Shown piece by piece: positions 1 through 64,000 of a DNA stretch of 64,000 bases. A program made the translations under genes and the position numbers. The notes below the pieces were generated by a model. The model searched no databases. It was given only the letters and a program-made list of their open reading frames with translations, and was not told where the DNA came from. The DNA is from Streptococcus suis. Its GTDB lineage: Bacteria; Bacillota; Bacilli; Lactobacillales; Streptococcaceae. The stretch spans positions 1 through 64,000 of the forward strand of contig CP102145.1 in NCBI GenBank assembly GCA_024583055.1, given 5' to 3'. How positions within the stretch are numbered: the stretch's first letter is position 1; every line of letters begins with the position of its first letter.

Positions 1-819
1 ATGAAACGTATTACCGCTAATCAGTATCAGACATCAGAGCGTTATTATAAACTCCCAAAAGTCTTGTTTGAGAGTGAACGTTATAAGGATATGAAGCTGG
101 AGGTTAAGGTAGCCTACGCGGTTTTAAAAGATCGGTTGGAGTTGTCTTTGAGTAAAGGTTGGATTGATGAGGATGGGGCTATTTATTTGATTTATTCCAA
201 TTCAAATCTGATGGCACTATTAGGCTGTTCAAAGTCAAAATTACTTTCAATCAAAAAAAACTTACGTGACTATGGCTTAATTGATGAAGTCCAACAGTCC
301 TCTAGTGAAAGAGGTCGAATGGCAAATAAAATTTACTTGGGGGAATTAGAACATGAAACTACCCCAGTCTTACATACAGACGGGGCTAGTGTTAAAAAAA
401 CACTAGGGGGGTCTCAAAGAAAGACGGGGCCGGTCTTAAATTCAGCCCCTAGTGAGACTGAAGGAAGTGAGACTAAATATAGTGAAACTAAAGGGAGTGA
501 TTTCCTTATTGAGGACGAGGAGGAGAGGCAGCAAGTAGATGAGAAACAAGAAGAGAACTTTACTTCAAAAGTCGATGGCGTGACCAAGTACGATCGAGAT
601 TATATTTGGGGTTTGGTTCATGACCAGTTAAGACAGTCGGGTCTATCTCAGTCGGCTAGTGACTATGCCATGATTTATTTTAGTGACCGTTATCAGTATG
701 CATTGGAACATATGCGATTTGCTCGGTCAGCGGAAGTAATAGCTGAATATGTATTTAATGGTGTGCTGTCAGAGTGGACCAAGCAACTGAGACGACAAGA
801 AGTAAAGGGAGGTGATTAA
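1..819 (+). CDS. RepA N-terminal-family replication initiator-like protein
   Basis: A 272-residue protein whose first ~120 residues match the RepA_N replication-initiator fold: a winged-helix region containing SNSNLMALLGCSKSKLLSIK followed by a DYGLIDE element. This family initiates replication of Gram-positive plasmids and sits at the start of the conserved module in ICESa2603/Tn1549-type elements. The middle (residues ~120-190) is acidic, low-complexity and probably disordered. The C-terminal ~75 residues form a separate small helical domain. The first ATG coincides with base 1, so upstream signals and a longer start cannot be judged. A tiny membrane-protein ORF and dcm follow. A role in autonomous copying of the excised circle is an inference from family. 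Confidence 0.75.
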   Translation: MKRITANQYQTSERYYKLPKVLFESERYKDMKLEVKVAYAVLKDRLELSLSKGWIDEDGAIYLIYSNSNLMALLGCSKSKLLSIKKNLRDYGLIDEVQQSSSERGRMANKIYLGELEHETTPVLHTDGASVKKTLGGSQRKTGPVLNSAPSETEGSETKYSETKGSDFLIEDEEERQQVDEKQEENFTSKVDGVTKYDRDYIWGLVHDQLRQSGLSQSASDYAMIYFSDRYQYALEHMRFARSAEVIAEYVFNGVLSEWTKQLRRQEVKGGD

Positions 820-820
820 G

Positions 821-916
821 TTGATTTGGTGGATACTAGGTGGAATCTATCTGATTTCTATCGTCATTTTGATTGTTGAAATCATCCGTGCACCTGAAAT
901 GGATGAACATATATAG
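821..916 (+). CDS. 31-residue membrane peptide
   Basis: A TTG-started ORF encodes about 31 residues, almost all of it one hydrophobic helix (residues ~3-22: WWILGGIYLISIVILIVEII) with a short charged tail. A strong ribosome binding site (aaagggaggtgat) lies just upstream and overlaps the end of the rep gene, and a hairpin terminator follows immediately. I do not recognise a named family. Similar tiny hydrophobic ORFs occur beside rep genes in streptococcal ICEs, but its role is unknown. Confidence 0.5.
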   Translation: MIWWILGGIYLISIVILIVEIIRAPEMDEHI

Positions 917-918
917 GC

Positions 919-948
919 AAGAGTTTTACAAGTGTAAGGCTCTTTTTT
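919..948 (+). terminator. Rho-independent terminator after rep and small ORF
   Basis: A stem of AGAGTTTTAC with GTAAGGCTCT (10 pairs including G-T wobbles, 4-nt loop) is followed by a run of T. It separates rep from the dcm cluster. Confidence 0.6.
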
Positions 949-967
949 AGTTGGAAAGAGAGGAAAA

Positions 968-2323
968 ATGAAATTTTTAGATTTATTTGCTGGGATAGGC
1001 GGTTTTAGGCTAGGGATGGAATCACAGGGTCATAAATGCCTGGGCTTTTGTGAAATTGATAAATTCGCCAGAACATCTTATAAAGCCATGTTTAACACAG
1101 AAGGGGAAATAGAATACCATGACATTAAAGAGGTCACAGACCATGACTTTAGACAATTTAGAGGGCAAGTTGACATCATCTGCGGGGGATTTCCTTGCCA
1201 AGCTTTTTCACTCGCAGGAAGACGACTGGGATTTGAAGATACTCGAGGGACTCTCTTTTTTGAGATTGCTCGAGCGGCCAAACAAATCCAACCACGTTTT
1301 CTATTTTTGGAAAACGTCAAAGGCCTACTCAATCACGACGAGGGACGGACGTTCGCCACAATCCTCTCCACGATGGATGAATTGGGGTATGATGTCGAAT
1401 GGCAGGTGCTTAACAGTAAGGACTTCCAAGTCCCGCAAAACAGAGAGCGGGTCTTTATTATCGGACATTCTAGAAGATACCGTTCCAGATTCATATTTCC
1501 TCTCAGAAGAGAAAACAGCCCAGCTCATCTTGAAAGGCTAGGAAATATCAATCCCTCTAAACGTGGTTTGAATGGCGAAGTCTATCTGACGAGTGGACTT
1601 GCTCCTACACTAACAAGAGGTAAAGGAGAGGGAGCTAAAATCGCCATTCCAGTCTTAACACCAGATAGACTAGAAAAACGGCAACATGGTCGTCGATTTA
1701 AGGAAAATCAAGACCCTATGTTTACTTTGACTAGTCAAGACAAACACGGGGTTGTTGTCGCAGGAAATCTGCCGACTAGCTTTGACCAGACCGGTAGAGT
1801 ATTTGACATTTCTGGCTTGTCACCGACCTTGACCACCATGCAAGGTGGAGACAAGGTGCCAAAGATTTTGCTGAGGGAGGAACTGCCATTTCTGAAAATC
1901 AAGGAAGCCACAAAAACAGGGTACGCAAAGGCAACTCTTGGAGACTCTGTCAATCTGGCTTATCCAGATTCAACCAAACGTAGGGGACGAGTGGGAAAGG
2001 GAATATCCAATACCTTGACAACTTCAGACAATATGGGAGTGGTGGTTGCTGCTCTGGAATATCGACAGGATAAGTGGTATGAAGTCACAGGCATTGTCTT
2101 AGAGGGAAAACTTTATCGCCTGAGAATAAGACGACTGACACCAAGAGAGTGTTTCAGACTTCAAGGCTTTCCTGATTGGGCTTATGAAAGAGCAGAAAGT
2201 GTTTCCAGTAAGAGCCAGCTATACAAACAGGCCGGCAATAGCGTGACTGTCACAGTTATTGAAGCCATTGCCAGAGAATTTAGAAGAACGGAAGAGGAAG
2301 AAAAACATGAACTTACTACATAA
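968..2323 (+). CDS. dcm: DNA (cytosine-5-)-methyltransferase
   Basis: A 451-residue C5-cytosine methyltransferase with all core motifs in order. Motif I is DLFAGIGGFRLG (S-adenosylmethionine site). Motif IV is GGFPCQAFS, with the catalytic Cys of the PCQ. Motif VI is ENVKG and motif VIII is QNRERVFIIG. The C-terminal part holds RRLTPRECFRLQGFPD (IX) and QAGNSVTV (X). The long variable target-recognition region (residues ~190-390) holds four spaced TLT-type repeats. A Shine-Dalgarno (aaagagagg) precedes the ATG. No cognate restriction enzyme is nearby, so it is a solitary methylase, probably protecting the element from host restriction. Target specificity cannot be read from sequence. Confidence 0.93.
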   Translation: MKFLDLFAGIGGFRLGMESQGHKCLGFCEIDKFARTSYKAMFNTEGEIEYHDIKEVTDHDFRQFRGQVDIICGGFPCQAFSLAGRRLGFEDTRGTLFFEIARAAKQIQPRFLFLENVKGLLNHDEGRTFATILSTMDELGYDVEWQVLNSKDFQVPQNRERVFIIGHSRRYRSRFIFPLRRENSPAHLERLGNINPSKRGLNGEVYLTSGLAPTLTRGKGEGAKIAIPVLTPDRLEKRQHGRRFKENQDPMFTLTSQDKHGVVVAGNLPTSFDQTGRVFDISGLSPTLTTMQGGDKVPKILLREELPFLKIKEATKTGYAKATLGDSVNLAYPDSTKRRGRVGKGISNTLTTSDNMGVVVAALEYRQDKWYEVTGIVLEGKLYRLRIRRLTPRECFRLQGFPDWAYERAESVSSKSQLYKQAGNSVTVTVIEAIAREFRRTEEEEKHELTT

Positions 2324-2735
2324 GAAAAGTATCCTAGATTGTACTGAATTAGAAGAACATATTCACCAAGCTGAAACCAATCAGCTATTACAAAAGATAC
2401 TGTCGCTCCCCAATTTTGATTGTGACTTTGAGGTGACTTTTGAAGATGATTACCACAAAGAGATGAATGATCCCCTATTCTACGAATCCAATCTTCATCA
2501 GATTTCGGATTTTATGGAAACTAGGGATATTAAAAATGGTGTAGATACACTACTGACGAAAGACAATCACCTGGCCTTTCGTGCCTTTGGTGAAAATTAT
2601 TCTGCTAGAGGAAAGGATGGCATTTTAACGACTTTAGTGATAGTCAAGTGCTTTGGTGAAGGACGGATGCCCATTGATATGAGTCGCTATTTCTCAACTC
2701 CTGAACCAACAGTTGAAAATAGCCTAATCCTATAA
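2307..2735 (+). CDS. Conserved ICE hypothetical protein
   Basis: A 142-residue acidic soluble protein with no signal peptide or membrane segment. I chose the ATG inside the last codons of dcm, behind gaagaggaag; a longer upstream start at 2259 would overlap dcm more. The 17-nt overlap implies translational coupling with dcm. A conserved-looking C-terminus reads GRMPIDMSRYFSTPEPTVEN. I do not recognise a domain. It belongs to the accessory cluster dcm, this gene, Spx-like, HTH, CPBP ahead of the conjugation genes. Confidence 0.6.
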   Translation: MNLLHKKSILDCTELEEHIHQAETNQLLQKILSLPNFDCDFEVTFEDDYHKEMNDPLFYESNLHQISDFMETRDIKNGVDTLLTKDNHLAFRAFGENYSARGKDGILTTLVIVKCFGEGRMPIDMSRYFSTPEPTVENSLIL

Positions 2736-2745
2736 GGAGGTGCCT

Positions 2746-3129
2746 ATGCTTGAGGTATATCTAGGAAATAATGCCAATACAAATCAAGATTTACTAACCA
2801 TTTTGACGACCTATGGGGTGACTTATCGTTGTACAAAAGCGTGTGATGTAAACCGTGAAATCTTACTGTCACTCTTTGCCAAAACCACGGATTGTTTTGA
2901 GTTGCTGTCGCCACGATTTCTTCGCTTTAAACGTCAATATTCGATAAGTTTGAATGAGATGATTCAGCTCATTCTCCAAAAGCCAGACCAGAATCTTCGG
3001 TTGCCACTCATTGTTTGTCAGAATCATGTCTATCCAGCTATTGGGCTAGACGAAGTGCGTACCTTTCTTCCCAGACAAGTAAAAGAAGAGCTGTTTCAGG
3101 CTAGTCTGATGAAACAAGTGACAGGGTAG
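2746..3129 (+). CDS. Spx/ArsC-like protein lacking the CXXC redox motif
   Basis: About 127 residues. The C-terminal two thirds read like Spx: a LSPRFLRF segment at the place of the Spx TRS element, LNEMIQLILQKPDQNLRLPL like the LFELIRKNP..RRPI block, and EVRTFLPRQVKEE like the Spx DEIRRFLPRKV ending. Spx proteins bind the RNA polymerase alpha C-terminal domain and redirect transcription under thiol stress. Where Spx has a CXXC disulfide switch near its N-terminus, this protein has VYLGNNANTNQDLL with no cysteine, so redox control should be absent. The start is the ATG 5 nt after a strong aaggagg, preferred over the GTG two codons upstream. Function as an RNA polymerase modulator is inference. 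Confidence 0.6.
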   Translation: MLEVYLGNNANTNQDLLTILTTYGVTYRCTKACDVNREILLSLFAKTTDCFELLSPRFLRFKRQYSISLNEMIQLILQKPDQNLRLPLIVCQNHVYPAIGLDEVRTFLPRQVKEELFQASLMKQVTG

Positions 3130-3137
3130 GTGTGAAG

Positions 3138-3377
3138 ATGAATGAACGATTTTGGGATAATTTAGAAATCATACTCTCAGAAAGAGAAATCACTTGGGCA
3201 GAACTAGCTCGAAAGGTATTCAAAGGTCAATATGTCTATCCCAGTGAGTTTAATCGCCTCTATCAAAAACTGCGACATTACAAATCCAATCGCCTGATGC
3301 CACAAACAAGATGGGTTGAGCGAATCGTTCTAGTCTTAGACATTGATTATGAAGATTTATTCAAGAGGTGGCAATGA
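3138..3377 (+). CDS. Small helix-turn-helix DNA-binding protein
   Basis: A 79-residue basic protein with a Cro/cI-like helix-turn-helix: ITWAELARKVF is the first helix pair, followed by a longer than usual insertion (YPSEFNRLYQKLRHYKSN) and a closing VERIVLVLDIDYEDLF. XRE-family regulators often have this layout. It may regulate the adjacent accessory genes. The ATG has a nearby gtaggtgtgaag. The last codon overlaps the start of the following CPBP gene (ATGA), so the two are translationally coupled. Confidence 0.55.
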   Translation: MNERFWDNLEIILSEREITWAELARKVFKGQYVYPSEFNRLYQKLRHYKSNRLMPQTRWVERIVLVLDIDYEDLFKRWQ

Positions 3378-3958
3378 TAAGGATAGTGTTGTTTTATCTA
3401 GCTATACAGCTTAACGGTCTTCTGGTGAGTTTATACCTGAAAGAGTATCTGACAATAGAGGGAATAGTCTTGCTACAATTGGTCCTATTAAGTGTGACTT
3501 GCTTAGAGATTGCCCGTCATAAAACTGTTCAATTAAAAATTGTGGGCGTACAAAATCGCCTAAGTTGGTTGCTTCTTGGCTTTGTGGCTATGGTTGCTTT
3601 TGCAGTCTTCATCAGCTTCCTATTTCCAGGTCAGACTAGGAATCAAGCGGTATTGGTACAAGTAGGAAAACAGGTTCCTTATGTTATCTTTTTATTGTTT
3701 CTGGCCAATGCAAGTATCCTTGAAGAAATTGTTTATAGGCAATTGCTGTGGGAAAAATTGATATTCCCTTTTGTACAAATAGGCGTGACCAGTTTTCTCT
3801 TTGTTCTATCCCATAGCCCCAATCAGTTAGGGAGTTGGCTCATCTATAGCTGTCTTGGCTTGACCTTGGCTGCTGTTCGATTGAAAACTGATTGTATGAC
3901 GGCAATCATCTTACATTTACTTTGGAATAGTTTGGCTTATGTCGTAACTTTCTTGTGA
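3374..3958 (+). CDS. CPBP family intramembrane glutamic endopeptidase
   Basis: A 194-residue multi-pass membrane protein with about six hydrophobic helices. It carries the CPBP (Abi/CAAX-protease-like, PF02517) signatures EEIVYRQ (catalytic Glu pair, residues ~121-127), FVLSH and HLLWN. Members process prenylated or peptide substrates; several streptococcal and lactobacillar relatives give bacteriocin self-immunity. The start ATG overlaps the previous stop as ATGA behind aagaggtgg. Its substrate here is unknown; maturation of an ICE-encoded peptide or immunity is inference. Confidence 0.75.
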   Translation: MIRIVLFYLAIQLNGLLVSLYLKEYLTIEGIVLLQLVLLSVTCLEIARHKTVQLKIVGVQNRLSWLLLGFVAMVAFAVFISFLFPGQTRNQAVLVQVGKQVPYVIFLLFLANASILEEIVYRQLLWEKLIFPFVQIGVTSFLFVLSHSPNQLGSWLIYSCLGLTLAAVRLKTDCMTAIILHLLWNSLAYVVTFL

Positions 3959-3972
3959 TACCAAAATCAAGA

Positions 3973-3995
3973 GTGTTTCCGTATTATGGAAACAC
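3973..3995 (+). other. Perfect 8-bp hairpin between CPBP gene and pcfB-like gene
   Basis: GTGTTTCC, 7-nt loop, GGAAACAC. It is not followed by a clear T run, so it may be an RNA processing or stability element, or a weak terminator, ahead of the conjugation genes. Confidence 0.45.
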
Positions 3996-4035
3996 CTTAT
4001 GTTTGATAGGGAATCGAAAAAAAGAGGAGGTCACC

Positions 4036-4524
4036 ATGTCATCTGAACAACAAGAACGTCAAGCGATGCAATACGTGGAAAGAAGTAGTTTATTGACAGT
4101 TAGAACCCTCTTAAAGCTCTTAGAATGGTCGGCTAGGCAAGCCTTGGCTCAAGATTCAGCTTATAAGATTGGGGTTCAAAAACTGGAAGAACTCCTTCTA
4201 AGTCCTTACGCCATTGAAGCGATTGATGTTAGTAAAGACATCCTAGATAAGCCAATTGATGTTGAGAAATTCAAGGAGTTAATGGAGTCAGAAAAACTGC
4301 CAATCGCAATTAGTTGGCAAAAAGACTATCTCTACTTTTTTGCCAAGGATAAGACCTTGCTCGATCATCACTTGGATGAATTGTTGAAGAAACTGATGTC
4401 TAATCCAGAGAAGCTAGAAGGTTTAACCTTTGATAAAACCTTGGATCAAGAGATAGAACTGGCCAAAGAGAAAATTAGAGTGACAGAACCTTCGGCAGTC
4501 AAAACCAAGGAGGTGACCTTGTAA
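4036..4524 (+). CDS. PcfB-like (DUF3801) conjugation accessory protein
   Basis: A 162-residue soluble, helix-rich protein. Its place directly upstream of, and 1 nt overlapping, the VirD4 gene, together with its composition and length, fits the PcfB/DUF3801 family encoded next to the coupling protein in pCF10 and related ICEs. PcfB-type proteins help present the relaxosome to the coupling ATPase. The ATG used here follows aaagaggaggtcacc; an upstream in-frame start would read through the hairpin. Family assignment rests on context plus general pattern, so confidence is moderate. Confidence 0.6.
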   Translation: MSSEQQERQAMQYVERSSLLTVRTLLKLLEWSARQALAQDSAYKIGVQKLEELLLSPYAIEAIDVSKDILDKPIDVEKFKELMESEKLPIAISWQKDYLYFFAKDKTLLDHHLDELLKKLMSNPEKLEGLTFDKTLDQEIELAKEKIRVTEPSAVKTKEVTL

Positions 4525-5799
4525 TGTATTCCAGGCAAAAAGCATTTGTCTTTGGACTCTTGGGTCTCGCCTTTGGCTATTTCTGCCATCGTCTAACCCT
4601 ACTCTATGATAGTTTAACCAATGCCCCACCTATGGAACGTATTGCCTACCTCTTAGGAGATGGGTTAAATCAGGTTTTCAATCCTTTATGGCTATTTTCC
4701 TTTACTCAAAAATCTCTTCTTGCCTTTATCCTTGGAATACTAACGATCACACTAGTCTATCTTTATGTATCGACAGGACAGAAAGTCTATCGAGAAGGGG
4801 AAGAATACGGTTCTGCACGATTTGGAACCAGTAAGGAAAAGCGGAACTTTTACAGTAAGAATCCTTTCAATGACACGATTTTGGCTCGTGATGTTCGTCT
4901 AACCTTGTTGGAAAAGAAGAAACCCCAGTTTGACCGAAATAAAAATTTGATTGTCATTGGGGGTTCTGGGGCAGGTAAGACCTTTCGCTTTGTGAAACCC
5001 AACCTTATCCAACTTAATTGTTCCAATATTGTCGTAGATCCGAAAGACCATTTGGCTGAAAAGACAGGCAAGCTCTTTTTAGAAAACGGTTATCAGGTCA
5101 AGGTTTTAGACTTGGTTAATATGACCAATTCAGACGGTTTTAATCCCTTTCGTTATGTAGAAACAGAGAATGATTTGAACCGCATGTTAACGGTCTATTT
5201 TAACAATACCCGTGGGTCTGGCTCTCGCAGTGATCCATTTTGGGACGAGGCTTCCATGACATTGGTGAGAGCTATTGCCTCTTATTTGGTAGATTTTTAC
5301 AATCCTCCAGGAAGTTCCAAGCAAGAGCAGGAAGCAAGACGTAAGCGTGGCCGTTATCCAGCCTTTTCTGAGATTGGGAAACTCATCAAACTCTTATCAA
5401 AGGGAGACAATCAGGACAAAAGTGTTCTTGAAGTCCTGTTTGAAGATTACGCTAAAAAATACGGTCATGGGAACTTTACCATGAGAAACTGGGCGGATTT
5501 TCAGAACTACAAGGACAAGACCTTGGATTCGGTCATTGCTGTGACGACCGCTAAGTTCGCCCTTTTTAATATTCAATCGGTGATTGATTTGACGCAAAAA
5601 GACACTATGGATTTGAAAACGTGGGGCACTCAAAAGACCATGGTATATCTTGTTATTCCAGATAATGATACGACCTTTCGTTTTCTATCTGCATTATTTT
5701 TCTCTACGGTTTTCTCCACTTTGACCAGACAGGCTGATGTGGACTTTAAAGGGCAACTGCCGATTCATGTTAGAAGCTATCTGGATGAGTTTGCGAATG
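4524..5799 (+). CDS. virD4: VirD4/TraG type IV coupling protein, exon 1
   Basis: First 425 codons plus one base of the conjugative coupling ATPase. Two N-terminal membrane helices (residues ~5-20 and ~60-85) are followed by the Walker A loop GGSGAGKT (residues ~147-154) that binds ATP. The exon ends inside the Walker B motif, LDEFAN, where a group II intron interrupts the gene. Joining base 5799 to 8619 gives codon GTC and the continuous reading LDEFANVGEIPDFAEQ. The spliced product is 605 residues, the usual size of this family. It would sit at the membrane and pump the relaxase-DNA complex into the VirB-like channel. Without splicing, translation enters the intron and stops at 5855. Confidence 0.88.
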
Positions 5800-6606
5800 G
5801 TGTGACACGTTCTACGCCCAAAGCGGTAGGAATAACCGACAAAAGCGTAGCCTAAAGTCACAAATAATTTAATAATGTGGTTTTAGAGAACTGCATAACT
5901 AAAATTTCAAATGAAGGGGTAACGCCCAGAAGGGAATTCGCTAATACTTCGAATAGCGTTAGTTGAATACAGACGACTAAGGTTATAAGCTCGGAGAAGT
6001 CGTGCGAAGCACACCCTAAAGTAGAAATACTAGGAAAGATACCTAGAGGTAGGTGTTGTGTGTGACAGTGCGGGCGGGGTTGCCATATGGTTAGAATGAC
6101 CAAATAGGCGGTCTGACAAAATTCCGAATGTACGGCTCTAAACGAATGGCTGGTAGAAATGCCAGTGTACCAGTGGGTACGCAAGTGGGGTAAAGTAAAA
6201 GTTGTTAGTATGAAATACCCTCTGTGTTTACAGGACACAGGTATCTTGAGAAAAGTCTTGAAGATAATACTTGCAGGGCTAAAGGAATGACCTAAGTGGT
6301 AACAATCCTAAGTTATGTGGAACGTGGAAAGCAACCAATACGGGAGCTGACTGTATCAGCGACAAAGTACCGTAGTTGTATCGAAAATGAAAAGTCTGAA
6401 AGAACATTTTCTACAATAAGTGCATTTGTGGTTGTGAGAGTAGTGGCACAGTACCAAAGAAACCGTGATAATAAGCGGTGGAGGGATAGCCACAAGCCGA
6501 TACTAAATTTTCTTTCATGTCTATATAGTAATCACCAAAAGGAGATTTTCATAGCTGTCGTGGTGCGACTAAGAAAAAATCATTCTCCGATAAGGAGTTG
6601 GTTACT

Positions 6607-8517
6607 ATGGCAAAACGAATTGTAAATAAAGCAGAACGAAATGCAGAAAGGTATGACGCTAAAGAAATAGGTTATCAGCTTTATGAAGATAGCCTGAACG
6701 GTAAGAGATTTGATAGGCTCATGCCAATGATTGTCTCTGAACAAAACATCATACTTGCATATCGAAATATCTGTAAAAATAACGGGAGTAAAACTCCTGG
6801 TACAGATGGTAAAACGATTGTAGAAATACAGAAATTACCTATCGAAATGGTCATAAAAACCATCAGAAACAAGTTGAACTATTATCAACCAAAGAAAATT
6901 AGACGAGTAGAAATCCCGAAAGATAATGGAAAGACAAGACCTCTTGGAATTCCGAGTATTTGGGACAGACTGATACAACAGTGTGTCTTACAGGTGTTAG
7001 AGCCAATCTGTGAAGCTAAGTTTCACGAAAGAAACAATGGTTTCAGACCGTACAGGTCTACACAGAACGCAATAGCACAGTGCTATAAAATGGCACAAAT
7101 ACAAAATCTGCACTTTGTTGTAGATGTAGACATTACAGGATTCTTTGATAATATTGACCACTCAAAACTTATCCGTCAGTTATGGGGATTGGGAGTACAG
7201 GACAGAAAGCTGATTATGATAATCAAGCAAATGTTAAAAGCAGATATTCTATTCAAAGATATCGTCATCACACCAGAAACAGGTACACCTCAAGGTGGTA
7301 TTCTATCTCCGCTATTAGCTAATGTAGTGTTGAATGAACTGGACTGGTGGGTTGCTAATCAGTGGGAAATGTTCAAAATCAAAGAGGGAAGTACAGGCTA
7401 CGAGTTTACAAAGGTTGATAACGAGGGAAACATACTCACAATAGACCGAACGCAGAAATGGAACAAGCTCAGAGCAAAAACCGACTTAAAAGAAATGTAT
7501 ATCGTAAGATATGCGGATGATTTTAAAATATTCTGTAGAGATTATGTGACAGCGGTTAAGGTAATGGGTGCGACAAAGCTATGGTTAGCTGAAAATCTTC
7601 ACTTGAAGACAAGTGATGAAAAATCAGGAATTACTAACCTTAGAAAGAACTACACGACTTTTCTTGGAATAAAATTCAAGGTAGTACCAAAAGGGAATAA
7701 GTGGATTATTCGTTCCCATATGGCAGATAAGAGTAAAGTCAAGGTTATCAGTAAACTGGGTTCTGTTTGGAAAGATATTAAAAACCCAAGCAAACAAAGT
7801 GAATTAGATAAAAATATAAGTCTTTACAACGCTATGGTAATGGGAATGCACAATTATTACTGTATGGCAACGCTTGTGTCATCCGACTTTGCGGAAATAG
7901 CCTTTAAGGTTACAGGGAAAAGTAACGGAATGAATCATAACAAACGATGCTTTCCCATAGAGAAACAAGGTGAAATTACAAGCAAATACATCTTGGATAA
8001 GTACGGAAAGTCCAAACAATGTAGATGGATAAATGGTCGTATGATTGTTCCTGTCGGATATGTATCTTATGAATATCCAAAATATAAAAGACGTGAAGTC
8101 AACAAATATGTGAGGAAATACTCAGACGCTGAAAACTGTATCAGCTTTGAAGTTATGAAGTATATGATGGAAAATGCTCATCTCTATCCTACATTAGAGA
8201 TGGCAGATAATGCTCTTTCAAGGTATATAGCACAAAAAGGCAAATGTGCTGTTACGCATAATGCTTTGACCATTGTGGATATGGTCTGTGAACACATCAA
8301 GCCTTGCAAAGGAGAAAGAAACGATACTTACAGGAATTTAATTATTCTCTCAAAAGAGGTATCGGATTTGGTAGGAGAAGAAAATAGCAATAAAGTAAGT
8401 AAGCTACTCAAAAATCTACCATTGACCAAAGAAATGCAAGATAAAATCAATAAGCTTCGTGAACACAGGGAGCTAGAAATGATACAATTCGAGGACTATA
8501 TAGGCACTAAAAAGTAA
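6607..8517 (+). CDS. ltrA: Group II intron reverse transcriptase/maturase with HNH endonuclease
   Basis: A 636-residue LtrA-type protein. Reverse transcriptase blocks are visible: RRVEIPKDNGKTRPLGIPS, NGFRPYRST, DVDITGFFDNIDH, GTPQGGILSPLLAN and the catalytic YADD (in IVRYADDFKIFC). The maturase X domain follows, then a C-terminal HNH-type endonuclease region (CEHIKPCKGERND with NLIIL). It helps the intron RNA fold and splice and primes reverse transcription at new DNA targets. The ATG follows aaggag by 9 nt; a TTG three codons earlier is less likely. The full-length domains suggest an active retroelement. Confidence 0.95.
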   Translation: MAKRIVNKAERNAERYDAKEIGYQLYEDSLNGKRFDRLMPMIVSEQNIILAYRNICKNNGSKTPGTDGKTIVEIQKLPIEMVIKTIRNKLNYYQPKKIRRVEIPKDNGKTRPLGIPSIWDRLIQQCVLQVLEPICEAKFHERNNGFRPYRSTQNAIAQCYKMAQIQNLHFVVDVDITGFFDNIDHSKLIRQLWGLGVQDRKLIMIIKQMLKADILFKDIVITPETGTPQGGILSPLLANVVLNELDWWVANQWEMFKIKEGSTGYEFTKVDNEGNILTIDRTQKWNKLRAKTDLKEMYIVRYADDFKIFCRDYVTAVKVMGATKLWLAENLHLKTSDEKSGITNLRKNYTTFLGIKFKVVPKGNKWIIRSHMADKSKVKVISKLGSVWKDIKNPSKQSELDKNISLYNAMVMGMHNYYCMATLVSSDFAEIAFKVTGKSNGMNHNKRCFPIEKQGEITSKYILDKYGKSKQCRWINGRMIVPVGYVSYEYPKYKRREVNKYVRKYSDAENCISFEVMKYMMENAHLYPTLEMADNALSRYIAQKGKCAVTHNALTIVDMVCEHIKPCKGERNDTYRNLIILSKEVSDLVGEENSNKVSKLLKNLPLTKEMQDKINKLREHRELEMIQFEDYIGTKK

Positions 8518-8532
8518 GATTTAGTCGGTGGA

Positions 8533-8566
8533 ACGCCGTGTGATGGGAAACTATCATGCACGGTGT
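8533..8566 (+). other. Group II intron domain V
   Basis: A 34-nt hairpin: ACGCCGTG pairs with CACGGTGT, a 2-nt bulge (TG) lies on the 3' side, then TGATGG pairs with CTATCA around a GAAA tetraloop. This is the standard shape of the catalytic domain V and shows the ribozyme core is intact. Confidence 0.88.
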
Positions 8567-8618
8567 GGAGCGGGGGAAAAGCCCGAGGTGGTAACACCAG
8601 AGGCTTACCTATCGCTAT

Positions 8619-9160
8619 TCGGAGAAATCCCAGACTTTGCCGAACAAACCTCAACAGTTCGTTCTAGGAATATGAGTCTTGTGCCTATTCTCCAAAATAT
8701 TGCTCAACTCCAAGGACTTTATAAGGAAAAAGAGGCTTGGAAAACTATACTGGGGAACTGTGACAGCCTCCTCTATTTGGGTGGAAATGACGAGGAAACT
8801 TTCAAATTTATGAGTGGTCTTCTAGGCAAACAAACCATTGATGTCAGAAGTAGCAGTCGCTCTTTTGGGCAGACTGGCTCAAGTTCTACCTCTCACCAGA
8901 AAATTGCCCGTGACTTGATGACGGCTGATGAAGTCGGGAATATGAAACGAGATGAATGCCTCGTACGCATTGCAGGAGTTCCTGTTTTTCGAACCAAGAA
9001 ATATTTTCCACTTAAACATAAGAATTGGAAATGGCTTGCGGATAAGGAAACCGATGTACGCTGGTGGCACTATCATATCAATCCCCTAACCGCTGAGGAA
9101 GAGGTAGATTTGTCAGGCCATAAAATAAGGGATTTAAGCACAGAAACGACACTACATTAA
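8619..9160 (+). CDS. virD4: VirD4/TraG type IV coupling protein, exon 2
   Basis: Last two bases of codon 426 and the final 179 codons of the coupling ATPase. It resumes inside Walker B (GEIPDFAEQ), continues with TVRSRNMSLVPILQNIAQL, where the conserved glutamine of the sensor region lies, then GNCDSLLYLGGND, and ends with a hydrophilic tail. The conserved TraG-family continuation is unbroken, so function depends only on intron splicing. Confidence 0.87.
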
Positions 9161-9177
9161 TAGAAATGAGGAATTAT

Positions 9178-9420
9178 ATGAATCAAAAACTATCAGGCTT
9201 TGTTTACGGGGTGGACGCTAGCTCCATGTTCTCCCAAGCCATGTCTCTATTACAAAAAGGTTTGATTGCAGTAGGAGCCTTTCTTGTTGTCATGGGCATT
9301 ATCAACCTTTCAACCAACATTAAAGATGGTGGGCCAGGTGTCCGAAATGCCATTCTAGAAATTGTTGGTGGGGTCATGGTGGGAGCCGCTGGTGCTTTTG
9401 TGACTCAGATTACCATTTAG
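9178..9420 (+). CDS. Maff2/VirB2-like small membrane protein
   Basis: An 80-residue protein with two hydrophobic helices (residues ~20-40 and ~55-77) around a short polar loop containing NIKDGGPGVRNA. It resembles the Maff2 family found after VirD4 in Tn1549/ICESa2603 conjugation modules and, by position and topology, could be the pilin-like VirB2 component. I chose the ATG 5 nt behind tgagga rather than the ATG four codons upstream. Confidence 0.7.
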   Translation: MNQKLSGFVYGVDASSMFSQAMSLLQKGLIAVGAFLVVMGIINLSTNIKDGGPGVRNAILEIVGGVMVGAAGAFVTQITI

Positions 9421-9438
9421 GGGAGGACAGCACATGAC

Positions 9439-10293
9439 ATGATAATGAATTTTACGTCACCTTTTGTATTTCTAGCCTCTGAAAAAGTATCTAGCGACAG
9501 CCTTTTTGAAGGGTTTCAAGTGGATTTAGAATCAACCGCCAACTTGGTTAAGTCACTAGCGGACTTTAATCCGACGGTGTGGTCTTACATGACAGCCATT
9601 ACCAAGGGGATTATGCAGCCCTTGGGAGTAGCTATTCTTGCGGTAGTTATTGTACTCGAATTTTCAAAAATGGCCAAGAAAATCGCAAACTCAGGCGGTG
9701 CAATGACCTTTGAAGCCATAGCACCTATGATTGTCAGCTACATCATGGTCGCGGTCGTGATTACCAATACGACGGTTATTGTGGAAGCCATTATTGCCAT
9801 TGCCTCATATGTTATTGAACAAGTGGCAAGTCTTGTCACGAATGGTGGTGCTAATTATGATACCATCTCAGGCATTAAGGGATCTGGAATTGTAGGAAAA
9901 ATGATTATTGGCTTTTTTGCGATTCTCATTTGGTTGGTACGAATGGCCAGCATCATGGTTGTCAATATCTTGATTACCATTCGCTTTATCCAACTCTATC
10001 TGATGATTCCTTTTGCCCCTGTTACCATTCCGACCTTCCTTAGTGATGACTGGAGAAGTGTTGGGATTGGTTACCTTAAAAACATCATGGTCTATGCCGT
10101 TCAAGGTATTTTGATTTTTCTAATTGTATCTCTTGTTCCCTTGTTTGAATCGGCTGGAAAGATTGCCGTATCAAATGGAGCTGGAGTGATGGAATCACTT
10201 GCCATTATGTTTGGTGGCTTGGTACAGGCCATCTTGTTAATCATTGCCTTGGTTGGCAGTCAACGAACCGCCCGAAGTATTTTGGGGATGTAG
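9439..10293 (+). CDS. VirB6/TrbL-like conjugation membrane protein
   Basis: A 284-residue polytopic protein with about six hydrophobic segments, starting with a soluble amphipathic region (FEGFQVDLESTANLVKSLADFNP). The segment RFIQLYLMIPFAPVTIPTF is typical of VirB6-like proteins of Gram-positive ICEs. Such proteins form part of the inner-membrane channel of the type IV secretion system. It lies between Maff2 and PrgI as expected. A gggaggac ribosome binding site lies 10 nt upstream; an ATG two codons further in is also possible. Confidence 0.8.
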   Translation: MIMNFTSPFVFLASEKVSSDSLFEGFQVDLESTANLVKSLADFNPTVWSYMTAITKGIMQPLGVAILAVVIVLEFSKMAKKIANSGGAMTFEAIAPMIVSYIMVAVVITNTTVIVEAIIAIASYVIEQVASLVTNGGANYDTISGIKGSGIVGKMIIGFFAILIWLVRMASIMVVNILITIRFIQLYLMIPFAPVTIPTFLSDDWRSVGIGYLKNIMVYAVQGILIFLIVSLVPLFESAGKIAVSNGAGVMESLAIMFGGLVQAILLIIALVGSQRTARSILGM

Positions 10294-10326
10294 GAGGAAG
10301 GGAGTCACTATCTCGCCTCCTCTTTT
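10292..10326 (+). other. Weak terminator-like hairpin after virB6-like gene
   Basis: AGGAGG and CCTCCT enclose an 18-nt loop, followed by TTTTT. It may attenuate rather than end transcription, since the conjugation genes continue downstream. Confidence 0.35.
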
Positions 10327-10354
10327 TATAGCTTATTTAGATTGGAGAACATTT

Positions 10355-10708
10355 ATGAACACACGTGTCTTTAAGGACATCTCAAAGGTTCAACACAGGG
10401 CATGGCTGGGATTTACAACTAGACAGGTTATTTTTGTATTTCCAGCTGTCGCCCTAACCATTTTGGTTTTGGGCTTGAACCTATTTTATTGGCAATTTGG
10501 GGATTGGTTTGTCTATGGTTTTGTTTTTAGCTTTACCATTCCACTCATGTTATTTGGGGTCTATCGCCCCAACGATTTACCATTTGAAATATACCTCAAG
10601 TACCGTTTTCATTATGAACTAACGGTGCCAGACCGCACATTTACTGGAAGAAAAGGAGACCAACGTGAAAAAATTAAAACACTCAATGAAATCAAAGACC
10701 TCTTCTAA
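10355..10708 (+). CDS. PrgI family (VirB3-like) conjugation protein
   Basis: A 117-residue protein with a soluble start (MNTRVFKDISKVQHRAWLGFT), two closely spaced membrane helices (residues ~24-65) and a basic cytoplasmic tail (LKYRFHYELTVPDRTFTGRK). This layout is typical of PrgI/TraE-like proteins, the Gram-positive counterpart of VirB3, which anchors the VirB4 ATPase. Its end overlaps the start of virB4 by 44 nt, indicating coupling. The start is the ATG behind ggaga, well inside a longer open frame. Confidence 0.8.
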   Translation: MNTRVFKDISKVQHRAWLGFTTRQVIFVFPAVALTILVLGLNLFYWQFGDWFVYGFVFSFTIPLMLFGVYRPNDLPFEIYLKYRFHYELTVPDRTFTGRKGDQREKIKTLNEIKDLF

Positions 10709-13015
10709 TGACAAAAAGCAAAAGATGAAAACACAGAAACAGGAAATCAGCCCTTCTACCGTAAATACGTTAGCCTATCAAGGACTTTTTCAGAATGGCC
10801 TTATGCAGGTCAGTCCAAGCTATTTCTCACAAACCTATCTCTTAGGAGATGTTAATTACCAAACAGTTGGCTTAGACGATAAGGGAGCTATTGTTGAGAA
10901 ATATTCCGATTTAATCAATTCACTGGATGATCAGACCAATTTCCAACTGACCATTTTCAATCAAAAGGTCAATCTGGAAAATTCCGTAAGAGTATTCTCT
11001 ATCCCTTGCAGGAAGATGGGTTTGATGCTTATCGTGATGAATTGAATCGCATGATGGATGCCAACTTAGAGGCGGGTGAGAACAACTTTTCAGCCGTCAA
11101 GTTTCTTTCATTTGGCAAGAGCGACCAAACACCAAAACTAGCTTTTCGTTCTCTGTCGCAAATTGGAGAATATTTCAGGAGTGGTTTTTCAGAGATTGCT
11201 GTATCTCTTGGTCTTCTTGGTGGAGAGGAGCGAGTGAATGTCCTTGCGGATATGTTACGAGGTGAAAATCATTTCCCGTTTTCTTACGAGGATTTGACCC
11301 TCTCAGGTCAATCCACCAAACACTTTATTGCCCCAACCTACCTTTCCTTTAAATACAAGAATCATATTGAATTGGACGATAGATTATTACAGATTGCTTA
11401 TGTTCGTGACTATGGTATGGAGCTAGGGGATAAATTTATTCGAGACCTCATGCAGTCAGATTTGGAAGTGATGATTAGCCTACATGCCAAAGGCTCTACC
11501 AAGTCTGAAACCATGACCAAGCTAAGAACCAAGAAGACCTTGATGGAATCACAAAAGATTGGTGAACAACAAAAAATGGCTCGGACTGGAATCTATTTGG
11601 AGAAGGTCGGCCATGTTCTTGAGAACAACATCGATGAAGCTGAGGCTCTTCTTCAAACCATGACCCAAACAGGAGATAAACTGTTTGACACCGTATTTCT
11701 AATTGGCGTGCTTGCGGATACTGAAGATCAACTCAAACAATCTCTTGATATTATCAAGCAAGTGGCAGGGTCTAATGTTATGATTATTGATAACTTGACC
11801 TATATGCAAGAAGCTGCCTTTAATAGTCTCTTGCCATTTGGGAAGAACTATCTCGAAGGTGTTTCTCGGTCTCTATTGACTTCAAATATTGCCGTGAATG
11901 CACCTTGGACTTCCGTTGATATTCAGGACAAGGGTGGGAAATTTTATGGCATCAATCAAATCTCAAGTAATATCATCAGTATTGACCGTGGCAAGTTAAA
12001 TACTCCGTCAGGTTTGATTTTAGGGACTTCTGGAGCTGGCAAAGGGATGGCGACAAAACATGAAATCATCTCTACTAAGCTCAAGGAAGCAGATTGCGAT
12101 ACTGAAATTATTATTGTTGACCCAGAAAACGAGTACAGCATTATCGGTCAAGCCTTTGGTGGGGAGAGTATTGATATTGCCCCAGATTCTACTACCTTCT
12201 TAAATGTCTTAGATCTATCTGATGAGAATATGGATGAGGATCCGGTTAAGGTTAAGTCCGAATTTCTCTTGTCTTGGATAGGAAAGCTCTTAGACCGCAA
12301 AATGGATGGTCGTGAAAAATCCTTGATAGATCGTGTGACACGCTTGACATATAAGCATTTTGACACACCGTCCTTGGTCGAATGGGTCTTTGTCTTAGCT
12401 CGACAACCTGAACAGGAAGCTAAGGACTTGGCACTGGATATGGAACTCTATGTGGAAGGGTCGCTGGACATATTTTCACATAGGACCAATATTAAAACAG
12501 ACAGTCATTTCCTGATTTACAATGTCAAAAAGTTAGGCGATGAATTAAAACAGATTGCCCTCATGGTTATCTTTGACCAGATTTGGAATCGTGTGGTGAA
12601 AAATCAAAAACTAGGGAAGAAGACCTGGATTTACTTTGATGAAATGCAGCTATTGTTGCTGGATAAGTACGCTTCTGATTTCTTCTTCAAACTTTGGAGT
12701 CGTGTCCGTAAGTATGGGGCGATACCGACAGGTATTACTCAGAATGTAGAAACGCTTCTTTTGGATGCCAATGGCAGACGCATTATTGCCAATAGCGAGT
12801 TCATGATTCTTTTAAAACAGGCTAAGAGCGATCGCGAAGAATTGGTGCATATGCTTGGGCTTTCTAAAGAGCTGGAGAAGTACTTAGTTAATCCTGAAAA
12901 AGGGGCAGGCTTAATTAAGGCCGGTTCCACCGTTGTCCCATTCAAGAATAAGATTCCACAACACACCAAGCTCTTTGACATCATGAGTACGGACCCTGAA
13001 AAAATGAGGACATGA
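10665..13015 (+). pseudogene. virB4: VirB4/TraC conjugation ATPase, frameshifted
   Basis: The frame opens at a GTG (MKKLKHSMKSK) 6 nt after aaggag and runs to 11045. The true continuation (QEDGFDAYRDELNRMM) lies one frame over from about 11006 to 13015. At 11001-11009 the text is atcccttgc where an intact gene would need atccctttgcag (Ile-Pro-Leu-Gln), so one T is missing. Repaired, the product is about 783 residues. It would contain Walker A GTSGAGKGM and Walker B YFDEMQLLLLD, which power type IV secretion. As written, no full-length VirB4 can be made except by programmed or accidental frameshifting, so self-transfer should be blocked. A sequencing error is the main alternative. Confidence 0.82.
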
Positions 13016-13016
13016 G

Positions 13017-15818
13017 ATGAAAGAGGATAAAAAGCTAGTCAAACAGGCTAGGCAAAACTTTCGAAGCAACTTAAAATCGGCCCGTATGCATTATCGGAAA
13101 GAAGTTAGGACCTTAAGACAGACTGTTCCTAAAAAAGGACGATTTCGAAAACCAGCCCAAAATTCTCTTTTTCAAGATAAGAAAATAGAGTTAAAAGAAA
13201 ATCTACTCAGTAGCCAAAAGGAAGCAGAAGAGAAGTTCTTAAAAGAAATTACCTATGTTTCTCCTAAACTGTTGAAGGTAAAGGAAATCAAGAACTATCG
13301 ACTTCCGCAAGCTCAAGAACGTTTGCGGACGGCAAGAAAACATCTGTCAGAAGTGAAACTAAGGGAAAAGTCAAAATCGGTTAATCCCAAGTTTACTTTC
13401 CAAAAAGAAAATTCTTCCCTGAAGTCTCGCTTTCAGTTTCACCAAGAAAAATCATTTGATCGACTCAGTGCAGAAAAAGACGTAAGTTCTGTCAAGCGTG
13501 AGGTTAAACAACTCAAGAAAGTCCGAAAGTCTAAGAAAAGTTCTACCAAAGTCAAAGCTGGATTGGGCTTAGCTGCATCTGAATCGTTTGACCTGATAGC
13601 ACAGGATGATGATTTAGATGGACTTAGAACCCTAAAGGATACTAGCCTGAAAGTCAGACGCTATGGCAGGTTAACCTATCAAGCAGGTAAGGTGGCAGTA
13701 AAAAGTGGACAGACTGGTGTGCGGTTTACCAAAACAAAATTTTCTCATGGAAAGGAACGATTCCAGAACTTCAAAAAGGGAAAAGGATTTACACGCCAGA
13801 AACCTCTTAAACCAAGAAGACGCTACCAAACCTTTTTAAAGCATGCCAGAAAGCACAGTCTAGCAGGAGTTAAGGGGATTGCCCAAGCCATTAAGGGAAG
13901 TATGACTTTCTTTTCTGTCCTTGCGGGAAATCCTTTGACTTGGATTGTCTCAGGCCTTCTCTTGATACTCCTTTTGATGATGAGCTTTTTCATGAGTGTG
14001 TCAGGAAGCAGTGTCATTCAACAAGATGAGATGGAATTGACCAAGGCCTATACCCACATGACGTGGGAAGATGCGGAGCATACTAGATCCAACGAAAAGG
14101 GAATTACCTATTACACCAAGATTGATGAGATTATGGTTTACATGAATCATCAATACCAAGACTACAAGCTTGACGATTTCATGGAAACAGGTGGTGCGAC
14201 CTACAAAGCATTTCTCAGTCAAGTGTGGACGGACTTAAATGGTAGTGATTCTATTAAATCCATGTCTGACTTATATAAAGAACCTGCTTACAAGCTGTCT
14301 GATGAGGACCAGGAAGAACTAAAGGAATTGACCGAAGAAGGCAACTATTTATCCCTTCAAGAATTGGACAATCCCTTTCAGGGACAGACCGATGAGGATA
14401 GCTTAAACATGACCTACCGATATGGTTATGAGGTCATTGATGAGAAACCAACGCTGCATCACCATATCATCTTAGAAGCAAAAGAAGGCCAAGTCATTGT
14501 GGCTCCTATGGATGGTAAGGTATCTCTTGATGGAGAGAACGTTGTTTTGACATCTGGTAAGGGAGTGAATAAGACTAAACTAACCTTGTTTGGCATTCAT
14601 TCAGGCCGAGTCAGTGAAAATCAACAAGTCTTGGCAGGAGACATAATTGGTGAGACCAAGGATGGAACGGGTCTAAAAGTCACCTATCAAAAAGTTGATG
14701 ATGACACGGATAAGTTGGTCTATGTCAATCCAGCATTCTACTTTCCAAAAGTGATCCAGGTTCAGACCACCATTCTTCCAACTATCGGTCAGTTTGGCGG
14801 CGATGAGTTCGAGAGAGCCAAGGCAATTTATGACTATCTTAAAAGCAAAGGTGCGACCAATCAAGCTATCGCAGCCATTCTAGGTAACTGGTCGGTAGAA
14901 TCCTCCATTAATCCAAAACGAGCTGAAGGCGACTATTTATCTCCACCTGTTGGTGCGACAGATAGTTCTTGGGATGATGAGGGCTGGCTCTCACTTAATG
15001 GTCCAACTATATACAATGGACGTTACCCAAATATTCTCAAACGTGGTTTAGGCTTAGGCCAATGGACAGATACCGCGGATGGGTCACGCAGACATACTTT
15101 ATTGTTGGAATATGCCAAAGGAAAACATCAAAAGTGGTATGACTTAGGGTTACAACTGGATTTCATGTTGCATGGGGATAGTCCTTATTACACCAACTGG
15201 TTAAAGGACTTCTTCAAAAATACAGGTAGTCCAGCTAGTCTTGCCCAACTCTTTCTCATTTACTGGGAAGGAAATAGTGGTGATAAGCTACTTGAACGTC
15301 AGACACGAGCAAGTGAGTGGTATTACCAAATTGAAAAAGGCTTTAGTCAACCCAACGGTGGGACAGCACAAAGTGATCCAAAAGCACTTGAAGCTGTACG
15401 AGGAGACCTTTTTGAAAACTCTATTCCAGGAGGTGGTGACGGTATGGGTTACGCTTACGGCCAATGTACTTGGGGAGTTGCAGCCCGTATCAACCAACTG
15501 GGTCTAAAACTCAAAGGTAAAAACGGTGAGAAGATTCCAATTATCAGTACCATGGGCAATGGCCAAGATTGGGTACGAACAGCCGCAAGTCTAGGTGGAG
15601 AGACAGGGACAAGTCCGCAAGCAGGAGCTATACTTTCCTTTGCGGGAGGAGGACATGGCACACCAACAGAATACGGTCATGTGGCTTTCGTCGAAAAAGT
15701 CTACCCAGATGGCTCATTCCTTATCTCCGAAACCAATTATAATGGTAATCCCAACTACACCTTCCGTAAATTATCTGGAGTGGATAGTAGCTTGAGTTTT
15801 GCTTATACGACGAAATAA
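13017..15818 (+). CDS. Conjugation cell-wall hydrolase: tail-lysozyme and CHAP domains
   Basis: A 933-residue protein. Residues 1-290 are lysine/arginine-rich and cytoplasmic. One membrane helix lies at ~295-325 (WIVSGLLLILLLMMSFFM). Outside, residues ~480-575 resemble a degenerate peptidase M23 fold (IVAPMDGKVSLDG, IHSGRVSENQQVLAGD). Residues ~595-775 match phage tail lysozyme (AAILGNWSVESSINPKRAEG, GLGLGQWTD). Residues ~808-933 are a CHAP amidase/endopeptidase with Cys817 in YGQCTWG and His888 in YGHVAF. It would cut peptidoglycan so the conjugation channel can cross the wall, like VirB1/CwlT proteins. The ATG follows the virB4 stop by one base. Confidence 0.87.
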   Translation: MKEDKKLVKQARQNFRSNLKSARMHYRKEVRTLRQTVPKKGRFRKPAQNSLFQDKKIELKENLLSSQKEAEEKFLKEITYVSPKLLKVKEIKNYRLPQAQERLRTARKHLSEVKLREKSKSVNPKFTFQKENSSLKSRFQFHQEKSFDRLSAEKDVSSVKREVKQLKKVRKSKKSSTKVKAGLGLAASESFDLIAQDDDLDGLRTLKDTSLKVRRYGRLTYQAGKVAVKSGQTGVRFTKTKFSHGKERFQNFKKGKGFTRQKPLKPRRRYQTFLKHARKHSLAGVKGIAQAIKGSMTFFSVLAGNPLTWIVSGLLLILLLMMSFFMSVSGSSVIQQDEMELTKAYTHMTWEDAEHTRSNEKGITYYTKIDEIMVYMNHQYQDYKLDDFMETGGATYKAFLSQVWTDLNGSDSIKSMSDLYKEPAYKLSDEDQEELKELTEEGNYLSLQELDNPFQGQTDEDSLNMTYRYGYEVIDEKPTLHHHIILEAKEGQVIVAPMDGKVSLDGENVVLTSGKGVNKTKLTLFGIHSGRVSENQQVLAGDIIGETKDGTGLKVTYQKVDDDTDKLVYVNPAFYFPKVIQVQTTILPTIGQFGGDEFERAKAIYDYLKSKGATNQAIAAILGNWSVESSINPKRAEGDYLSPPVGATDSSWDDEGWLSLNGPTIYNGRYPNILKRGLGLGQWTDTADGSRRHTLLLEYAKGKHQKWYDLGLQLDFMLHGDSPYYTNWLKDFFKNTGSPASLAQLFLIYWEGNSGDKLLERQTRASEWYYQIEKGFSQPNGGTAQSDPKALEAVRGDLFENSIPGGGDGMGYAYGQCTWGVAARINQLGLKLKGKNGEKIPIISTMGNGQDWVRTAASLGGETGTSPQAGAILSFAGGGHGTPTEYGHVAFVEKVYPDGSFLISETNYNGNPNYTFRKLSGVDSSLSFAYTTK

Positions 15819-15833
15819 TCTCCAGAAAGATAG

Positions 15834-15873
15834 TTGTCGTTTTGTCCCAAATATTGTATAATATTTGGGACAA
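15834..15873 (+). promoter_or_regulatory. abiE promoter overlapped by perfect 14-bp inverted repeat
   Basis: The -35 is TTGTCG (15834-15839), the spacer 17 nt and the -10 TATAAT (15857-15862). A perfect inverted repeat, TTGTCCCAAATATT (15842-15855), gtat, AATATTTGGGACAA (15860-15873), covers the spacer, most of the -10 and the start site. AbiEi antitoxins are known to autorepress by binding inverted repeats in their promoter, so this is the likely operator. Confidence 0.82.
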
Positions 15874-15885
15874 GGTGGTGAGGAA

Positions 15886-16488
15886 TTGATTAACATAAAG
15901 TCTAAAATAAATAGTAAGATTGATAATCTGCCAGACGGCACAGTCTTTATTTCAAATGATTTTTTAGAGCTCGCTGATTATGAGACAATTAGAAAAAATT
16001 TGAATCGATTTGTTAACGATGGAACGATTCAACGTATTGTAAACGGTGTGTATTACAAACCAAGGTTTATTGAGTTGATTGGGGAATTTGAGTCTCCTTC
16101 AATAAATGAAGTGGCTATTGCCATTGCTAGAAAATATAATTGGACAATTGCACCTTCAGGGAACACAGCTTTAAATTTATTAGGGTTGTCAACACAAGTT
16201 CCAGCTCAATGGACATATATTTCTGATGGACGGTATGTAAATTTTTTAATTGGAAATACGAAGCTAGTATTCAAGCGAACAACAAACAGTACCATTTCAA
16301 ATATGTCACAATTAACTGCACTAGTTATTCAAGCCATCAAAGCTATTGGAAAAGATAATATTTCAGAAGAACAGATTCTTTATCTTAAGAAAAGGTTAAC
16401 TAAAAGTGATAAAGAGAAACTTCTTGAGGAAGGCAAGACTACCAGTGCATGGATTTATAAAATCTTGAAAAAAATAGGAGAATCCTAA
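15886..16488 (+). CDS. abiEi: AbiEi family type IV antitoxin/autorepressor
   Basis: About 200 residues. The N-terminus is a winged-helix domain (VFISNDFLELADYETIRKNLNRFVNDGTIQRIVNGVYYKP), the DNA-binding part of AbiEi proteins. The C-terminal domain, ending in a basic helix, is linked with toxin neutralisation. Type IV antitoxins counter the toxin without stable binding, and the wing-helix part represses its own promoter. The TTG start sits a few bases after aaggtggtgagga; an in-frame start further upstream would lie at or before the predicted transcription start. It is separated from the toxin gene by 2 nt. Confidence 0.88.
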   Translation: MINIKSKINSKIDNLPDGTVFISNDFLELADYETIRKNLNRFVNDGTIQRIVNGVYYKPRFIELIGEFESPSINEVAIAIARKYNWTIAPSGNTALNLLGLSTQVPAQWTYISDGRYVNFLIGNTKLVFKRTTNSTISNMSQLTALVIQAIKAIGKDNISEEQILYLKKRLTKSDKEKLLEEGKTTSAWIYKILKKIGES

Positions 16489-16490
16489 AG

Positions 16491-17489
16491 ATGCTAGAAT
16501 TTAAAAAAATTTCCAAAGACGACCTTCAAGCCATTATTAGAAATGCTGCGGAGAGACTTGGTATCAATGAAGTGATCGTTGAAAAAGATTATTGGGTTTG
16601 TTTCGTACTCAACTATCTCTTTACAAAGAGTGAATGGAAGGATGCTTTTACATTTAAAGGGGGTACAAGTCTTTCTAAGTGCTATGATTTAATTAAGCGA
16701 TTCTCAGAAGATATTGATTTAATCTTGGATTGGCAGGTTATTGGATATGGTAAAGACGAACCGTGGCAATCCCGTTCAAATACGCAACAGGACAAGTTCA
16801 ATAAGGAATCAAATTTAAAAGCAGAAGACTTTCTTGTGAATACGTTAATTCCACAGATGAGGTTAGATTTTGCGAAACTGATTGAAGATGATTTTCAAAT
16901 TAGTATAGATGTAAATGACCCACAAACAGTACTTTTTGAATATCCGACAAGTTTCCAATCAGAGTATGTGAAGCAAGTCATTCGCTTAGAAATTGGTGCT
17001 TTAGCTGCCTGGACACCCTCTGAAATGGTAGAGATTACTCCTGATTTATACAAGGTTTACCCTATGCTATTTGTGGGAGATAGTATTTCAGTTAGGACTG
17101 TTTTACCTGAGAGAACCTTTTGGGAAAAAGCTACAATTTTACATCATGAGGCAAATAGACCAGCAGATAGTAAAATCCCTATACGCTATGCACGGCATTA
17201 TTATGATATTTACTGTCTTGCCCATTCGATTTATAAGAATAGAGCCTTTATGAATCAAGAGTTATTGGAGAAAGTTGTTTCATTTAAGGAAAAATTTTAT
17301 CCTCGAAAATGGGCAAAATATGAAGACGCAACTATTGAAAGAATCAGATTACTTCCAGATGATTACAGATTGAATGAAATTGAATCAGATTACAACCAGA
17401 TGAAAGAAATGTTTTATGGGTCTGTGCCATCATTTGAAGAGTTGTTAACAACTATCGCTAATTTAGAAAAAGAAATCCATAAACTTTAG
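16491..17489 (+). CDS. abiEii: AbiEii family nucleotidyltransferase toxin
   Basis: A 332-residue nucleotidyltransferase-like toxin. The motif GGTSLSKCYDLIKRFSEDIDLIL (residues ~57-79) is the NTase signature, with the Asp pair of EDID as metal ligands and the upstream GG-S turn. Further motifs include RTVLPERTFWEKATILHH and the RHYYDIYCLA helix typical of the family. Homologues modify tRNA or bind GTP to stop growth during phage attack, giving abortive infection and stabilising the element. It follows taggagaatcc and is the last gene of the two-gene abiE operon. Confidence 0.9.
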   Translation: MLEFKKISKDDLQAIIRNAAERLGINEVIVEKDYWVCFVLNYLFTKSEWKDAFTFKGGTSLSKCYDLIKRFSEDIDLILDWQVIGYGKDEPWQSRSNTQQDKFNKESNLKAEDFLVNTLIPQMRLDFAKLIEDDFQISIDVNDPQTVLFEYPTSFQSEYVKQVIRLEIGALAAWTPSEMVEITPDLYKVYPMLFVGDSISVRTVLPERTFWEKATILHHEANRPADSKIPIRYARHYYDIYCLAHSIYKNRAFMNQELLEKVVSFKEKFYPRKWAKYEDATIERIRLLPDDYRLNEIESDYNQMKEMFYGSVPSFEELLTTIANLEKEIHKL

Positions 17490-17504
17490 ACATCAATTAT
17501 TTTA

Positions 17505-17532
17505 GTCACCCACTTTTATGGGTGGCTTTTTT
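17505..17532 (+). terminator. Terminator of the abiE operon
   Basis: GTCACCCA pairs with TGGGTGGC around a 6-nt loop, followed by six T. Confidence 0.85.
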
Positions 17533-17745
17533 CTTCTCCCTCAATTTATTGTGATAACAAAATCAAGCCTTCTTTTTTATGATGGTATTGAACTTGGGCT
17601 ACTAGCTGTACAAAAAAGAGAGTTTCTCCTAGAACGGAAAGTTCTTCGTCAAAACTTCTATTTTTGTCGTGCTCGCTTAACGCCCTCGTATCTAATAAAG
17701 AGTGACAGTATGTTGCTAAAGAATAAAAGAAAAGAAGGACTATTT

Positions 17746-18924
17746 ATGACCAAAACATGTAATCATCACTTTCTTGTCAATCAGGAAAAAGGCGAGAAAC
17801 ACGTCTTTCGCAAGAGTAAAAAATATCGTACTTTATGTTCGGTTGCCCTTGGAACCATGGTGACAGCTGTTGTTGCTTGGGGAGGAACGGTTGCACATGC
17901 TGATGAAGTTACTCCATCAGTTGACACCACCATCCAACGAACGGAGAATCCAGCCACGAATTTACCAGAAGCACAACCAACCCCTGTTTCTGAACAAACT
18001 GAAAGTATGGCATCAACTGGACAATCTAACGGTGCAATTGCTGTCACCGTACCACATGATACGGTAACACAAGCAGTGGAACAGGCAAAGGCTGAAGGTG
18101 TTTCTACGGTTGAAGATAGCCCAATGGATTTGGGGAATACAACTTCTGCGTCAGAGACCAGCCAACAAATTTCAAAAGCTGAAGCAGATGCCCAAAACCA
18201 AGTTAAGGCTATCAATGAAGTTACTGAAACCTACAAAGCTGACAAAGCGACATACGAATCGAATAAAGCCCGCATCGAACAGGAAAATAAGGAGCTGTCA
18301 CAGGCCTATGAGGGGGCCAACCAAACTGGTAAAGATTCAAATACTTGGGTTGATACCAAAGTCAATGACCTAAAAACTCGGTATTCAGATGCTGATGTGA
18401 CAGTGAAAGAACAAGTAGTTTCATCAGGAAATGGGACATCTGTACTTGACTATACAAACTATGGCAAGGCTGTTGAAACCATTCAATCAACTAACGAACA
18501 AGCTGTAGCAGATTATCTAACAAAGAAAACAAAGGCAGATGATATTGTTGCGAAAAATCAGGCCATTCAACAAGAAAATGAAGCTGGACTTGCTAAGGCA
18601 AAGGCAGATAATGAAGCCATTGAAAGGCGTAATCAGGCTGGTCAAGCAGCTGTTGATGCTGAAAACCGTGCAGGTCAAGCCGCAGTAGATCAAGCTAATC
18701 AGGAGAAACAACAATTAGTTTCAGATCGAGCAGCTGAGATTGAAGCTATTACCAAACGTAATAAAGAAAAAGAAGCCGCAGCCAGAAAAGAGAATGAAGC
18801 GATTGATGCCTATAATACCAAAGAATTGGAACGCTATCAACGTGACTTAGCCGAGATTTCAAAAGGTGCAGAAGGTTATATTTCTGAAGCCCTTGCTCAA
18901 GCCCTCAATGAGAGACTTGTGTAA
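17746..18924 (+). pseudogene. Antigen I/II-family adhesin, truncated after the N-terminal helical region
   Basis: A 392-residue remnant of a wall-anchored adhesin that is normally well over 1000 residues. It starts with a YSIRK-like signal peptide (VFRKSKKYRTLCSVALGTMV, cleavage near AHADE). A Ser/Thr-rich segment follows, then the alanine-rich coiled-coil A region (ENRAGQAAVDQANQEKQQL). The text GYISEALAQALN is the family sequence just before the V domain, but it ends in ERLV and a stop, so the V, P and C-terminal domains and the LPXTG anchor are missing. The product would be secreted, not anchored. Antigen I/II proteins bind salivary and host glycoproteins and are known ICE cargo in streptococci. 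Confidence 0.75.
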
Positions 18925-18940
18925 TAGCGAGTCTCTTTCT
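18911..18940 (+). terminator. Terminator-like hairpin at the adhesin truncation point
   Basis: AGAGACT and AGTCTCT form a 7-bp stem around 12 nt, followed by a T-rich run. It spans the stop codon of the truncated adhesin. It may originally have ended the last gene of the element, now joined to the adhesin by deletion. Confidence 0.5.
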
Positions 18941-18955
18941 TGAAAAGTAGCTTTG

Positions 18956-18964
18956 TGGTATAAT
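18956..18964 (+). promoter_or_regulatory. Extended -10 promoter at the right end of the ICE
   Basis: TGgTATAAT, an extended -10 box, lies about 50 bp from the element edge and points outward to the NUDIX remnant and nagD-like gene. No good -35 is visible. Confidence 0.45.
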
Positions 18965-19010
18965 AAGGGTGTTTGCAGTGTAGAAAAATAGTGTCATTTA
19001 CTTGACATAA

Positions 19011-19343
19011 GAGGGTTGGTGCGATGTGGACCAGTCTGTCAAGGACAATGTGGTCAAGGAAGTAAAGGAAGAAGCGGGGCTGGATGTGGAGGCTCAACGT
19101 GTGGTGGCGATTTTGGACAAGCACAAGAACAATCCTGCCAAGTCTGCCCACCGTGTGATCAAGGTCTTCATTCTATGCCGTCTCCTTGGCGGAGAATTTC
19201 AGCCCAATTCGGAAACAGTTGCCAGTGGCTTTTTCAGTCTAGATGACTTACCACCGCTCTACCTTGGGAAAAATACAGCTGAGCAGTTAGCACTTTGCTT
19301 GGAAGCTAGTCAATCTGAGCATTGGGAAACACGATTTGATTAA
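19011..19343 (+). pseudogene. NUDIX hydrolase (MutT/ADP-ribose pyrophosphatase-like), 5' part removed by ICE insertion
   Basis: The reading frame resumes at about 19014 with GWCDVDQSVKDNVVKEVKEEAGLDVEAQ, the second half of the usual GG(W)...NUDIX box (REVKEEAG pattern). It continues through VIKVFILCRLLGGEF to the natural C-terminus. The N-terminal helix region and the start of the box are missing, and a TAA lies in frame at 19008-19010. The gene must have continued on the far side of the element. Without that half, no active pyrophosphatase should be made. The element thus used this gene as its integration site or was left there after rearrangement. Confidence 0.78.
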
Positions 19344-19352
19344 GGAGAAAGT

Positions 19353-20126
19353 ATGACCTATCAAGGATATTTGATCGATTTAGATGGGACGATCTATGAA
19401 GGGAAAAAGCGGATTCCTGCTGGTGAACGTTTTATTCATGGCTTGCAAGAACGTCAGATTCCCTATTTATTCGTGACTAACAATACCACCCGTCGTCCTG
19501 AGATGGTGCAGGCTATGTTGGCTGAAAACTTTAACATTGAGACACCGCTTGAAACCATCTATACAGCCAGTCTAGCGACAGTAGATTATATGAATGACTT
19601 GGGCAAGGAAAAGACAGTCTATGTCATTGGAGAAGACGGGCTCAAGTCTGCTATTTTTGAGGCAGGTTATGTGGAAGACACGGAAAATCCAGCCTATGTT
19701 GTTGTCGGTTTGGACACTCAGCTGACCTATGAAAAACTGACCATTGCCACCTTGGCTATTCAAAAGGGAGCTACCTTCATCGGTACCAATCCTGATTTGA
19801 ACATTCCGACTGAAAGAGGTCATTTGCCAGGAGCAGGCTCACTTATTGCGCTTTTGAAAGCTGCTAGCCGAGTAGAGCCGACCTTTATCGGTAAGCCTGA
19901 AGCCATTATCATGGACAAGGCTCTGGAGATTTTAGGGACGGAGCGTAGCCAAACGGTTATGGTCGGGGATAACTACCTGACAGATATTCGTGCAGGGATT
20001 GACAATGGATTTCCAACTCTTTTAGTCCTGACTGGATTTACCAAGCCAGAAGAAGTAGCAGACTTACCCCTGGCTCCAACCCATGTCCTCAACAGCCTAG
20101 ATGAATGGAGTTTTGATGAGAACTAA
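19353..20126 (+). CDS. HAD-IIA family phosphatase (NagD-like)
   Basis: A 257-residue HAD phosphatase. Motif I is [10 protein letters not shown] with the nucleophile Asp. Motif II lies in [12 protein letters not shown], motif III is the Lys in [13 protein letters not shown], and motif IV is [10 protein letters not shown]. The large C2-type cap is typical of NagD/4-nitrophenylphosphatase (TIGR01457) proteins, cytoplasmic house-cleaning enzymes for sugar phosphates and nucleotides. It follows a clear taaggagaaag. It lies 9 nt after the NUDIX remnant and overlaps the next gene, so it was probably co-transcribed with the NUDIX gene before the ICE arrived. Confidence 0.88.
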
Positions 20127-20748
20127 GTTACAGATTATCGGAACGATTTTATTTGTCTTGTCGGCAGCAGTTCTAGGAACCATCTATCTAGCTTGGCTAG
20201 TTTATCCGCTTGAGATTTCTTTTTTGGGGTTGGAAAAAGTTGTTTACATGAAGTCATCAGATATTTCATATAATTTTAATATCTTGATGAACTATCTGAC
20301 CAATCCATTTGCCAAAGTGCTAGATATGCCCAATTTTTCCTCTTCAGCTGATGGTCTAAAACATTTCGCGGATGTCAAGCATCTCTTTCATCTGGCTCAA
20401 GGCATTTTCCTGATTAGTTTGCCTGCGGTTTTCTATTTTTGGAAAGAAATAGTGAGGAAAGGATATGGCAAGCTCTATCGAACTGTTTTTTTGTGGATGT
20501 CACTAGCTCCTTTGCTTATTGCATTAGTGGGCTTGCTGATTGGTTTTGATAGCTTTTTTGTTCTCTTCCATCACCTGCTCTTTCCAGGTGATTCGACCTG
20601 GCTCTTTGACCCACTGACAGACCCGGTCATTTATATACTTCCACAGGAATTTTTCCTTCATTGCTTTATCTTGTTTTTCGTTCTCTACGAGCTCTTTTCT
20701 TTGGCAATGCTGGCGTGGACAGTGAAATCTACCAGGAAAACTAACTAG
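20116..20748 (+). CDS. DUF1461/TIGR01906 family integral membrane protein
   Basis: About 210 residues with four hydrophobic segments. The conserved features are the long extracellular loop after the first helix (LNYLTNPF-type region: [21 protein letters not shown]) and a late [16 protein letters not shown] element. These define the TIGR01906 (PF07314) family, present in many Firmicutes next to the nagD-like gene; function unknown. The ATG preferred here is 5 nt after aatggag and overlaps the nagD-like gene by 11 nt. Confidence 0.82.
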
Positions 20749-20779
20749 GATAATTTTTCAGATTTATCATGAAAAATCA

Positions 20780-20808
20780 TTGACAAAGATAGTTTTTAGT
20801 AGTAAAAT
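20780..20808 (+). promoter_or_regulatory. rpsU promoter
   Basis: -35 TTGACA (20780-20785), 17-nt spacer, -10 TAAAAT (20803-20808), 33 nt upstream of the rpsU start codon. Confidence 0.85.
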
Positions 20809-20841
20809 AGTTAGGACTTTGAAATTGAGGGGAGTGAAAAA

Positions 20842-21018
20842 ATGTCAAAAACAGTAGTACGCAAGAACGAATCACTTGATGATGCTCTTCGTCGTTTCAA
20901 ACGTGCGGTTACTAAAGCTGGTACTCTTCAAGAAACACGTAAACGTGAATTCTACGAAAAACCATCTGTAAAACGTAAACGTAAATCAGAAGCAGCTCGC
21001 AAGCGTAAAAAATTCTAA
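20842..21018 (+). CDS. rpsU: 30S ribosomal protein S21
   Basis: 58 residues: [20 protein letters not shown] at the start and a lysine/arginine-rich tail with [10 protein letters not shown]. This is the full length of bS21, which sits near the anti-Shine-Dalgarno end of 16S rRNA and helps initiation. A strong gaggggagtg ribosome binding site, its own promoter and its own terminator make it monocistronic here. In many Firmicutes rpsU lies close to dnaG-rpoD; here galE and the opposing mscL lie in between. Confidence 0.97.
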
Positions 21019-21029
21019 TTGAATTTCAG

Positions 21030-21050
21030 ACAGCCTTCGGGCTGTTTTTT
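21030..21050 (+). terminator. rpsU terminator
   Basis: ACAGCC, TTCG tetraloop, GGCTGT, then a T run. Confidence 0.92.
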
Positions 21051-21051
21051 G

Positions 21052-21080
21052 TTTACATTTTAGGCGAAGTTTCATATAAT
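21052..21080 (+). promoter_or_regulatory. galE promoter
   Basis: -35 TTTACA (21052-21057), 17-nt spacer, -10 TATAAT (21075-21080). Confidence 0.8.
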
Positions 21081-21115
21081 GGATATACATTATTTGGACA
21101 TTCAAAGGAGTACCT

Positions 21116-22129
21116 ATGAGTATTTTAGTAACAGGTGGAGCAGGCTATATTGGTAGCCACACAGTGGTTGAATTGCAGAAATTGGGCAAAGATGTTGTCA
21201 TTGTCGACAACCTGTCTAATTCAAGCATTTTGGTCTTGGATCGCATTGAGGAAATCACAGGCAAACGTCCGACTTTTTATGAATTAGACGTAGCGGATAA
21301 GGACGCCCTCCGTGCGGTTTTTGAGAAAGAAACGATTGAGTCTGCTATTCATTTTGCAGGCTACAAGGCGGTCGGTGAGTCGGTTGAAAAACCAATCATG
21401 TACTATGAAAATAACATCATGTCAACGCTTGCCTTGGTCGAAGTCATGGCAGAATTTGGTGTCAAGAAGATTGTCTTCTCATCCAGCGCAACTGTCTATG
21501 GACTCAACAATCCATCACCGCTTGTGGAAACCATGCCAACCAGCGCAACCAATCCTTACGGTTATACCAAGGTCATGTTGGAACAAATCCTTCGTGATGT
21601 GGCGGTAGCAGATAGCGACTGGTCAGTGGCCCTTCTCCGTTATTTCAACCCAATCGGTGCCCACGAATCGGGTCTTATCGGTGAAGATCCCGCTGGTATT
21701 CCAAACAACCTCATGCCCTTTATCGCACAAGTTGCCGTTGGTAAACGTGCAGAGCTCAGCGTCTTTGGTAATGATTACGATACAGTGGACGGTACCGGTG
21801 TCCGTGACTATATCCACGTGATTGATTTGGCACTTGGTCATATCAAGGCTCTTGAGAAAATTTCTGGTGAGACTGGTGTTCATACCTATAATCTCGGCTC
21901 TGGTCAGGGAACCAGCGTACTAGAGTTGGTACAAGCCTTTGAAAAAGTCAATGGCGTGCCGGTACCTTATAAAATTGTTGACCGTCGCCCTGGCGATGTG
22001 GCAACCTGCTATGCCAACGCAGACAAGGCGCTAGCTGAACTCAATTGGAAAACCGAAAAAACCATTGAAGACATGTGCCGCGATACCTGGAACTGGCAGT
22101 CTAAAAATCCAAATGGATATGAAGGCTAA
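21116..22129 (+). CDS. galE: UDP-glucose 4-epimerase
   Basis: A 337-residue short-chain dehydrogenase. The NAD-binding loop is GGAGYIGSH (residues ~6-14), the Ser region is SSSATVYG, and the catalytic Tyr-X3-Lys is in NPYGYTKVMLE. It interconverts UDP-glucose and UDP-galactose, feeding capsule, teichoic acid and galactose metabolism. It is a single gene with its own promoter and terminator, not next to other gal genes, which suggests a constitutive role in making UDP-galactose for surface sugars. Confidence 0.95.
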   Translation: MSILVTGGAGYIGSHTVVELQKLGKDVVIVDNLSNSSILVLDRIEEITGKRPTFYELDVADKDALRAVFEKETIESAIHFAGYKAVGESVEKPIMYYENNIMSTLALVEVMAEFGVKKIVFSSSATVYGLNNPSPLVETMPTSATNPYGYTKVMLEQILRDVAVADSDWSVALLRYFNPIGAHESGLIGEDPAGIPNNLMPFIAQVAVGKRAELSVFGNDYDTVDGTGVRDYIHVIDLALGHIKALEKISGETGVHTYNLGSGQGTSVLELVQAFEKVNGVPVPYKIVDRRPGDVATCYANADKALAELNWKTEKTIEDMCRDTWNWQSKNPNGYEG

Positions 22130-22132
22130 GAA

Positions 22133-22165
22133 AAGATGTGAGCAATTGCTCACATCTTCTTTTTG
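22133..22165 (+). terminator. galE terminator
   Basis: AAGATGTGAGC, AATT, GCTCACATCTT is a perfect 11-bp stem followed by T-rich sequence. Confidence 0.9.
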
Positions 22166-22180
22166 TAATAGTGCAGAAGA

Positions 22181-22203
22181 AAAACAGGCACAGGGCCTGT
22201 TTC
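22181..22203 (-). terminator. mscL terminator
   Basis: Read on the minus strand: AAACAGGC, CCTGT, GCCTGTTTTT. It lies just past the mscL stop. Confidence 0.75.
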
Positions 22204-22216
22204 ACTATCTTATTGA

Positions 22217-22576
22217 TTATTTTTTCAACAAGTCGCGGATTTCTGCAAGCAATTCTTCTTGAGTTGGACCAGCAGGAGCAGCTTCTTTCTTAGGCATTGC
22301 TTTTTCTGCAGCTTTAACGATGAAGAAAAGAACAGTACCGATGATTAAGAAGTTGATAACAGCGCTCAAGAAGTTACCGTAAGTAACACCGTTCCAGCTC
22401 AAATCAGCAATCTTTTCTGCACCAGCAGCTTTCAAAGCTGGGTTCAACAAGAGGGGAGTAATCAAATCAGCAACGAATGAATCGATGATGGCTTTGAAGG
22501 CAGCACCGAAGATAACTGCGACAGCAAGGTCAATAACGTTACCTTGGAACAAAAATGCTTTTAAATCTTTCAACAT
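22217..22576 (-). CDS. mscL: Large-conductance mechanosensitive channel
   Basis: 119 residues. An N-terminal amphipathic helix (MLKDLKAFLFQGN) is followed by TM1 (VIDLAVAVIFGAAFKAIIDSFVADLI) with the small-residue pore lining, and TM2 (AVINFLIIGTVLFFIVKA). The C-terminal bundle has a charged helix (QEELLAEIRDLL). It opens under membrane tension as an osmotic safety valve and forms pentamers. It is divergent from dnaG, with a shared AT-rich intergenic region. Confidence 0.95.
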   Translation of the reverse strand: MLKDLKAFLFQGNVIDLAVAVIFGAAFKAIIDSFVADLITPLLLNPALKAAGAEKIADLSWNGVTYGNFLSAVINFLIIGTVLFFIVKAAEKAMPKKEAAPAGPTQEELLAEIRDLLKK

Positions 22577-22660
22577 ATCCTAAATATGTCCTTTCATAAA
22601 TTTTTACTCTATCTATTATATACACTTACATTTATTTTTCAAGTAATATGTCTCGAACAT

Positions 22661-22689
22661 TTTACATTTCTAGAAATTTGTTATACAAT
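22661..22689 (+). promoter_or_regulatory. dnaG-rpoD promoter
   Basis: -35 TTTACA (22661-22666), 17-nt spacer, -10 TACAAT (22684-22689), about 50 nt before dnaG. Confidence 0.8.
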
Positions 22690-22738
22690 ATAGAATGTTA
22701 AAATGTGCGTATTCTCTGTATTTGTGAGGAGGTGACCG

Positions 22739-24529
22739 ATGGTATCAAAAGAAAAAATCAATGATATTAAACAGGCTGTCAATATTGTTGATATTATCGG
22801 TGAGTCGGTTGCCCTGACCAAGGCTGGACGCAATTTTCTGGGACTTTGTCCCTTCCACGGTGAGAAAACTCCTTCCTTCAATGTGGTGGAGGATAAGCAA
22901 TTCTATCATTGTTTCGGCTGTGGGAAGTCAGGGGATGTCTTCAAGTTTATCGAGGAAATACAGGGCGTGACCTTTGGGGATGCGGTACAGATTGTCGCTC
23001 AAAAGGCGGGAATTGTCCTAGAAACCAGTCCGCAATTTCAGCGGGCTGAGAAAGTTGCCAATCCCAACCAGGTTCTCTACGATATTCACACTGAGGCAGC
23101 TAAGTTTTATCATGCCTTGCTCATGACGACCAAGATGGGAGAGGAAGCGAGAAACTATCTCCACCAGCGCGGCCTGACAGATGAAGTCATCAAAACCTTT
23201 CAAATAGGCCTGGCCCCTGACCAGCAAAATATCCTCTATCAAAAATTGTCCAGCCAGTTTGAGGAAGGCGCCCTCTTGCAATCGGGTCTTTTCCATCCTG
23301 GTGACCATAATAGAATCTATGATTCCTTCCACGGTAGAATTATTTTCCCCTTGACCGACGAATACGGTCGGGTTATTGCCTTTTCTGGTCGTGTCTGGAC
23401 AGAGACGGACCGGGAGAATAAGCAGCTGGCCAAGTACAAAAATTCGCGTAGCACTGTAATTTTCAATAAAAGTTACGAACTATATCATTTGGATAGGGCA
23501 AAAGCTGTCATCAAGAAACAGCACGAGGTCTATCTGATGGAGGGCTTTCTGGATGTTATTGCGGCCCATCGTGCAGGAATTGAGAATGCGGTAGCCTCTA
23601 TGGGAACGGCTTTGACCCGTGAGCACGTGACCCACCTGTCCAAGTATTGTAAGAAGGTTGTCCTGACCTATGATGGTGATAAGGCGGGACAGGCTGCTAC
23701 CATTAAGGCTTTGGACGAATTGCAGGATTTCCAAGTGGAGATTGTCAGTCTGCCAGACAATATGGACCCCGATGAGTTTTTGCAGAAGAACTCTGAGGTG
23801 GCTCTTGAGCAGGTTTTGACCAAATCGCGCATTAGTGCGGTTGAGTTTTTAATCAACTATCTCAAGCCGGAAAATCCTGATAATTTGCAGATGCAGATTG
23901 ATTTTGTGGAAAAAATTACCCCTATCATTGCCAAGGTTCAGTCTATTACGGCCCAGAATTCCTATATCTACAAGGTAGCAGACCTCTTGTCTGATTTTGA
24001 CTATGGTCAGGTGGAGCAGGCGGTCAACAACGTTCGCCTCACGCACCGCCAGCAACGCAGTCAGCAGGCCCAACAGTCCTTTTCTGAGGCAAAAAATTTG
24101 CCGGACCTGCAGGTTGTTCCGCGAGTGACTAGCTTGGTTCGGACAGAAAATCACCTGCTCTATCGGATGGCTGAACATCCCTACATTCTCAACGAATTTC
24201 GGCTGAGAGAGGATTTTGCCTTTGCGACGCCTGAATTGGAGGAACTCTTTCAGCTCTTGAAGAAGAATGGTGAGATTTCCAGCTTTGAATTATCCCAAGT
24301 CAGTGATAGTGCCCAACAGGCCTGGTACCGGGTCCTGGAAGAACGCTTGCCAGAGGAGGTTGCTACTCATGAAGTAGAGGAATTACTGGTCAGTCGGGAT
24401 CGAGAATTGCTAAAAAAAGAAAACCAGCATGCTGCACGAGCCATTCGTGAGCATTCCCATGTGGGAAATACAGACATTGCCCTTGATGAGTTGCAAGAAC
24501 TCCTCAATCGAAGAAAACAAATGGAGTAA
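22739..24529 (+). CDS. dnaG: DNA primase
   Basis: 596 residues. The N-terminal CHC2 zinc finger is visible as CPFH...HCFGCG (residues ~40-65). The TOPRIM catalytic core follows: [29 protein letters not shown] and [12 protein letters not shown], with acidic metal-binding residues. The C-terminal helicase-binding domain is shorter and less conserved. It makes RNA primers for replication with DnaB/DnaC helicase. gaggaggtgacc is a strong ribosome binding site. rpoD starts 2 nt after dnaG ends, forming the classic dnaG-rpoD operon. Confidence 0.97.
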
Positions 24530-24531
24530 AG

Positions 24532-25650
24532 ATGACAAATAAAAAAGACAAGAAAAATGAAGTGACCACTTTTGATGTCCAAGTTGCAGAATTTATCCGC
24601 AATCATAAAAAGCAGGGTTCTGCGACAGATGACGAAATCAATGACCAGCTTGTCATTCCTTTCACCTTGGATGCGGACGGCATCGATGACCTTCTTCAGC
24701 GTATCCAAGACGCAGGGATTTCTATTGTGGACAAGGAAGGAAATCCTTCTGCGCGTGCTATGCAGGTAGAGGAAGAGCCAGAACTTTCTGATGAGGAATT
24801 ACTTGGCAGCAACTCTGCCAAGGTCAATGACCCAGTTCGCATGTACCTCAAGGAAATCGGTGTTGTTCCCCTCTTGACCAACGAAGAAGAGCAGGAATTG
24901 GCGCTTGCTGTTGAGGCGGGCGATCCTGAGGCCAAGCAACGTTTGGCTGAGGCCAACCTGCGTTTGGTGGTATCTATTGCCAAGCGTTATGTTGGTCGTG
25001 GTATGCAGTTCCTTGATTTGATTCAAGAAGGCAATATGGGCTTGATGAAGGCCGTTGATAAATTTGATTACTCGAAAGGGTTCAAATTCTCGACCTATGC
25101 GACTTGGTGGATTCGTCAGGCCATTACCCGCGCCATTGCGGACCAGGCTCGTACCATCCGTATTCCTGTGCACATGGTGGAAACCATTAACAAGTTGGTC
25201 CGTGAGCAACGCAACCTCTTGCAGGAACTTGGCCAAGACCCAACGCCAGAACAAATTGCTGAGCGTATGGATATGACGCCTGAAAAAGTGCGTGAAATTT
25301 TGAAAATTGCTCAAGAGCCTGTGTCTCTGGAAACACCAATTGGTGAGGAAGATGACAGCCATTTGGGGGATTTCATCGAGGACGAAGTAATTGAAAATCC
25401 AGTTGATTACACAACCCGCGTCGTTCTCCGTGAACAATTGGACGAGGTTCTGGATACCTTGACTGACCGCGAGGAAAATGTTCTCCGCCTGCGCTTTGGA
25501 CTGGATGATGGAAAAATGCGCACCTTGGAAGATGTGGGCAAGGTCTTTAACGTAACCCGCGAACGCATCCGCCAAATCGAAGCCAAAGCCCTCCGCAAAC
25601 TCCGCCACCCATCTCGCAGCAAACCACTCAGAGATTTTATTGAGGATTGA
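24532..25650 (+). CDS. rpoD: Primary RNA polymerase sigma factor (sigma-70/SigA)
   Basis: 372 residues. Region 1.2 has [11 protein letters not shown]. Region 2 has [20 protein letters not shown] and [17 protein letters not shown] (core binding and -10 recognition). Region 3 follows. Region 4 has [14 protein letters not shown] and the -35-recognising helix-turn-helix [20 protein letters not shown]. It is the housekeeping sigma, consistent with the TTGACA/TATAAT promoters seen elsewhere in the window. The short region 1.1 is typical of streptococci. Co-transcribed with dnaG. Confidence 0.97.
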
Positions 25651-25670
25651 TTTTGTCTGGGAGACAAAAT
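25650..25670. repeat. Perfect 9-bp inverted repeat at the rpoD stop
   Basis: ATTTTGTCT, GGG, AGACAAAAT starts on the last base of the rpoD stop. Its right half recurs as a 25-bp direct copy (25655-25679 and 25986-26010) continuing into the next hairpin unit. It could act as an mRNA end structure for dnaG-rpoD. Confidence 0.6.
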
Positions 25671-25932
25671 CAACCGCTCGCTGAAAACAGGAAACGAGCG
25701 AGGGTTTGGGGGAGGTTTTTAACCGCTCCCCTTGAAATTAGAAAGGGAGCGTAACGCCCAGTGGGCTATTTTAACCGCTCGCTGAAAATAAGAAACGAGC
25801 GTACTCAATACCTGCTAAGAATTGAGAACGCAGGCTAACCACGTGGTGTTTTAACCCGAGCCTAGAAATAGGAAAGCGAGGCTAACCTCCGGGGGAGGTT
25901 TTGACACAAACTTCGTTTGTTTCATCTCCAAC

Positions 25933-25959
25933 CTTCAACAGTCTCCCAGACTGTTGAAG
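25933..25959. repeat. Perfect 12-bp inverted repeat, copy 1
   Basis: CTTCAACAGTCT, CCC, AGACTGTTGAAG. A near copy with a longer loop lies at 26141-26168. Confidence 0.7.
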
Positions 25960-26140
25960 CCTGCTTGAAAATAAGAGAGCAGGCTGTCTGGGAGACAAAA
26001 TCAACCGCTCCCCTTGAAATAGGAAAGGGAGCGTATGCCATTGGTACTTATCAGGTCGCTCGCTGAAAACTCTAAAGCGAGATAAGTCTAATGGACGTTT
26101 AGCGCGAGGATGCTGACTTTCGTCAGTTTTATTTCCCACT

Positions 26141-26168
26141 TTCAACAGTCTCTCCCCAGACTGTTGAA
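26141..26168. repeat. 11-bp inverted repeat, copy 2
   Basis: TTCAACAGTCT, 6-nt loop, AGACTGTTGAA, matching the arms of the repeat at 25933. Confidence 0.65.
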
Positions 26169-26430
26169 ACCCGCCCGAAAATAAGATAGTGTGCTAATGT
26201 CCGGTGAATTACAAGGATACTGATTTCCGTTAGTCTTAGAACGTAGACAAAATATGTTTTAGGTAAATAAAGTAAGTAGCTCTTCTAAGAAAAAATAAAA
26301 ATTTAGTTTATTTTGTGAGCGGAGCCCAAAAGAGACCTTGTCTACAAACTCAGACTGACTTCCGTTAGTCTTATTTCCCCGGGCTGTTGATACCAGTTAT
26401 ATTTTTAGCAAAGAAAGAGAGTGATTGAAA

Positions 26431-26754
26431 ATGGCTTATACAGAAGATCAGATTAAAGACATTCAGGAGCGTATTTTTCAAGCTCTTGAAGATGTGATTG
26501 ACCCAGAACTTGGGATCGATATTATCAATCTTGGTTTGGTCTACGAAATTCGTTTTATTGAGGGCAAGGCTGAAATTGACATGACCTTGACCACAATGGG
26601 CTGCCCTTTGGCTGATCTAATTACCGATCAAATTCATGATGTACTGAAGGATGTTCCTGAAGTAACAGAAGTAGATGTGAGACTGGTTTGGTCACCAGCT
26701 TGGACTGTTCAAAAAATGAGTCGTTATGCTCGAATTGCACTTGGGATTAAATAA
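26431..26754 (+). CDS. MIP18/SufT-like (DUF59) iron-sulfur cluster assembly protein
   Basis: 107 residues. Contains the DUF59 core: VIDPELGIDIINLGLVYEI and the conserved TTMGCPLADLI with its single cysteine. Relatives (SufT, PaaD, MIP18) help deliver iron-sulfur clusters to target proteins. Genes of this family commonly follow rpoD in streptococci. The ATG is used rather than the TTG two codons earlier; the upstream purine-rich aaagaaagagag is a weak ribosome binding site. Confidence 0.88.
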   Translation: MAYTEDQIKDIQERIFQALEDVIDPELGIDIINLGLVYEIRFIEGKAEIDMTLTTMGCPLADLITDQIHDVLKDVPEVTEVDVRLVWSPAWTVQKMSRYARIALGIK

Positions 26755-26757
26755 TTA

Positions 26758-26787
26758 AACAGTCTCGAATATTGAGACTGTTTTTTC
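26758..26787 (+). terminator. Terminator after the SufT-like gene
   Basis: AACAGTCTC, 7-nt loop, GAGACTGTT, then a T run. Confidence 0.92.
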
Positions 26788-26838
26788 TGTTTTTGTACGG
26801 ATTTTTTTGACAATTTTGTTGAAACTATCAAAAAGTTC

Positions 26839-26867
26839 TTGCTAAATAGTAGGAATGATGGTACACT
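26839..26867 (+). promoter_or_regulatory. Promoter of the speA leader
   Basis: -35 TTGCTA (26839-26844), 17-nt spacer, -10 TACACT (26862-26867) with an extended TGg just upstream. Predicted start is near 26874, about 400 nt before speA. Confidence 0.65.
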
Positions 26868-26873
26868 TATCAT

Positions 26874-27233
26874 GCCTAGGAAAAGTTATTAAACCTATTC
26901 TAGCAAATATCAGACCTATATGGGATGAGTAGCTCCGCTATTGATCATAACCGAAGCCTACGGACAGGCGGGTCGAATGCCGAAGCGTGGCGTAAGCCAC
27001 ATTATTGATAGGGTTAAAAGCCTACATTTTATAAGTTGATGTTGGGAAGTTTTTCCTAATTTCTAATTTTGTCAGTGTGGTGAAAGCACACGTCATCTTG
27101 TGAAACGGTCAATAAAGTACGTATATATTTGCACTGGAGAGTAGGAAACGGTAGGCACATAAACTCAAGAGAAGAATAAAAAACGTCAATTTGGATTGTA
27201 GAGCAGGATGAACCCTGCTCTTTTTGCTTTTTT
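26874..27233 (+). ncRNA. Unassigned structured leader or small RNA upstream of the polyamine operon
   Basis: About 360 nt with no credible ORF, between a good promoter and a strong terminator. Visible structure: a closing helix AACCTAT with ATAGGGTT (one bulge) spanning roughly 26893-27017; inside it GCCT/AGGC around ACGGAC, and GTGGC, gtaa, GCCAC. The second half has GTGTG/CACAC around gtgaaag and ends with the 27201 terminator. I compared it by eye with T-box, lysine, glycine, manganese, guanidine, TPP, FMN, SAM and glmS RNAs, and with RNase P, SRP and 6S RNA, and could not match it. It may be an attenuating leader for speA or an independent RNA. Confidence 0.5.
27201..27233 (+). terminator. 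Terminator/attenuator before speA
   Basis: GAGCAGG, 6-nt loop, CCTGCTC, then TTTTTGCTTTTTT. It lies 42 nt upstream of speA and behind the leader promoter, so the operon depends either on read-through here or on another promoter. Confidence 0.88.
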
Positions 27234-27274
27234 AAAAAAGTGTAGGAGTCCATCAAGCAAAGGAGTTTTTCAAT

Positions 27275-28723
27275 ATGAAAAATCAACACCAAGCCCCTAT
27301 TTATCAGGGATTGGTACAGTTACGCCGAAAACGGATTGTCCCTTTTGATGTCCCAGGACACAAACGGGGCCGTGGAAATCCAGAGTTGGTCGAACTGTTA
27401 GGAGAGAAATGTGTTGGTATTGATGTTAATTCTATGAAACCTTTGGACAATCTGGGACATCCAGTCTCCATTATCCGAGAGGCCGAGGAATTGGCTGCGG
27501 AAGCCTTTGGTGCCAGCCATGCCTTTCTCATGGTTGGAGGGACAACCTCTTCCGTCCAGACCATGATTCTGGCGACCTGTAAGGCGGGCGATAAAATTAT
27601 CCTTCCTCGAAATGTCCACAAGTCCGCCCTCAATGCTTTGGTCCTATGCGGAGCTATACCAGTCTATGTGGATATGAGTGTGGAGCCACGGATTGGTATT
27701 GCTCTTGCCTTGGAAAATGATGCCTTTGAACGGGCTATTTCTGAGCATCCTGATGCGGTTGCTGTCTTGATCAACAATCCGACCTACTATGGTATCTGCT
27801 CAGACCTGCGTACATTGACTGAGAAAGCTCACGCAGCGGGCATGAAAGTATTAGTCGATGAGGCTCATGGTGCGCATTTGCATTTTTCGGACCAATTGCC
27901 AGCGGCGGCTATGGATGTGGGGGCTGATATGGCAGCTGTTTCTATGCACAAATCAGGTGGCAGTCTGACCCAAAGTTCGCTCCTATTGGTCGGTCCTGAT
28001 ATGAATGTGGAGTATGTCCGCCAGATTATCAACCTGACCCAGTCAACGTCTGCCTCCTATCTCTTGCTGGCTAGTTTGGATATTTCACGGAGAAATCTGG
28101 CCCTTCGTGGCAAAGAATCCTTTGAAAAAGTCATTGAAATGTCTGAGTATGCTCGTCGTGAAATCAACGCTATCGGTGGCTACTATGCCTATTCTAAGGA
28201 ATTGATTGATGGCAAAACGGTGCATGATTTTGATGTAACCAAGCTCTCCATCTATACGCAGGGCATTGGTCTGACAGGAATTGAGGTCTATGATTTGTTG
28301 CGGGATGAGTATGACATCCAGATTGAATTTGGCGACATTGGCAATATCTTGGCCTATATTTCAATCGGTGACCGCTTGCAGGACATTGAGCGGCTGGTGG
28401 GTGCTTTGGCTGACATCAAGCGTTTGTATTCTCAAGATGGTTCGGATTTGATTTCGGGAGAATACATCCAGCCGCAGCTGGTTTTGTCACCGCAGCAAGC
28501 CTTTTATGCTGAGCGGGAGAGTCGCTCGTTACAGGAAGCAGTTGGTCAGGTCTGCGGGGAATTTGTCATGTGCTACCCTCCTGGTATTCCGCTTTTAGCT
28601 CCAGGTGAACGAGTGACTCAGGAAATTGTTGATTACATCATCTTTGCCAAGGAGCGTGGTTGTTCTGTCCAAGGTACCGAAGATCCAGATGTCAACTACA
28701 TCAATGTCATTAAGGAGGGTTAA
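27275..28723 (+). CDS. speA: Arginine decarboxylase (Orn/Lys/Arg decarboxylase family)
   Basis: 482 residues, fold-type I PLP decarboxylase. Motifs: the N-terminal FDVPGHKRGRGNPEL, the DEAHGAHLHF segment with the PLP-interacting Asp and His, and SMHKSGGSLTQSS, whose Lys forms the Schiff base. The family could use lysine or ornithine. The presence of agmatine deiminase and carbamoylputrescine amidase in the same operon argues for arginine to agmatine. It is the first gene of a six-gene operon, behind aaaggag. Confidence 0.9.
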   Translation: MKNQHQAPIYQGLVQLRRKRIVPFDVPGHKRGRGNPELVELLGEKCVGIDVNSMKPLDNLGHPVSIIREAEELAAEAFGASHAFLMVGGTTSSVQTMILATCKAGDKIILPRNVHKSALNALVLCGAIPVYVDMSVEPRIGIALALENDAFERAISEHPDAVAVLINNPTYYGICSDLRTLTEKAHAAGMKVLVDEAHGAHLHFSDQLPAAAMDVGADMAAVSMHKSGGSLTQSSLLLVGPDMNVEYVRQIINLTQSTSASYLLLASLDISRRNLALRGKESFEKVIEMSEYARREINAIGGYYAYSKELIDGKTVHDFDVTKLSIYTQGIGLTGIEVYDLLRDEYDIQIEFGDIGNILAYISIGDRLQDIERLVGALADIKRLYSQDGSDLISGEYIQPQLVLSPQQAFYAERESRSLQEAVGQVCGEFVMCYPPGIPLLAPGERVTQEIVDYIIFAKERGCSVQGTEDPDVNYINVIKEG

Positions 28724-28725
28724 AG

Positions 28726-29583
28726 ATGGAAATGTGGTTTTCAGAAGTCCAAACGCCAGATGTCAAGTTATCCATTCGGACTAGCCAGCAGCTCTACGCT
28801 GGCAAGAGTGAATTTCAGGACATTGCTGTATTGGACTCACCAGCTTTTGGAAAGATTTTGACACTTAACGGTCGGGTTCTCTTTTCAGATGCAGATGATT
28901 TTGTTTACAACGAAATGGCTGTCCATGTGCCCATGGCCGTCCATCCCAATCCCAAGAAAATCTTGATTCTGGGTGGGGGAGATGGTGGTGTTGCCCAAGT
29001 TCTCAGTCTGTATCCTGAAATCGAACGTATTGACGTTGTAGAGCCAGATGAACTCTTGGTGGAGGTCTGTCGGGAATATTTCCCAGACTATGCAACTGGC
29101 TTAGAAGATGAGCGGGTTGAGGTCTATTTACAGGATGGTTTGCGTTTCTTGCGCAACTGTGAGAACGAATATGACATCATCATCAACGATGCGACAGATC
29201 CATTTGGACACACGGAAGGTTTGTTTACCAAGGAATTTTACGGTAACGCCTACCGAGCTTTGAAGGAAGATGGCATCATGGTTTACCAACATGGTTCGCC
29301 ATTTTATGACGAAGATGAGTCGGCTTTTCGTTCCATGCATCGGAAGGCGACCCAATCCTTCCCTATCAGCCGTGTTTATCAGGCCCATATTCCGACATCT
29401 GCGGCGGGTTATTGGTTATTTGGCTTTGCCTCTAAAAAATACCATCCCATTGAAGATTTTGACAAGGAAAAATGGAAAGCGCGCGAGCTTTTCACAGAAT
29501 ATTATACAGCTAACCTCCATATCGGAGCATTTCTCTTGCCCCGCTATGTAGAAGACATTTTAGAAGAAGAGGAGAAAAAATAA
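28726..29583 (+). CDS. speE: Spermidine synthase (polyamine aminopropyltransferase)
   Basis: 285 residues. An N-terminal beta-strand domain is followed by a Rossmann methyltransferase-like fold: LILGGGDGGVAQ (decarboxylated AdoMet loop), DVVEPDELLVEV, and INDATDPFG with the catalytic Asp. It transfers aminopropyl from decarboxylated AdoMet to putrescine. No AdoMet decarboxylase gene is in this operon, so the substrate would have to come from elsewhere, or the enzyme uses another acceptor. It starts 2 nt after speA ends, and its stop overlaps the next ATG. Confidence 0.9.
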   Translation: MEMWFSEVQTPDVKLSIRTSQQLYAGKSEFQDIAVLDSPAFGKILTLNGRVLFSDADDFVYNEMAVHVPMAVHPNPKKILILGGGDGGVAQVLSLYPEIERIDVVEPDELLVEVCREYFPDYATGLEDERVEVYLQDGLRFLRNCENEYDIIINDATDPFGHTEGLFTKEFYGNAYRALKEDGIMVYQHGSPFYDEDESAFRSMHRKATQSFPISRVYQAHIPTSAAGYWLFGFASKKYHPIEDFDKEKWKARELFTEYYTANLHIGAFLLPRYVEDILEEEEKK

Positions 29584-30842
29584 TGAGTCGTTTGTTAGTT
29601 ATTGGTTGTGGCGGAGTTGCCCAAGTTGCCATCAGCAAGGTTTGCCAGGCAGAAGATACCTTCAAGGAAGTCATGATTGCCAGCCGTACCAAGTCCAAAT
29701 GTGATGATGTGAAGGCTGCCTTAGAAGGAAAAACTTCCGTAAAAATTGAAACTGCCCAAGTGGATGCGGACAAGGTAGAAGAAGTGATTGCCTTGATTGA
29801 AAGCTACCAGCCAAAAGCTGTCTTGAACGTTGCCCTGCCTTACCAAGATTTGACCATTATGGACGCTTGCTTGGCGACTGGCGTGGACTATATTGACACG
29901 GCCAACTACGAGTGCGAGGATACAGAAGACCCTGAATGGCGGGCCATCTACGAAAAACGCTGTGCTGAAGAGGGCTTTACGGCCTACTTTGACTACTCAT
30001 GGCAGTGGGCTTATAAGGAGCGTTTTGAAAAAGCAGGGCTGATAGCACTTTTGGGATCCGGATTTGATCCAGGCGTGACCAGTGTTTTTTCAGCCTACGC
30101 ATTGAAACACTATTTCGATGAAATCCACTATATCGACATCCTAGACTGTAACGGTGGAGACCACGGCTATCCATTTGCGACCAACTTTAACCCTGAAATC
30201 AACCTGCGTGAAGTTTCAGCCCCAGGCTCCTACTGGGAAAATGGCAAATGGGTAGAAGTGGAAGCCATGTCTATCAAGCGAGAATATGACTTCCCAGAAG
30301 TGGGTCAGAAGGATATGTACCTCCTCCACCATGAAGAAATCGAATCGCTGGCTAAGAATATTCCAGGTGTCAAACGCATTCGTTTCTTCATGACCTTTGG
30401 TCAGTCTTACTTGACCCACATGAAATGCTTGGAAAATGTTGGCCTCTTGCGTACGGATCCAATCAACTTTAATGGACAAGAAGTAGTGCCTATCCAATTC
30501 CTCAAAGCATTATTGCCAGACCCAGCTAGCCTAGGTCCACGTACTGTTGGGAAAACCAATATTGGTTGTATTTTCACTGGTGTCAAAGACGGTGTAGAGA
30601 AAACTATCTACATTTACAATGTTTGTGACCACCAGGAATGTTACAAGGAAGTTGGTTCACAGGCTATTTCTTACACAACTGGCGTACCAGCTATGATTGG
30701 AACCAAGCTTGTCATGGATGGAACCTGGAAGAAACCAGGCGTTTACAACTTGGAGGAATTGGATCCAGATCCATTTATGGACCTGCTCAACCAGTATGGT
30801 CTACCTTGGCAGGTAGTAGAAAATCCAGTTTTGGTGGACTAG
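29583..30842 (+). CDS. Carboxyspermidine/carboxynorspermidine dehydrogenase (saccharopine dehydrogenase family)
   Basis: 419 residues. The N-terminal Rossmann loop is LVIGCGGVAQVAISKV, and the saccharopine-dehydrogenase core contains ALLGSGFDPGVTSVF and CNGGDHGYPFATNFNPEINL. In operons with nspC this enzyme reductively condenses putrescine (or diaminopropane) with aspartate semialdehyde to give carboxyspermidine, not saccharopine. Often mislabelled lysine 1-dehydrogenase. It has a 1-nt overlap with speE and directly abuts nspC. Confidence 0.85.
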   Translation: MSRLLVIGCGGVAQVAISKVCQAEDTFKEVMIASRTKSKCDDVKAALEGKTSVKIETAQVDADKVEEVIALIESYQPKAVLNVALPYQDLTIMDACLATGVDYIDTANYECEDTEDPEWRAIYEKRCAEEGFTAYFDYSWQWAYKERFEKAGLIALLGSGFDPGVTSVFSAYALKHYFDEIHYIDILDCNGGDHGYPFATNFNPEINLREVSAPGSYWENGKWVEVEAMSIKREYDFPEVGQKDMYLLHHEEIESLAKNIPGVKRIRFFMTFGQSYLTHMKCLENVGLLRTDPINFNGQEVVPIQFLKALLPDPASLGPRTVGKTNIGCIFTGVKDGVEKTIYIYNVCDHQECYKEVGSQAISYTTGVPAMIGTKLVMDGTWKKPGVYNLEELDPDPFMDLLNQYGLPWQVVENPVLVD

Positions 30843-31970
30843 ATGAGAATCGATCAAGTCCCAACGCCAGCCTATGTCATTGATGAAGCCAAGCTGGTCA
30901 ACAATTTAAAAATTCTCAAGTCTGTCCAAGACCGTACAGGCTGTAAGGTACTTTTGGCCCAAAAAGCCTTTTCCATGTATGCCACCTATCCACTAATTAG
31001 TCAATACCTTGCTGGAACCACCGCATCAGGTCTCTATGAAGCCAAGCTGGGTCGTGAGGAATTTGGGGGTGAAGTCCATGTCTTTGCTCCAGCCTTCAAG
31101 GATGCGGATTTGGAGGAGATTTTGGAAATTGCAGACCATATCGTCTTTAACTCAGAGCGCCAACTCCGCAAGCACGTTGACAAATGCCGAGCAGCTGGAG
31201 TTAGTGTCGGCCTGCGGATCAATCCAGAATGTTCCACCCAAGGTGAACATGCACTCTATGACCCTTGTGCAACAGGCTCTCGTTTTGGTGTCCGTATCAG
31301 TCAGTTTTCAGAAGACCTGCTAGACTTGGTGGATGGCCTGCATTTCCATACTCTCTGCGAGCAAAATTCCGATGATTTGAAAACCACCTTGGAGTCTGTT
31401 GAGGATAAATTCGGCCCTTATCTACACCGTATTAAATGGCTCAATATGGGTGGTGGTCATCATGTGACCAGAGAAGATTATGATGTTGAATTGCTGATTT
31501 CCTCAATTCAACACATGCAGGAAACTTATGGGCTGGAAGTCTACATCGAGCCAGGAGAAGCTATTGCTCTCAATGCAGGCTATTTGGTGACAGAAGTTTT
31601 AGATATTGTCGAAAATGGTATTGAAACACTAGTATTAGACGCATCAGCTACCTGTCACATGCCAGATGTCTTGGAAATGCCCTATCGCCCACCGCTTCGG
31701 CATGGCTTTGAGGCTGGTGAAAAGGCCTATACTTACCGACTGTCTTCCAATACCTGTCTGACGGGCGACATCATCGGCGATTATTCCTTTGAAAAGCCTG
31801 TGGAGATTGGTGACAAACTCTATTTTGAGGACATGGCCATCTATTCTTTCGTTAAAAATAATACCTTTAACGGCATTGGTCTGCCTAGTCTGGCCCTCAT
31901 GGACAAGTCTGGTAACTGCCGTATTATCAAGGAATTTGGCTATGAAGATTTCAAGGGGAGGTTGTCATGA
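30843..31970 (+). CDS. nspC: Carboxynorspermidine/carboxyspermidine decarboxylase
   Basis: 375 residues, alanine-racemase-fold PLP enzyme related to diaminopimelate decarboxylase. [10 protein letters not shown] carries the PLP Lys (residue ~42). Further motifs are [21 protein letters not shown] and the C-terminal YIEPGEAI. It decarboxylates carboxyspermidine to spermidine, the last step of the alternative spermidine pathway. Its ATG follows the previous TAG directly. The end overlaps aguA by 4 nt (ATGA). Confidence 0.9.
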
Positions 31971-33070
31971 TAGAAAGTCCCAAAGCAGCGGGTTACCGCA
32001 TGCCTGCTGAGTATGAGCCCCATCATGGAACCCTAATGGTGTGGCCGACTCGCCCAGGATCCTGGCCCTTTGATGGTCAGGGGGCAAAAAAAGCCTTTAG
32101 CCAGGTCATTAAAACCATTGCTGAAAGCGAGCAGGTCTATCTTTTGGTGGACGAGGTACATCGTGAGGAGGCCCAATCCATGCTGGGTGATGGTGTTACC
32201 TATCTGGACATCCCCACCAACGACGCTTGGGCGCGTGATACAGGTCCGACGGTTTTGGTCAATGAAAATGGCAGAGCTTTGTCTGTTGATTGGGCCTTTA
32301 ACGCTTGGGGCGGAAGCTATGATGGTCTTTATCAGGACTACGAAGCAGATGATCAGGTGGCTAGTCGATTTAGTCAGGCCATCGGTCTGCCAGTCCATGA
32401 TGCCCATCCCTATGTCCTAGAAGGTGGAGCCATTCATAGTGACGGTGAAGGAACCATCTTGGTGACCGAATCCTGTTTGCTCAGCCCAGGCCGCAATCCC
32501 CATTTGACCAAGGACCGGATTGAGCAAGTACTTCTAGATAGTCTAGGTGCTGAAAAGGTTCTCTGGCTGCCTTATGGTATCTTCAATGATGAAACCAATG
32601 AACACGTGGACAATGTTGCAGTCTTTGTTGGTCCAGCTGAGATAGTTTTAGCCTGGACAGATGATGAGGCAGACCCCCAATATGCCATGTCCAAGGCTGA
32701 TTTGGACTACTTGGAAGAACAAGTAGATGCTAAGGGCAGAAAGTTGATCGTCCACAAACTGCCAATTCCCAAAAATCCCATTCTGGTGACAGAAGAGGAT
32801 TTGCCAGGCTATGTTTATGAAGCGGGGGAAGAAGAACGAACAGCAGGTGAACGCTTGGCGGCTTCCTATGTAAATTATTACGTCAGCAACGGTGCTGTCT
32901 TGGTGCCGCAGTTTGATGATAAGCATGATGCGCAGGCACTTGAGCTTCTAGCGCAGCTTTTTCCGACAAGGAAAGTCGTCGGCATACCAGCCCGCGACAT
33001 CCTGCTTGGGGGTGGGAATATTCACTGTATCACCCAGCAGATTCCCCGATTTAGAAAGGAAAGCGAATGA
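31967..33070 (+). CDS. aguA: Agmatine deiminase
   Basis: 367 residues of the guanidino-modifying (pentein) family. The substrate-binding [11 protein letters not shown] lies early, [11 protein letters not shown] and DETNEHVDN are in the middle, and the catalytic Cys is in [12 protein letters not shown] near the C-terminus. It converts agmatine to N-carbamoylputrescine and ammonia. It overlaps both neighbours by 4 nt. The following aguB completes the conversion to putrescine, so this is the biosynthetic pair, not the catabolic one with putrescine carbamoyltransferase. Confidence 0.94.
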
Positions 33071-33942
33071 GAAATGTTACTGTTGCTGCTGTCCAGATGC
33101 ACTGTAGTCAGGACCTTTGGGAAAATCTGGCGACCGCAGAGCGTTTGGTCAGACAGGCTGCTAATCAGGGAGCGCAGATTATCCTCCTACCCGAACTTTT
33201 TGAGCGTCCTTATTTTTGTCAAGAACGCCAGTATGACTATTACAACTTTGCCAAGTCTGTAGAGGAAAACGATGCTGTTCAGCACTTTATACCTATCGCC
33301 AAAGAATTACAGGTCGTTTTGCCTATTTCCTTCTATGAAAAAGATGGTAATAGCTTGTATAATTCAATTGCTGTTATTGATGCAGATGGTAGTGTATTGG
33401 GAGTTTACCGCAAGACCCATATTCCTGACGATCATTATTACCAGGAGAAGTTTTACTTCACACCTGGAAATACTGGATTCAAGGTCTGGGAGACTCGTTA
33501 TGCCAAGATTGGGATTGGCATCTGTTGGGACCAATGGTTTCCAGAAACAGCTCGCTGCCTAGCTTTGAATGGGGCGGAATTACTCTTTTATCCAACAGCC
33601 ATCGGTTCGGAGCCCATTCTGGATACGGATAGCCAAGGTCATTGGCAGCGGACCATGCAGGGCCATGCTGCGGCCAATATCACCCCGGTCATTGCGGCCA
33701 ATAGGATTGGCTTGGAAGAAGTACAACCTTCTGCAGAAAATGGAGGACAGTCTTCTAGCCTGCGTTTTTATGGTTCGTCCTTTATGACAGATGAAACAGG
33801 TGAATTGATTGAACAAGCGGGACGAGAGGAAGAAGTTGTCTTGCTTGCCACTTATGATTTGGACAAGGGTGCGCGTGAGCGCTTGGACTGGGGACTTTTC
33901 AGAGATCGTAGACCGCACATGTACAGCCGCATAACAGAATAA
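33067..33942 (+). CDS. aguB: N-carbamoylputrescine amidase
   Basis: 291 residues, nitrilase superfamily. The Glu-Lys-Cys triad is visible in [23 protein letters not shown] and [12 protein letters not shown]. It hydrolyses N-carbamoylputrescine to putrescine, CO2 and ammonia. It is the last gene of the operon, followed by a terminator. Putrescine made here is the substrate for both spermidine routes encoded upstream. Confidence 0.94.
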
Positions 33943-33947
33943 CCATC

Positions 33948-33980
33948 AACTTAGTTTCCTTTGGGGGGCTAAGTTTTTTC
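33948..33980 (+). terminator. Terminator of the polyamine operon
   Basis: AACTTAG, 14-nt loop, CTAAGTT, then a T run. Confidence 0.8.
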
Positions 33981-34062
33981 TTGCCCATATATAGTTTACA
34001 CAAGGATAGTATTTATATAATATTGATATATAAATGAAAGAATATCTAATCAGGAGGTCGTC

Positions 34063-34368
34063 ATGTTTTGTTTGGAACTAAGATTATTTTTAAAGCGCAG
34101 ACTGCCTTTTGTTCTGGGGATTTTCTTCTTGTTTTATTGTTTGTTCTCCCCGGTTTACGCCTCTTATCAATTCAGTCAAGCCAAACAATCTTTCTTGGAT
34201 TACCAACTCTTTCGTCGTGACCTGATGCAAATCTTGGAAAAGATTGTTGAAACTAATTTTCAGCAGGGGAATCTCAGCCAGGAGGACTATGACTTTGAAA
34301 GAGATTTTCTGGAGCGGACCACTTCAGAGATTGATGCAGAAATCCAGGCGATTGAGCAGGAATCATGA
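34063..34368 (+). CDS. Small single-pass membrane protein of an ABC transporter cluster
   Basis: 101 residues. An N-terminal membrane helix (LPFVLGIFFLFYCLFSPVYA) is followed by an extracellular or cytoplasmic helical acidic segment. It starts behind a strong aggaggtcgtc and overlaps the next ORF by 4 nt. It may be a remnant or accessory subunit of the exporter that follows. I do not recognise the family. Confidence 0.55.
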   Translation: MFCLELRLFLKRRLPFVLGIFFLFYCLFSPVYASYQFSQAKQSFLDYQLFRRDLMQILEKIVETNFQQGNLSQEDYDFERDFLERTTSEIDAEIQAIEQES

Positions 34369-34583
34369 TCGGTCTAGACATCTTGCTTGGGGCTAGCTTT
34401 TTTCTCCATCCCTGGAATCCCATGACTTATTGGCAGGTTGTTCGGGTGGTGACGGGCAGTCTCTTTTTACAAAACAATTTGGCAGACGTTAACCTGCCAC
34501 AAGGTCTCATCTGCCTGGGAATTTCTTCTGTCTTAGTGACAGGATATCATGTCTATAGCCTGCTATCATCACAGGAGGTTTAG
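34365..34583 (+). CDS. Small membrane protein, exporter-associated or remnant
   Basis: 72 residues with two hydrophobic stretches (residues ~1-15 and ~45-65). It is translationally coupled to the preceding gene (ATGA overlap) and followed by the ABC ATPase. It resembles part of a permease. With the neighbouring ORF it may be two pieces of a formerly longer ABC-2 permease; that is inference. Confidence 0.45.
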   Translation: MIGLDILLGASFFLHPWNPMTYWQVVRVVTGSLFLQNNLADVNLPQGLICLGISSVLVTGYHVYSLLSSQEV

Positions 34584-34584
34584 T

Positions 34585-35460
34585 ATGCGCTTGAAAATAG
34601 AAAATCCTAGTAAATCCTATAAAGGCAAACAGGTTTTAAATCATCTGAATTTAGAAATAGAACAACCTGGAATCTGGGCCTTGATTGGTCCCAATGGTTC
34701 GGGTAAGACAACCTTGCTGGACTGTATTGCCCACCTCCAGGCGCCTGAACAAGGATCTATTGAGGTGCTGTGGCTGAAGCCGGGGCACCAAGGTTATTAC
34801 CGGTCTTTTTCCTACTTGCAGGATAACTGTGTCCTGTATCCAGAACTGACTGGCTGGGACCATCTTAAGCTAGGCCAGCAAGTCTAGAAATTGCCAAACG
34901 AGCGGATAGAACAAGTGATTGAGGAGATAGGCATCTCCGTTTATGTAAAAGCGCCTGTCAAGACCTATTCCTTAGGTATGAAACAACATTTACTCTTGGC
35001 GATTACAATCATGAACTACCCCAAGCTCCTGTTGCTGGATGAGCCTTTGAATGGTCTGGATCCGACAAGTTACATTGAAACTAGGCATCTCCTCAAAAAG
35101 ATGGCAGAAGGGGGCACTACGATTATCATTTCTTCTCATCAGCTCAAGGAAGTGGACCAGTTGACGCGCCAGCTTCTCTTTCTCAAAAATGGTCGCTTGA
35201 TAGCCTATGAGATGGATAAAACCAAGCAATGCTACAAGATTGAGGCTTCAGACAATGGAAGGTTTTTGGACCAACTGGGGTCATCTCTGGCACTTCAGCA
35301 AGTTGGTCCTCAATTGGTGCTGGCTACATCTGTGCTCAGCCTGGATGCGGCCTTGAAAGCTATTCAGGCTTCTTCGGTTACCATACTTACAGTTGAACGT
35401 CAGGAAAATGATTCTGGGGAACTCTATATGGTGCACTTTGATCGAAAGGTAGGTGACTGA
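34585..35460 (+). pseudogene. ABC transporter ATP-binding protein with in-frame TAG
   Basis: The frame begins MRLKIENPSKSYKG behind acaggagg and contains Walker A GPNGSGKTT. It then meets a TAG at 34885-34887, right after LGQQV. The same frame continues without shift: signature YSLGMKQ, Walker B LLLLDEP, switch His in IIISSHQ. Intact length would be 291 residues. The stop separates the two halves of the nucleotide-binding site, so no working ATPase is expected. A TTG one codon past the stop could restart only the C-terminal half. Confidence 0.82.
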
Positions 35461-36328
35461 GGTGGCCCTGTTTTTGCTATTTGTCAAGCACTTTTATCGC
35501 CAGCATATTCTCTTGGTCTGCCTTGTCTTAATCCTCGGTATCCTATTCTCACTAGCCTTTCGTAATCAATTATCTTCGCAAAAGCTGGCAATGCAAGACC
35601 GACAATTTTTCCTGACCCTGAAGAAAAATGCCCAGCTATCCATGAACCATCAGGAAAAACAGTTGCCAGCTGGTAAAGAGGATTATGAGCAGGCATTGGT
35701 TTGGCTGGTAGATAGTTATTTGGAGGCTAGTCACAAGGAAGGTCAGAATCATCGAGTCCTTGGTCTGAAAGGAGATGTTTACAGGCATTTGTTGGGACAC
35801 ATAGCAGAGGGTGGGACGGTGAGTGAGGTGAGTGCAGCGAGCTTGATGGAAAAGGAGTTTATTTTGGAGGAAATTCGAGTCAGGAATCTGGCCTTTCATT
35901 ATCCCCAGGCTCCTAAAGATTTTCACTTGCCTCTCTATCAAGTCCTGCCCTACCTCATGTGGTTACTTCCTGTTCTGGCGACTGTTTTAGCAACCTGGCT
36001 ACTGGTGGCTGATCAGCATTATCATCGTGGACTCTTATTTACAATCAATCTATCTAGAAAGGCCTATACCTACCAGATTAGTCTCCTGCATTTTAGTATT
36101 TCCTTTTATTTATTGGCTATTTGGGCTTTCATTTCTTGGGTAATGGTCAAGCTACTGAACTATAGTTCCTAGGCAGATTTTCCGATTTTGGTATCTAGTG
36201 CTCTCCTGACCAGCAGTCCTGTAGGCCGTTTAAACCTCATTTTAATCAGTAAGGCACTGATTTTACAAGTCATCAGTGCAGTAGTTTTCGGTCTCTTTTC
36301 TAAGAGCTATTTAAAAATAAGCAAGTGA
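35453..36328 (+). pseudogene. ABC exporter permease with in-frame TAG
   Basis: A GTG-started frame (MTEVALFLLFVKHF) overlaps the ATPase by 8 nt. An N-terminal membrane helix, a long extracellular region (residues ~40-160) and several C-terminal helices are visible. A TAG at 36170-36172 follows LLNYSS. The same frame then continues for 51 more codons (ADFPILVSSALL ... SKSYLKISK) to TGA at 36328, adding at least one helix. It is a second nonsense mutation of the same kind in the same cluster. Confidence 0.75.
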
Positions 36329-36360
36329 AAACCCTAGTTTTCAATGAGAACTAGGGTTGA
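36329..36360 (-). terminator. Terminator between the exporter and the TVP38-like gene
   Basis: AACCCTAGTT with AACTAGGGTT around a short loop; on the minus strand it is followed by TTTTC. It can serve both converging genes. Confidence 0.75.
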
Positions 36361-36361
36361 T

Positions 36362-36955
36362 TTATCCAAGAAGATGATTTAGCCATTGGCTACCGTAAAT
36401 CCAAAAATAACTATAGGCAACGATGGAAACCGGACGGCAGAGGAAGGTGATGAGAATGAATTTTCGGTAGCTCATACTGGTCAATCCTGTAATCATGACA
36501 ACGATATCCGCAGGCGAAATGGGCGATAGCATACAGAGGATAAAGAATATCTCGTAACCGCGCTTGTTGTCAATCTTGCTTTCATATTTGTAGAAGGTTT
36601 CTTCAGACATAAAGAGCAGGCAGAATTTTTTGCCGTAGCGTCTGGCCAACCAGAAGAGGATAATACCGCCGACAAAAATACCAATGTAATTGAGCAAAAA
36701 TCCCCACCAAAAATCAAATACTAAAAAGCCAACAACAGTAGTAACGCCCCCGGGAATAATAGGGAAAACAACCTGAATGATTTGTAGCAATAAAAAGGAC
36801 AGACTACCCAGTGCCCCTTGACTCTTGATGAAGTGACTGAGGACATTTTGGTCATTTAGAATCCCGATTTTATAGAGCCAAAAGAGGAAAACAGCCGTTC
36901 CAATCAAGGTTAGAACGCTTAGGACCTGGATGGCTTTTTGAGAGAATTTGTACAT
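36362..36955 (-). CDS. TVP38/TMEM64 (DedA-like) membrane protein
   Basis: 197 residues with about five hydrophobic helices. The SNARE-associated/VTT domain is shown by FPIIPGGVTTVVGFLVFDFWWG, YIGIFVGGIILFWLARRYGK and LSPISPADIVVMITGLTSMSYRKF. Family members are lipid scramblases or transporters in the membrane. Single gene, start ATG at its first possible Met. Confidence 0.85.
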   Translation of the reverse strand: MYKFSQKAIQVLSVLTLIGTAVFLFWLYKIGILNDQNVLSHFIKSQGALGSLSFLLLQIIQVVFPIIPGGVTTVVGFLVFDFWWGFLLNYIGIFVGGIILFWLARRYGKKFCLLFMSEETFYKYESKIDNKRGYEIFFILCMLSPISPADIVVMITGLTSMSYRKFILITFLCRPVSIVAYSYFWIYGSQWLNHLLG

Positions 36956-37012
36956 GATATTACTTTACCATATTTCTAGAAAATTTGAAAATGAAATTAA
37001 GCGATTGCAGTC

Positions 37013-37041
37013 TTGCAATTTTTACTAAAATCTGTTATACT
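37013..37041 (+). promoter_or_regulatory. ssrA promoter
   Basis: -35 TTGCAA (37013-37018), 17-nt spacer, -10 TATACT (37036-37041), 19 nt upstream of the RNA. Confidence 0.78.
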
Positions 37042-37060
37042 AACCAAGTATCAAACCTAC

Positions 37061-37407
37061 GGGGTTGTTACGGATTCGACAGGCATTATGAGGCTTGTTC
37101 TGCAACTCATCGGCAGATGTAAAAATGCCAGTTAAATATAACTGCAAAAAATACAAACACTTACGCATTAGCAGCTTAATAACCTGCCTGCGTGACCAAT
37201 CGCAGAGTGCTTGCCTTTGCTGATTGGTCTTAAAATAGCAAGCTACGTTGATTTATTGCCTAGCTAAATCAAAAGAGTTTCATAGGCTCGTCAGCTGAAG
37301 AGTTGAGTTATGTCTCGTCAGTCTGATTAAAGCAAATGCATAACCTATGGTTGTAGACGAATAAGTTAGCAGGTGTTTGGACGTGGGTTCGACTCCCACC
37401 AGCTCCA
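37061..37407 (+). ncRNA. ssrA: Transfer-messenger RNA
   Basis: About 347 nt. The ends pair as a tRNA-like acceptor stem (GGGGTTG with CAGCTCC, then A), with a T-arm GTGGGTTCGACTCCCAC. The internal tag reading frame encodes AKNTNTYALAA followed by TAA, ending in the usual ALAA degron. It rescues stalled ribosomes with SmpB and marks the unfinished proteins for ClpXP. CCA is not encoded. Confidence 0.95.
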
Positions 37408-37412
37408 TATAT

Positions 37413-37500
37413 GGAAGATTACTCAAGAGGCTCAAGAGGCCGTGTTGGAAACGCGGTAGGCGTGTAACAGCGTGCGTGGGTTCGAATCCCATGTCTTCCG
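37413..37500 (+). tRNA. tRNA-Ser (anticodon GGA)
   Basis: 88 nt. The acceptor stem is GGAAGAT/GTCTTCC with discriminator G. The anticodon stem CCGTG/CGCGG encloses the loop TTGGAAA, giving anticodon GGA. A long variable arm as in class II tRNAs and a T-loop TTCGAAT are present. It lies 5 nt after ssrA. Confidence 0.95.
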
Positions 37501-37512
37501 TATAGAATGAAG

Positions 37513-37538
37513 GAACAGCAATGACTGTTCTTTTTCTT
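37513..37538 (+). terminator. Terminator after ssrA-tRNA-Ser
   Basis: GAACAG, 6-nt loop, CTGTTC, TTTTT. Confidence 0.82.
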
Positions 37539-37596
37539 TGGCAAAATAAGGCTCTCTACTAGCTACAAAAGTAACTGGCAGAGAGCGTTTTTCTTC

Positions 37597-38364
37597 TTAT
37601 TGCAGGTTCAATTTCTTGGTCATGATGTAATGGGTACCAAAGTAGTAGGCGAAGGCCAATATAATGTTGATTAGGACCATTACTGGGTTTGGATAGAGTG
37701 ATAAGGATGAACCGACCATTCCTTCCAGATTATTGAAATACAGCAGATTCGTCAAAATGCCGACCACGGTTGTAATGCCGATATAGGTGATAATCGCGAA
37801 CAGGAGACGGTGGTCCTTGAAGAGTTGACCGACAGAAACTGAAAAATAGATAAGCAGAATCCAAGTAATGGCACCGATAAAACTGTCAATCAAGTAGGTA
37901 GCTAGTGATGCCACATTTATCTGTTCCAGAACAACTTGTAGCTCTGGAAGAACCTCGCCGGTGTTTATCAGGAGGACTGTCATGACGATACCAATGGAAA
38001 GAACGGCTGTAACAACAGACAAGAGATACCAAACTAGAGAGGCGAAGAGCTTGCTGAGGATGATTTGGTGCTCAGTGACAGGTAGGGTCATGGTCAAATA
38101 GCCCTCTCTACCATAGACATTTTTCCGGAAACGATTGATAATCATAAGGAAGGTTGAGAGGAAGAGGGCTGCTACTAGGATACCGAAAATCATGAAGGCG
38201 GATCCCACGAAAATCCCTTCAGCTATTTCAGGCTGATCAGAACGGCTGGATATGGCTTGTACCCAAAAAGCAAGCACAGTGGCTAAAGCTAGGGTTCCGG
38301 CATAGATGCCGAAGTACCACTTGCCCACAGATTGGAATTCGTATTTTACCAATTTCTTAAACAT
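37597..38364 (-). CDS. ABC-2 type transporter permease
   Basis: 255 residues with six predicted membrane helices, starting with the amphipathic MFKKLVKYEFQSVGKWYF typical of ABC-2 permeases, and containing the conserved RNVYGREGYLTMTLPVT segment. It forms the membrane part of an exporter with the ATPase encoded just upstream (17-nt gap). The GntR regulator starts the operon. The substrate is unknown; YtrA-type systems respond to cell-wall antibiotics. Confidence 0.85.
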   Translation of the reverse strand: MFKKLVKYEFQSVGKWYFGIYAGTLALATVLAFWVQAISSRSDQPEIAEGIFVGSAFMIFGILVAALFLSTFLMIINRFRKNVYGREGYLTMTLPVTEHQIILSKLFASLVWYLLSVVTAVLSIGIVMTVLLINTGEVLPELQVVLEQINVASLATYLIDSFIGAITWILLIYFSVSVGQLFKDHRLLFAIITYIGITTVVGILTNLLYFNNLEGMVGSSLSLYPNPVMVLINIILAFAYYFGTHYIMTKKLNLQ

Positions 38365-38381
38365 AATTATCTCCTATTTGA

Positions 38382-39089
38382 CTAAGCTTTGAAATCCTGA
38401 CGGAAGAGTTGATCGATAGACTCACCCGTTTCAATCCGCAAATCGTCGACATTTCCTTGACGAATAACACTTCCATAATGAAGAAAGATGACCTCATCCA
38501 AAATTTGCTCTACATCTGAAATCAAGTGGGTAGAGATGATGACAGAAGAAGTAGGCGAATAGTTGTTGACAATAGTTGTGAGGATGTAGTCGCGGGCTGC
38601 AGGGTCTACACCACCGATTGGCTCATCCAAGACATAGAGCTGGGCCTGGCGGCTCATGACCAAAATCAACTGCACCTTTTCCTTGTTTCCTTTTGACAGG
38701 TGTTTCATGCGGGCGTTGAGGTCAATTCCTAGGTCCTGCAAGAGATGGATGGCCCGTTCCTTGTCAAAATCTGCGTAAAAATCCGTGAAGAATGTGAGGG
38801 CATCTGAAACCTTCATATGTTCGTTCAGATAGGTCGTATCTGGCAGATAGGACACGATAGCCTTGGTCTCTGGTGAAGGAGTGCGGCCGTTGATAAGGAT
38901 TTGGCCATATTCAGGTTGGAGCAAACCGTTTAAGAGCTTGATGAGAGTGGTCTTACCAGAACCGTTTGGACCCAAGAGACCGATGATTTTTCCAGCGCCT
39001 AATTTCAGGTTGACATTGTTGAGGGCAACAGCTCCGCCATAAGATTTTGAAACTTGTTGCAGTTCGACTAAAGTATATGGGTTATTCAT
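38382..39089 (-). CDS. ABC transporter ATP-binding protein
   Basis: 235 residues. Walker A GPNGSGKTT (residues ~41-49), Q-loop in IVSYLPDT, signature LSKGNKEK, Walker B LYVLDEP, D-loop GVDPAAR and switch His in IISTHL are all present. It powers the permease encoded downstream. The start overlaps the end of the GntR gene by 8 nt. Confidence 0.9.
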   Translation of the reverse strand: MNNPYTLVELQQVSKSYGGAVALNNVNLKLGAGKIIGLLGPNGSGKTTLIKLLNGLLQPEYGQILINGRTPSPETKAIVSYLPDTTYLNEHMKVSDALTFFTDFYADFDKERAIHLLQDLGIDLNARMKHLSKGNKEKVQLILVMSRQAQLYVLDEPIGGVDPAARDYILTTIVNNYSPTSSVIISTHLISDVEQILDEVIFLHYGSVIRQGNVDDLRIETGESIDQLFRQDFKA

Positions 39090-39456
39090 AGCTAATTCCT
39101 TTCAAATAATCATCCAATCGTTCGGTCAATTCGTCCTGGCTAAAACCGAGGTCCAGCATATTGTTGACAAAGTTTTCCAATTCCTTTTGCGCCAGGTGGA
39201 GGCGGGTCTGAGTAATCAGTTCCTGGTTGTCTGTCACATAGCGGCCTGTTGTGCGGACGGAGTAGACAAAACCTTCTGCCTCCAAGTCGGACAGGGCCCG
39301 CTGGACCGTGTTTGGGTTGACACCGGCAATTTCAGCCAGGTCCCGCACGGTTGGCAACTTATCTCCAGGTTTTAATTGATTGGTTACAATTTGTAATTTA
39401 ATTGTATTGGTGATTTGGATATAGATGGGCATATTGTTATCAAATTTCCAAGCCAT
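39082..39456 (-). CDS. GntR family (YtrA-like) transcriptional regulator
   Basis: 124 residues. An N-terminal winged helix is shown by PIYIQITNTIKLQIVTNQL, LPTVRDLAEIAGVNPNTVQRA and LEAEGFVYSVRTTGRYV. The short C-terminal helical dimer region is typical of YtrA-type GntR proteins, which repress their own ABC transporter operon. I set the start at MAWKFDNNMP behind aaaggattc; a longer open frame upstream lacks support and runs into the dnaE promoter. Confidence 0.87.
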   Translation of the reverse strand: MAWKFDNNMPIYIQITNTIKLQIVTNQLKPGDKLPTVRDLAEIAGVNPNTVQRALSDLEAEGFVYSVRTTGRYVTDNQELITQTRLHLAQKELENFVNNMLDLGFSQDELTERLDDYLKGISYE

Positions 39457-39577
39457 AAGAGAATCCTTTCTGGGAGACAGACTCCCTGTGTTCTTGTTCT
39501 GATTACATAATACAATAATGTTTTTAAGAATGCAAGCGAAAAGAGACGATATTTTGAAAAAAATTAGAAGGAATTTT

Positions 39578-39586
39578 TGATATAAT
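39578..39586 (+). promoter_or_regulatory. dnaE promoter (extended -10)
   Basis: TGaTATAAT, 19 nt before dnaE. No well-placed -35. It is divergent from the GntR operon. Confidence 0.6.
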
Positions 39587-39605
39587 ATAGAAAAAGGAGG
39601 TAGCC

Positions 39606-42600
39606 ATGCTAGCACAATTAGATACCAAAACCGTCTATACCTTTATGGATAGCATGGTCACCATTGACCGCTATGTCCAGCAGGCCAAAGAGCTGGGCTA
39701 TCGGACCATTGGGATGATGGATAGGGATAATCTCTATGCAGCCTACAGTTTTATGGAAAGCTGTCAATTAGTTGGTCTACAGCCTGTCATTGGTTGTGAG
39801 TGCGATTGGGATTTGGCTGGCTATGAGCATCCAATTGCCACGAAATTAGTAGCCCTGTCTACGACTGGCTATCGCAATCTCCTTAAGATATCAACAGCTA
39901 AGATGCTGGGACAGGATGATTTTGAGAGCATTCGTCAGTATCTGCAAGATGTGGCCCTTATCCTGCCTTATTTTCCAGGAATTGACCAGTTAGACCTGGG
40001 GCTGGATTTTTATATTGGCGTAGGCCTGGAAACACCTGTCCAAGAGTTTACACAACCTATCTTGCCTCTCTATCCCGTTCGTTTGTTTGAGCGAGAGCAG
40101 GCTCAGGCCCTCCAGGTGCTGAGGGCAATTCGGGATAATGTCCAGCTCAACCAAGTCCCTGACTTGGAGCCAGGCCAGGTCCTTTTATCGGCAGATAGTC
40201 TGAAAGACTTGTTTAGCAGCCGCTTTCCACAGGCAGTGGTCAATCTGGAAAAACTGGTTCAAGGTATTTCCTATGATTTGGACAAAAGTCTCAAATTACC
40301 ACGTTTCAACAGACAACGGTCGGCAGTAGAAGAACTCCGCGAGCAGGCTGAGGCAGGCTTGCGAGAAAAAGGCTTATTTGAGCCGGATTATCAAGAGCGA
40401 TTGGATAGGGAATTGGCTGTCATTCACAAGATGGGCTTTGATGACTATTTCCTTATCGTCTGGGACCTCTTGCGCTTTGGACGTAGCCAGGGCTACTATA
40501 TGGGAATGGGACGGGGGTCTGCAGTAGGGAGCTTGGTGGCCTATGCTCTCAATATCACAGGCATTGACCCGGTCAAGCACAATCTGCTCTTCGAACGGTT
40601 CCTAAATGAAGAACGCTATTCCATGCCGGATATTGATATCGATATTCCGGATATTCATCGACCAGACTTTATCCACTATGTTCGTGACCGTTATGGCTCG
40701 ACCCATGCTGCCCAAATTGTGACCTATTCGACCTTTGGTGCCAAGCAGGCTATAAGGGATGTTTTCAAACGCTTTGGCACGCCCGAATACGAGTTGACCA
40801 ACATTACCCGCAAGATTTCTTTTAAAGACAGTCTTGCATCAGCCTATCAGCGCAATGCTTCCTTCCGCCAGCTCATCAACAGTAAAATAGAGTACCAGAA
40901 GGCCTTTGCTATTGCCCAGCAGATTGAAGGGCAGCCTCGCCAGACCTCTATCCATGCAGCCGGTGTCGTTATGAGTGATGAAGAGCTGACGGATACTATT
41001 CCCCTAAAAATGGGTGAGGACATGCTGATTACCCAGTATGACGCCCATGCTGTCGAGGCCAATGGTCTGTTGAAAATGGACTTCTTGGGCCTGCGTAACC
41101 TGACCTTTGTCCAAAAAATGGCCCAAGCTGTGGCTGATAAATATGGGAAAACTATTGATATTGCCGGTATTGACCTGGAAGATTCGCCTACCTTGGCGCT
41201 CTTTGCTGCTGGCAAAACCAAGGGAATCTTCCAGTTTGAACAACCGGGAGCTATCAATCTCCTCCAGAGGGTCAAGCCCAACCGATTTGAAGATGTGGTA
41301 GCGACAACCAGTCTCAACCGACCAGGTGCCAGCGACTATATCGATAATTTTGTCAAACGCAAGCAAGGTCAGGAAGAGATTGATTTGCTGGATTCGTCCA
41401 TTGCAAACATTCTCCGACCAACCTATGGTATTATGCTCTACCAGGAGCAGGTCATGCAGATAGCCCAGGTTTATGCTGGGTTTACTCTGGGGAAAGCTGA
41501 TTTGCTCCGCAGGGCCATGTCCAAGAAAAAGGCAGAGGAGATGCAGGCCATGGAGGCGGCTTTTCTGGCAGGAGCGCTAGCCAATGGACATGAGGAAACC
41601 AAGGCCAAGAAGATTTTTGCCATGATGGCCAAGTTTGCAGGTTATGGATTTAACCGCAGTCATGCCTACGCCTATTCGGCCCTGGCCTTCCAAATGGCCT
41701 ATTTCAAGACCCATTATCCGGACATCTTCTTTGATGTCATGCTGAATTTCTCTAGCAGTACCTATATCACGGATGCCCTGCAATTTGACTTTCAGGTGGC
41801 TAGGTTGTCGATGAACACCATTCCCTACTATGACAAGTTCGACAAGTCCAAGATTTATCTAGGCTTGAAAAATATCAAGGGTCTGCCCAAGGATTTCTCC
41901 CTCTGGTTGATTGAAAACCGTCCCTACAAGTCGGTCGAAGATTTTATCTTGAAACTGCCTGCCCAGTATAAAAAGAAGGACTTGCTGACTCCGCTCATTC
42001 ACATCGGTTTATTTGATGAATTTGAGTCCAATCGCAAGAAGATAGTAGAAAATCTGGACAATCTCTTTGTCTTTGCAGATGCTTTTGGTAGCTTTTTTGC
42101 GGAGGAGACCTATAGCTGGCTCCAGTCGGACGACTTTAATGGTAGTGAAAAATACCAACTGGAACAGGCCGTGCTAGGTATCGGTATCAGTCCTCATCCT
42201 CTGATTAAGCTCCGACAGGAGACCCAGCGTCCTGTGACCGATTTAGGCGATTTGGTGGCTGGAAATCGGGTGACCATCCTGATACAAGTTCAGTCTATCC
42301 GCCGGATTCGGACCAAGAAATCGGGTCAGCCCATGGCCTTTCTACAAGTGACCGATATGAAAGATAAATCGGAAGTCACGGTCTTTCCGGAACTCTACCA
42401 ACAGACAGGGCAGTTCTTGAAGGAAGGGGATATCCTCTACGTAACTGGCAAGGTCCAGGAAAGGGAGGGACAGTTACAACTGGTGGCTGACAAGTTAGAA
42501 ATAGTCAGTCTGGAAAAGCTGTGGATTTTACTGGAAAACCGGGAGCATGACCATGCAGTTGCTCGAATTTTAGCCAAATATAAGGGATCAATTCCTGTCG

Positions 42601-42716
42601 TTCTGCATTACCAAGACAGCAATCAGACCATTCAGGTAGACCAGTTTCAAGTGATGAAAACGCCTCAATTAGAGCAAGAGTTGGCTGAATTTGCTATGAA
42701 AACGGTTTTTCGTTGA
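39606..42716 (+). CDS. dnaE: DNA polymerase III subunit alpha, DnaE type
   Basis: 1036 residues. The PHP domain at the N-terminus has lost the usual HxH metal ligands (QLDTKTVYTFMDS), so it should be inactive as an exonuclease. The polymerase core includes GMGRGSAVGSLVAY, MPDIDIDIPD with catalytic Asp residues (~345), HAAGVVMS, and the finger/thumb region GIMLYQEQVMQIA and NRSHAYAYSAL. The C-terminal OB fold (VTILIQVQSIRRIRTKKSG) binds single-stranded DNA. In Gram-positives it extends RNA primers before PolC takes over. Strong aaaggaggtag before the ATG. Confidence 0.96.
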   Translation: MLAQLDTKTVYTFMDSMVTIDRYVQQAKELGYRTIGMMDRDNLYAAYSFMESCQLVGLQPVIGCECDWDLAGYEHPIATKLVALSTTGYRNLLKISTAKMLGQDDFESIRQYLQDVALILPYFPGIDQLDLGLDFYIGVGLETPVQEFTQPILPLYPVRLFEREQAQALQVLRAIRDNVQLNQVPDLEPGQVLLSADSLKDLFSSRFPQAVVNLEKLVQGISYDLDKSLKLPRFNRQRSAVEELREQAEAGLREKGLFEPDYQERLDRELAVIHKMGFDDYFLIVWDLLRFGRSQGYYMGMGRGSAVGSLVAYALNITGIDPVKHNLLFERFLNEERYSMPDIDIDIPDIHRPDFIHYVRDRYGSTHAAQIVTYSTFGAKQAIRDVFKRFGTPEYELTNITRKISFKDSLASAYQRNASFRQLINSKIEYQKAFAIAQQIEGQPRQTSIHAAGVVMSDEELTDTIPLKMGEDMLITQYDAHAVEANGLLKMDFLGLRNLTFVQKMAQAVADKYGKTIDIAGIDLEDSPTLALFAAGKTKGIFQFEQPGAINLLQRVKPNRFEDVVATTSLNRPGASDYIDNFVKRKQGQEEIDLLDSSIANILRPTYGIMLYQEQVMQIAQVYAGFTLGKADLLRRAMSKKKAEEMQAMEAAFLAGALANGHEETKAKKIFAMMAKFAGYGFNRSHAYAYSALAFQMAYFKTHYPDIFFDVMLNFSSSTYITDALQFDFQVARLSMNTIPYYDKFDKSKIYLGLKNIKGLPKDFSLWLIENRPYKSVEDFILKLPAQYKKKDLLTPLIHIGLFDEFESNRKKIVENLDNLFVFADAFGSFFAEETYSWLQSDDFNGSEKYQLEQAVLGIGISPHPLIKLRQETQRPVTDLGDLVAGNRVTILIQVQSIRRIRTKKSGQPMAFLQVTDMKDKSEVTVFPELYQQTGQFLKEGDILYVTGKVQEREGQLQLVADKLEIVSLEKLWILLENREHDHAVARILAKYKGSIPVVLHYQDSNQTIQVDQFQVMKTPQLEQELAEFAMKTVFR

Positions 42717-42752
42717 AAAAGCGTAAAAAGACGAGCAAGATCTAGTCAAGTG

Positions 42753-42761
42753 TGTTATAAT
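42753..42761 (+). promoter_or_regulatory. pfkA-pyk promoter (extended -10)
   Basis: TGtTATAAT about 35 nt before pfkA. Confidence 0.65.
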
Positions 42762-42777
42762 AAGGCAGTTAAATTGA

Positions 42778-43806
<1,029 letters not shown>

Positions 43807-43870
43807 TAGATAGTCTAGAAAATTAGTTATTAAGGTCATAAGACCAGAAATAAGAAGGAGTTTAGTTAAG

Positions 43871-45376
43871 ATGAACAAACGTGTTAAAATCGTTGCAACC
43901 CTTGGTCCTGCGGTAGAATTCCGCGGTGGTAAGAAATTCGGTGAGTCAGGTTACTGGGGTGAGCAGTTGGATGTTGAAGCATCAGCTGAAAAAATCGCTC
44001 AATTGATTACTGAAGGTGCTAACGTTTTCCGTTTCAACTTCTCACATGGTGACCATGCTGAGCAAGGTGCACGTATGGCAACTGTACGTCGCGCAGAAGA
44101 AATCGCTTGCAAAAAAGTAGGTTTCTTGCTTGATACAAAAGGTCCTGAAATCCGTACTGAATTGTTCGAATCAGGCGAAGGTGAGTACGCTTATAAGACT
44201 GGTGACCAATTGCGTGTTGCTACAAAACAAGGTATCAAGTCAACTCAAGAAGTGATTGCCTTGAACGTTGCTGGTGGCCTAGACATCTTCGATGACGTTG
44301 AAGTTGGTAAGCAAATTCTTGTTGACGATGGTAAACTAGGTTTGACTGTTATTGCCAAAGATGAAGAAAAACGTGAATTTATCGTTGGTGTTGAGAACGA
44401 TGGCGTTATTGCTAAGCAAAAAGGTGTAAACATTCCTTACACTAAGATTCCTTTCCCAGCGCTTGCTGAGCGTGACGATGCGGATATCCGTTTCGGTTTG
44501 GAACAAGGTCTTAACTTCATCGCTATCTCATTCGTTCGTACTGCACAAGACGTTGAGTCAGTTCGTGCTATCTTGAAAGAGACTGGTAACGAACACGTAC
44601 AACTCTTCTCCAAAATCGAAAACCAACAAGGTATCGACAATATTGATGAAATCATCGAAGCTTCAGATGGTATCATGATTGCACGTGGTGACATGGGTAT
44701 CGAAGTACCATTTGAAATGGTTCCAGTTTACCAAAAAATGATTATCAAGAAAGTCAATGCAGCTGGTAAAGCAGTTATCACAGCTACAAACATGTTGGAA
44801 ACAATGACTGACAAGCCACGTGCAACTCGTTCAGAAATCTCTGACGTCTTCAACGCTGTTATCGACGGTACAGATGCTACTATGCTTTCAGGTGAGTCAG
44901 CTAACGGTAAATACCCAGTTGAATCAGTTCGCACTATGGCAACTGTTAACAAAAATGCACAAACTCTTCTTAACGAGTACGGTCGTTTGAACTCTGACAC
45001 TTTCAACCGTTCATCTAAAACTGAGGTTGTGGCATCTGCGGTTAAAGATGCTTGCCACTCAATGGATATCAAGTTGGTCGTAACAGTTTCAGAAACTGGT
45101 TACACTGCGCGTGCTATCTCTAAATACCGTCCAGATGCAGACATCTTGGCAATTACTTTCACTGAGAAAGTTCAAAAATCATTGATGCTTAACTGGGGTG
45201 TCATCCCAGTTGTGACAGATCGTCCAAATTCAACAGACGATATGTTCGACTTGGCTGAGCGTATTGCTAAGGAAGAAGGACTTGTTGTTGCAGGTGATAA
45301 CATTGTAATCGTTGCTGGTGTACCAGTAGGTGTAGCAGGTTCTACAAACACAATGCGTGTGCGCACCGTACAATAA
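43871..45376 (+). CDS. pyk: Pyruvate kinase
   Basis: 501 residues. The N-terminal VKIVATLGPAVEFRGG and FRFNFSHGDH are the substrate region, and IMIARGDMGIEVP is the active-site signature. The C-terminal domain binds effectors. It makes ATP and pyruvate from phosphoenolpyruvate. Strongly biased codon use compared with neighbours indicates high expression. Operon with pfkA; terminator follows. Confidence 0.97.
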   Translation: MNKRVKIVATLGPAVEFRGGKKFGESGYWGEQLDVEASAEKIAQLITEGANVFRFNFSHGDHAEQGARMATVRRAEEIACKKVGFLLDTKGPEIRTELFESGEGEYAYKTGDQLRVATKQGIKSTQEVIALNVAGGLDIFDDVEVGKQILVDDGKLGLTVIAKDEEKREFIVGVENDGVIAKQKGVNIPYTKIPFPALAERDDADIRFGLEQGLNFIAISFVRTAQDVESVRAILKETGNEHVQLFSKIENQQGIDNIDEIIEASDGIMIARGDMGIEVPFEMVPVYQKMIIKKVNAAGKAVITATNMLETMTDKPRATRSEISDVFNAVIDGTDATMLSGESANGKYPVESVRTMATVNKNAQTLLNEYGRLNSDTFNRSSKTEVVASAVKDACHSMDIKLVVTVSETGYTARAISKYRPDADILAITFTEKVQKSLMLNWGVIPVVTDRPNSTDDMFDLAERIAKEEGLVVAGDNIVIVAGVPVGVAGSTNTMRVRTVQ

Positions 45377-45390
45377 TAATTAAATTGAGA

Positions 45391-45418
45391 AGTCTATTGC
45401 GGAAGCGATAGACTTTTT
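45391..45418 (+). terminator. pyk terminator
   Basis: AGTCTATTGC, GGAA, GCGATAGACT, then TTTTT. A 10-bp stem with one wobble. Confidence 0.93.
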
Positions 45419-45430
45419 GCATGAGCCAAA

Positions 45431-45458
45431 TCAAAAATCCTACCATTTGGCAGGATTG
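45431..45458 (-). terminator. Terminator of the DAO-family oxidoreductase gene
   Basis: On the minus strand: AATCCTGCC, short loop, GGTAGGATT, TTT. Confidence 0.78.
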
Positions 45459-45463
45459 TCGTA

Positions 45464-46570
45464 TTATCTTTTAATATAATTGGCAGGCTCATAAGGACTT
45501 CTGTCAAAATTCGTATCCTTGCCCAGAATTTCTTTGGCAATTTGCCAGCCGATAAAGGGGCCATTAGTCAGGCCAGAAGAGCCCAGACCACTGGCCACCC
45601 AGATATTGTCCATTTCAGGAACAGTTCCGTAAAATGGTGCGTAGTTGGAAGTATAGGCCCTGGTACCAATACGAGTACGGACCACAGGGTAGTTGGCCAA
45701 ATCAGGCATAAATTCCGCAGATTTTTCATGCATGGTTTGGATTTTTTCAGGGTCAAGGGTCAAATCATAGCCCATATTATCCTCATGGGTGGCCCCGACA
45801 ATGATTTTTCCATTCTCAAACGGCAGGATGTCAATTTGACCATAGGGCATGCAGACTGGCCAGTCGCTGGTATCAAAATCTGTATCCAATTCCAGAAGCT
45901 GACCTTTTTGTGGACGGACATCTACCTGATAGCCGAGAGGTTCCAGCATATCTGGCAACCAGGATCCGGTCGCTAGGATAATGTGGTCGGCAGTTAGTTC
46001 TCGCCCATCCAGCTGAACAGTTCCTTCATCTATCAGTCTAGCCTGTCCCTGCAATAGAGCTCCGCCATTTTCCAAAAACTTTTCCTGTAACAAGTCAATC
46101 AGTTTTCCACCGTCGATACGGCCGCCGCCTTCCAGGTGGATACCGTAGAAATCAGGCTTGAGTGGTGGTAGATAGTTGCTGACTTCTTGTCCTTCAAGAG
46201 TAGTGATGTCTCCAATGGTAGGGGTGTCTAGCCTGCGGTCTTCTGCGATTTTCTTGATTTTTTCCAGGAGTTCGGGCTTGCTTTTGAGGCCAATGGTTCC
46301 AGTTTGCTTGAAGGGGATGTCCTTGGCTCCTGCACTTTCCAAATCAGCTACCAACTGGCGGTAGAAGACAGCACCTTGCGAGGTCAGGCGGTACCAGTCC
46401 TTGTTTTTCTTCTGGGCCATCCAGGGGCAGATAATGCCAGCAGCAGCACGGGTAGCTGTACCAACACCGTGGTCAATCAGTGTCAGGTCAATATTGCTAT
46501 CTTGAGAAAGGTAGAAGGCAGCGGTTGAACCAACAATGCCTCCACCAATAATGATGATATGTTTCTTCAT
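45464..46570 (-). CDS. FAD-dependent oxidoreductase, DAO family
   Basis: 368 residues from the chosen ATG. The N-terminal FAD-binding IIIIGGGIVGSTAAFYLS is followed by the Arg-Ala rich ATRAAAGIICPW. The C-terminal VASGLGSSGLTNGPFIGWQIA closes the FAD domain. Relatives are glycine/D-amino-acid oxidases or D-amino-acid dehydrogenases; substrate is not readable. No Shine-Dalgarno precedes either possible ATG. The -10 box sits directly against the start, suggesting a leaderless mRNA. The alternative ATG three codons upstream lies inside the -10. Confidence 0.85.
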   Translation of the reverse strand: MKKHIIIIGGGIVGSTAAFYLSQDSNIDLTLIDHGVGTATRAAAGIICPWMAQKKNKDWYRLTSQGAVFYRQLVADLESAGAKDIPFKQTGTIGLKSKPELLEKIKKIAEDRRLDTPTIGDITTLEGQEVSNYLPPLKPDFYGIHLEGGGRIDGGKLIDLLQEKFLENGGALLQGQARLIDEGTVQLDGRELTADHIILATGSWLPDMLEPLGYQVDVRPQKGQLLELDTDFDTSDWPVCMPYGQIDILPFENGKIIVGATHEDNMGYDLTLDPEKIQTMHEKSAEFMPDLANYPVVRTRIGTRAYTSNYAPFYGTVPEMDNIWVASGLGSSGLTNGPFIGWQIAKEILGKDTNFDRSPYEPANYIKR

Positions 46571-46577
46571 AATGTTC

Positions 46578-46585
46578 ATTATATC
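46578..46585 (-). promoter_or_regulatory. Extended -10 of the DAO gene, adjacent to the start codon
   Basis: Minus strand TGaTATAAT reads toward lower coordinates with its last base at 46578, so transcription should begin at 46571 or 46570. The A of the ATG is 46570. Confidence 0.55.
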
Positions 46586-46618
46586 ACAAATTCAGGAGTT
46601 TATTTATTTTTTCCCCCA

Positions 46619-46627
46619 TGTTACAAT
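46619..46627 (+). promoter_or_regulatory. Extended -10 promoter of the GDSL hydrolase gene
   Basis: TGtTACAAT, 27 nt before the GTG start; a weak TTTATT lies 17 nt upstream of the -10. Confidence 0.5.
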
Positions 46628-46654
46628 AGAATCTAGAAATCAAGGAGAGAGATT

Positions 46655-47272
46655 GTGTCTGATATTATGTATCCAGAGGTTCTGACGCTTGGGAGCGGAG
46701 CCGTCAAAGTAGCAACAGTGGGAGACAGTCTGACCTATGGTTATGGGCTGGACAATCGTGAAAAGGATGCTTATCCGTCTATTTTGGCTGAAAAATTGGG
46801 TCACCACTACCAGGTGTCCAACTTCGGTCTTAGCGGCCGTTCCCTCCAATCGACAGCAGATTTTCCCTATTTCAAGGAAGAAAATGCCCAACTGTCCTTG
46901 GAGAGCGAGGCTGACATCGTCATCATCATGATTGGTAGCAATGATAGCCGGGGACCTTACTGGAACAAGGAAGGCTTTCAGCAAGAGTATAAGGAAATGG
47001 CAGAGCGTTATATGAATTTGCCCAGCCAGCCAGACGTCTACCTGGTTATCCCGCCTTTCGTGCCAACCAGCCGCTTCGGCCTCAATAACCAGATTATCGA
47101 GGAAGAGTTGCAGGCTATCATTCTTCAAATCGGTCAGGAGCTGGGCCTTCCTGTCATCAATCTCTATCCCATAACCAAGGGGAAAATGGAGTACTATAGC
47201 GACGGCCTTCATCTCAGTCCGCTGGGCAATCAGGTCATTGCCCAGGAAATTTATCGTCACCTCCAAGGGTAA
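46655..47272 (+). CDS. SGNH/GDSL-family hydrolase
   Basis: 205 residues. Block I is VATVGDSLTYGYG with the catalytic Ser, block II has NFGLSGRS, block III is MIGSNDSRG, and block V is SDGLHLSPLGNQV with the Asp-X2-His pair. This makes a complete SGNH esterase. No signal peptide, so probably cytoplasmic. The GTG start follows aaggagaga. The natural substrate (lipid, acyl-CoA or acetylated sugar) is unknown. Confidence 0.88.
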   Translation: MSDIMYPEVLTLGSGAVKVATVGDSLTYGYGLDNREKDAYPSILAEKLGHHYQVSNFGLSGRSLQSTADFPYFKEENAQLSLESEADIVIIMIGSNDSRGPYWNKEGFQQEYKEMAERYMNLPSQPDVYLVIPPFVPTSRFGLNNQIIEEELQAIILQIGQELGLPVINLYPITKGKMEYYSDGLHLSPLGNQVIAQEIYRHLQG

Positions 47273-47296
47273 ATGTCAAGTATTTTCATGAAAATA

Positions 47297-47305
47297 TGCT
47301 ATACT
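47297..47305 (+). promoter_or_regulatory. Extended -10 promoter of the signal peptidase-like gene
   Basis: TGcTATACT, 20 nt before the ATG. A perfect 12-bp palindrome, TTTTCATGAAAA (47283-47294), lies just upstream and could be an operator. Confidence 0.6.
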
Positions 47306-47324
47306 AATAGAGATTGGAGAGATT

Positions 47325-47867
47325 ATGGTAAAGAGAGACCTTTTTCGCCAACTCTTATTGTTGGTATTGCTGATTTTAGGAATTATTGGGCTGAGGGTAT
47401 GGTTGTTTGAACCAGTACGTATTACTTCAACCATGGCCAATGACTACATTAAGCGAAATGATGTCATTATCGCCCTAAAGAATACAGAACTCAAGCATGG
47501 GGAATTTGTCCTATACGAACACGAGGGCAAGGAATATGTTAGCAGGATTATCGCCCTCGAAGAGGAAACAGCGACCTACCTAGATAATGTTCTCTACCGC
47601 AACCAAAAGATTGTGCGTGAGGATTATTTGGAGCTTATCCCGGAGCAGGAGTATTATACGGAAGACTTGACGATTGAAGCCCTAACAGGCGGGGAGTTTC
47701 AGGTTATTCCCAAAGGTAAGATTCTGGTCTTAAATGATAATCGAATGGACCGGAATGACAGCCGAAGCTTTGGTTTGATTGATCAGAGTGACATTATAGG
47801 GCGCTTGAGCTTTAGAATCAGCCCCTTGTCTGAATTTGGCTTTATTGAAACAGGACTAACCCAATAG
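47325..47867 (+). CDS. Signal peptidase I homologue lacking both catalytic residues
   Basis: 180 residues. An N-terminal membrane anchor (LLLLVLLILGIIGLRVWLF) precedes the S26 fold. Box E, VLNDNRMDRNDSRSFGLI, fits the family's GDNR..S.DSR. But box B reads ITSTMAND where active enzymes have GxSMxPT, placing Thr at the nucleophile Ser. The catalytic Lys before R in the KRVIG box is Ser in YVSRIIAL. The protein should be inactive as a peptidase and may act as a chaperone or assembly factor, as described for SipA in streptococcal pilus islands. It is between the GDSL gene and glmS. In related streptococci an active enzyme is encoded near here, so an active copy should exist elsewhere. Confidence 0.72.
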   Translation: MVKRDLFRQLLLLVLLILGIIGLRVWLFEPVRITSTMANDYIKRNDVIIALKNTELKHGEFVLYEHEGKEYVSRIIALEEETATYLDNVLYRNQKIVREDYLELIPEQEYYTEDLTIEALTGGEFQVIPKGKILVLNDNRMDRNDSRSFGLIDQSDIIGRLSFRISPLSEFGFIETGLTQ

Positions 47868-47884
47868 AGGTTGGTTCTTTTATT
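47855..47884 (+). terminator. Terminator overlapping the signal peptidase-like stop codon
   Basis: ACTAACC, 7-nt loop, GGTTGGT, then T-rich sequence. The stem includes the last codons of the gene. Confidence 0.65.
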
Positions 47885-47933
47885 TTCAAGAATTTTCATC
47901 GAAAATTAAAAGTTGACTATACCAATTTAATGA

Positions 47934-47962
47934 TTGACAAGTTTATAAGTCTATTATATACT
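47934..47962 (+). promoter_or_regulatory. glmS promoter
   Basis: -35 TTGACA (47934-47939), 17-nt spacer, -10 TATACT (47957-47962). This leaves a leader of about 85 nt. Confidence 0.87.
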
Positions 47963-48024
47963 GTTTTTATCGGTCTTTTTAGTAGAAAATCTGACTAGAC
48001 CAATTTATTGAAAATGAATGAAAG

Positions 48025-48043
48025 TCGGTGGAGCAAACACCGA
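48025..48043 (+). promoter_or_regulatory. Leader hairpin next to the glmS ribosome binding site
   Basis: TCGGTG, 7-nt loop, CACCGA. The gaggtgataggat ribosome binding region begins at its 3' foot, so the hairpin could limit ribosome access. Confidence 0.45.
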
Positions 48044-48054
48044 GGTGATAGGAT

Positions 48055-49866
48055 ATGTGTGGAATTGTTGGTGTTGTTGGAAATACAAACGCAACTGATA
48101 TTTTAATTCAAGGACTTGAAAAATTAGAATACCGTGGTTATGATTCAGCAGGTATTTTTGTGACCGGTGGTTCAGAAGATCACCTGGTTAAGGCTGTGGG
48201 TCGTATTGCAGAACTTTCCGCTAAGGTTGGGGATAAGACAGATGGCACAGCTGGTATCGGCCATACACGCTGGGCTACCCATGGCAAGCCAACTGAAAAC
48301 AATGCCCACCCTCATACATCCCAAACAGCTGGCCATATTCTGGTCCACAATGGTGTGATTGAGAACTATGCTGAAATCAAGGCAGACTACCTGGCAGGCC
48401 ATGATTTTAAAGGGCAAACGGATACTGAAATTGCTGTTCATTTGATTGGACAATTTGCCTCAGAAGGCTTGTCAACTTTGGAGGCTTTCAAAAAGGCACT
48501 TCATATCATCCAAGGTTCGTATGCCTTTGCTTTGATTGATGTGACAGATGCGGATACGATTTATGTTGCTAAGAATAAATCACCACTCTTGATTGGTCTG
48601 GGTGATGGCTACAACATGGTCTGCTCCGATGCCATGGCTATGATTCGTGAAACCAGTGAATATATGGAAATTCACGACAAAGAATTGGTTATCGTGAAAA
48701 AAGACAGTGTTCAAGTTATGGACTACGACGGCAATGCTATCGAACGTGGAAGCTACACTGCTGAGCTTGATCTATCTGATATCGGTAAGGGAACCTATCC
48801 TTACTACATGCTCAAGGAAATTGATGAGCAACCAGCTGTCATGCGTAAATTGATTGGCGCATACACAAATACTGATGAACAAGTAACAGTTGATGCGGAG
48901 ATTGTCAAGGCAGTACAAGATGCTGACCGTATCTATATCCTAGCAGCTGGTACTTCCTACCACGCAGGATTTGCCGCAAAAGACTTCATGGAGAAGTTGA
49001 CGGATACACCAGTTGAGCTGGGGATTTCTTCTGAATGGGGTTATAATATGCCGCTCTTGAGCCAAAAGCCCCTCTTTATCTTCATCAGCCAGTCTGGTGA
49101 GACAGCGGATAGCCGTCAGGTTTTGGTTAAGGCCAATGAAATGGGCATTCCAAGTTTGACGGTGACAAACGTTCCAGGCTCTACCCTGTCTCGTGAGGCC
49201 AACTACACCATGTTGCTCCATGCTGGTCCAGAAATCTCTGTTGCTTCGACCAAGGCCTATACTGCTCAGATTGCAACTCTAGCTTTCTTGGCCAAGGCTG
49301 TTGGGGATGCCAATGGCAATACCTATGCCAAGGAATTTGATTTGGTACACGAATTGTCCATTGTTGCCCAGTCTATCGAGGCTACTTTATCAGAAAAAGA
49401 TATCATTGCTGAGAAAGTGGAGAAACTGCTTGGTACAACTCGAAATGCCTTCTATATCGGACGTGGCAGCGACTATTACGTTTCTATGGAAGCGGCTCTC
49501 AAGCTCAAGGAAATTTCCTATATCCAGTGTGAAGGTTTTGCTGCTGGAGAGCTCAAGCATGGTACCATTTCCCTGATTGAAGACGGTGTGCCGGTTTTGG
49601 CCTTGATTTCAAATAATCCTCATCTGGCTAGCCACACCCGTGGAAATATCCAGGAAGTGGTGGCGCGTGGTGCCCATGTCATGACCATCGTTGATGAGGC
49701 CATTGCCAAGGAAGAAGATGACTTCACAGTGACTAGTGTTCACCCATTCTTGTCTACCATTGCCATGGTTGTCCCAACCCAGTTGATTGCCTACTATGCT
49801 ACGCTCCAACGTGGTCTGGATGTGGACAAACCGCGTAACCTGGCGAAATCAGTAACAGTTGAATAA
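48055..49866 (+). CDS. glmS: Glutamine-fructose-6-phosphate aminotransferase (isomerizing)
   Basis: 603 residues. The N-terminal glutaminase domain opens MCGIVGVVG with Cys2 as nucleophile and contains HTRWATHGKPTENNAHPH. Two sugar-isomerase (SIS) domains follow, with LAAGTSYHAG and ISQSGETADSRQ. The C-terminus ends in the usual KSVTVE. It makes glucosamine-6-phosphate for peptidoglycan and amino sugars. No glmS ribozyme is seen upstream, as expected for streptococci. Confidence 0.97.
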   Translation: MCGIVGVVGNTNATDILIQGLEKLEYRGYDSAGIFVTGGSEDHLVKAVGRIAELSAKVGDKTDGTAGIGHTRWATHGKPTENNAHPHTSQTAGHILVHNGVIENYAEIKADYLAGHDFKGQTDTEIAVHLIGQFASEGLSTLEAFKKALHIIQGSYAFALIDVTDADTIYVAKNKSPLLIGLGDGYNMVCSDAMAMIRETSEYMEIHDKELVIVKKDSVQVMDYDGNAIERGSYTAELDLSDIGKGTYPYYMLKEIDEQPAVMRKLIGAYTNTDEQVTVDAEIVKAVQDADRIYILAAGTSYHAGFAAKDFMEKLTDTPVELGISSEWGYNMPLLSQKPLFIFISQSGETADSRQVLVKANEMGIPSLTVTNVPGSTLSREANYTMLLHAGPEISVASTKAYTAQIATLAFLAKAVGDANGNTYAKEFDLVHELSIVAQSIEATLSEKDIIAEKVEKLLGTTRNAFYIGRGSDYYVSMEAALKLKEISYIQCEGFAAGELKHGTISLIEDGVPVLALISNNPHLASHTRGNIQEVVARGAHVMTIVDEAIAKEEDDFTVTSVHPFLSTIAMVVPTQLIAYYATLQRGLDVDKPRNLAKSVTVE

Positions 49867-49872
49867 GCTTGC

Positions 49873-49903
49873 AAATCCACCTGTAAATTTGGTGGATTTT
49901 TGC
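49873..49903 (+). terminator. glmS terminator
   Basis: AAATCCACC, 9-nt loop, GGTGGATTT, TTT. Confidence 0.88.
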
Positions 49904-49954
49904 ATGAATATTCGATTTTTGTGTGAAATTTATGAAAAAATTCTGACAAATTTC

Positions 49955-49983
49955 TTTCAAATCGCCCAATTTTCTGCTATACT
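49955..49983 (+). promoter_or_regulatory. Promoter of the amino-acid ABC importer
   Basis: -35 TTTCAA (49955-49960), 17-nt spacer, -10 TATACT (49978-49983) with extended TGc. Confidence 0.65.
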
Positions 49984-50015
49984 AGATAAGATAATAACTC
50001 TTTTGGGAGATGTTT

Positions 50016-50657
50016 ATGGATTATATTTTGGAAGTCTTGCCCCCCCTGGTGGATGGTGCTTTAGTCTCCTTACAAGTATTTGTTTTAGTATTAGTCTTGT
50101 CCTTGCCTTTGGGAGCTATCTTTGCCTTCCTCATGCAAATCAAATTCAAGCCCTTGCAGTGGCTCTTGCATTTTTATGTACTTATTATGCGAGGGACCCC
50201 TTTGCTCCTGCAATTGATTTTTGTCTACTACGTCTTGCCGAGTGTGGGGATTACATTTGACAGGATGCCAGCGGTGATTACTGCCTTTACCTTCAACTAT
50301 GCGGCTTATTTCTCTGAGATTTTCCGTGGAGGAATTGAGGCTATCCCAGCTGGTCAGTATGAGGCGGCTAAGGTCTTGAAATTTACACCTCTTCAGACTA
50401 TTCGCTACATCGTCTTGCCCCAGGTTGTCAAGATTGTCCTACCAAGTGTCTTCAATGAAGTCATGACCCTGGTCAAGGATACCTCTCTGGTCTACGCCCT
50501 GGGAGTCAGTGACTTGCTCTTGGCCAGTCGAACTGCTGCCAACCGTGATGCTAGTCTAGCACCTATGTTTATTGCAGGGGCCATTTACCTGCTCATGATT
50601 GGAGCGGTTACGCTGGTTTCTAAACAGGTTGAAAAGAAATTTGATTACTATAAATAG
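50016..50657 (+). CDS. Polar amino acid ABC transporter permease
   Basis: 213 residues, HisM/GlnP family. About five membrane helices are present, with the EAA loop EAIPAGQYEAAKVLKFTPLQTIRYIVLPQ coupling to the ATPase, and YFSEIFRGG just before it. I chose the ATG 8 nt after gggag; an ATG two codons earlier is too close. It is first in a three-gene importer operon: permease, ATPase, lipoprotein. Confidence 0.92.
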   Translation: MDYILEVLPPLVDGALVSLQVFVLVLVLSLPLGAIFAFLMQIKFKPLQWLLHFYVLIMRGTPLLLQLIFVYYVLPSVGITFDRMPAVITAFTFNYAAYFSEIFRGGIEAIPAGQYEAAKVLKFTPLQTIRYIVLPQVVKIVLPSVFNEVMTLVKDTSLVYALGVSDLLLASRTAANRDASLAPMFIAGAIYLLMIGAVTLVSKQVEKKFDYYK

Positions 50658-50666
50658 GAGGAAGTC

Positions 50667-51299
50667 ATGTTAGAATTACGCAATCTATCCAAACGATTTG
50701 GCAACAAGCAGATTTTCTCCAACTATGATTTGGTCATCCCGGAGGGGAAAATTGTCGGCATTGTTGGTCAATCCGGTGGCGGTAAGACTACGCTTCTCCG
50801 TATGCTGGCAGGTTTGGAGACCATTGATGAAGGTACTCTGATTTACAATGGTCAAGAACTGCCAGTCGAGGAATTGGAGAAACGACATTTGCTGGGCTTT
50901 GTTTTCCAAGATTTCCAGCTTTTCCCCCACCTTTCAGTATTGGAAAACTTGGTCCTCTCCCCTATTAAGACACAAAATATGTCGGCTATAGAAGCGGAAG
51001 ACAAGGCCCGTAAACTTCTGGAAACACTAGGCCTGGCCAACCACGCAGCAGCCTATCCTTATTCTCTATCAGGAGGGCAGAAGCAGCGTGTGGCCCTGGC
51101 TCGCGCCATGATGATTGATCCTGAGATTATTGGCTACGATGAGCCGACTTCGGCATTGGATCCTGAGCTACGAAAAGAAGTTGAAAAGCTGATTTTGGAA
51201 AACCGTGCGACAGGAATCACGCAGATTGTGGTAACCCACGATATGCAGTTTGCTGAAAATATCGCAGATGAAATTATCAAGATTGAACCGAAACATTAA
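50667..51299 (+). CDS. Polar amino acid ABC transporter ATP-binding protein
   Basis: 210 residues, GlnQ-like. Walker A GQSGGGKTT, Q-loop FVFQDFQLF, signature LSGGQKQR, Walker B IIGYDEP, and switch His in VVTHDM are present. It energises uptake through the neighbouring permease. At 210 residues it is somewhat shorter than the usual ~240. aggaggaag precedes the ATG. Confidence 0.93.
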   Translation: MLELRNLSKRFGNKQIFSNYDLVIPEGKIVGIVGQSGGGKTTLLRMLAGLETIDEGTLIYNGQELPVEELEKRHLLGFVFQDFQLFPHLSVLENLVLSPIKTQNMSAIEAEDKARKLLETLGLANHAAAYPYSLSGGQKQRVALARAMMIDPEIIGYDEPTSALDPELRKEVEKLILENRATGITQIVVTHDMQFAENIADEIIKIEPKH

Positions 51300-51310
51300 A
51301 GAGGTAAGAC

Positions 51311-52150
51311 ATGGTGAAAATGAAAAACATAATTCTTGGAGCAACAGCTCTTGTAACAAGTTTGGCCCTTGCAGCCTGTGGCTCAGGCAGTTCTACTACA
51401 GAGTCAGACAATTGGTCTACTTATGAAAAAGATAAGTCAGTGACCATTGGTTTTGATAAGACCTTTGTCCCAATGGGATTTGAAGAAAAAGACGGTCAAT
51501 ACACTGGTTTTGACATCGAATTAGCAACAGCTGTTTTTGAAAAATACGGTATTACGATTGATTGGCAACCGATTGACTGGGACTTGAAAGAGACAGAGCT
51601 CAATAACGGCAATATTGATATGATTTGGAATGGCTATTCCATTACAGATGAACGCAAGGAAAAAGTTCTTTTCTCTGATGAATACATGGACAACCAGCAA
51701 GTTTTGGTGACCAAGAAATCATCTTCTATTGCTGATCCAGCTGGCATGAAGGACAAGGTTCTCGGTGCTCAAGCAGGTTCTGCAGGTTATTATGCATTTA
51801 CATCTCAGCCTGAAATTCTTAAGGACCTGGTAAAAGACGGTGATGCTAGTCAGTATGCGACCTTCAACGAGGCCCTTATCGACTTGAAAAATGACCGTAT
51901 CGACGGGCTCTTGATTGACCGTGTGTATGCCAATTACTATCTGCAAAAAGAAGGTATCATTGATGACTACAATATCATTGATGCTGGCTATGCTAACGAG
52001 GCCTTCGGTGTTGGTGTTCGTAAGTCAGACAAGACCTTGGTAGACAATATCAACAAAGCTTTTACAGAGCTTTATAAAGAAGGTAAGTTCCAGGAAATCT
52101 CTGAAAAATGGTTCGGAGAAGATGTGGCAACTGATGCTGTGAAAAATTAA
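51311..52150 (+). CDS. Amino acid ABC transporter substrate-binding lipoprotein
   Basis: 279 residues. The lipoprotein signal peptide ends LALAACGSG (lipobox LAAC), so the protein is lipid-anchored outside. A family 3 solute-binding domain follows: VTIGFDKTFVPMGFEEKDGQYTGFDIELA, then IDMIWNGYSITDERK. It captures the amino acid for the permease/ATPase pair. The ligand is not certain; relatives bind cystine, glutamine or arginine. Confidence 0.93.
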   Translation: MVKMKNIILGATALVTSLALAACGSGSSTTESDNWSTYEKDKSVTIGFDKTFVPMGFEEKDGQYTGFDIELATAVFEKYGITIDWQPIDWDLKETELNNGNIDMIWNGYSITDERKEKVLFSDEYMDNQQVLVTKKSSSIADPAGMKDKVLGAQAGSAGYYAFTSQPEILKDLVKDGDASQYATFNEALIDLKNDRIDGLLIDRVYANYYLQKEGIIDDYNIIDAGYANEAFGVGVRKSDKTLVDNINKAFTELYKEGKFQEISEKWFGEDVATDAVKN

Positions 52151-52156
52151 GCAAAT

Positions 52157-52193
52157 AAAAATTCTCAACCGTCATTTGGCTGAGAATTTTTTT
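52157..52193 (+). terminator. Terminator between the importer and the cation efflux gene
   Basis: AATTCTCA and TGAGAATT around an internal CC...GG pair, followed by T7; usable in both directions. Confidence 0.87.
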
Positions 52194-52195
52194 CT

Positions 52196-53389
52196 TTACA
52201 GTTTTTTAGAAATCTGATGGAAGACGACAGTCCATTCTTCGTGGCGGCGCCAGAGAGAGGTGTGGACATAGTCACCGATTTCAAAGGTGACCAGTTTGGA
52301 TTTTTGACTGACAGATGTCATTTGATAGTTGGACAAGTAGGTAGACTGGATCTGGTGCTGATCCAGCATGCCATCCTTGTCATGATAACGTCCTTTGGCA
52401 TCAATCAGGAAATAGGTTGGGTCAATCAAGTCCTCATAGCCTGGTGCATGGGCCTGAATTTCAGTTTCATAACGGAAGAGTTTGTCGTAGACATGCTCGT
52501 AGATTTCATCGTGGGGGATTTCAGAGGGTTCGACATGGATGTCTACATCGAAGACCCCATGTTTGAGGATCAGGAGCTGCTCGACCTGCTCGGTGATTTC
52601 ATGGCTTTCGTAAACAGAAAGGTCAGGATTCATTTCCAAGACAATATCCAGATAAATATTGGCGCCGTAGGTTCGGCCTCGCTGGGACTTGACGGAGACT
52701 ATCTTGGGGAGCTTGTGGATATCCTCTTCGTACTTGTGGAGCAATTCTTCATCGAAACCGTCAGATAGGCTGAAGAAACTTTGCATGAAGATGTCGTAGG
52801 CCGTTTTCAGGATGAAGAAGGTGATGACGATGGCTGCAACCTTGTCGACAATACTGAGGTTGAAGGCGGCAGCAAAGACAGCAACGGAAGTTCCAATTGA
52901 CGTAACTGCATCGGATAAATTGTCCTTGGCAGCTGCTTCAAGTCCTTTGGAATGGACTTTTTTAGCCAGTCTGCTGTTATAGATATAGACCCCAATCATG
53001 ACCAGGGCTGAGAAAATACCCACCAGGGCACCCAGCATATCGACTTGAATCACTTCCTTGCTCAGGAGTTTTTCAATGGTTGAATAGAGGACCTGAAAAC
53101 CAACCATAAACATGATGAAAGAGGTAATCAGGCTAGCAAGGTCTTCCATTTTCCAATGGCCAAACTTATGGTCTCTATCAGCCGGTTTTTGGGCCATTTT
53201 CAAGCCAATCAGCACGGCCACATTTCCGATGATATCAGAGAGGTTGTTGAAGGCGTCGGCTCGAAGTGCATCGGAATGAAAGAGCTCGCCAGCAGCTAGT
53301 TTGAGCCCGGATAGGAGGATGTAGGCTGAAATGGAAATCTGTGCGCCACGTTCGGCTAGTTTGAGATTGCTTGTCGGTTGATTGTTCAT
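52196..53389 (-). CDS. Cation diffusion facilitator family transporter
   Basis: 397 residues. Six membrane helices contain the metal-site motif HSDALRADAFNNLSDI in TM2 and KDNLSDAVTSIG in TM5, with the interhelix DRDHKFGHWKMEDL. The cytoplasmic domain has QRGRTYGANIYLDIVLEMNPDLSVYESHEI. It exports divalent metals (Mn/Zn/Fe) by proton exchange. The N(x3)D TM5 and N/D TM2 residues resemble MntE-type manganese exporters, but the specificity call is tentative. It has an unusually long C-terminal extension of ~100 residues. aaaggagacc before the ATG. Confidence 0.88.
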   Translation of the reverse strand: MNNQPTSNLKLAERGAQISISAYILLSGLKLAAGELFHSDALRADAFNNLSDIIGNVAVLIGLKMAQKPADRDHKFGHWKMEDLASLITSFIMFMVGFQVLYSTIEKLLSKEVIQVDMLGALVGIFSALVMIGVYIYNSRLAKKVHSKGLEAAAKDNLSDAVTSIGTSVAVFAAAFNLSIVDKVAAIVITFFILKTAYDIFMQSFFSLSDGFDEELLHKYEEDIHKLPKIVSVKSQRGRTYGANIYLDIVLEMNPDLSVYESHEITEQVEQLLILKHGVFDVDIHVEPSEIPHDEIYEHVYDKLFRYETEIQAHAPGYEDLIDPTYFLIDAKGRYHDKDGMLDQHQIQSTYLSNYQMTSVSQKSKLVTFEIGDYVHTSLWRRHEEWTVVFHQISKKL

Positions 53390-53420
53390 CTGGTCTCCTT
53401 TTTAAGCTAATATTGTACCA

Positions 53421-53450
53421 AAAAAACCACCTAGTTTCAATCTAGGTGGT
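53421..53450 (-). terminator. Terminator of the split ThrE operon, overlapping its stop
   Basis: Minus strand ACCACCTAG, loop, CTAGGTGGT, then TTTTTT. Confidence 0.85.
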
Positions 53451-53894
53451 CGTTGTCTGGTACCAGCGTTTTTGAATGGCTCTGTACACTTGCAAGAGTA
53501 CGGTACCGCTGGCCATGCCGATAGGAATGATGAGACAGAGGGTCAGGACACTGGTGATATTGGCAAGGGCTTGGGCATAATCTCCAGAAACAAAATAGGT
53601 TGTTGTCATATAGGACCGATAGCCAGGGACTAGGGGAGCCAGGATAGCCAGAGAAAAAATGATAGAGGGTGTCTTGAGTAGGATGCTCATGACCTGGCTA
53701 ATCATGGAGCCGATGACCGCTGCCAAAAAAGTGGCAATGAGCGGATTGGTTGGTCCCTGCAGTAGGAGATAGAGGAGCCAGACAAACATTCCTAGAAGTC
53801 CTCCGGGAACCAGAAGTTTCCTAGGAACATTGAGGATGACCATGAAGGCAATCATGGCTAGAAAAGAAGCTACAGCTTGTAGTAAAAAATTCAT
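53442..53894 (-). CDS. Threonine/serine exporter, C-terminal half (ThrE_2-like)
   Basis: 150 residues with four hydrophobic helices and the motifs MILNVPRKLLVPGGLLG, ATFLAAVIGSMISQ and FSLAILAPLVPGY. It is the second half of the ThrE exporter, normally fused in other bacteria. It works with the first-half protein encoded 3 nt upstream. Confidence 0.87.
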   Translation of the reverse strand: MNFLLQAVASFLAMIAFMVILNVPRKLLVPGGLLGMFVWLLYLLLQGPTNPLIATFLAAVIGSMISQVMSILLKTPSIIFSLAILAPLVPGYRSYMTTTYFVSGDYAQALANITSVLTLCLIIPIGMASGTVLLQVYRAIQKRWYQTTTT

Positions 53895-53897
53895 AAG

Positions 53898-54653
53898 TTA
53901 CCCCACGAGTAAGAGTGCAACAGTGGTCCCTGCACCCAGGGACAGGATAATCAGAGCCGTTTGAAAGAGCTTGGTCATGCCGGTATTGATATGGTTGGTC
54001 ATCAGATCTCGGACCGCATTGGTCAGGGTGATACCAGGCACAAAGGGCATGACAGCGCCAGCATTGATAAGGTTGGGATTTATAGCCAGGCTGGTGTATT
54101 TCTCTAGTAGGTAGGCGGTTAGGGAAAATAGCAGAGCTCCACAGAAGGTAGTCACAAAATCAATGCCGATAAATTTCTCAATCTGCAGCGAGAGGGGAAA
54201 GGCCAGAGCGGTCGCAGCAGCAGCGCAAAAAGCATCCAAGGCGGAGCCGCCGAACATAAGGGTAAAGAAGGGAACGGCAAAAATAGCCGCCAAAATCAGC
54301 TGGCCAGTCGCATAAGGTGCTTTTTCCAGTTTGATAGCAGACAGGATTTCCCAGGCCTCTTTAGGGCTAATCTGGCCTTCAACCAGCGAACGAGAGACCT
54401 GATTGACATCGCAGACCTTCTGCATATTGTAGCTGGAGGAGACAATTCTCTTCATCCGTGAAATGTTGGTGTGGTCAATGGAAAAGAAAATGGCCGCTGG
54501 AATGGCCAGCACATTGGCATCCATTATCCCTTGAGAATGGGCGATGCGAATCATGGTATCCTCCACCCGATGAATTTCCGCCCCGCTTTGGAGTAAGATG
54601 CTACCGGCCAGCATAAGCACGTCAATGACCAGGTCTTGCTCTTTTTGTTTCAT
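53898..54653 (-). CDS. Threonine/serine exporter, N-terminal half (ThrE_1-like)
   Basis: 251 residues. A soluble N-terminal part (LAGSILLQSGAEIHRVEDTM, IPAAIFFSID) is followed by five membrane helices, including AGAVMPFVPGITLTNAVRDL, the ThrE signature. Together with the downstream gene it exports threonine and serine. The protease-like N-terminal domain is typical of the family. Confidence 0.88.
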   Translation of the reverse strand: MKQKEQDLVIDVLMLAGSILLQSGAEIHRVEDTMIRIAHSQGIMDANVLAIPAAIFFSIDHTNISRMKRIVSSSYNMQKVCDVNQVSRSLVEGQISPKEAWEILSAIKLEKAPYATGQLILAAIFAVPFFTLMFGGSALDAFCAAAATALAFPLSLQIEKFIGIDFVTTFCGALLFSLTAYLLEKYTSLAINPNLINAGAVMPFVPGITLTNAVRDLMTNHINTGMTKLFQTALIILSLGAGTTVALLLVG

Positions 54654-54743
54654 TTCATCCCTAGCTCTTTCCTTGGTGTTTTAGTTTATTATATCAAAAT
54701 CAGCTCTGGGAAGAAGGATTTTTATAAATAATGAGCAAAATAG

Positions 54744-54783
54744 TTGAAAAATATTCGGATTGTAGTACAATTGACTAGTCAAT
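54744..54783 (+). promoter_or_regulatory. marR promoter with palindromic operator
   Basis: -35 TTGAAA (54744-54749), 16-nt spacer, -10 TACAAT (54766-54771). A perfect palindrome, ATTGACTAGTCAAT (54770-54783), overlaps the end of the -10 and the start site. A second one, TTGAT, aa, ATCAA, lies at 54786-54797. Both fit self-repression by the MarR protein. Confidence 0.78.
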
Positions 54784-54813
54784 AATTGATAAATCAACAA
54801 AGAGGGAGAAGTC

Positions 54814-55239
54814 ATGTCAAGCATGGAAGAGGTACTTTACCAACTGAAAATTACCGAAGAGGTCATTACCAATCTATTTGAAAAGCGGTTGGGGATTTCC
54901 CTGACCCGTTATCGGATTCTTCAGATTTTGCTAGAGGAGACACCACTTCACCAAACAGCCTTGCAGGAGAGGCTTGGAATTGACCGCGCAGCCATTAGCC
55001 GGCATCTGAAAATTTTGGAAGAGGCGGCTTACATCCGTCGTGAGCGAAACCCTGACAATCAGAGGGAAATTTTGGTTTACCCGACCAAGAAAGCGCAGAA
55101 GGATTTGATTGATAGCCCGCCCAGCCAGCATGTGGTGGTCAAACGGGCTATGGAGCATATCCTAACAGCTGACCAAGTGGAGCAATTTCAGCAGATTCTG
55201 ACCAAGCTAAGTGCAGGCTTGAAAGACCTCCCTCTATAA
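54814..55239 (+). CDS. MarR family transcriptional regulator
   Basis: 141 residues with the winged helix: RYRILQILLEETPLHQTALQERLGIDRAAISRHLKILEEAAYIRRERNPDNQREILVY. The recognition helix is DRAAISRHLKIL. N- and C-terminal helices form the dimer. It probably represses itself and the DUF1304 gene 21 nt downstream by binding the palindromes at its promoter. The inducer is unknown. Confidence 0.9.
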   Translation: MSSMEEVLYQLKITEEVITNLFEKRLGISLTRYRILQILLEETPLHQTALQERLGIDRAAISRHLKILEEAAYIRRERNPDNQREILVYPTKKAQKDLIDSPPSQHVVVKRAMEHILTADQVEQFQQILTKLSAGLKDLPL

Positions 55240-55260
55240 CTATTCTTAAGGAGATATAGC

Positions 55261-55620
55261 ATGTCTATTTTTACAACTATTTTAGCTACCATCGTAGCAT
55301 TGGAACACTTGTACATTATGTATTTGGAAACTTTTGCTACTCATTCGGACTCGACCAGCCGTGTCTTTAATATGGCCAAGGACGAGCTGCAACGCAAGTC
55401 TGTAACCACCCTGTTCAAAAATCAGGGAATCTACAATGGCTTACTGGCCCTTTTCCTACTTTACGGAATTGTGACTGGCAATCTTGAAATTGTGACCATA
55501 TTTGTCCTCTATGTTATCGGTGCAGCTGCTTATGGTGCGATTACTTCAAGCCCTAAAATTATCCTGAGCCAAGGAGGTCCAGCCATTTTGACCCTCTTGT
55601 CACTTTTGATATTTAAGTAG
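55261..55620 (+). CDS. DUF1304 family membrane protein
   Basis: 119 residues with four hydrophobic helices. Motifs ALEHLYIMYLETFA near the start and NQGIYNGLLA in the middle define DUF1304. Function unknown; often paired with a MarR regulator as here. Strong aaggagata ribosome binding site. Confidence 0.87.
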   Translation: MSIFTTILATIVALEHLYIMYLETFATHSDSTSRVFNMAKDELQRKSVTTLFKNQGIYNGLLALFLLYGIVTGNLEIVTIFVLYVIGAAAYGAITSSPKIILSQGGPAILTLLSLLIFK

Positions 55621-55622
55621 TC

Positions 55623-55650
55623 AAAAAGCCCCCGAACTGGAGGGCTTTTC
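55623..55650. terminator. Bidirectional terminator
   Basis: AAAAGCCC, 10-nt loop, GGGCTTTT; serves the DUF1304 gene (+) and the DUF4097 gene (-). Confidence 0.85.
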
Positions 55651-55658
55651 GTGTACTC

Positions 55659-56513
55659 TTACTGAACATAAATGTCGCCATTTTGGCTATGCAGGGTCAA
55701 CTTGTTTTTTGCATTTGGATTGCCATGAGTGGTTTGTTCGCTATCTTCATCAGCAGAAAGTTCTTCGATTGCGAGATCCTTCAGGCTTTCCTTATGAATG
55801 GTCAGGTCAATGTCACCGTCGTAGGCCAAGACATCATAGTTGCCGATGACTTGCAGCCCAGTGGCACGAATGTTGCCATTTTCTACGGTCAAATGGTTGA
55901 GCTGGTCACTACTTGAGTCTTCCACATCTTCTAGTTTTACTTCCTGCAAATCAATATCTCCATCCCAGACTACGATGTTAGTTGAGTGAATGGTGGTTTT
56001 CTTGGCCAAGAAGTTACCGTTGTTGATAGAAATATCCAGTTTGTCAACGGTCATATCTTCAAGATTGGCATTTCCATCAAAGAGTCCGCCGGTCAATTCA
56101 TCCAAATGGCTACCGGCTGGCAAGAGCAGGGTCGGTGTGGTGTAGGTTTGGGTTTGGTTCTCTTGGAGCATTTTTATACCTTCTAGGAAACCGTCATAGC
56201 GAAACCCCTGGTCGTTATTATCTTCAATGGTTAGACTGCCATTTATCAGCTCGTAGACAATAGGACTGCTCTGTTTCTTGCTGACTTTAAAATAGAGGGT
56301 CGGTTTTTCGACATCACTTGTAGAGATTGTGAGATTGGTGGAGCTATTGATTTTTTGCAAGTTGTCAAATTCAACCTGCTGGACCTGGTAGGAATTTTCT
56401 AGGTGATTTCCGATTTCCTGCCAGCCACCTAGTAGGAGACCCAGCAAGGACAGAAGGAGGCCAGTTGCTAGGGTAATGAGAGTGTAGCGTGTGCTGGATT
56501 TAAGCTGTTTCAT
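55659..56513 (-). CDS. DUF4097 beta-helix protein with membrane anchor
   Basis: 284 residues. An N-terminal membrane helix (LITLATGLLLSLLGLLLGGW) is followed by a repeated beta-strand region (DKLDISINNGNFLAKKTTIHS, LTVENGNIRATGLQVIG, LTLHSQNGDIYVQ) of the DUF4097 family. Anchored outside the membrane; role unknown. It overlaps the DUF1700 gene by 14 nt. Confidence 0.83.
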   Translation of the reverse strand: MKQLKSSTRYTLITLATGLLLSLLGLLLGGWQEIGNHLENSYQVQQVEFDNLQKINSSTNLTISTSDVEKPTLYFKVSKKQSSPIVYELINGSLTIEDNNDQGFRYDGFLEGIKMLQENQTQTYTTPTLLLPAGSHLDELTGGLFDGNANLEDMTVDKLDISINNGNFLAKKTTIHSTNIVVWDGDIDLQEVKLEDVEDSSSDQLNHLTVENGNIRATGLQVIGNYDVLAYDGDIDLTIHKESLKDLAIEELSADEDSEQTTHGNPNAKNKLTLHSQNGDIYVQ

Positions 56514-57084
56514 AGCGGTCTCCTTTCGGCAATAATTGTTGAATAAAGTGAAGGCTGGCCTGCAGGAGCTTGTGGCCGATAAAAATGGTCGCCTTGATGC
56601 CCAAAATTCCCAGAGCTATTCCAATCAAGGATAGGCCGGTGACCAGGATGCCTGAGCTGATAGCAGTGGTAAAGAGTTCAAAGGCTGATAGAAAGCCGGA
56701 AATTCCTAGGCTAATCAGGGCCATGCAGATGCTGGCCATGGCTAGAACCAGGGCTAGGACGAGGAGGATGAGGCTCACAAAGAGAGCCAAGACCACCAGA
56801 CCCAGAATCAAGCCCATGGGAGCAGCCAAGATAGACAGGGTTACCAGAAGTAGACGGTTGCTGGTGCTAGGCTTTTCTCCACTGACTTCTTTATCATAGA
56901 GATTGGCTAAAATATCACTAGCAGCATGCTTGGGACTGCCCAATTCTGCGATGACCTGGTCTTCGTTCTCAGGTCCAGCCTCGTCAAAGTATTCATTAAA
57001 ATGTTCCATAGCATCATGGAAATCTTCTTGTGGCAGGCGTTTGAGATAGCCAGCCAATTGGTTCATATAGTCTGCGCGTGTCAT
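56500..57084 (-). CDS. DUF1700 membrane protein
   Basis: 194 residues from the chosen ATG. The N-terminal soluble region MTRADYMNQLAGYLKRLP and EYFDEAGPENEDQVIAELGSPKHAA is the DUF1700 signature, as in HAAS-type PadR-linked proteins. It is followed by four membrane helices. The second of two adjacent ATGs has better spacing (6 nt) from aaggag. It lies mid-operon. Confidence 0.83.
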   Translation of the reverse strand: MTRADYMNQLAGYLKRLPQEDFHDAMEHFNEYFDEAGPENEDQVIAELGSPKHAASDILANLYDKEVSGEKPSTSNRLLLVTLSILAAPMGLILGLVVLALFVSLILLVLALVLAMASICMALISLGISGFLSAFELFTTAISSGILVTGLSLIGIALGILGIKATIFIGHKLLQASLHFIQQLLPKGDRYETA

Positions 57085-57094
57085 CATTTTCTCC

Positions 57095-58162
57095 TTATTT
57101 GACAGTAATACTGGAATCGCTTGCGTCCAAAATCAGAGTAGGGGTGATGCCCTCCAGCAGGTATTCCAGGTGGAGCCAATCATCGTCACGTTCTAGGTGA
57201 GCAGCAATTTCCTGAGGCAAATGGAGCAGGCTATCGTCTGTTTCCGCTAGAAGATTGCTCTTTTGGGACATGCCCAAGGTGACCACAGAATCTTCGATTT
57301 CAAGGGCAAGTTCTCCCTGCCAGGTGGATTGGTTCATTGAAAGGTGACAATCCGCAATCTCCACATGCCCCTTGCCGAGGTTCAGACCTGTCAACATGAG
57401 GTTGCAATCTGCTGTCTGCCAGTCAAGGGTTGAACAAGTAGAATCCTTGCACGTAAGGTTGATGTCTTTTGCCTCCATGATCCAGTTTTGGGCAGTGATG
57501 TGCTTGAAGGAGAGATTGCTATCGCTGGTTTCTGTTACCGTTAAGCGGTCCACAGTCAGGTTGTTGATAACCAGATTGGCATCGGTCAAACGAACATCTG
57601 CTGTGTGCAGGGCAGGTTTCTGGGGAAGTTTGAGGACAGTTTTTTGTCTGCTGTCTGAGTAAGCCATCCCAAAGCCCTTTGGTATCTCCATAGAAGAAAG
57701 GAGGAGTGTGTCGCCATCCAGGCAGAAGGTAAAGGGCTGGTAGTTGCTATCAAGAGAGGCGGGGGAGAGGAGGCTGGCGGAGTCCTTGTCCCAGCTCTCA
57801 ATTATCAAGGTTTGGTCCTCCAGCTGGAGGTTAAGGCGTTGGAAGTTTGGCAAAGGGGTCTCCACAGTCTCAAAGTCGAGGGGCTTGGTGTCCTTGAAGC
57901 TGAAGTTCTTGAAAAAATTCTTCCAGTCCCAGGTCAAATCAACACGTGGTGGCTCCTGGTTCTCTATCAGGGCATCTTCAGGCAGGTTAGCTATGATTTC
58001 CTGAGCAGCAGAGATCGGATCGCCTAGCTCTGAGATAGTCGCCTGGTCATCATTTCGGTCGTCGAAGTATTCTTGGAAATAGTCCAGGGCCTCTTGTTTG
58101 GCGGTTGGATTGAGTTTGTTGAGTGCTTGTTCAAGCTGTTTTAAATAATCTACACGTGTCAT
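57095..58162 (-). CDS. DUF1700-DUF4097 fusion protein
   Basis: 355 residues. The N-terminal ~70 residues repeat the DUF1700 signature (YLKQLEQALNKLN, EYFDDRNDDQATISELGDPISAA). The rest is a DUF4097 beta-repeat (LVINNLTVDRLTVTETSDSNL, CSTLDWQTADCNLML). No membrane helix is apparent, unlike the downstream pair. It thus duplicates in one polypeptide what the next two genes encode separately. The start ATG overlaps the PadR stop (ATGA). Confidence 0.8.
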   Translation of the reverse strand: MTRVDYLKQLEQALNKLNPTAKQEALDYFQEYFDDRNDDQATISELGDPISAAQEIIANLPEDALIENQEPPRVDLTWDWKNFFKNFSFKDTKPLDFETVETPLPNFQRLNLQLEDQTLIIESWDKDSASLLSPASLDSNYQPFTFCLDGDTLLLSSMEIPKGFGMAYSDSRQKTVLKLPQKPALHTADVRLTDANLVINNLTVDRLTVTETSDSNLSFKHITAQNWIMEAKDINLTCKDSTCSTLDWQTADCNLMLTGLNLGKGHVEIADCHLSMNQSTWQGELALEIEDSVVTLGMSQKSNLLAETDDSLLHLPQEIAAHLERDDDWLHLEYLLEGITPTLILDASDSSITVK

Positions 58163-58476
58163 TTTCGTAGGCTCCCTTCTATAATTCCGTCGATATTGTC
58201 CTTGTAGGCTGTCCATTCTCCCTTGAGGAAGGGGATGTGGTTGCGGCCGGCAGGAGTAATGGTGTAGTATTTGCGTTTGCGTCCTTGAAATTCCTGGCTG
58301 TAAGTGATTACATAGCCGGCCTTTTCCAGTTTTTTCAGAATAGGATAGAGCGTGGACTCTTTTATATCGGCCACTATCTTGATGGTTTGACTGATTTCAT
58401 ATCCGTAGGAATCCTGCTTTTCCAGCATGGCCAAAATCAGAAATTCTATCAAGATAGAGGAAACGGGGTAGTACAT
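58159..58476 (-). CDS. PadR family transcriptional regulator
   Basis: 105 residues. The winged helix is SSILIEFLILAMLEKQDSYGYEIS, ESTLYPILKKLEKAGYVITYSQE and RKRKYYTITPAGR. It is a short PadR of the PF03551 type. First gene of a four-gene minus-strand operon with DUF1700/DUF4097 proteins, and probably its repressor. Such cassettes in Firmicutes respond to envelope-active compounds. Confidence 0.92.
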   Translation of the reverse strand: MYYPVSSILIEFLILAMLEKQDSYGYEISQTIKIVADIKESTLYPILKKLEKAGYVITYSQEFQGRKRKYYTITPAGRNHIPFLKGEWTAYKDNIDGIIEGSLRK

Positions 58477-58517
58477 GAAATCACCTCTTTATCTTTATGT
58501 AATTATTTTATATATAA

Positions 58518-58546
58518 ATTATATACCCATCATTTACTAAAATCAA
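58518..58546 (-). promoter_or_regulatory. padR operon promoter
   Basis: Minus strand: -35 TTGATT (58546-58541), 17-nt spacer, -10 TATAAT (58523-58518). A perfect inverted repeat, TATATAAA, TTA, TTTATATA, at 58552-58570 lies just upstream of the -35 and is a candidate PadR site. Confidence 0.72.
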
Positions 58547-58582
58547 GTAATTATATAAATTATTTATATATTTTTTTAAAAA

Positions 58583-58618
58583 AGTAAAAGCAACCCTTCC
58601 AGCTAGAAAAAGTTGCTT
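58583..58618 (-). terminator. Terminator of the DUF5684-like gene
   Basis: Minus strand AAGCAAC, loop, GTTGCTT, TT. Confidence 0.75.
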
Positions 58619-58627
58619 CATTTGATA

Positions 58628-59026
58628 TTAGTCGATAAAGAAAGTTTGTGGACCTTGGTAACGGCTTCCGTCATTGAAGGCGATGTAGACATTGAAAAGT
58701 GGTGTAAACAAGACATAGAAGATGGCTTGAATATCAGACAAACCAAATGCTTTACCATAGCAGTAAGTCAAATAAATGCCATAAAGTGGTCCAGCAAGTG
58801 GGATGAGTAGGAATAGGATAAACCAGCCCTTGTCTTCGCCGAATGTGATACATTGTTGGATATAAAGGTTGTAGAAAGGAATGAGGGATTTCCAACCAGC
58901 ATAGCCAGCTTTTTTAAAGAGGATGAAGTTGGAAATGGCAAGGAGGACATACCAAATGAGTGAAAAAATCATACTGGCTCCCCAAAGCCCAACTAAAATA
59001 CCTTGTGCAAATGTTTCTTCTGTCAT
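58628..59026 (-). CDS. DUF5684-like small membrane protein
   Basis: 132 residues with three or four membrane helices. The motif FKKAGYAGWKSLIPFYNLYIQ is the DUF5684 hallmark, followed by LLIPLAGPLYGIYLTYCYGKAFG and FNVYIAF. Function unknown. It is a single gene between the PadR operon and pepT. Confidence 0.8.
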   Translation of the reverse strand: MTEETFAQGILVGLWGASMIFSLIWYVLLAISNFILFKKAGYAGWKSLIPFYNLYIQQCITFGEDKGWFILFLLIPLAGPLYGIYLTYCYGKAFGLSDIQAIFYVLFTPLFNVYIAFNDGSRYQGPQTFFID

Positions 59027-59104
59027 AATAAAACTCTATTTCTTTTTGATGGTTCTATTATAACAGTGTTATTTAAATAATACAATAGTTATATCGAACA
59101 ATTT

Positions 59105-59140
59105 TCAAAAAGTAGATTTTTTCAGAAAACCTACTTTTCC
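59105..59140 (-). terminator. pepT terminator
   Basis: Minus strand AAAAGTAG, loop, CTACTTTT, T. Confidence 0.8.
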
Positions 59141-59143
59141 TTC

Positions 59144-60364
59144 TTATTTGTAAGCTACAATACCTAAAATCACATCAACAGCTTTTTCCATGGTTTGCAG
59201 GCTAACGAACTCGAAGCGGCCGTGCATGTTTTCACCACCTGCGAAGATATTTGGCGTTGGAATGCCCATGAAGGAAATCTTAGAGCCGTCTGTTCCTCCA
59301 CGAACTGGCTCAATCAGTGGCTTGATATCCAGATTTTCCATGACCTCTTTTGCGATGTTGATTGGGGTCATGTCTTTTTCGATGATTTTCTTCATGTTGT
59401 AGTACTGGTCATGCAGGTTGACGATAACGCGTGGCGTGTCAAACTTGGCATTCATTTTGTCTGCAATGTCCAGCATGAGCTGTTTGCGGGCTTGAAAATC
59501 TTCTTCCTCGAAGTCGCGGATGATATAGGTGGTAGAAGCAGTATCGACACTGCCTTCCATGTTCATCAAATGGAAGAAGCCTTCATAGCCTTCTGTTTTC
59601 TCAGGGCGGTCTGCTTCTGGAAGAGCATTGTGGAAGTCAATGGCTAGCTGGAAGGCGTTGATCATCTGGTCCTTGGCAGATCCTGGGTGGACATTGCGTC
59701 CAAGGAAGTCAATCTTGGCAGCAGCTGCTGAGAAAGTTTCGTACTGAAGTTCACCAAGCGGTCCACCGTCCATGGTGTAGGCAAAGTCCACATCAAAGTC
59801 TTCCACATCAAACTTGTCTGCACCGACACCAATTTCTTCATCTGGTCCAAAGCCGACCCGGATTTCACAGTGCTTGATGTCTGGATTGTTAACCAAAAAT
59901 TCAATGGCCGTCATGATTTCTGCAATTCCTGACTTGTCATCAGAGCCTAGCAAGGTCGTACCATCTGTCGTAATCAGGGTTTGACCGTGGTAGTTGGCCA
60001 GTTGTGGGAAATCTTTTGGATGGAGTTCATAGCCAGAAGTTCCAAGCGCAATCGGATTTCCGTCATAATTTTCAATGATTTGAGGATTGACCCCTTCAGC
60101 ATTGAAATCCGCCGTATCCATGTGGGCAATAAAGCCGATTTTACGGGTCAGGCTAGGATCGTTGGCAGGCAGTGTTCCCACTGCAAAGCCGTTCGGCAGG
60201 TAGTGGACATTCTGCAAGCCAATCCGTTTCATTTCAGGCAAGAGAATGTTTTGTGCGAACTCAACTTGGTTTTGGGTAGAAGGTGTGGTGGTCGAGTTTT
60301 CATCTGAGCGGGTATTTTCTTTGACATAGACTAAAAAGCGGTCTAAGAGTGTCGGGTATTTCAT
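59144..60364 (-). CDS. pepT: Tripeptide aminopeptidase (peptidase T)
   Basis: 406 residues, M20B zinc peptidase. Metal ligands are visible in [11 protein letters not shown] (His and Asp), [29 protein letters not shown] (catalytic and ligand Glu) and [19 protein letters not shown]. It removes the N-terminal residue of tripeptides in the cytoplasm. The Cof phosphatase gene ends 9 nt upstream, so the two are probably co-transcribed. Confidence 0.95.
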
Positions 60365-60373
60365 AGTATCTCC

Positions 60374-61189
60374 TTATTTGTTCAAAATATGTTTTTCAAT
60401 GGCCTTGGCCACACCGTTGTTTTCATTGCTGTCGGTGATATCTTGGGCAATGGCCTTGACTTGCTCATTCGCATTTCCCATGGCAATGCCCAGTCCTGCA
60501 AAGGCAATCATTTCCAAGTCATTATTGGCATCGCCAACAGCCATGATTTCCTCAGGCAATATTCCTAGACGGTCAGCCAATTTTTTCAGCCCAGAGGCCT
60601 TGCTGGCACCGTTTGGCAGGATTTCTAGCAGGTATTCTTGACTGCGAACGGTCGAATATTTCTGGCTGAGGACAGGATTGTGGGCATTTTCAAAAGCATC
60701 AATGGCCTCTTTTTCACCGACAAACATGGCTTCAAAGAAGCGGTGTTTGCCAGATTTTGCTTCTTCTAGGTTGATGGAAATAGGTGTCATCCCGACCAGG
60801 CTGGCATCATGAACAACGGTTTCATTTGCTTTTTGTGCAACGACAAAGAAATGGTCTTCGTCGAAGAGTGTGAGTTGAACCTCATCAGTATTTGTAAATG
60901 TGTCAAGGTAGTCCAAGTCTGTCTGAGTCAGCTCCTCCCAGTCGATCAGACTCCAATCCTTGGTCAAATGGGTCGAGCAACCGTTGTTGACGATGATGTA
61001 CTCGTCTTCTTGGTCAAAGCCCAGCTGTTCCACAAAAGGCTTGACACCGACCAGGGGACGACCTGTGCAGAGTACGACGGTCACACCAGCAGCAACGGCC
61101 TGGTGGATGGTATCAATCTGTGGCTGGGTCAATTCCTTCTTCTCATTAAGCAGGGTTCCGTCCATATCAAGGGCGATTAGTTTAATCAT
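60374..61189 (-). CDS. Cof-type HAD-IIB phosphatase
   Basis: 271 residues from the ATG 5 nt after cggagg; a GTG two codons earlier (MPM...) is less likely. Motif I is IALDMDGTLLN, motif II VVLCTGRPL, motif III has Lys in NGASKASGLKKL, and motif IV is MAVGDANNDLEMI. It dephosphorylates small sugar or cofactor phosphates. It leads the pepT operon. Confidence 0.92.
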   Translation of the reverse strand: MIKLIALDMDGTLLNEKKELTQPQIDTIHQAVAAGVTVVLCTGRPLVGVKPFVEQLGFDQEDEYIIVNNGCSTHLTKDWSLIDWEELTQTDLDYLDTFTNTDEVQLTLFDEDHFFVVAQKANETVVHDASLVGMTPISINLEEAKSGKHRFFEAMFVGEKEAIDAFENAHNPVLSQKYSTVRSQEYLLEILPNGASKASGLKKLADRLGILPEEIMAVGDANNDLEMIAFAGLGIAMGNANEQVKAIAQDITDSNENNGVAKAIEKHILNK

Positions 61190-61306
61190 AGGCACCTCCG
61201 TATAGTTCTGATATTAGTATAGCATAAATTGAAAAAAGTCGGAATCAATAGTGGAAGAATCCAAAAAATAATCAGGAAAAATTCCCTATTTTTGCTAGAA
61301 ATATTT

Positions 61307-61335
61307 TTGACAAATCTGTAACAAAAACTTAATGT
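61307..61335 (+). promoter_or_regulatory. Candidate promoter in the 330-bp gap before the surface protein
   Basis: -35 TTGACA (61307-61312), 17-nt spacer, TAATGT (61330-61335). Another -10-like TATAAT is at 61462-61467 without a matching -35. The rest of the AT-rich gap (61200-61527) shows no gene or other structure. Confidence 0.5.
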
Positions 61336-61527
61336 TTTGAAGAAATCCAAGCGGGTAAAGGACTTGATGAAGTTAGCTTAAAAAAGTAAATAAAAATAAT
61401 GGGAAACATACCTGTCGGAGCTTGCAAATGCTATCAAATAAGGTTAGAATAGAAAAGCGAGTATAATAATGACTCAACTGTAATATGTTTTTATATTAAA
61501 CTCATGCTAAGAAAGTAGGAGAAACGA

Positions 61528-64000
61528 ATGACGAAGAAGATTGCAAAAACAGCAGGTTTTGCTGCTGCAACAACATTGGCCGTCCTAGGACAACAAGCAG
61601 TAGAAGCTAGTGAAGTAGTCGTGCCGGCAGAGCCAGTAGCTGATCAGGTATTAACTACAGAAGCAACAGATGCAACAACCACTACCGATTCTACAAGTAG
61701 TGAAACAGCTTCACCAGTAACAGAGGAAGAGGTTATCGCTGCTGAAGACGTTTATAAGGCAGCTGAAGCTGAGCAAGTAGCCCAAGAAGAAGTTGTGGCA
61801 ACTGCAACTGCGGAAATGGACAGCACTCAGGCACAATTGGACCAGATTGATAGTGAGATTGCTGCAATTGACAGTGCTCAAACGATTATTGAGAATGCTC
61901 CTCAGATTATCGAGCAAACTGAATCAAAAATTGCTAGCGAGGAAGCAACGATTGCTCCTGCTGAAACAGCTATTGCAACCGCAGAATCACTTGTGGCGAC
62001 TGAGGCAACTGATTTGGCAACAGCTAAAGCTGGCGAAGTAGCAGCTAATCAAGTAGTGGCAGATGCTGAAACAGCTCTTGCTGATGTTAAAGCAGACTTA
62101 GCTGAAGTTGGTCTTGAAAGTGCTCAAACAGCAGTAGACAATCTCAAAACAACTGAAGCAAAGCAGATTCAGCAAGTTTCAAGCCTTGAGAACGCTGTCA
62201 AAGTAAATGAAACTGCTGTTACAAATGCTGAAAAGGCGCTGACTTCAGCACAAACAACTGCTAAGCAAGACTTAGATAAAGAAATCAGTCAAGTCAATGC
62301 AAAATTGTCAGCTAAGAAGACGGAGTTGGCAAATACACCAGCAACAACTACGACGACAACAAATACGGTTAAATCTGTAGTTGGTAGCAATAAGATTACC
62401 TTGCCAAGCTCTTACATCAACACAGCCTACCCTGCTCTTAAACAAATTGAGAATGCTGGTTATACAGGCTCTACAGCTTTCACTAGTGTTGCAAATCAAA
62501 ATAAATCAAAAATTGTAGTTGCCAGTCAACAAGGAACTTATGGTATTCAATGGGGCGGAAGCGGTGTGAACACCTACCAATCAATTGCAGCAGATAAAAC
62601 TCGTACAATTGACCCTGCTAACCTTACCAAGGAAGTTCAAAATGAGATTGCACAGTTTACAGCAGAGATATTGAATGGGGTTCGTACACAACTGGGTTTA
62701 GCATCAGTTGCTGTGACAAGTTCAGCCCAAGATTTTGCTAAGCGTGTTGCAAGTGCTTACAATAGCAAAGGTTTAAGTACACTTAACCATGATTTCATAG
62801 CTATTGGTTCCGCAGCAACAGCAAGTGGTCTTAAATCTTCCGATAATCGTGGCTACGAGTCCTTGGGGGACTTTGGACATGCTACAACAGTCGATCAGTT
62901 AAAAGGGCTCTTCTACAACTCATTGGTTTATATGCTCTTTAACGATGAAGGTTCTAACTTCGGTCATACGATTTCGCTCCTGCAAAATTCAGGCAATGAT
63001 ACTTATTATCTTGGTGCCACATCTCGAGTAGCCTCAAGTCAATTCCGCAGTACCAAGGCTACGCAGACTCAAATTTACATGATTCCTTCGTCGAATATTG
63101 TAAGTTCAAACTTTAGTCAGACGCCAATTACAGGTACTACTAGCACAACAGTTGACAACACAAATGCGATTAACAAGCTCAAGGAAGAAATTAAAACTCT
63201 CGAGACAAAATTGTCTAACTTGAAAAGTACTAACTTGGCATCTGCACCTATTGTTGTTGCAGCAAATCAAACACTTCGTACGGCTAAAAATCGTTTGCAA
63301 ACAACTAAGGATAACTTGGCAACAGCGAAGGCTACACTTGAACAGACTCAGTATCAGTTGACAGTTGCTCAGAAGAATTTAGCTTCGCTTACTGCACAGA
63401 ACCAACAACTCCTAACGAAACAAGGACAAGCTCAAACAGCACTTGCTAAAGCGCTTGTGGCTCAAAAAGCAGAGGTGGCAAAAGTTGCTCAAGCTCAAGA
63501 AGACTATGACAAGGCAGTAGAAGCTGAAACGGCTGCCAAAGACAAATTAGTCAAAATTCATGCTAGAATTGCTGGCTTGAAAGAGAAAATTACTGAGACA
63601 GAGAAATTGGTTGCAAATGCAACAACCTTGATTGCAGATAAAGAGCGACTAGAGACACAGAAATCTATTTTGGCTGGTCTCTTGTTGAAGCAAAAAGCAG
63701 ACTTGGTTGAACAATATGATATTCTTAAGGATAAAACTGCTCTGACTGTTGAAGCAAAAGAAGAGTATCTTCGCCTGCTCAACTTGTACCGCTTGGCAAC
63801 TGGGAACAATATCTTCCAGCTTCCTGATGGAACAATTGTTGCTGTACCAGCGGTAGCTCCTACAGCTGACGCATTGCCAGAAGGTGAACTTCCTATTCTT
63901 ACTACTCTAGTATCTCCTACAAATCTAGGAAACACACCAACGGAAGGCTCAAATATTCCTCAAGATTCAGGAGTTGCAGCTGCTGGTGGTGCCGGTGCTG
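61528..64000 (+). CDS. SEC10/PgrA-type surface protein with CAP-like domain (runs off the window)
   Basis: At least 824 residues, open to the end of the window. A signal peptide (MTKKIAKTAGFAAATTLAVL, cleavage near VEAS) is followed by a Thr/Ser/Ala-rich stretch. A long Ala/Glu coiled coil lies at residues ~65-275. A CAP (SCP-like) region at ~330-520 includes FAKRVASAYNSKGLSTLNHD, RGYESLGDFGH and LYMLF-like helices. A second coiled coil spans ~545-760, and a Pro/Gly-rich linker near 800 precedes the edge. This layout matches the SEC10/PgrA surface-exclusion family; a sortase LPXTG anchor is expected beyond the edge. aaagtaggagaaacg precedes the ATG. Confidence 0.82.
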   Translation, partial: MTKKIAKTAGFAAATTLAVLGQQAVEASEVVVPAEPVADQVLTTEATDATTTTDSTSSETASPVTEEEVIAAEDVYKAAEAEQVAQEEVVATATAEMDSTQAQLDQIDSEIAAIDSAQTIIENAPQIIEQTESKIASEEATIAPAETAIATAESLVATEATDLATAKAGEVAANQVVADAETALADVKADLAEVGLESAQTAVDNLKTTEAKQIQQVSSLENAVKVNETAVTNAEKALTSAQTTAKQDLDKEISQVNAKLSAKKTELANTPATTTTTTNTVKSVVGSNKITLPSSYINTAYPALKQIENAGYTGSTAFTSVANQNKSKIVVASQQGTYGIQWGGSGVNTYQSIAADKTRTIDPANLTKEVQNEIAQFTAEILNGVRTQLGLASVAVTSSAQDFAKRVASAYNSKGLSTLNHDFIAIGSAATASGLKSSDNRGYESLGDFGHATTVDQLKGLFYNSLVYMLFNDEGSNFGHTISLLQNSGNDTYYLGATSRVASSQFRSTKATQTQIYMIPSSNIVSSNFSQTPITGTTSTTVDNTNAINKLKEEIKTLETKLSNLKSTNLASAPIVVAANQTLRTAKNRLQTTKDNLATAKATLEQTQYQLTVAQKNLASLTAQNQQLLTKQGQAQTALAKALVAQKAEVAKVAQAQEDYDKAVEAETAAKDKLVKIHARIAGLKEKITETEKLVANATTLIADKERLETQKSILAGLLLKQKADLVEQYDILKDKTALTVEAKEEYLRLLNLYRLATGNNIFQLPDGTIVAVPAVAPTADALPEGELPILTTLVSPTNLGNTPTEGSNIPQDSGVAAAGGAGA

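Follow-up and report, generated by a model that had tools for sequence, protein, structure and literature searches.

Arrays of hairpins that are conserved in structure and free in sequence are familiar from integrons, in which attC hairpins of this kind make up a cassette array. For the BOX repeats of streptococci, on the other hand, we know of no settled account of how they move or whether they do anything. BOX elements composed of boxA-F modules (RepSU1) have been described in Streptococcus suis, and the available text of that study terms BOX elements parasitic and now dormant (Croucher et al. 2011, PMC3049150). A different class of small repeat, the GTAG REPs, is stated in the accessible part of PMC3733652 to have termini that often supply a TAG stop codon to flanking open reading frames (ORFs), while correction of inverted repeats by template switching is documented in the portions available of PMC7202029 and PMC3820800. 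Below, we describe an array of hairpin repeats behind the rpoD gene of S. suis and compare it with each of these systems.

The window analysed here is a stretch of 64,000 nt from contig CP102145.1 (assembly GCA_024583055.1), and all features listed below are on its + strand. The ORF for the primary sigma factor RpoD (24532..25650; Pfam sigma-70 regions 1.1-4) is followed by a gene for an iron-sulfur cluster assembly protein (26431..26754; PF01883), which adjoins rpoD in the window and in all 60 fetched loci. Among named strains, those nearest to the window in this second gene belong to S. suis. Between the two genes lie about 780-783 nt without a clear gene, the longest such gap among 61 rpoD loci (the window plus 60 fetched 3' regions, mainly from its nearest relatives together with a hand-picked spread); in eight of these loci the gap is 16-17 nt. 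The hairpin array occupies 25648-26193 and contains nine copies, six of them clear and three degraded, of a hairpin whose 14-nt loop is of the CTNGAAANARGAAA type. Linker hairpins connect these copies, boxB-like modules are interspersed among them, and a deleted boxE-boxF-like element is located after the array. The predicted fold of 25645-26240 has z-scores of -7.3 on the + strand and -8.6 on the - strand, with 0 of 100 shuffles equalling it.

The array starts within rpoD itself. The TGA stop codon (25648-25650) lies inside the first linker (25647..25673), a 12-bp perfect palindrome of the form TTGATTTTGTCT-GGG-AGACAAAATCAA, identified by repeat search and position, which takes in this codon together with the wobble base of the codon before it; the inclusion of the stop codon went unnoticed in the earlier, sequence-only reading of this DNA. 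It is followed by main hairpin 1 (25675..25700; stem CGCTCG/CGAGCG; covariance model R1, E 4.3e-6), an inner linker with TTTTTAAC at its end (25701..25723), main hairpin 2 (25724..25751; CGCTCCC/GGGAGCG; E 6.1e-8), an inner linker with the core GCCCAGTGGGC (25752..25775) and main hairpin 3 (25776..25801; CGCTCG/CGAGCG; E 2.2e-6). The fourth position is taken by an aberrant unit (25804..25834), absent from the R1 list, in which CTCAAT/ATTGAG overlaps CCTGC/GCAGG, the two stems being mutually exclusive or pseudoknotted; the same unit was found again in other strains (type J). After an inner linker CCACGTGGTGTTTTAAC (25835..25855), main hairpin 5 (25856..25881; E 2.8e-8) belongs to a CCGAGC/GCGAGG subtype, the stem of which includes two neighbouring G-A / A-G cells. 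This subtype also occurs at loci L010, L013, L014 and L018, and may contain a structured internal loop.

A further inner linker CCTCCGGGGGAGG (25882..25905) leads into boxB-like module 1 (25906..25959), delimited by local alignment and made up of the hairpin ACAAACTTCGTTTGT, the stretch TTTCATCTCCAAC and the palindrome CTTCAACAGTCT/AGACTGTTGAAG. Main hairpin 6 (25959..25984; AGCCTGC/GCAGGCT; E 1.2e-6) abuts this module and is followed by an inner linker (25985..26005) that holds the second copy of GTCTGGGAGACAAAATCAAC, a direct repeat of 25655 found by repeat search, and by main hairpin 7 (26006..26033; CGCTCCC/GGGAGCG; E 1.6e-8). The remainder is less regular: a degenerate linker with a GTACTTATCAGG end (26034..26055), the degenerate main hairpin 8 (26056..26080; TCGCT/AGCGA), which is absent from the R1 list and nested in a larger stem ACTTATC/GATAAGT, boxB-like module 2 (26112..26169; CTGACTTTCGTCAGTTTTATTTC plus TTTCAACAGTCT/AGACTGTTGAAA, from alignment) and the degenerate main hairpin 9 (26170..26193), a weak R1 match at E 2.2 spanning 26164-26199. 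Beyond the array, repeat search identified the left (26220..26238) and right (26352..26394) fragments of a third boxB-like module. Between them sits an internally deleted dispersed element of the boxE...boxF kind, GAACGTAGACA...TGTCTACAAACTC (26239..26351), recognised by similarity; it was missing from the earlier reading, recurs at seven other genomic places with 80-85% identity, and in its fuller copies includes the same GAAA-loop hairpin. Elsewhere in the source genome (L006, 1000-1400), boxB-like tandem repeats of about 57 nt lie beside a boxE/F-like element.

The sequence-only reading had placed an array of at least nine hairpins behind rpoD. The array is where it was said to be, with a fold that beats all shuffles on both strands; the figure of nine stands if degraded copies are counted, while the covariance model gives six strong matches and one weak one (E 2.2) and leaves two copies unlisted. 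The 25-bp direct repeat is also present (at 25655 and at 25986), as are palindromes whose arms measure 12 bp (at 25647, 25933 and 26140).

The repeating unit is about 49 nt long. It opens with a linker hairpin, whose short loop is usually GGG or AGT, continues with a dinucleotide that is in most cases AC, GC or GG, and closes with the main hairpin, whose 14-nt loop sits on a 6-7 bp stem that is free in sequence but matched between its arms. By eye, the edges of the main hairpin are mostly TTAAC, TCAAC, TCAGC or CTAAC. The six strong matches in the window search (E 1.6e-8 to 4.3e-6) all belonged to the seed of the model. In the 18-row seed alignment, which is biased because rows were picked partly for pairing, 85.7% of the 126 stem cells are standard pairs versus 45.7% in shuffles, and G-U accounts for 1 of the 126. 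A second set of units was assembled by loop and edge with the stem ignored, giving 141 units from 44 of the 61 rpoD loci, and their 874 stem cells comprise 734 Watson-Crick pairs, 23 G-U, 66 G-A or A-G and 51 other combinations. Across the 84 distinct units, 81% of stem cells are Watson-Crick, compared with a shuffled mean of 53% and a maximum of 59% (200 shuffles), which bears out the earlier claim that stem changes are matched by their complements. The upper three-pair loop helix (CTN/NAR) pairs in 63% of cells, so that the loop shows a tendency, not a proven one, towards a tip capped by GAAA and a bulge on the 3' side.

Comparison across genomes revealed a regular relationship between the first linker and the stop codon of the gene. 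rpoD was present in 281 of 284 Streptococcus genomes at E 1e-150. A palindrome runs from the rpoD stop codon onward in 48 of the 61 loci, under a criterion that requires an unbroken run of nine or more Watson-Crick pairs counted from the stop codon, so that perfection is built into this count; inspection of the first 30 bases by eye reveals no near-palindrome in the other 13 loci. All three stop codons occur in the 48 palindromic loci, each with its anti-stop triplet in the opposite arm (TAA/TTA in 29, TGA/TCA in 16 and TAG/CTA in 3), and the match mostly reaches one base further, as the last base of the final Asp codon pairs past the palindrome in the combinations GAT with A (43 loci) and GAC with G (4 loci), the remaining locus having GAT with C. 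In a second, overlapping rpoD set drawn from named genomes, the rpoD end was located in 35 of 80 loci; in 45 it was missed by the search pattern or lies beyond the stretch. Of the ends located, 22 have perfect palindromes. Two loci (L161 and L195) have first linkers that are imperfect by eye, with the stop triplet still matched, and the rule also holds at L056, an rpoD locus outside the 61. Together the two sets contain 24 distinct first linkers, the TGATTTTGTCT type being one of them. Among the 64 ORFs of the window, a palindrome of at least 8 bp starting at the stop codon is found at rpoD only, while five other ORFs have one starting at +5 to +26.

The end of rpoD differs between loci with and without the palindrome. 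Across the fetched 3' ends (L083-L142), GAG-GAY precedes the stop in 47 of 48 palindromic loci, while GAA-GAY does so in 12 of the 13 without a palindrome. This points to one of two situations, an array that moves together with the rpoD end or one that requires this site. On a weakly resolved tree of paaD, the gene next to rpoD, with 47 rows, we counted at least 12 stop-codon changes and 31 first-linker changes, though only 2 independent stop-codon contrasts fall on supported branches. Much of this turnover could arise from the swapping of whole array starts together with rpoD between strains, and such exchange would also account for the GAG codon link. At rpoD, comparison of closely related strains revealed no insertion event, and empty and filled sites could not be aligned.

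Units are also positioned directly behind other genes, including nadE and those for EIIA-man, ribosomal protein L27 and DHDPS (Pfam assignments). To define these contexts, units at loci L002-L082 were taken with any ORF of at least 60 codons, in any frame, ending 15-45 nt upstream, which yielded 27 contexts that are not independent, the loci having been picked by repeat search and many being the same genes, with rpoD also represented. In 16 of these contexts the palindrome begins with the stop codon, in 4 it begins one base further upstream, and the remaining 7 have a different start or no palindrome. Three of these seven start at +2 (L070 and L072, with a mismatch in the stop triplet, and L010, at a second TAA), and the other four are a +3 start at L008 within a boxE/F-like element, a +7 start in a second frame at L010, a -2 start at L053 and no palindrome at L002, those at L053 and L002 being on the reverse strand. 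At L010/L036, the palindrome begins at a second TAA behind the gene's own stop. A narrower test, to which palindromes starting elsewhere are invisible, placed 16 of 37 palindromes at an in-frame stop behind an ORF.

The nadE gene provided a second well-sampled site, with 36 loci (16 best model matches and 20 newly fetched). A unit with at least 10 pairs was found in 23 of them, three rows being duplicates; 15 are perfect and 8 have one mismatch, which falls in the stop triplet at L070 and L072, leaving 21 of the 23 with a matched stop triplet. Four further loci (L240-L243) have a degraded unit with 4-5 mismatches, three (L077, L231 and L235) are unit-free, another four show no unit in the visible stretch, and for two no gene end could be located. 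In three rows of each kind, the site behind nadE measures 65, 65 and 63 nt with a unit and 16 nt without, a difference of 47-49 nt, and the bases are replaced from the stop codon onward with no clear target-site duplication seen. By eye, the three unit-free loci have a long imperfect palindrome of their own from the stop codon, TGAGAC...GTCTCA; reversed, this site resembles a stretch at L105 and is perhaps another stop-anchored repeat.

Since the gene-adjacent linker palindrome begins at the stop codon, the unit supplies the stop codon of the gene behind which it lies. The GTAG/CGTC REPs (PMC3733652, as far as its accessible text goes) resemble the units in being small palindromes behind genes and in supplying stop codons. 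However, the units have no GTAG/CGTC tag at the hairpin by eye, and they use all three stop codons, each matched by the opposite arm. We found no paper on stop-codon-anchored palindromes in streptococci in the open-licence literature, as judged by titles and the beginnings of abstracts, which is weak evidence of absence.

The position of the hairpins, directly behind genes and on the same strand, could be explained if the array were a 3' UTR RNA device, in which the rpoD transcript needs a terminator or 3'-end block and the compensatory changes come from selection on RNA pairing. The strong predicted RNA fold agrees with this proposal, as do 17 of the 24 distinct first linkers, which have at least four consecutive T in the 3' arm, and nadE loci L070 and L072, which resemble single-step intermediates between TGA/TCA and TAA/TTA. 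We nevertheless consider it unlikely. The other 7 first linkers, the window's included, lack a run of four T; the window's first linker has no T-tract and was not scored as a terminator in a terminator scan, and a terminator as the conserved feature was rejected on these grounds. Furthermore, the reverse strand folds equally well, G-U cells are rare in both unit sets (1 of 126 and 23 of 874), 13 of 61 genomes do without the rpoD palindrome, and selection for a terminator leaves unexplained why pairing starts at the stop codon. The missing T-tract and the 13 loci without the palindrome also bear on the 3' UTR regulator of dnaG-rpoD that the sequence-only reading had put forward as a possibility. 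Two other categories were also discarded: a CRISPR array, because the units differ in stem and linker and are not identical repeats with variable spacers, and a known Rfam RNA, since up to E 1 the sole match was to a microRNA family, at E 0.69 and short of that family's cut-off.

The perfect first linkers are also relevant to a purely mutational account, in which the units are inert, template switching during replication rewrites one arm to match the other, and the stop codon is a passenger. The first-linker arms are full Watson-Crick copies of each other, the linker types differ as whole tracts, and the match extends one base into the coding sequence, which is the limit of synonymous change. 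This likeness to quasi-palindrome tracts, whose arms are rewritten to match by the documented template-switch correction (PMC7202029 and PMC3820800, in the portions available), is offset by the inner linkers, which are often uncorrected: among 37 distinct ones, 17 have a perfect stem of at least 5 pairs, while in 20 the longest perfect stem has 4 pairs or fewer. Template switching alone would not yield dispersed, ordered cassettes, and homogenisation leaves unexplained the reordering of cassettes, the 47-49 nt difference at nadE and the dispersed copies. We therefore regard homogenisation as the whole explanation as improbable; template-switch correction may contribute to the perfection of the arms, but it leaves the cassettes unaccounted for.

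The inner units carry a trace of the same rule. An anti-stop triplet precedes the main hairpin in 48 of 59 distinct inner contexts, compared with 18% of random positions, and in 42 of 64 when the register is defined more narrowly; of the eleven exceptions to the first count, five come directly after boxB. That the inner units mostly keep this triplet suggests entry or maturation at the stop-codon end, and most of them would then once have been first in line. The arrays themselves draw on a small set of cassettes, whose order changes at the same locus between strains and species. Growth of the array, one of several possibilities raised by the sequence-only reading, is thus supported by the same cassettes standing in different orders at one locus.

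Another possibility raised at that stage, a small mobile hairpin family, is supported by the copies found elsewhere. The covariance model, with 150 of 723 candidates scored, detects at least 39 places in this genome at E<0.06, six of them in the window; at least 33 matches thus lie outside it, 12 of the 33 coming from the model seed. Under strict filters, 244 of 284 Streptococcus genomes, the source genome included, have a match at E 0.01. A family-wide comparison at E 0.001 gave 227 of 284 Streptococcus genomes versus 3 of 51 genomes of other genera, and the unit is essentially bound to the genus. The sequence-only reading would have been refuted had the model found no other copies and had stem conservation been no better than chance; the check gave the opposite on both counts. 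One unit, at about position 1501 of L014, lies by eye inside an apparent transposase gene on the other strand.

Such dispersal raises the question of what moves the units. No linked transposase or recombinase was found. The Y1 HUH transposase (Y1_Tnp, PF01797) was rejected as the mobiliser, as its distribution over 172 of 284 genomes fails to match that of the units, the unit-rich genomes G001, G079, G248 and G263-G265 lacking it; this also separates the units from the REP/RAYT pairing. In an integron-like or HUH-type system, the folded hairpins would be recombination sites for a putative enzyme, encoded elsewhere, that inserts new cassettes next to the stop codon. The constancy of structure despite free sequence, the 3' bulge, the conserved edges, the anti-stop triplets of inner units and cassette shuffling are all in keeping with such a system, and an array of structure-conserved, sequence-free hairpins is what attC sites form. 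Unlike integron cassettes, however, units of about 49 nt have no room for genes and contain none; no enzyme was identified, the presence of Y1_Tnp does not follow the units, and phage and plasmid records gave no match at E 1e-3. We rate this explanation as a doubtful one. A further proposal, likewise improbable, is a stop-codon-targeted cassette system, in which a putative enzyme would recognise folded single-stranded hairpins and add cassettes of about 49 nt at the 3' ends of housekeeping genes, rewriting the stop codon each time. If this were true, the array would be a polar record of past insertions.

The closest relatives of the array are the BOX elements. Against one pneumococcal BOX copy, boxB-like modules 1 and 2 score 26 and 28, respectively, above the shuffled mean of 14 and maxima of 24 and 23 (300 shuffles each), while the right fragment of the third module scores 20, not above its shuffle maximum of 21. 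The BOX start motif occurs 101 times in the S. pneumoniae 19F genome and its reversed control 0 times. By eye, elements starting TACTCTTCGAAAATC and ending GATTTTCATTGAGTATA enclose a hairpin unit at L016, L063 and L064. Complete BOX ends (start ACTCTTCGAAAATC, end GATTTTCATTGAGTAT) have no match in the window at up to 2 and 3 mismatches, and the array is accordingly not a complete BOX element. From these sequence comparisons, the hairpin unit is probably a module of the BOX family, and one might guess at boxD, the text of PMC3049150 printing no module sequences for comparison.

The likeness to the BOX elements of S. suis and S. pneumoniae, so far as they are described in PMC3049150, therefore comprises boxB-like modules in the array, a boxE/boxF-like element beside it, the unit between pneumococcal-type BOX ends elsewhere, and a common nature as small, modular, expanding intergenic repeats. 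The window array differs in lacking the boxA and boxC ends, and the stop-anchored first palindrome, the genus-wide spread of the hairpin and the matched stem turnover do not appear in the text of that paper. The suggestion that this might be an undescribed system consequently held only in part: BOX elements were already known in S. suis, and the system as a whole is not undescribed, whereas neither the rule at the stop codon nor the module's spread across the genus was seen in the literature searched, and both are new relative to it.

Taken together, the results confirm the original observation and support its reading as a mobile hairpin family. The explanation we favour, with a probability of roughly 60%, is that a modular BOX-family repeat, non-coding and non-autonomous, lies here in tandem copies; such a repeat would lodge at the 3' ends of genes and be reshuffled by recombination. 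Under this explanation, new units would enter or mature at the stop-codon end, and older ones would be pushed inward, losing the outer left arm of their linker. Recombination between repeats and exchange of the DNA flanking rpoD between strains would then reshuffle the array. Stem pairing is probably maintained at the DNA level, through recognition of a folded single strand or through template-switch correction of palindromes. The repeat would most likely be a genomic parasite, for which gene 3' ends serve as harmless docking sites, and its hairpins, once transcribed, may act as 3' ends incidentally.

The array also carries a caution, in that compensatory changes in a hairpin need not imply a working RNA. 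For streptococci, a stop codon that changes with the first copy across the genus shows where and how these repeats join a gene. The order of units in an array may in turn be readable as a history of insertions, a question that comparison of strains can test.
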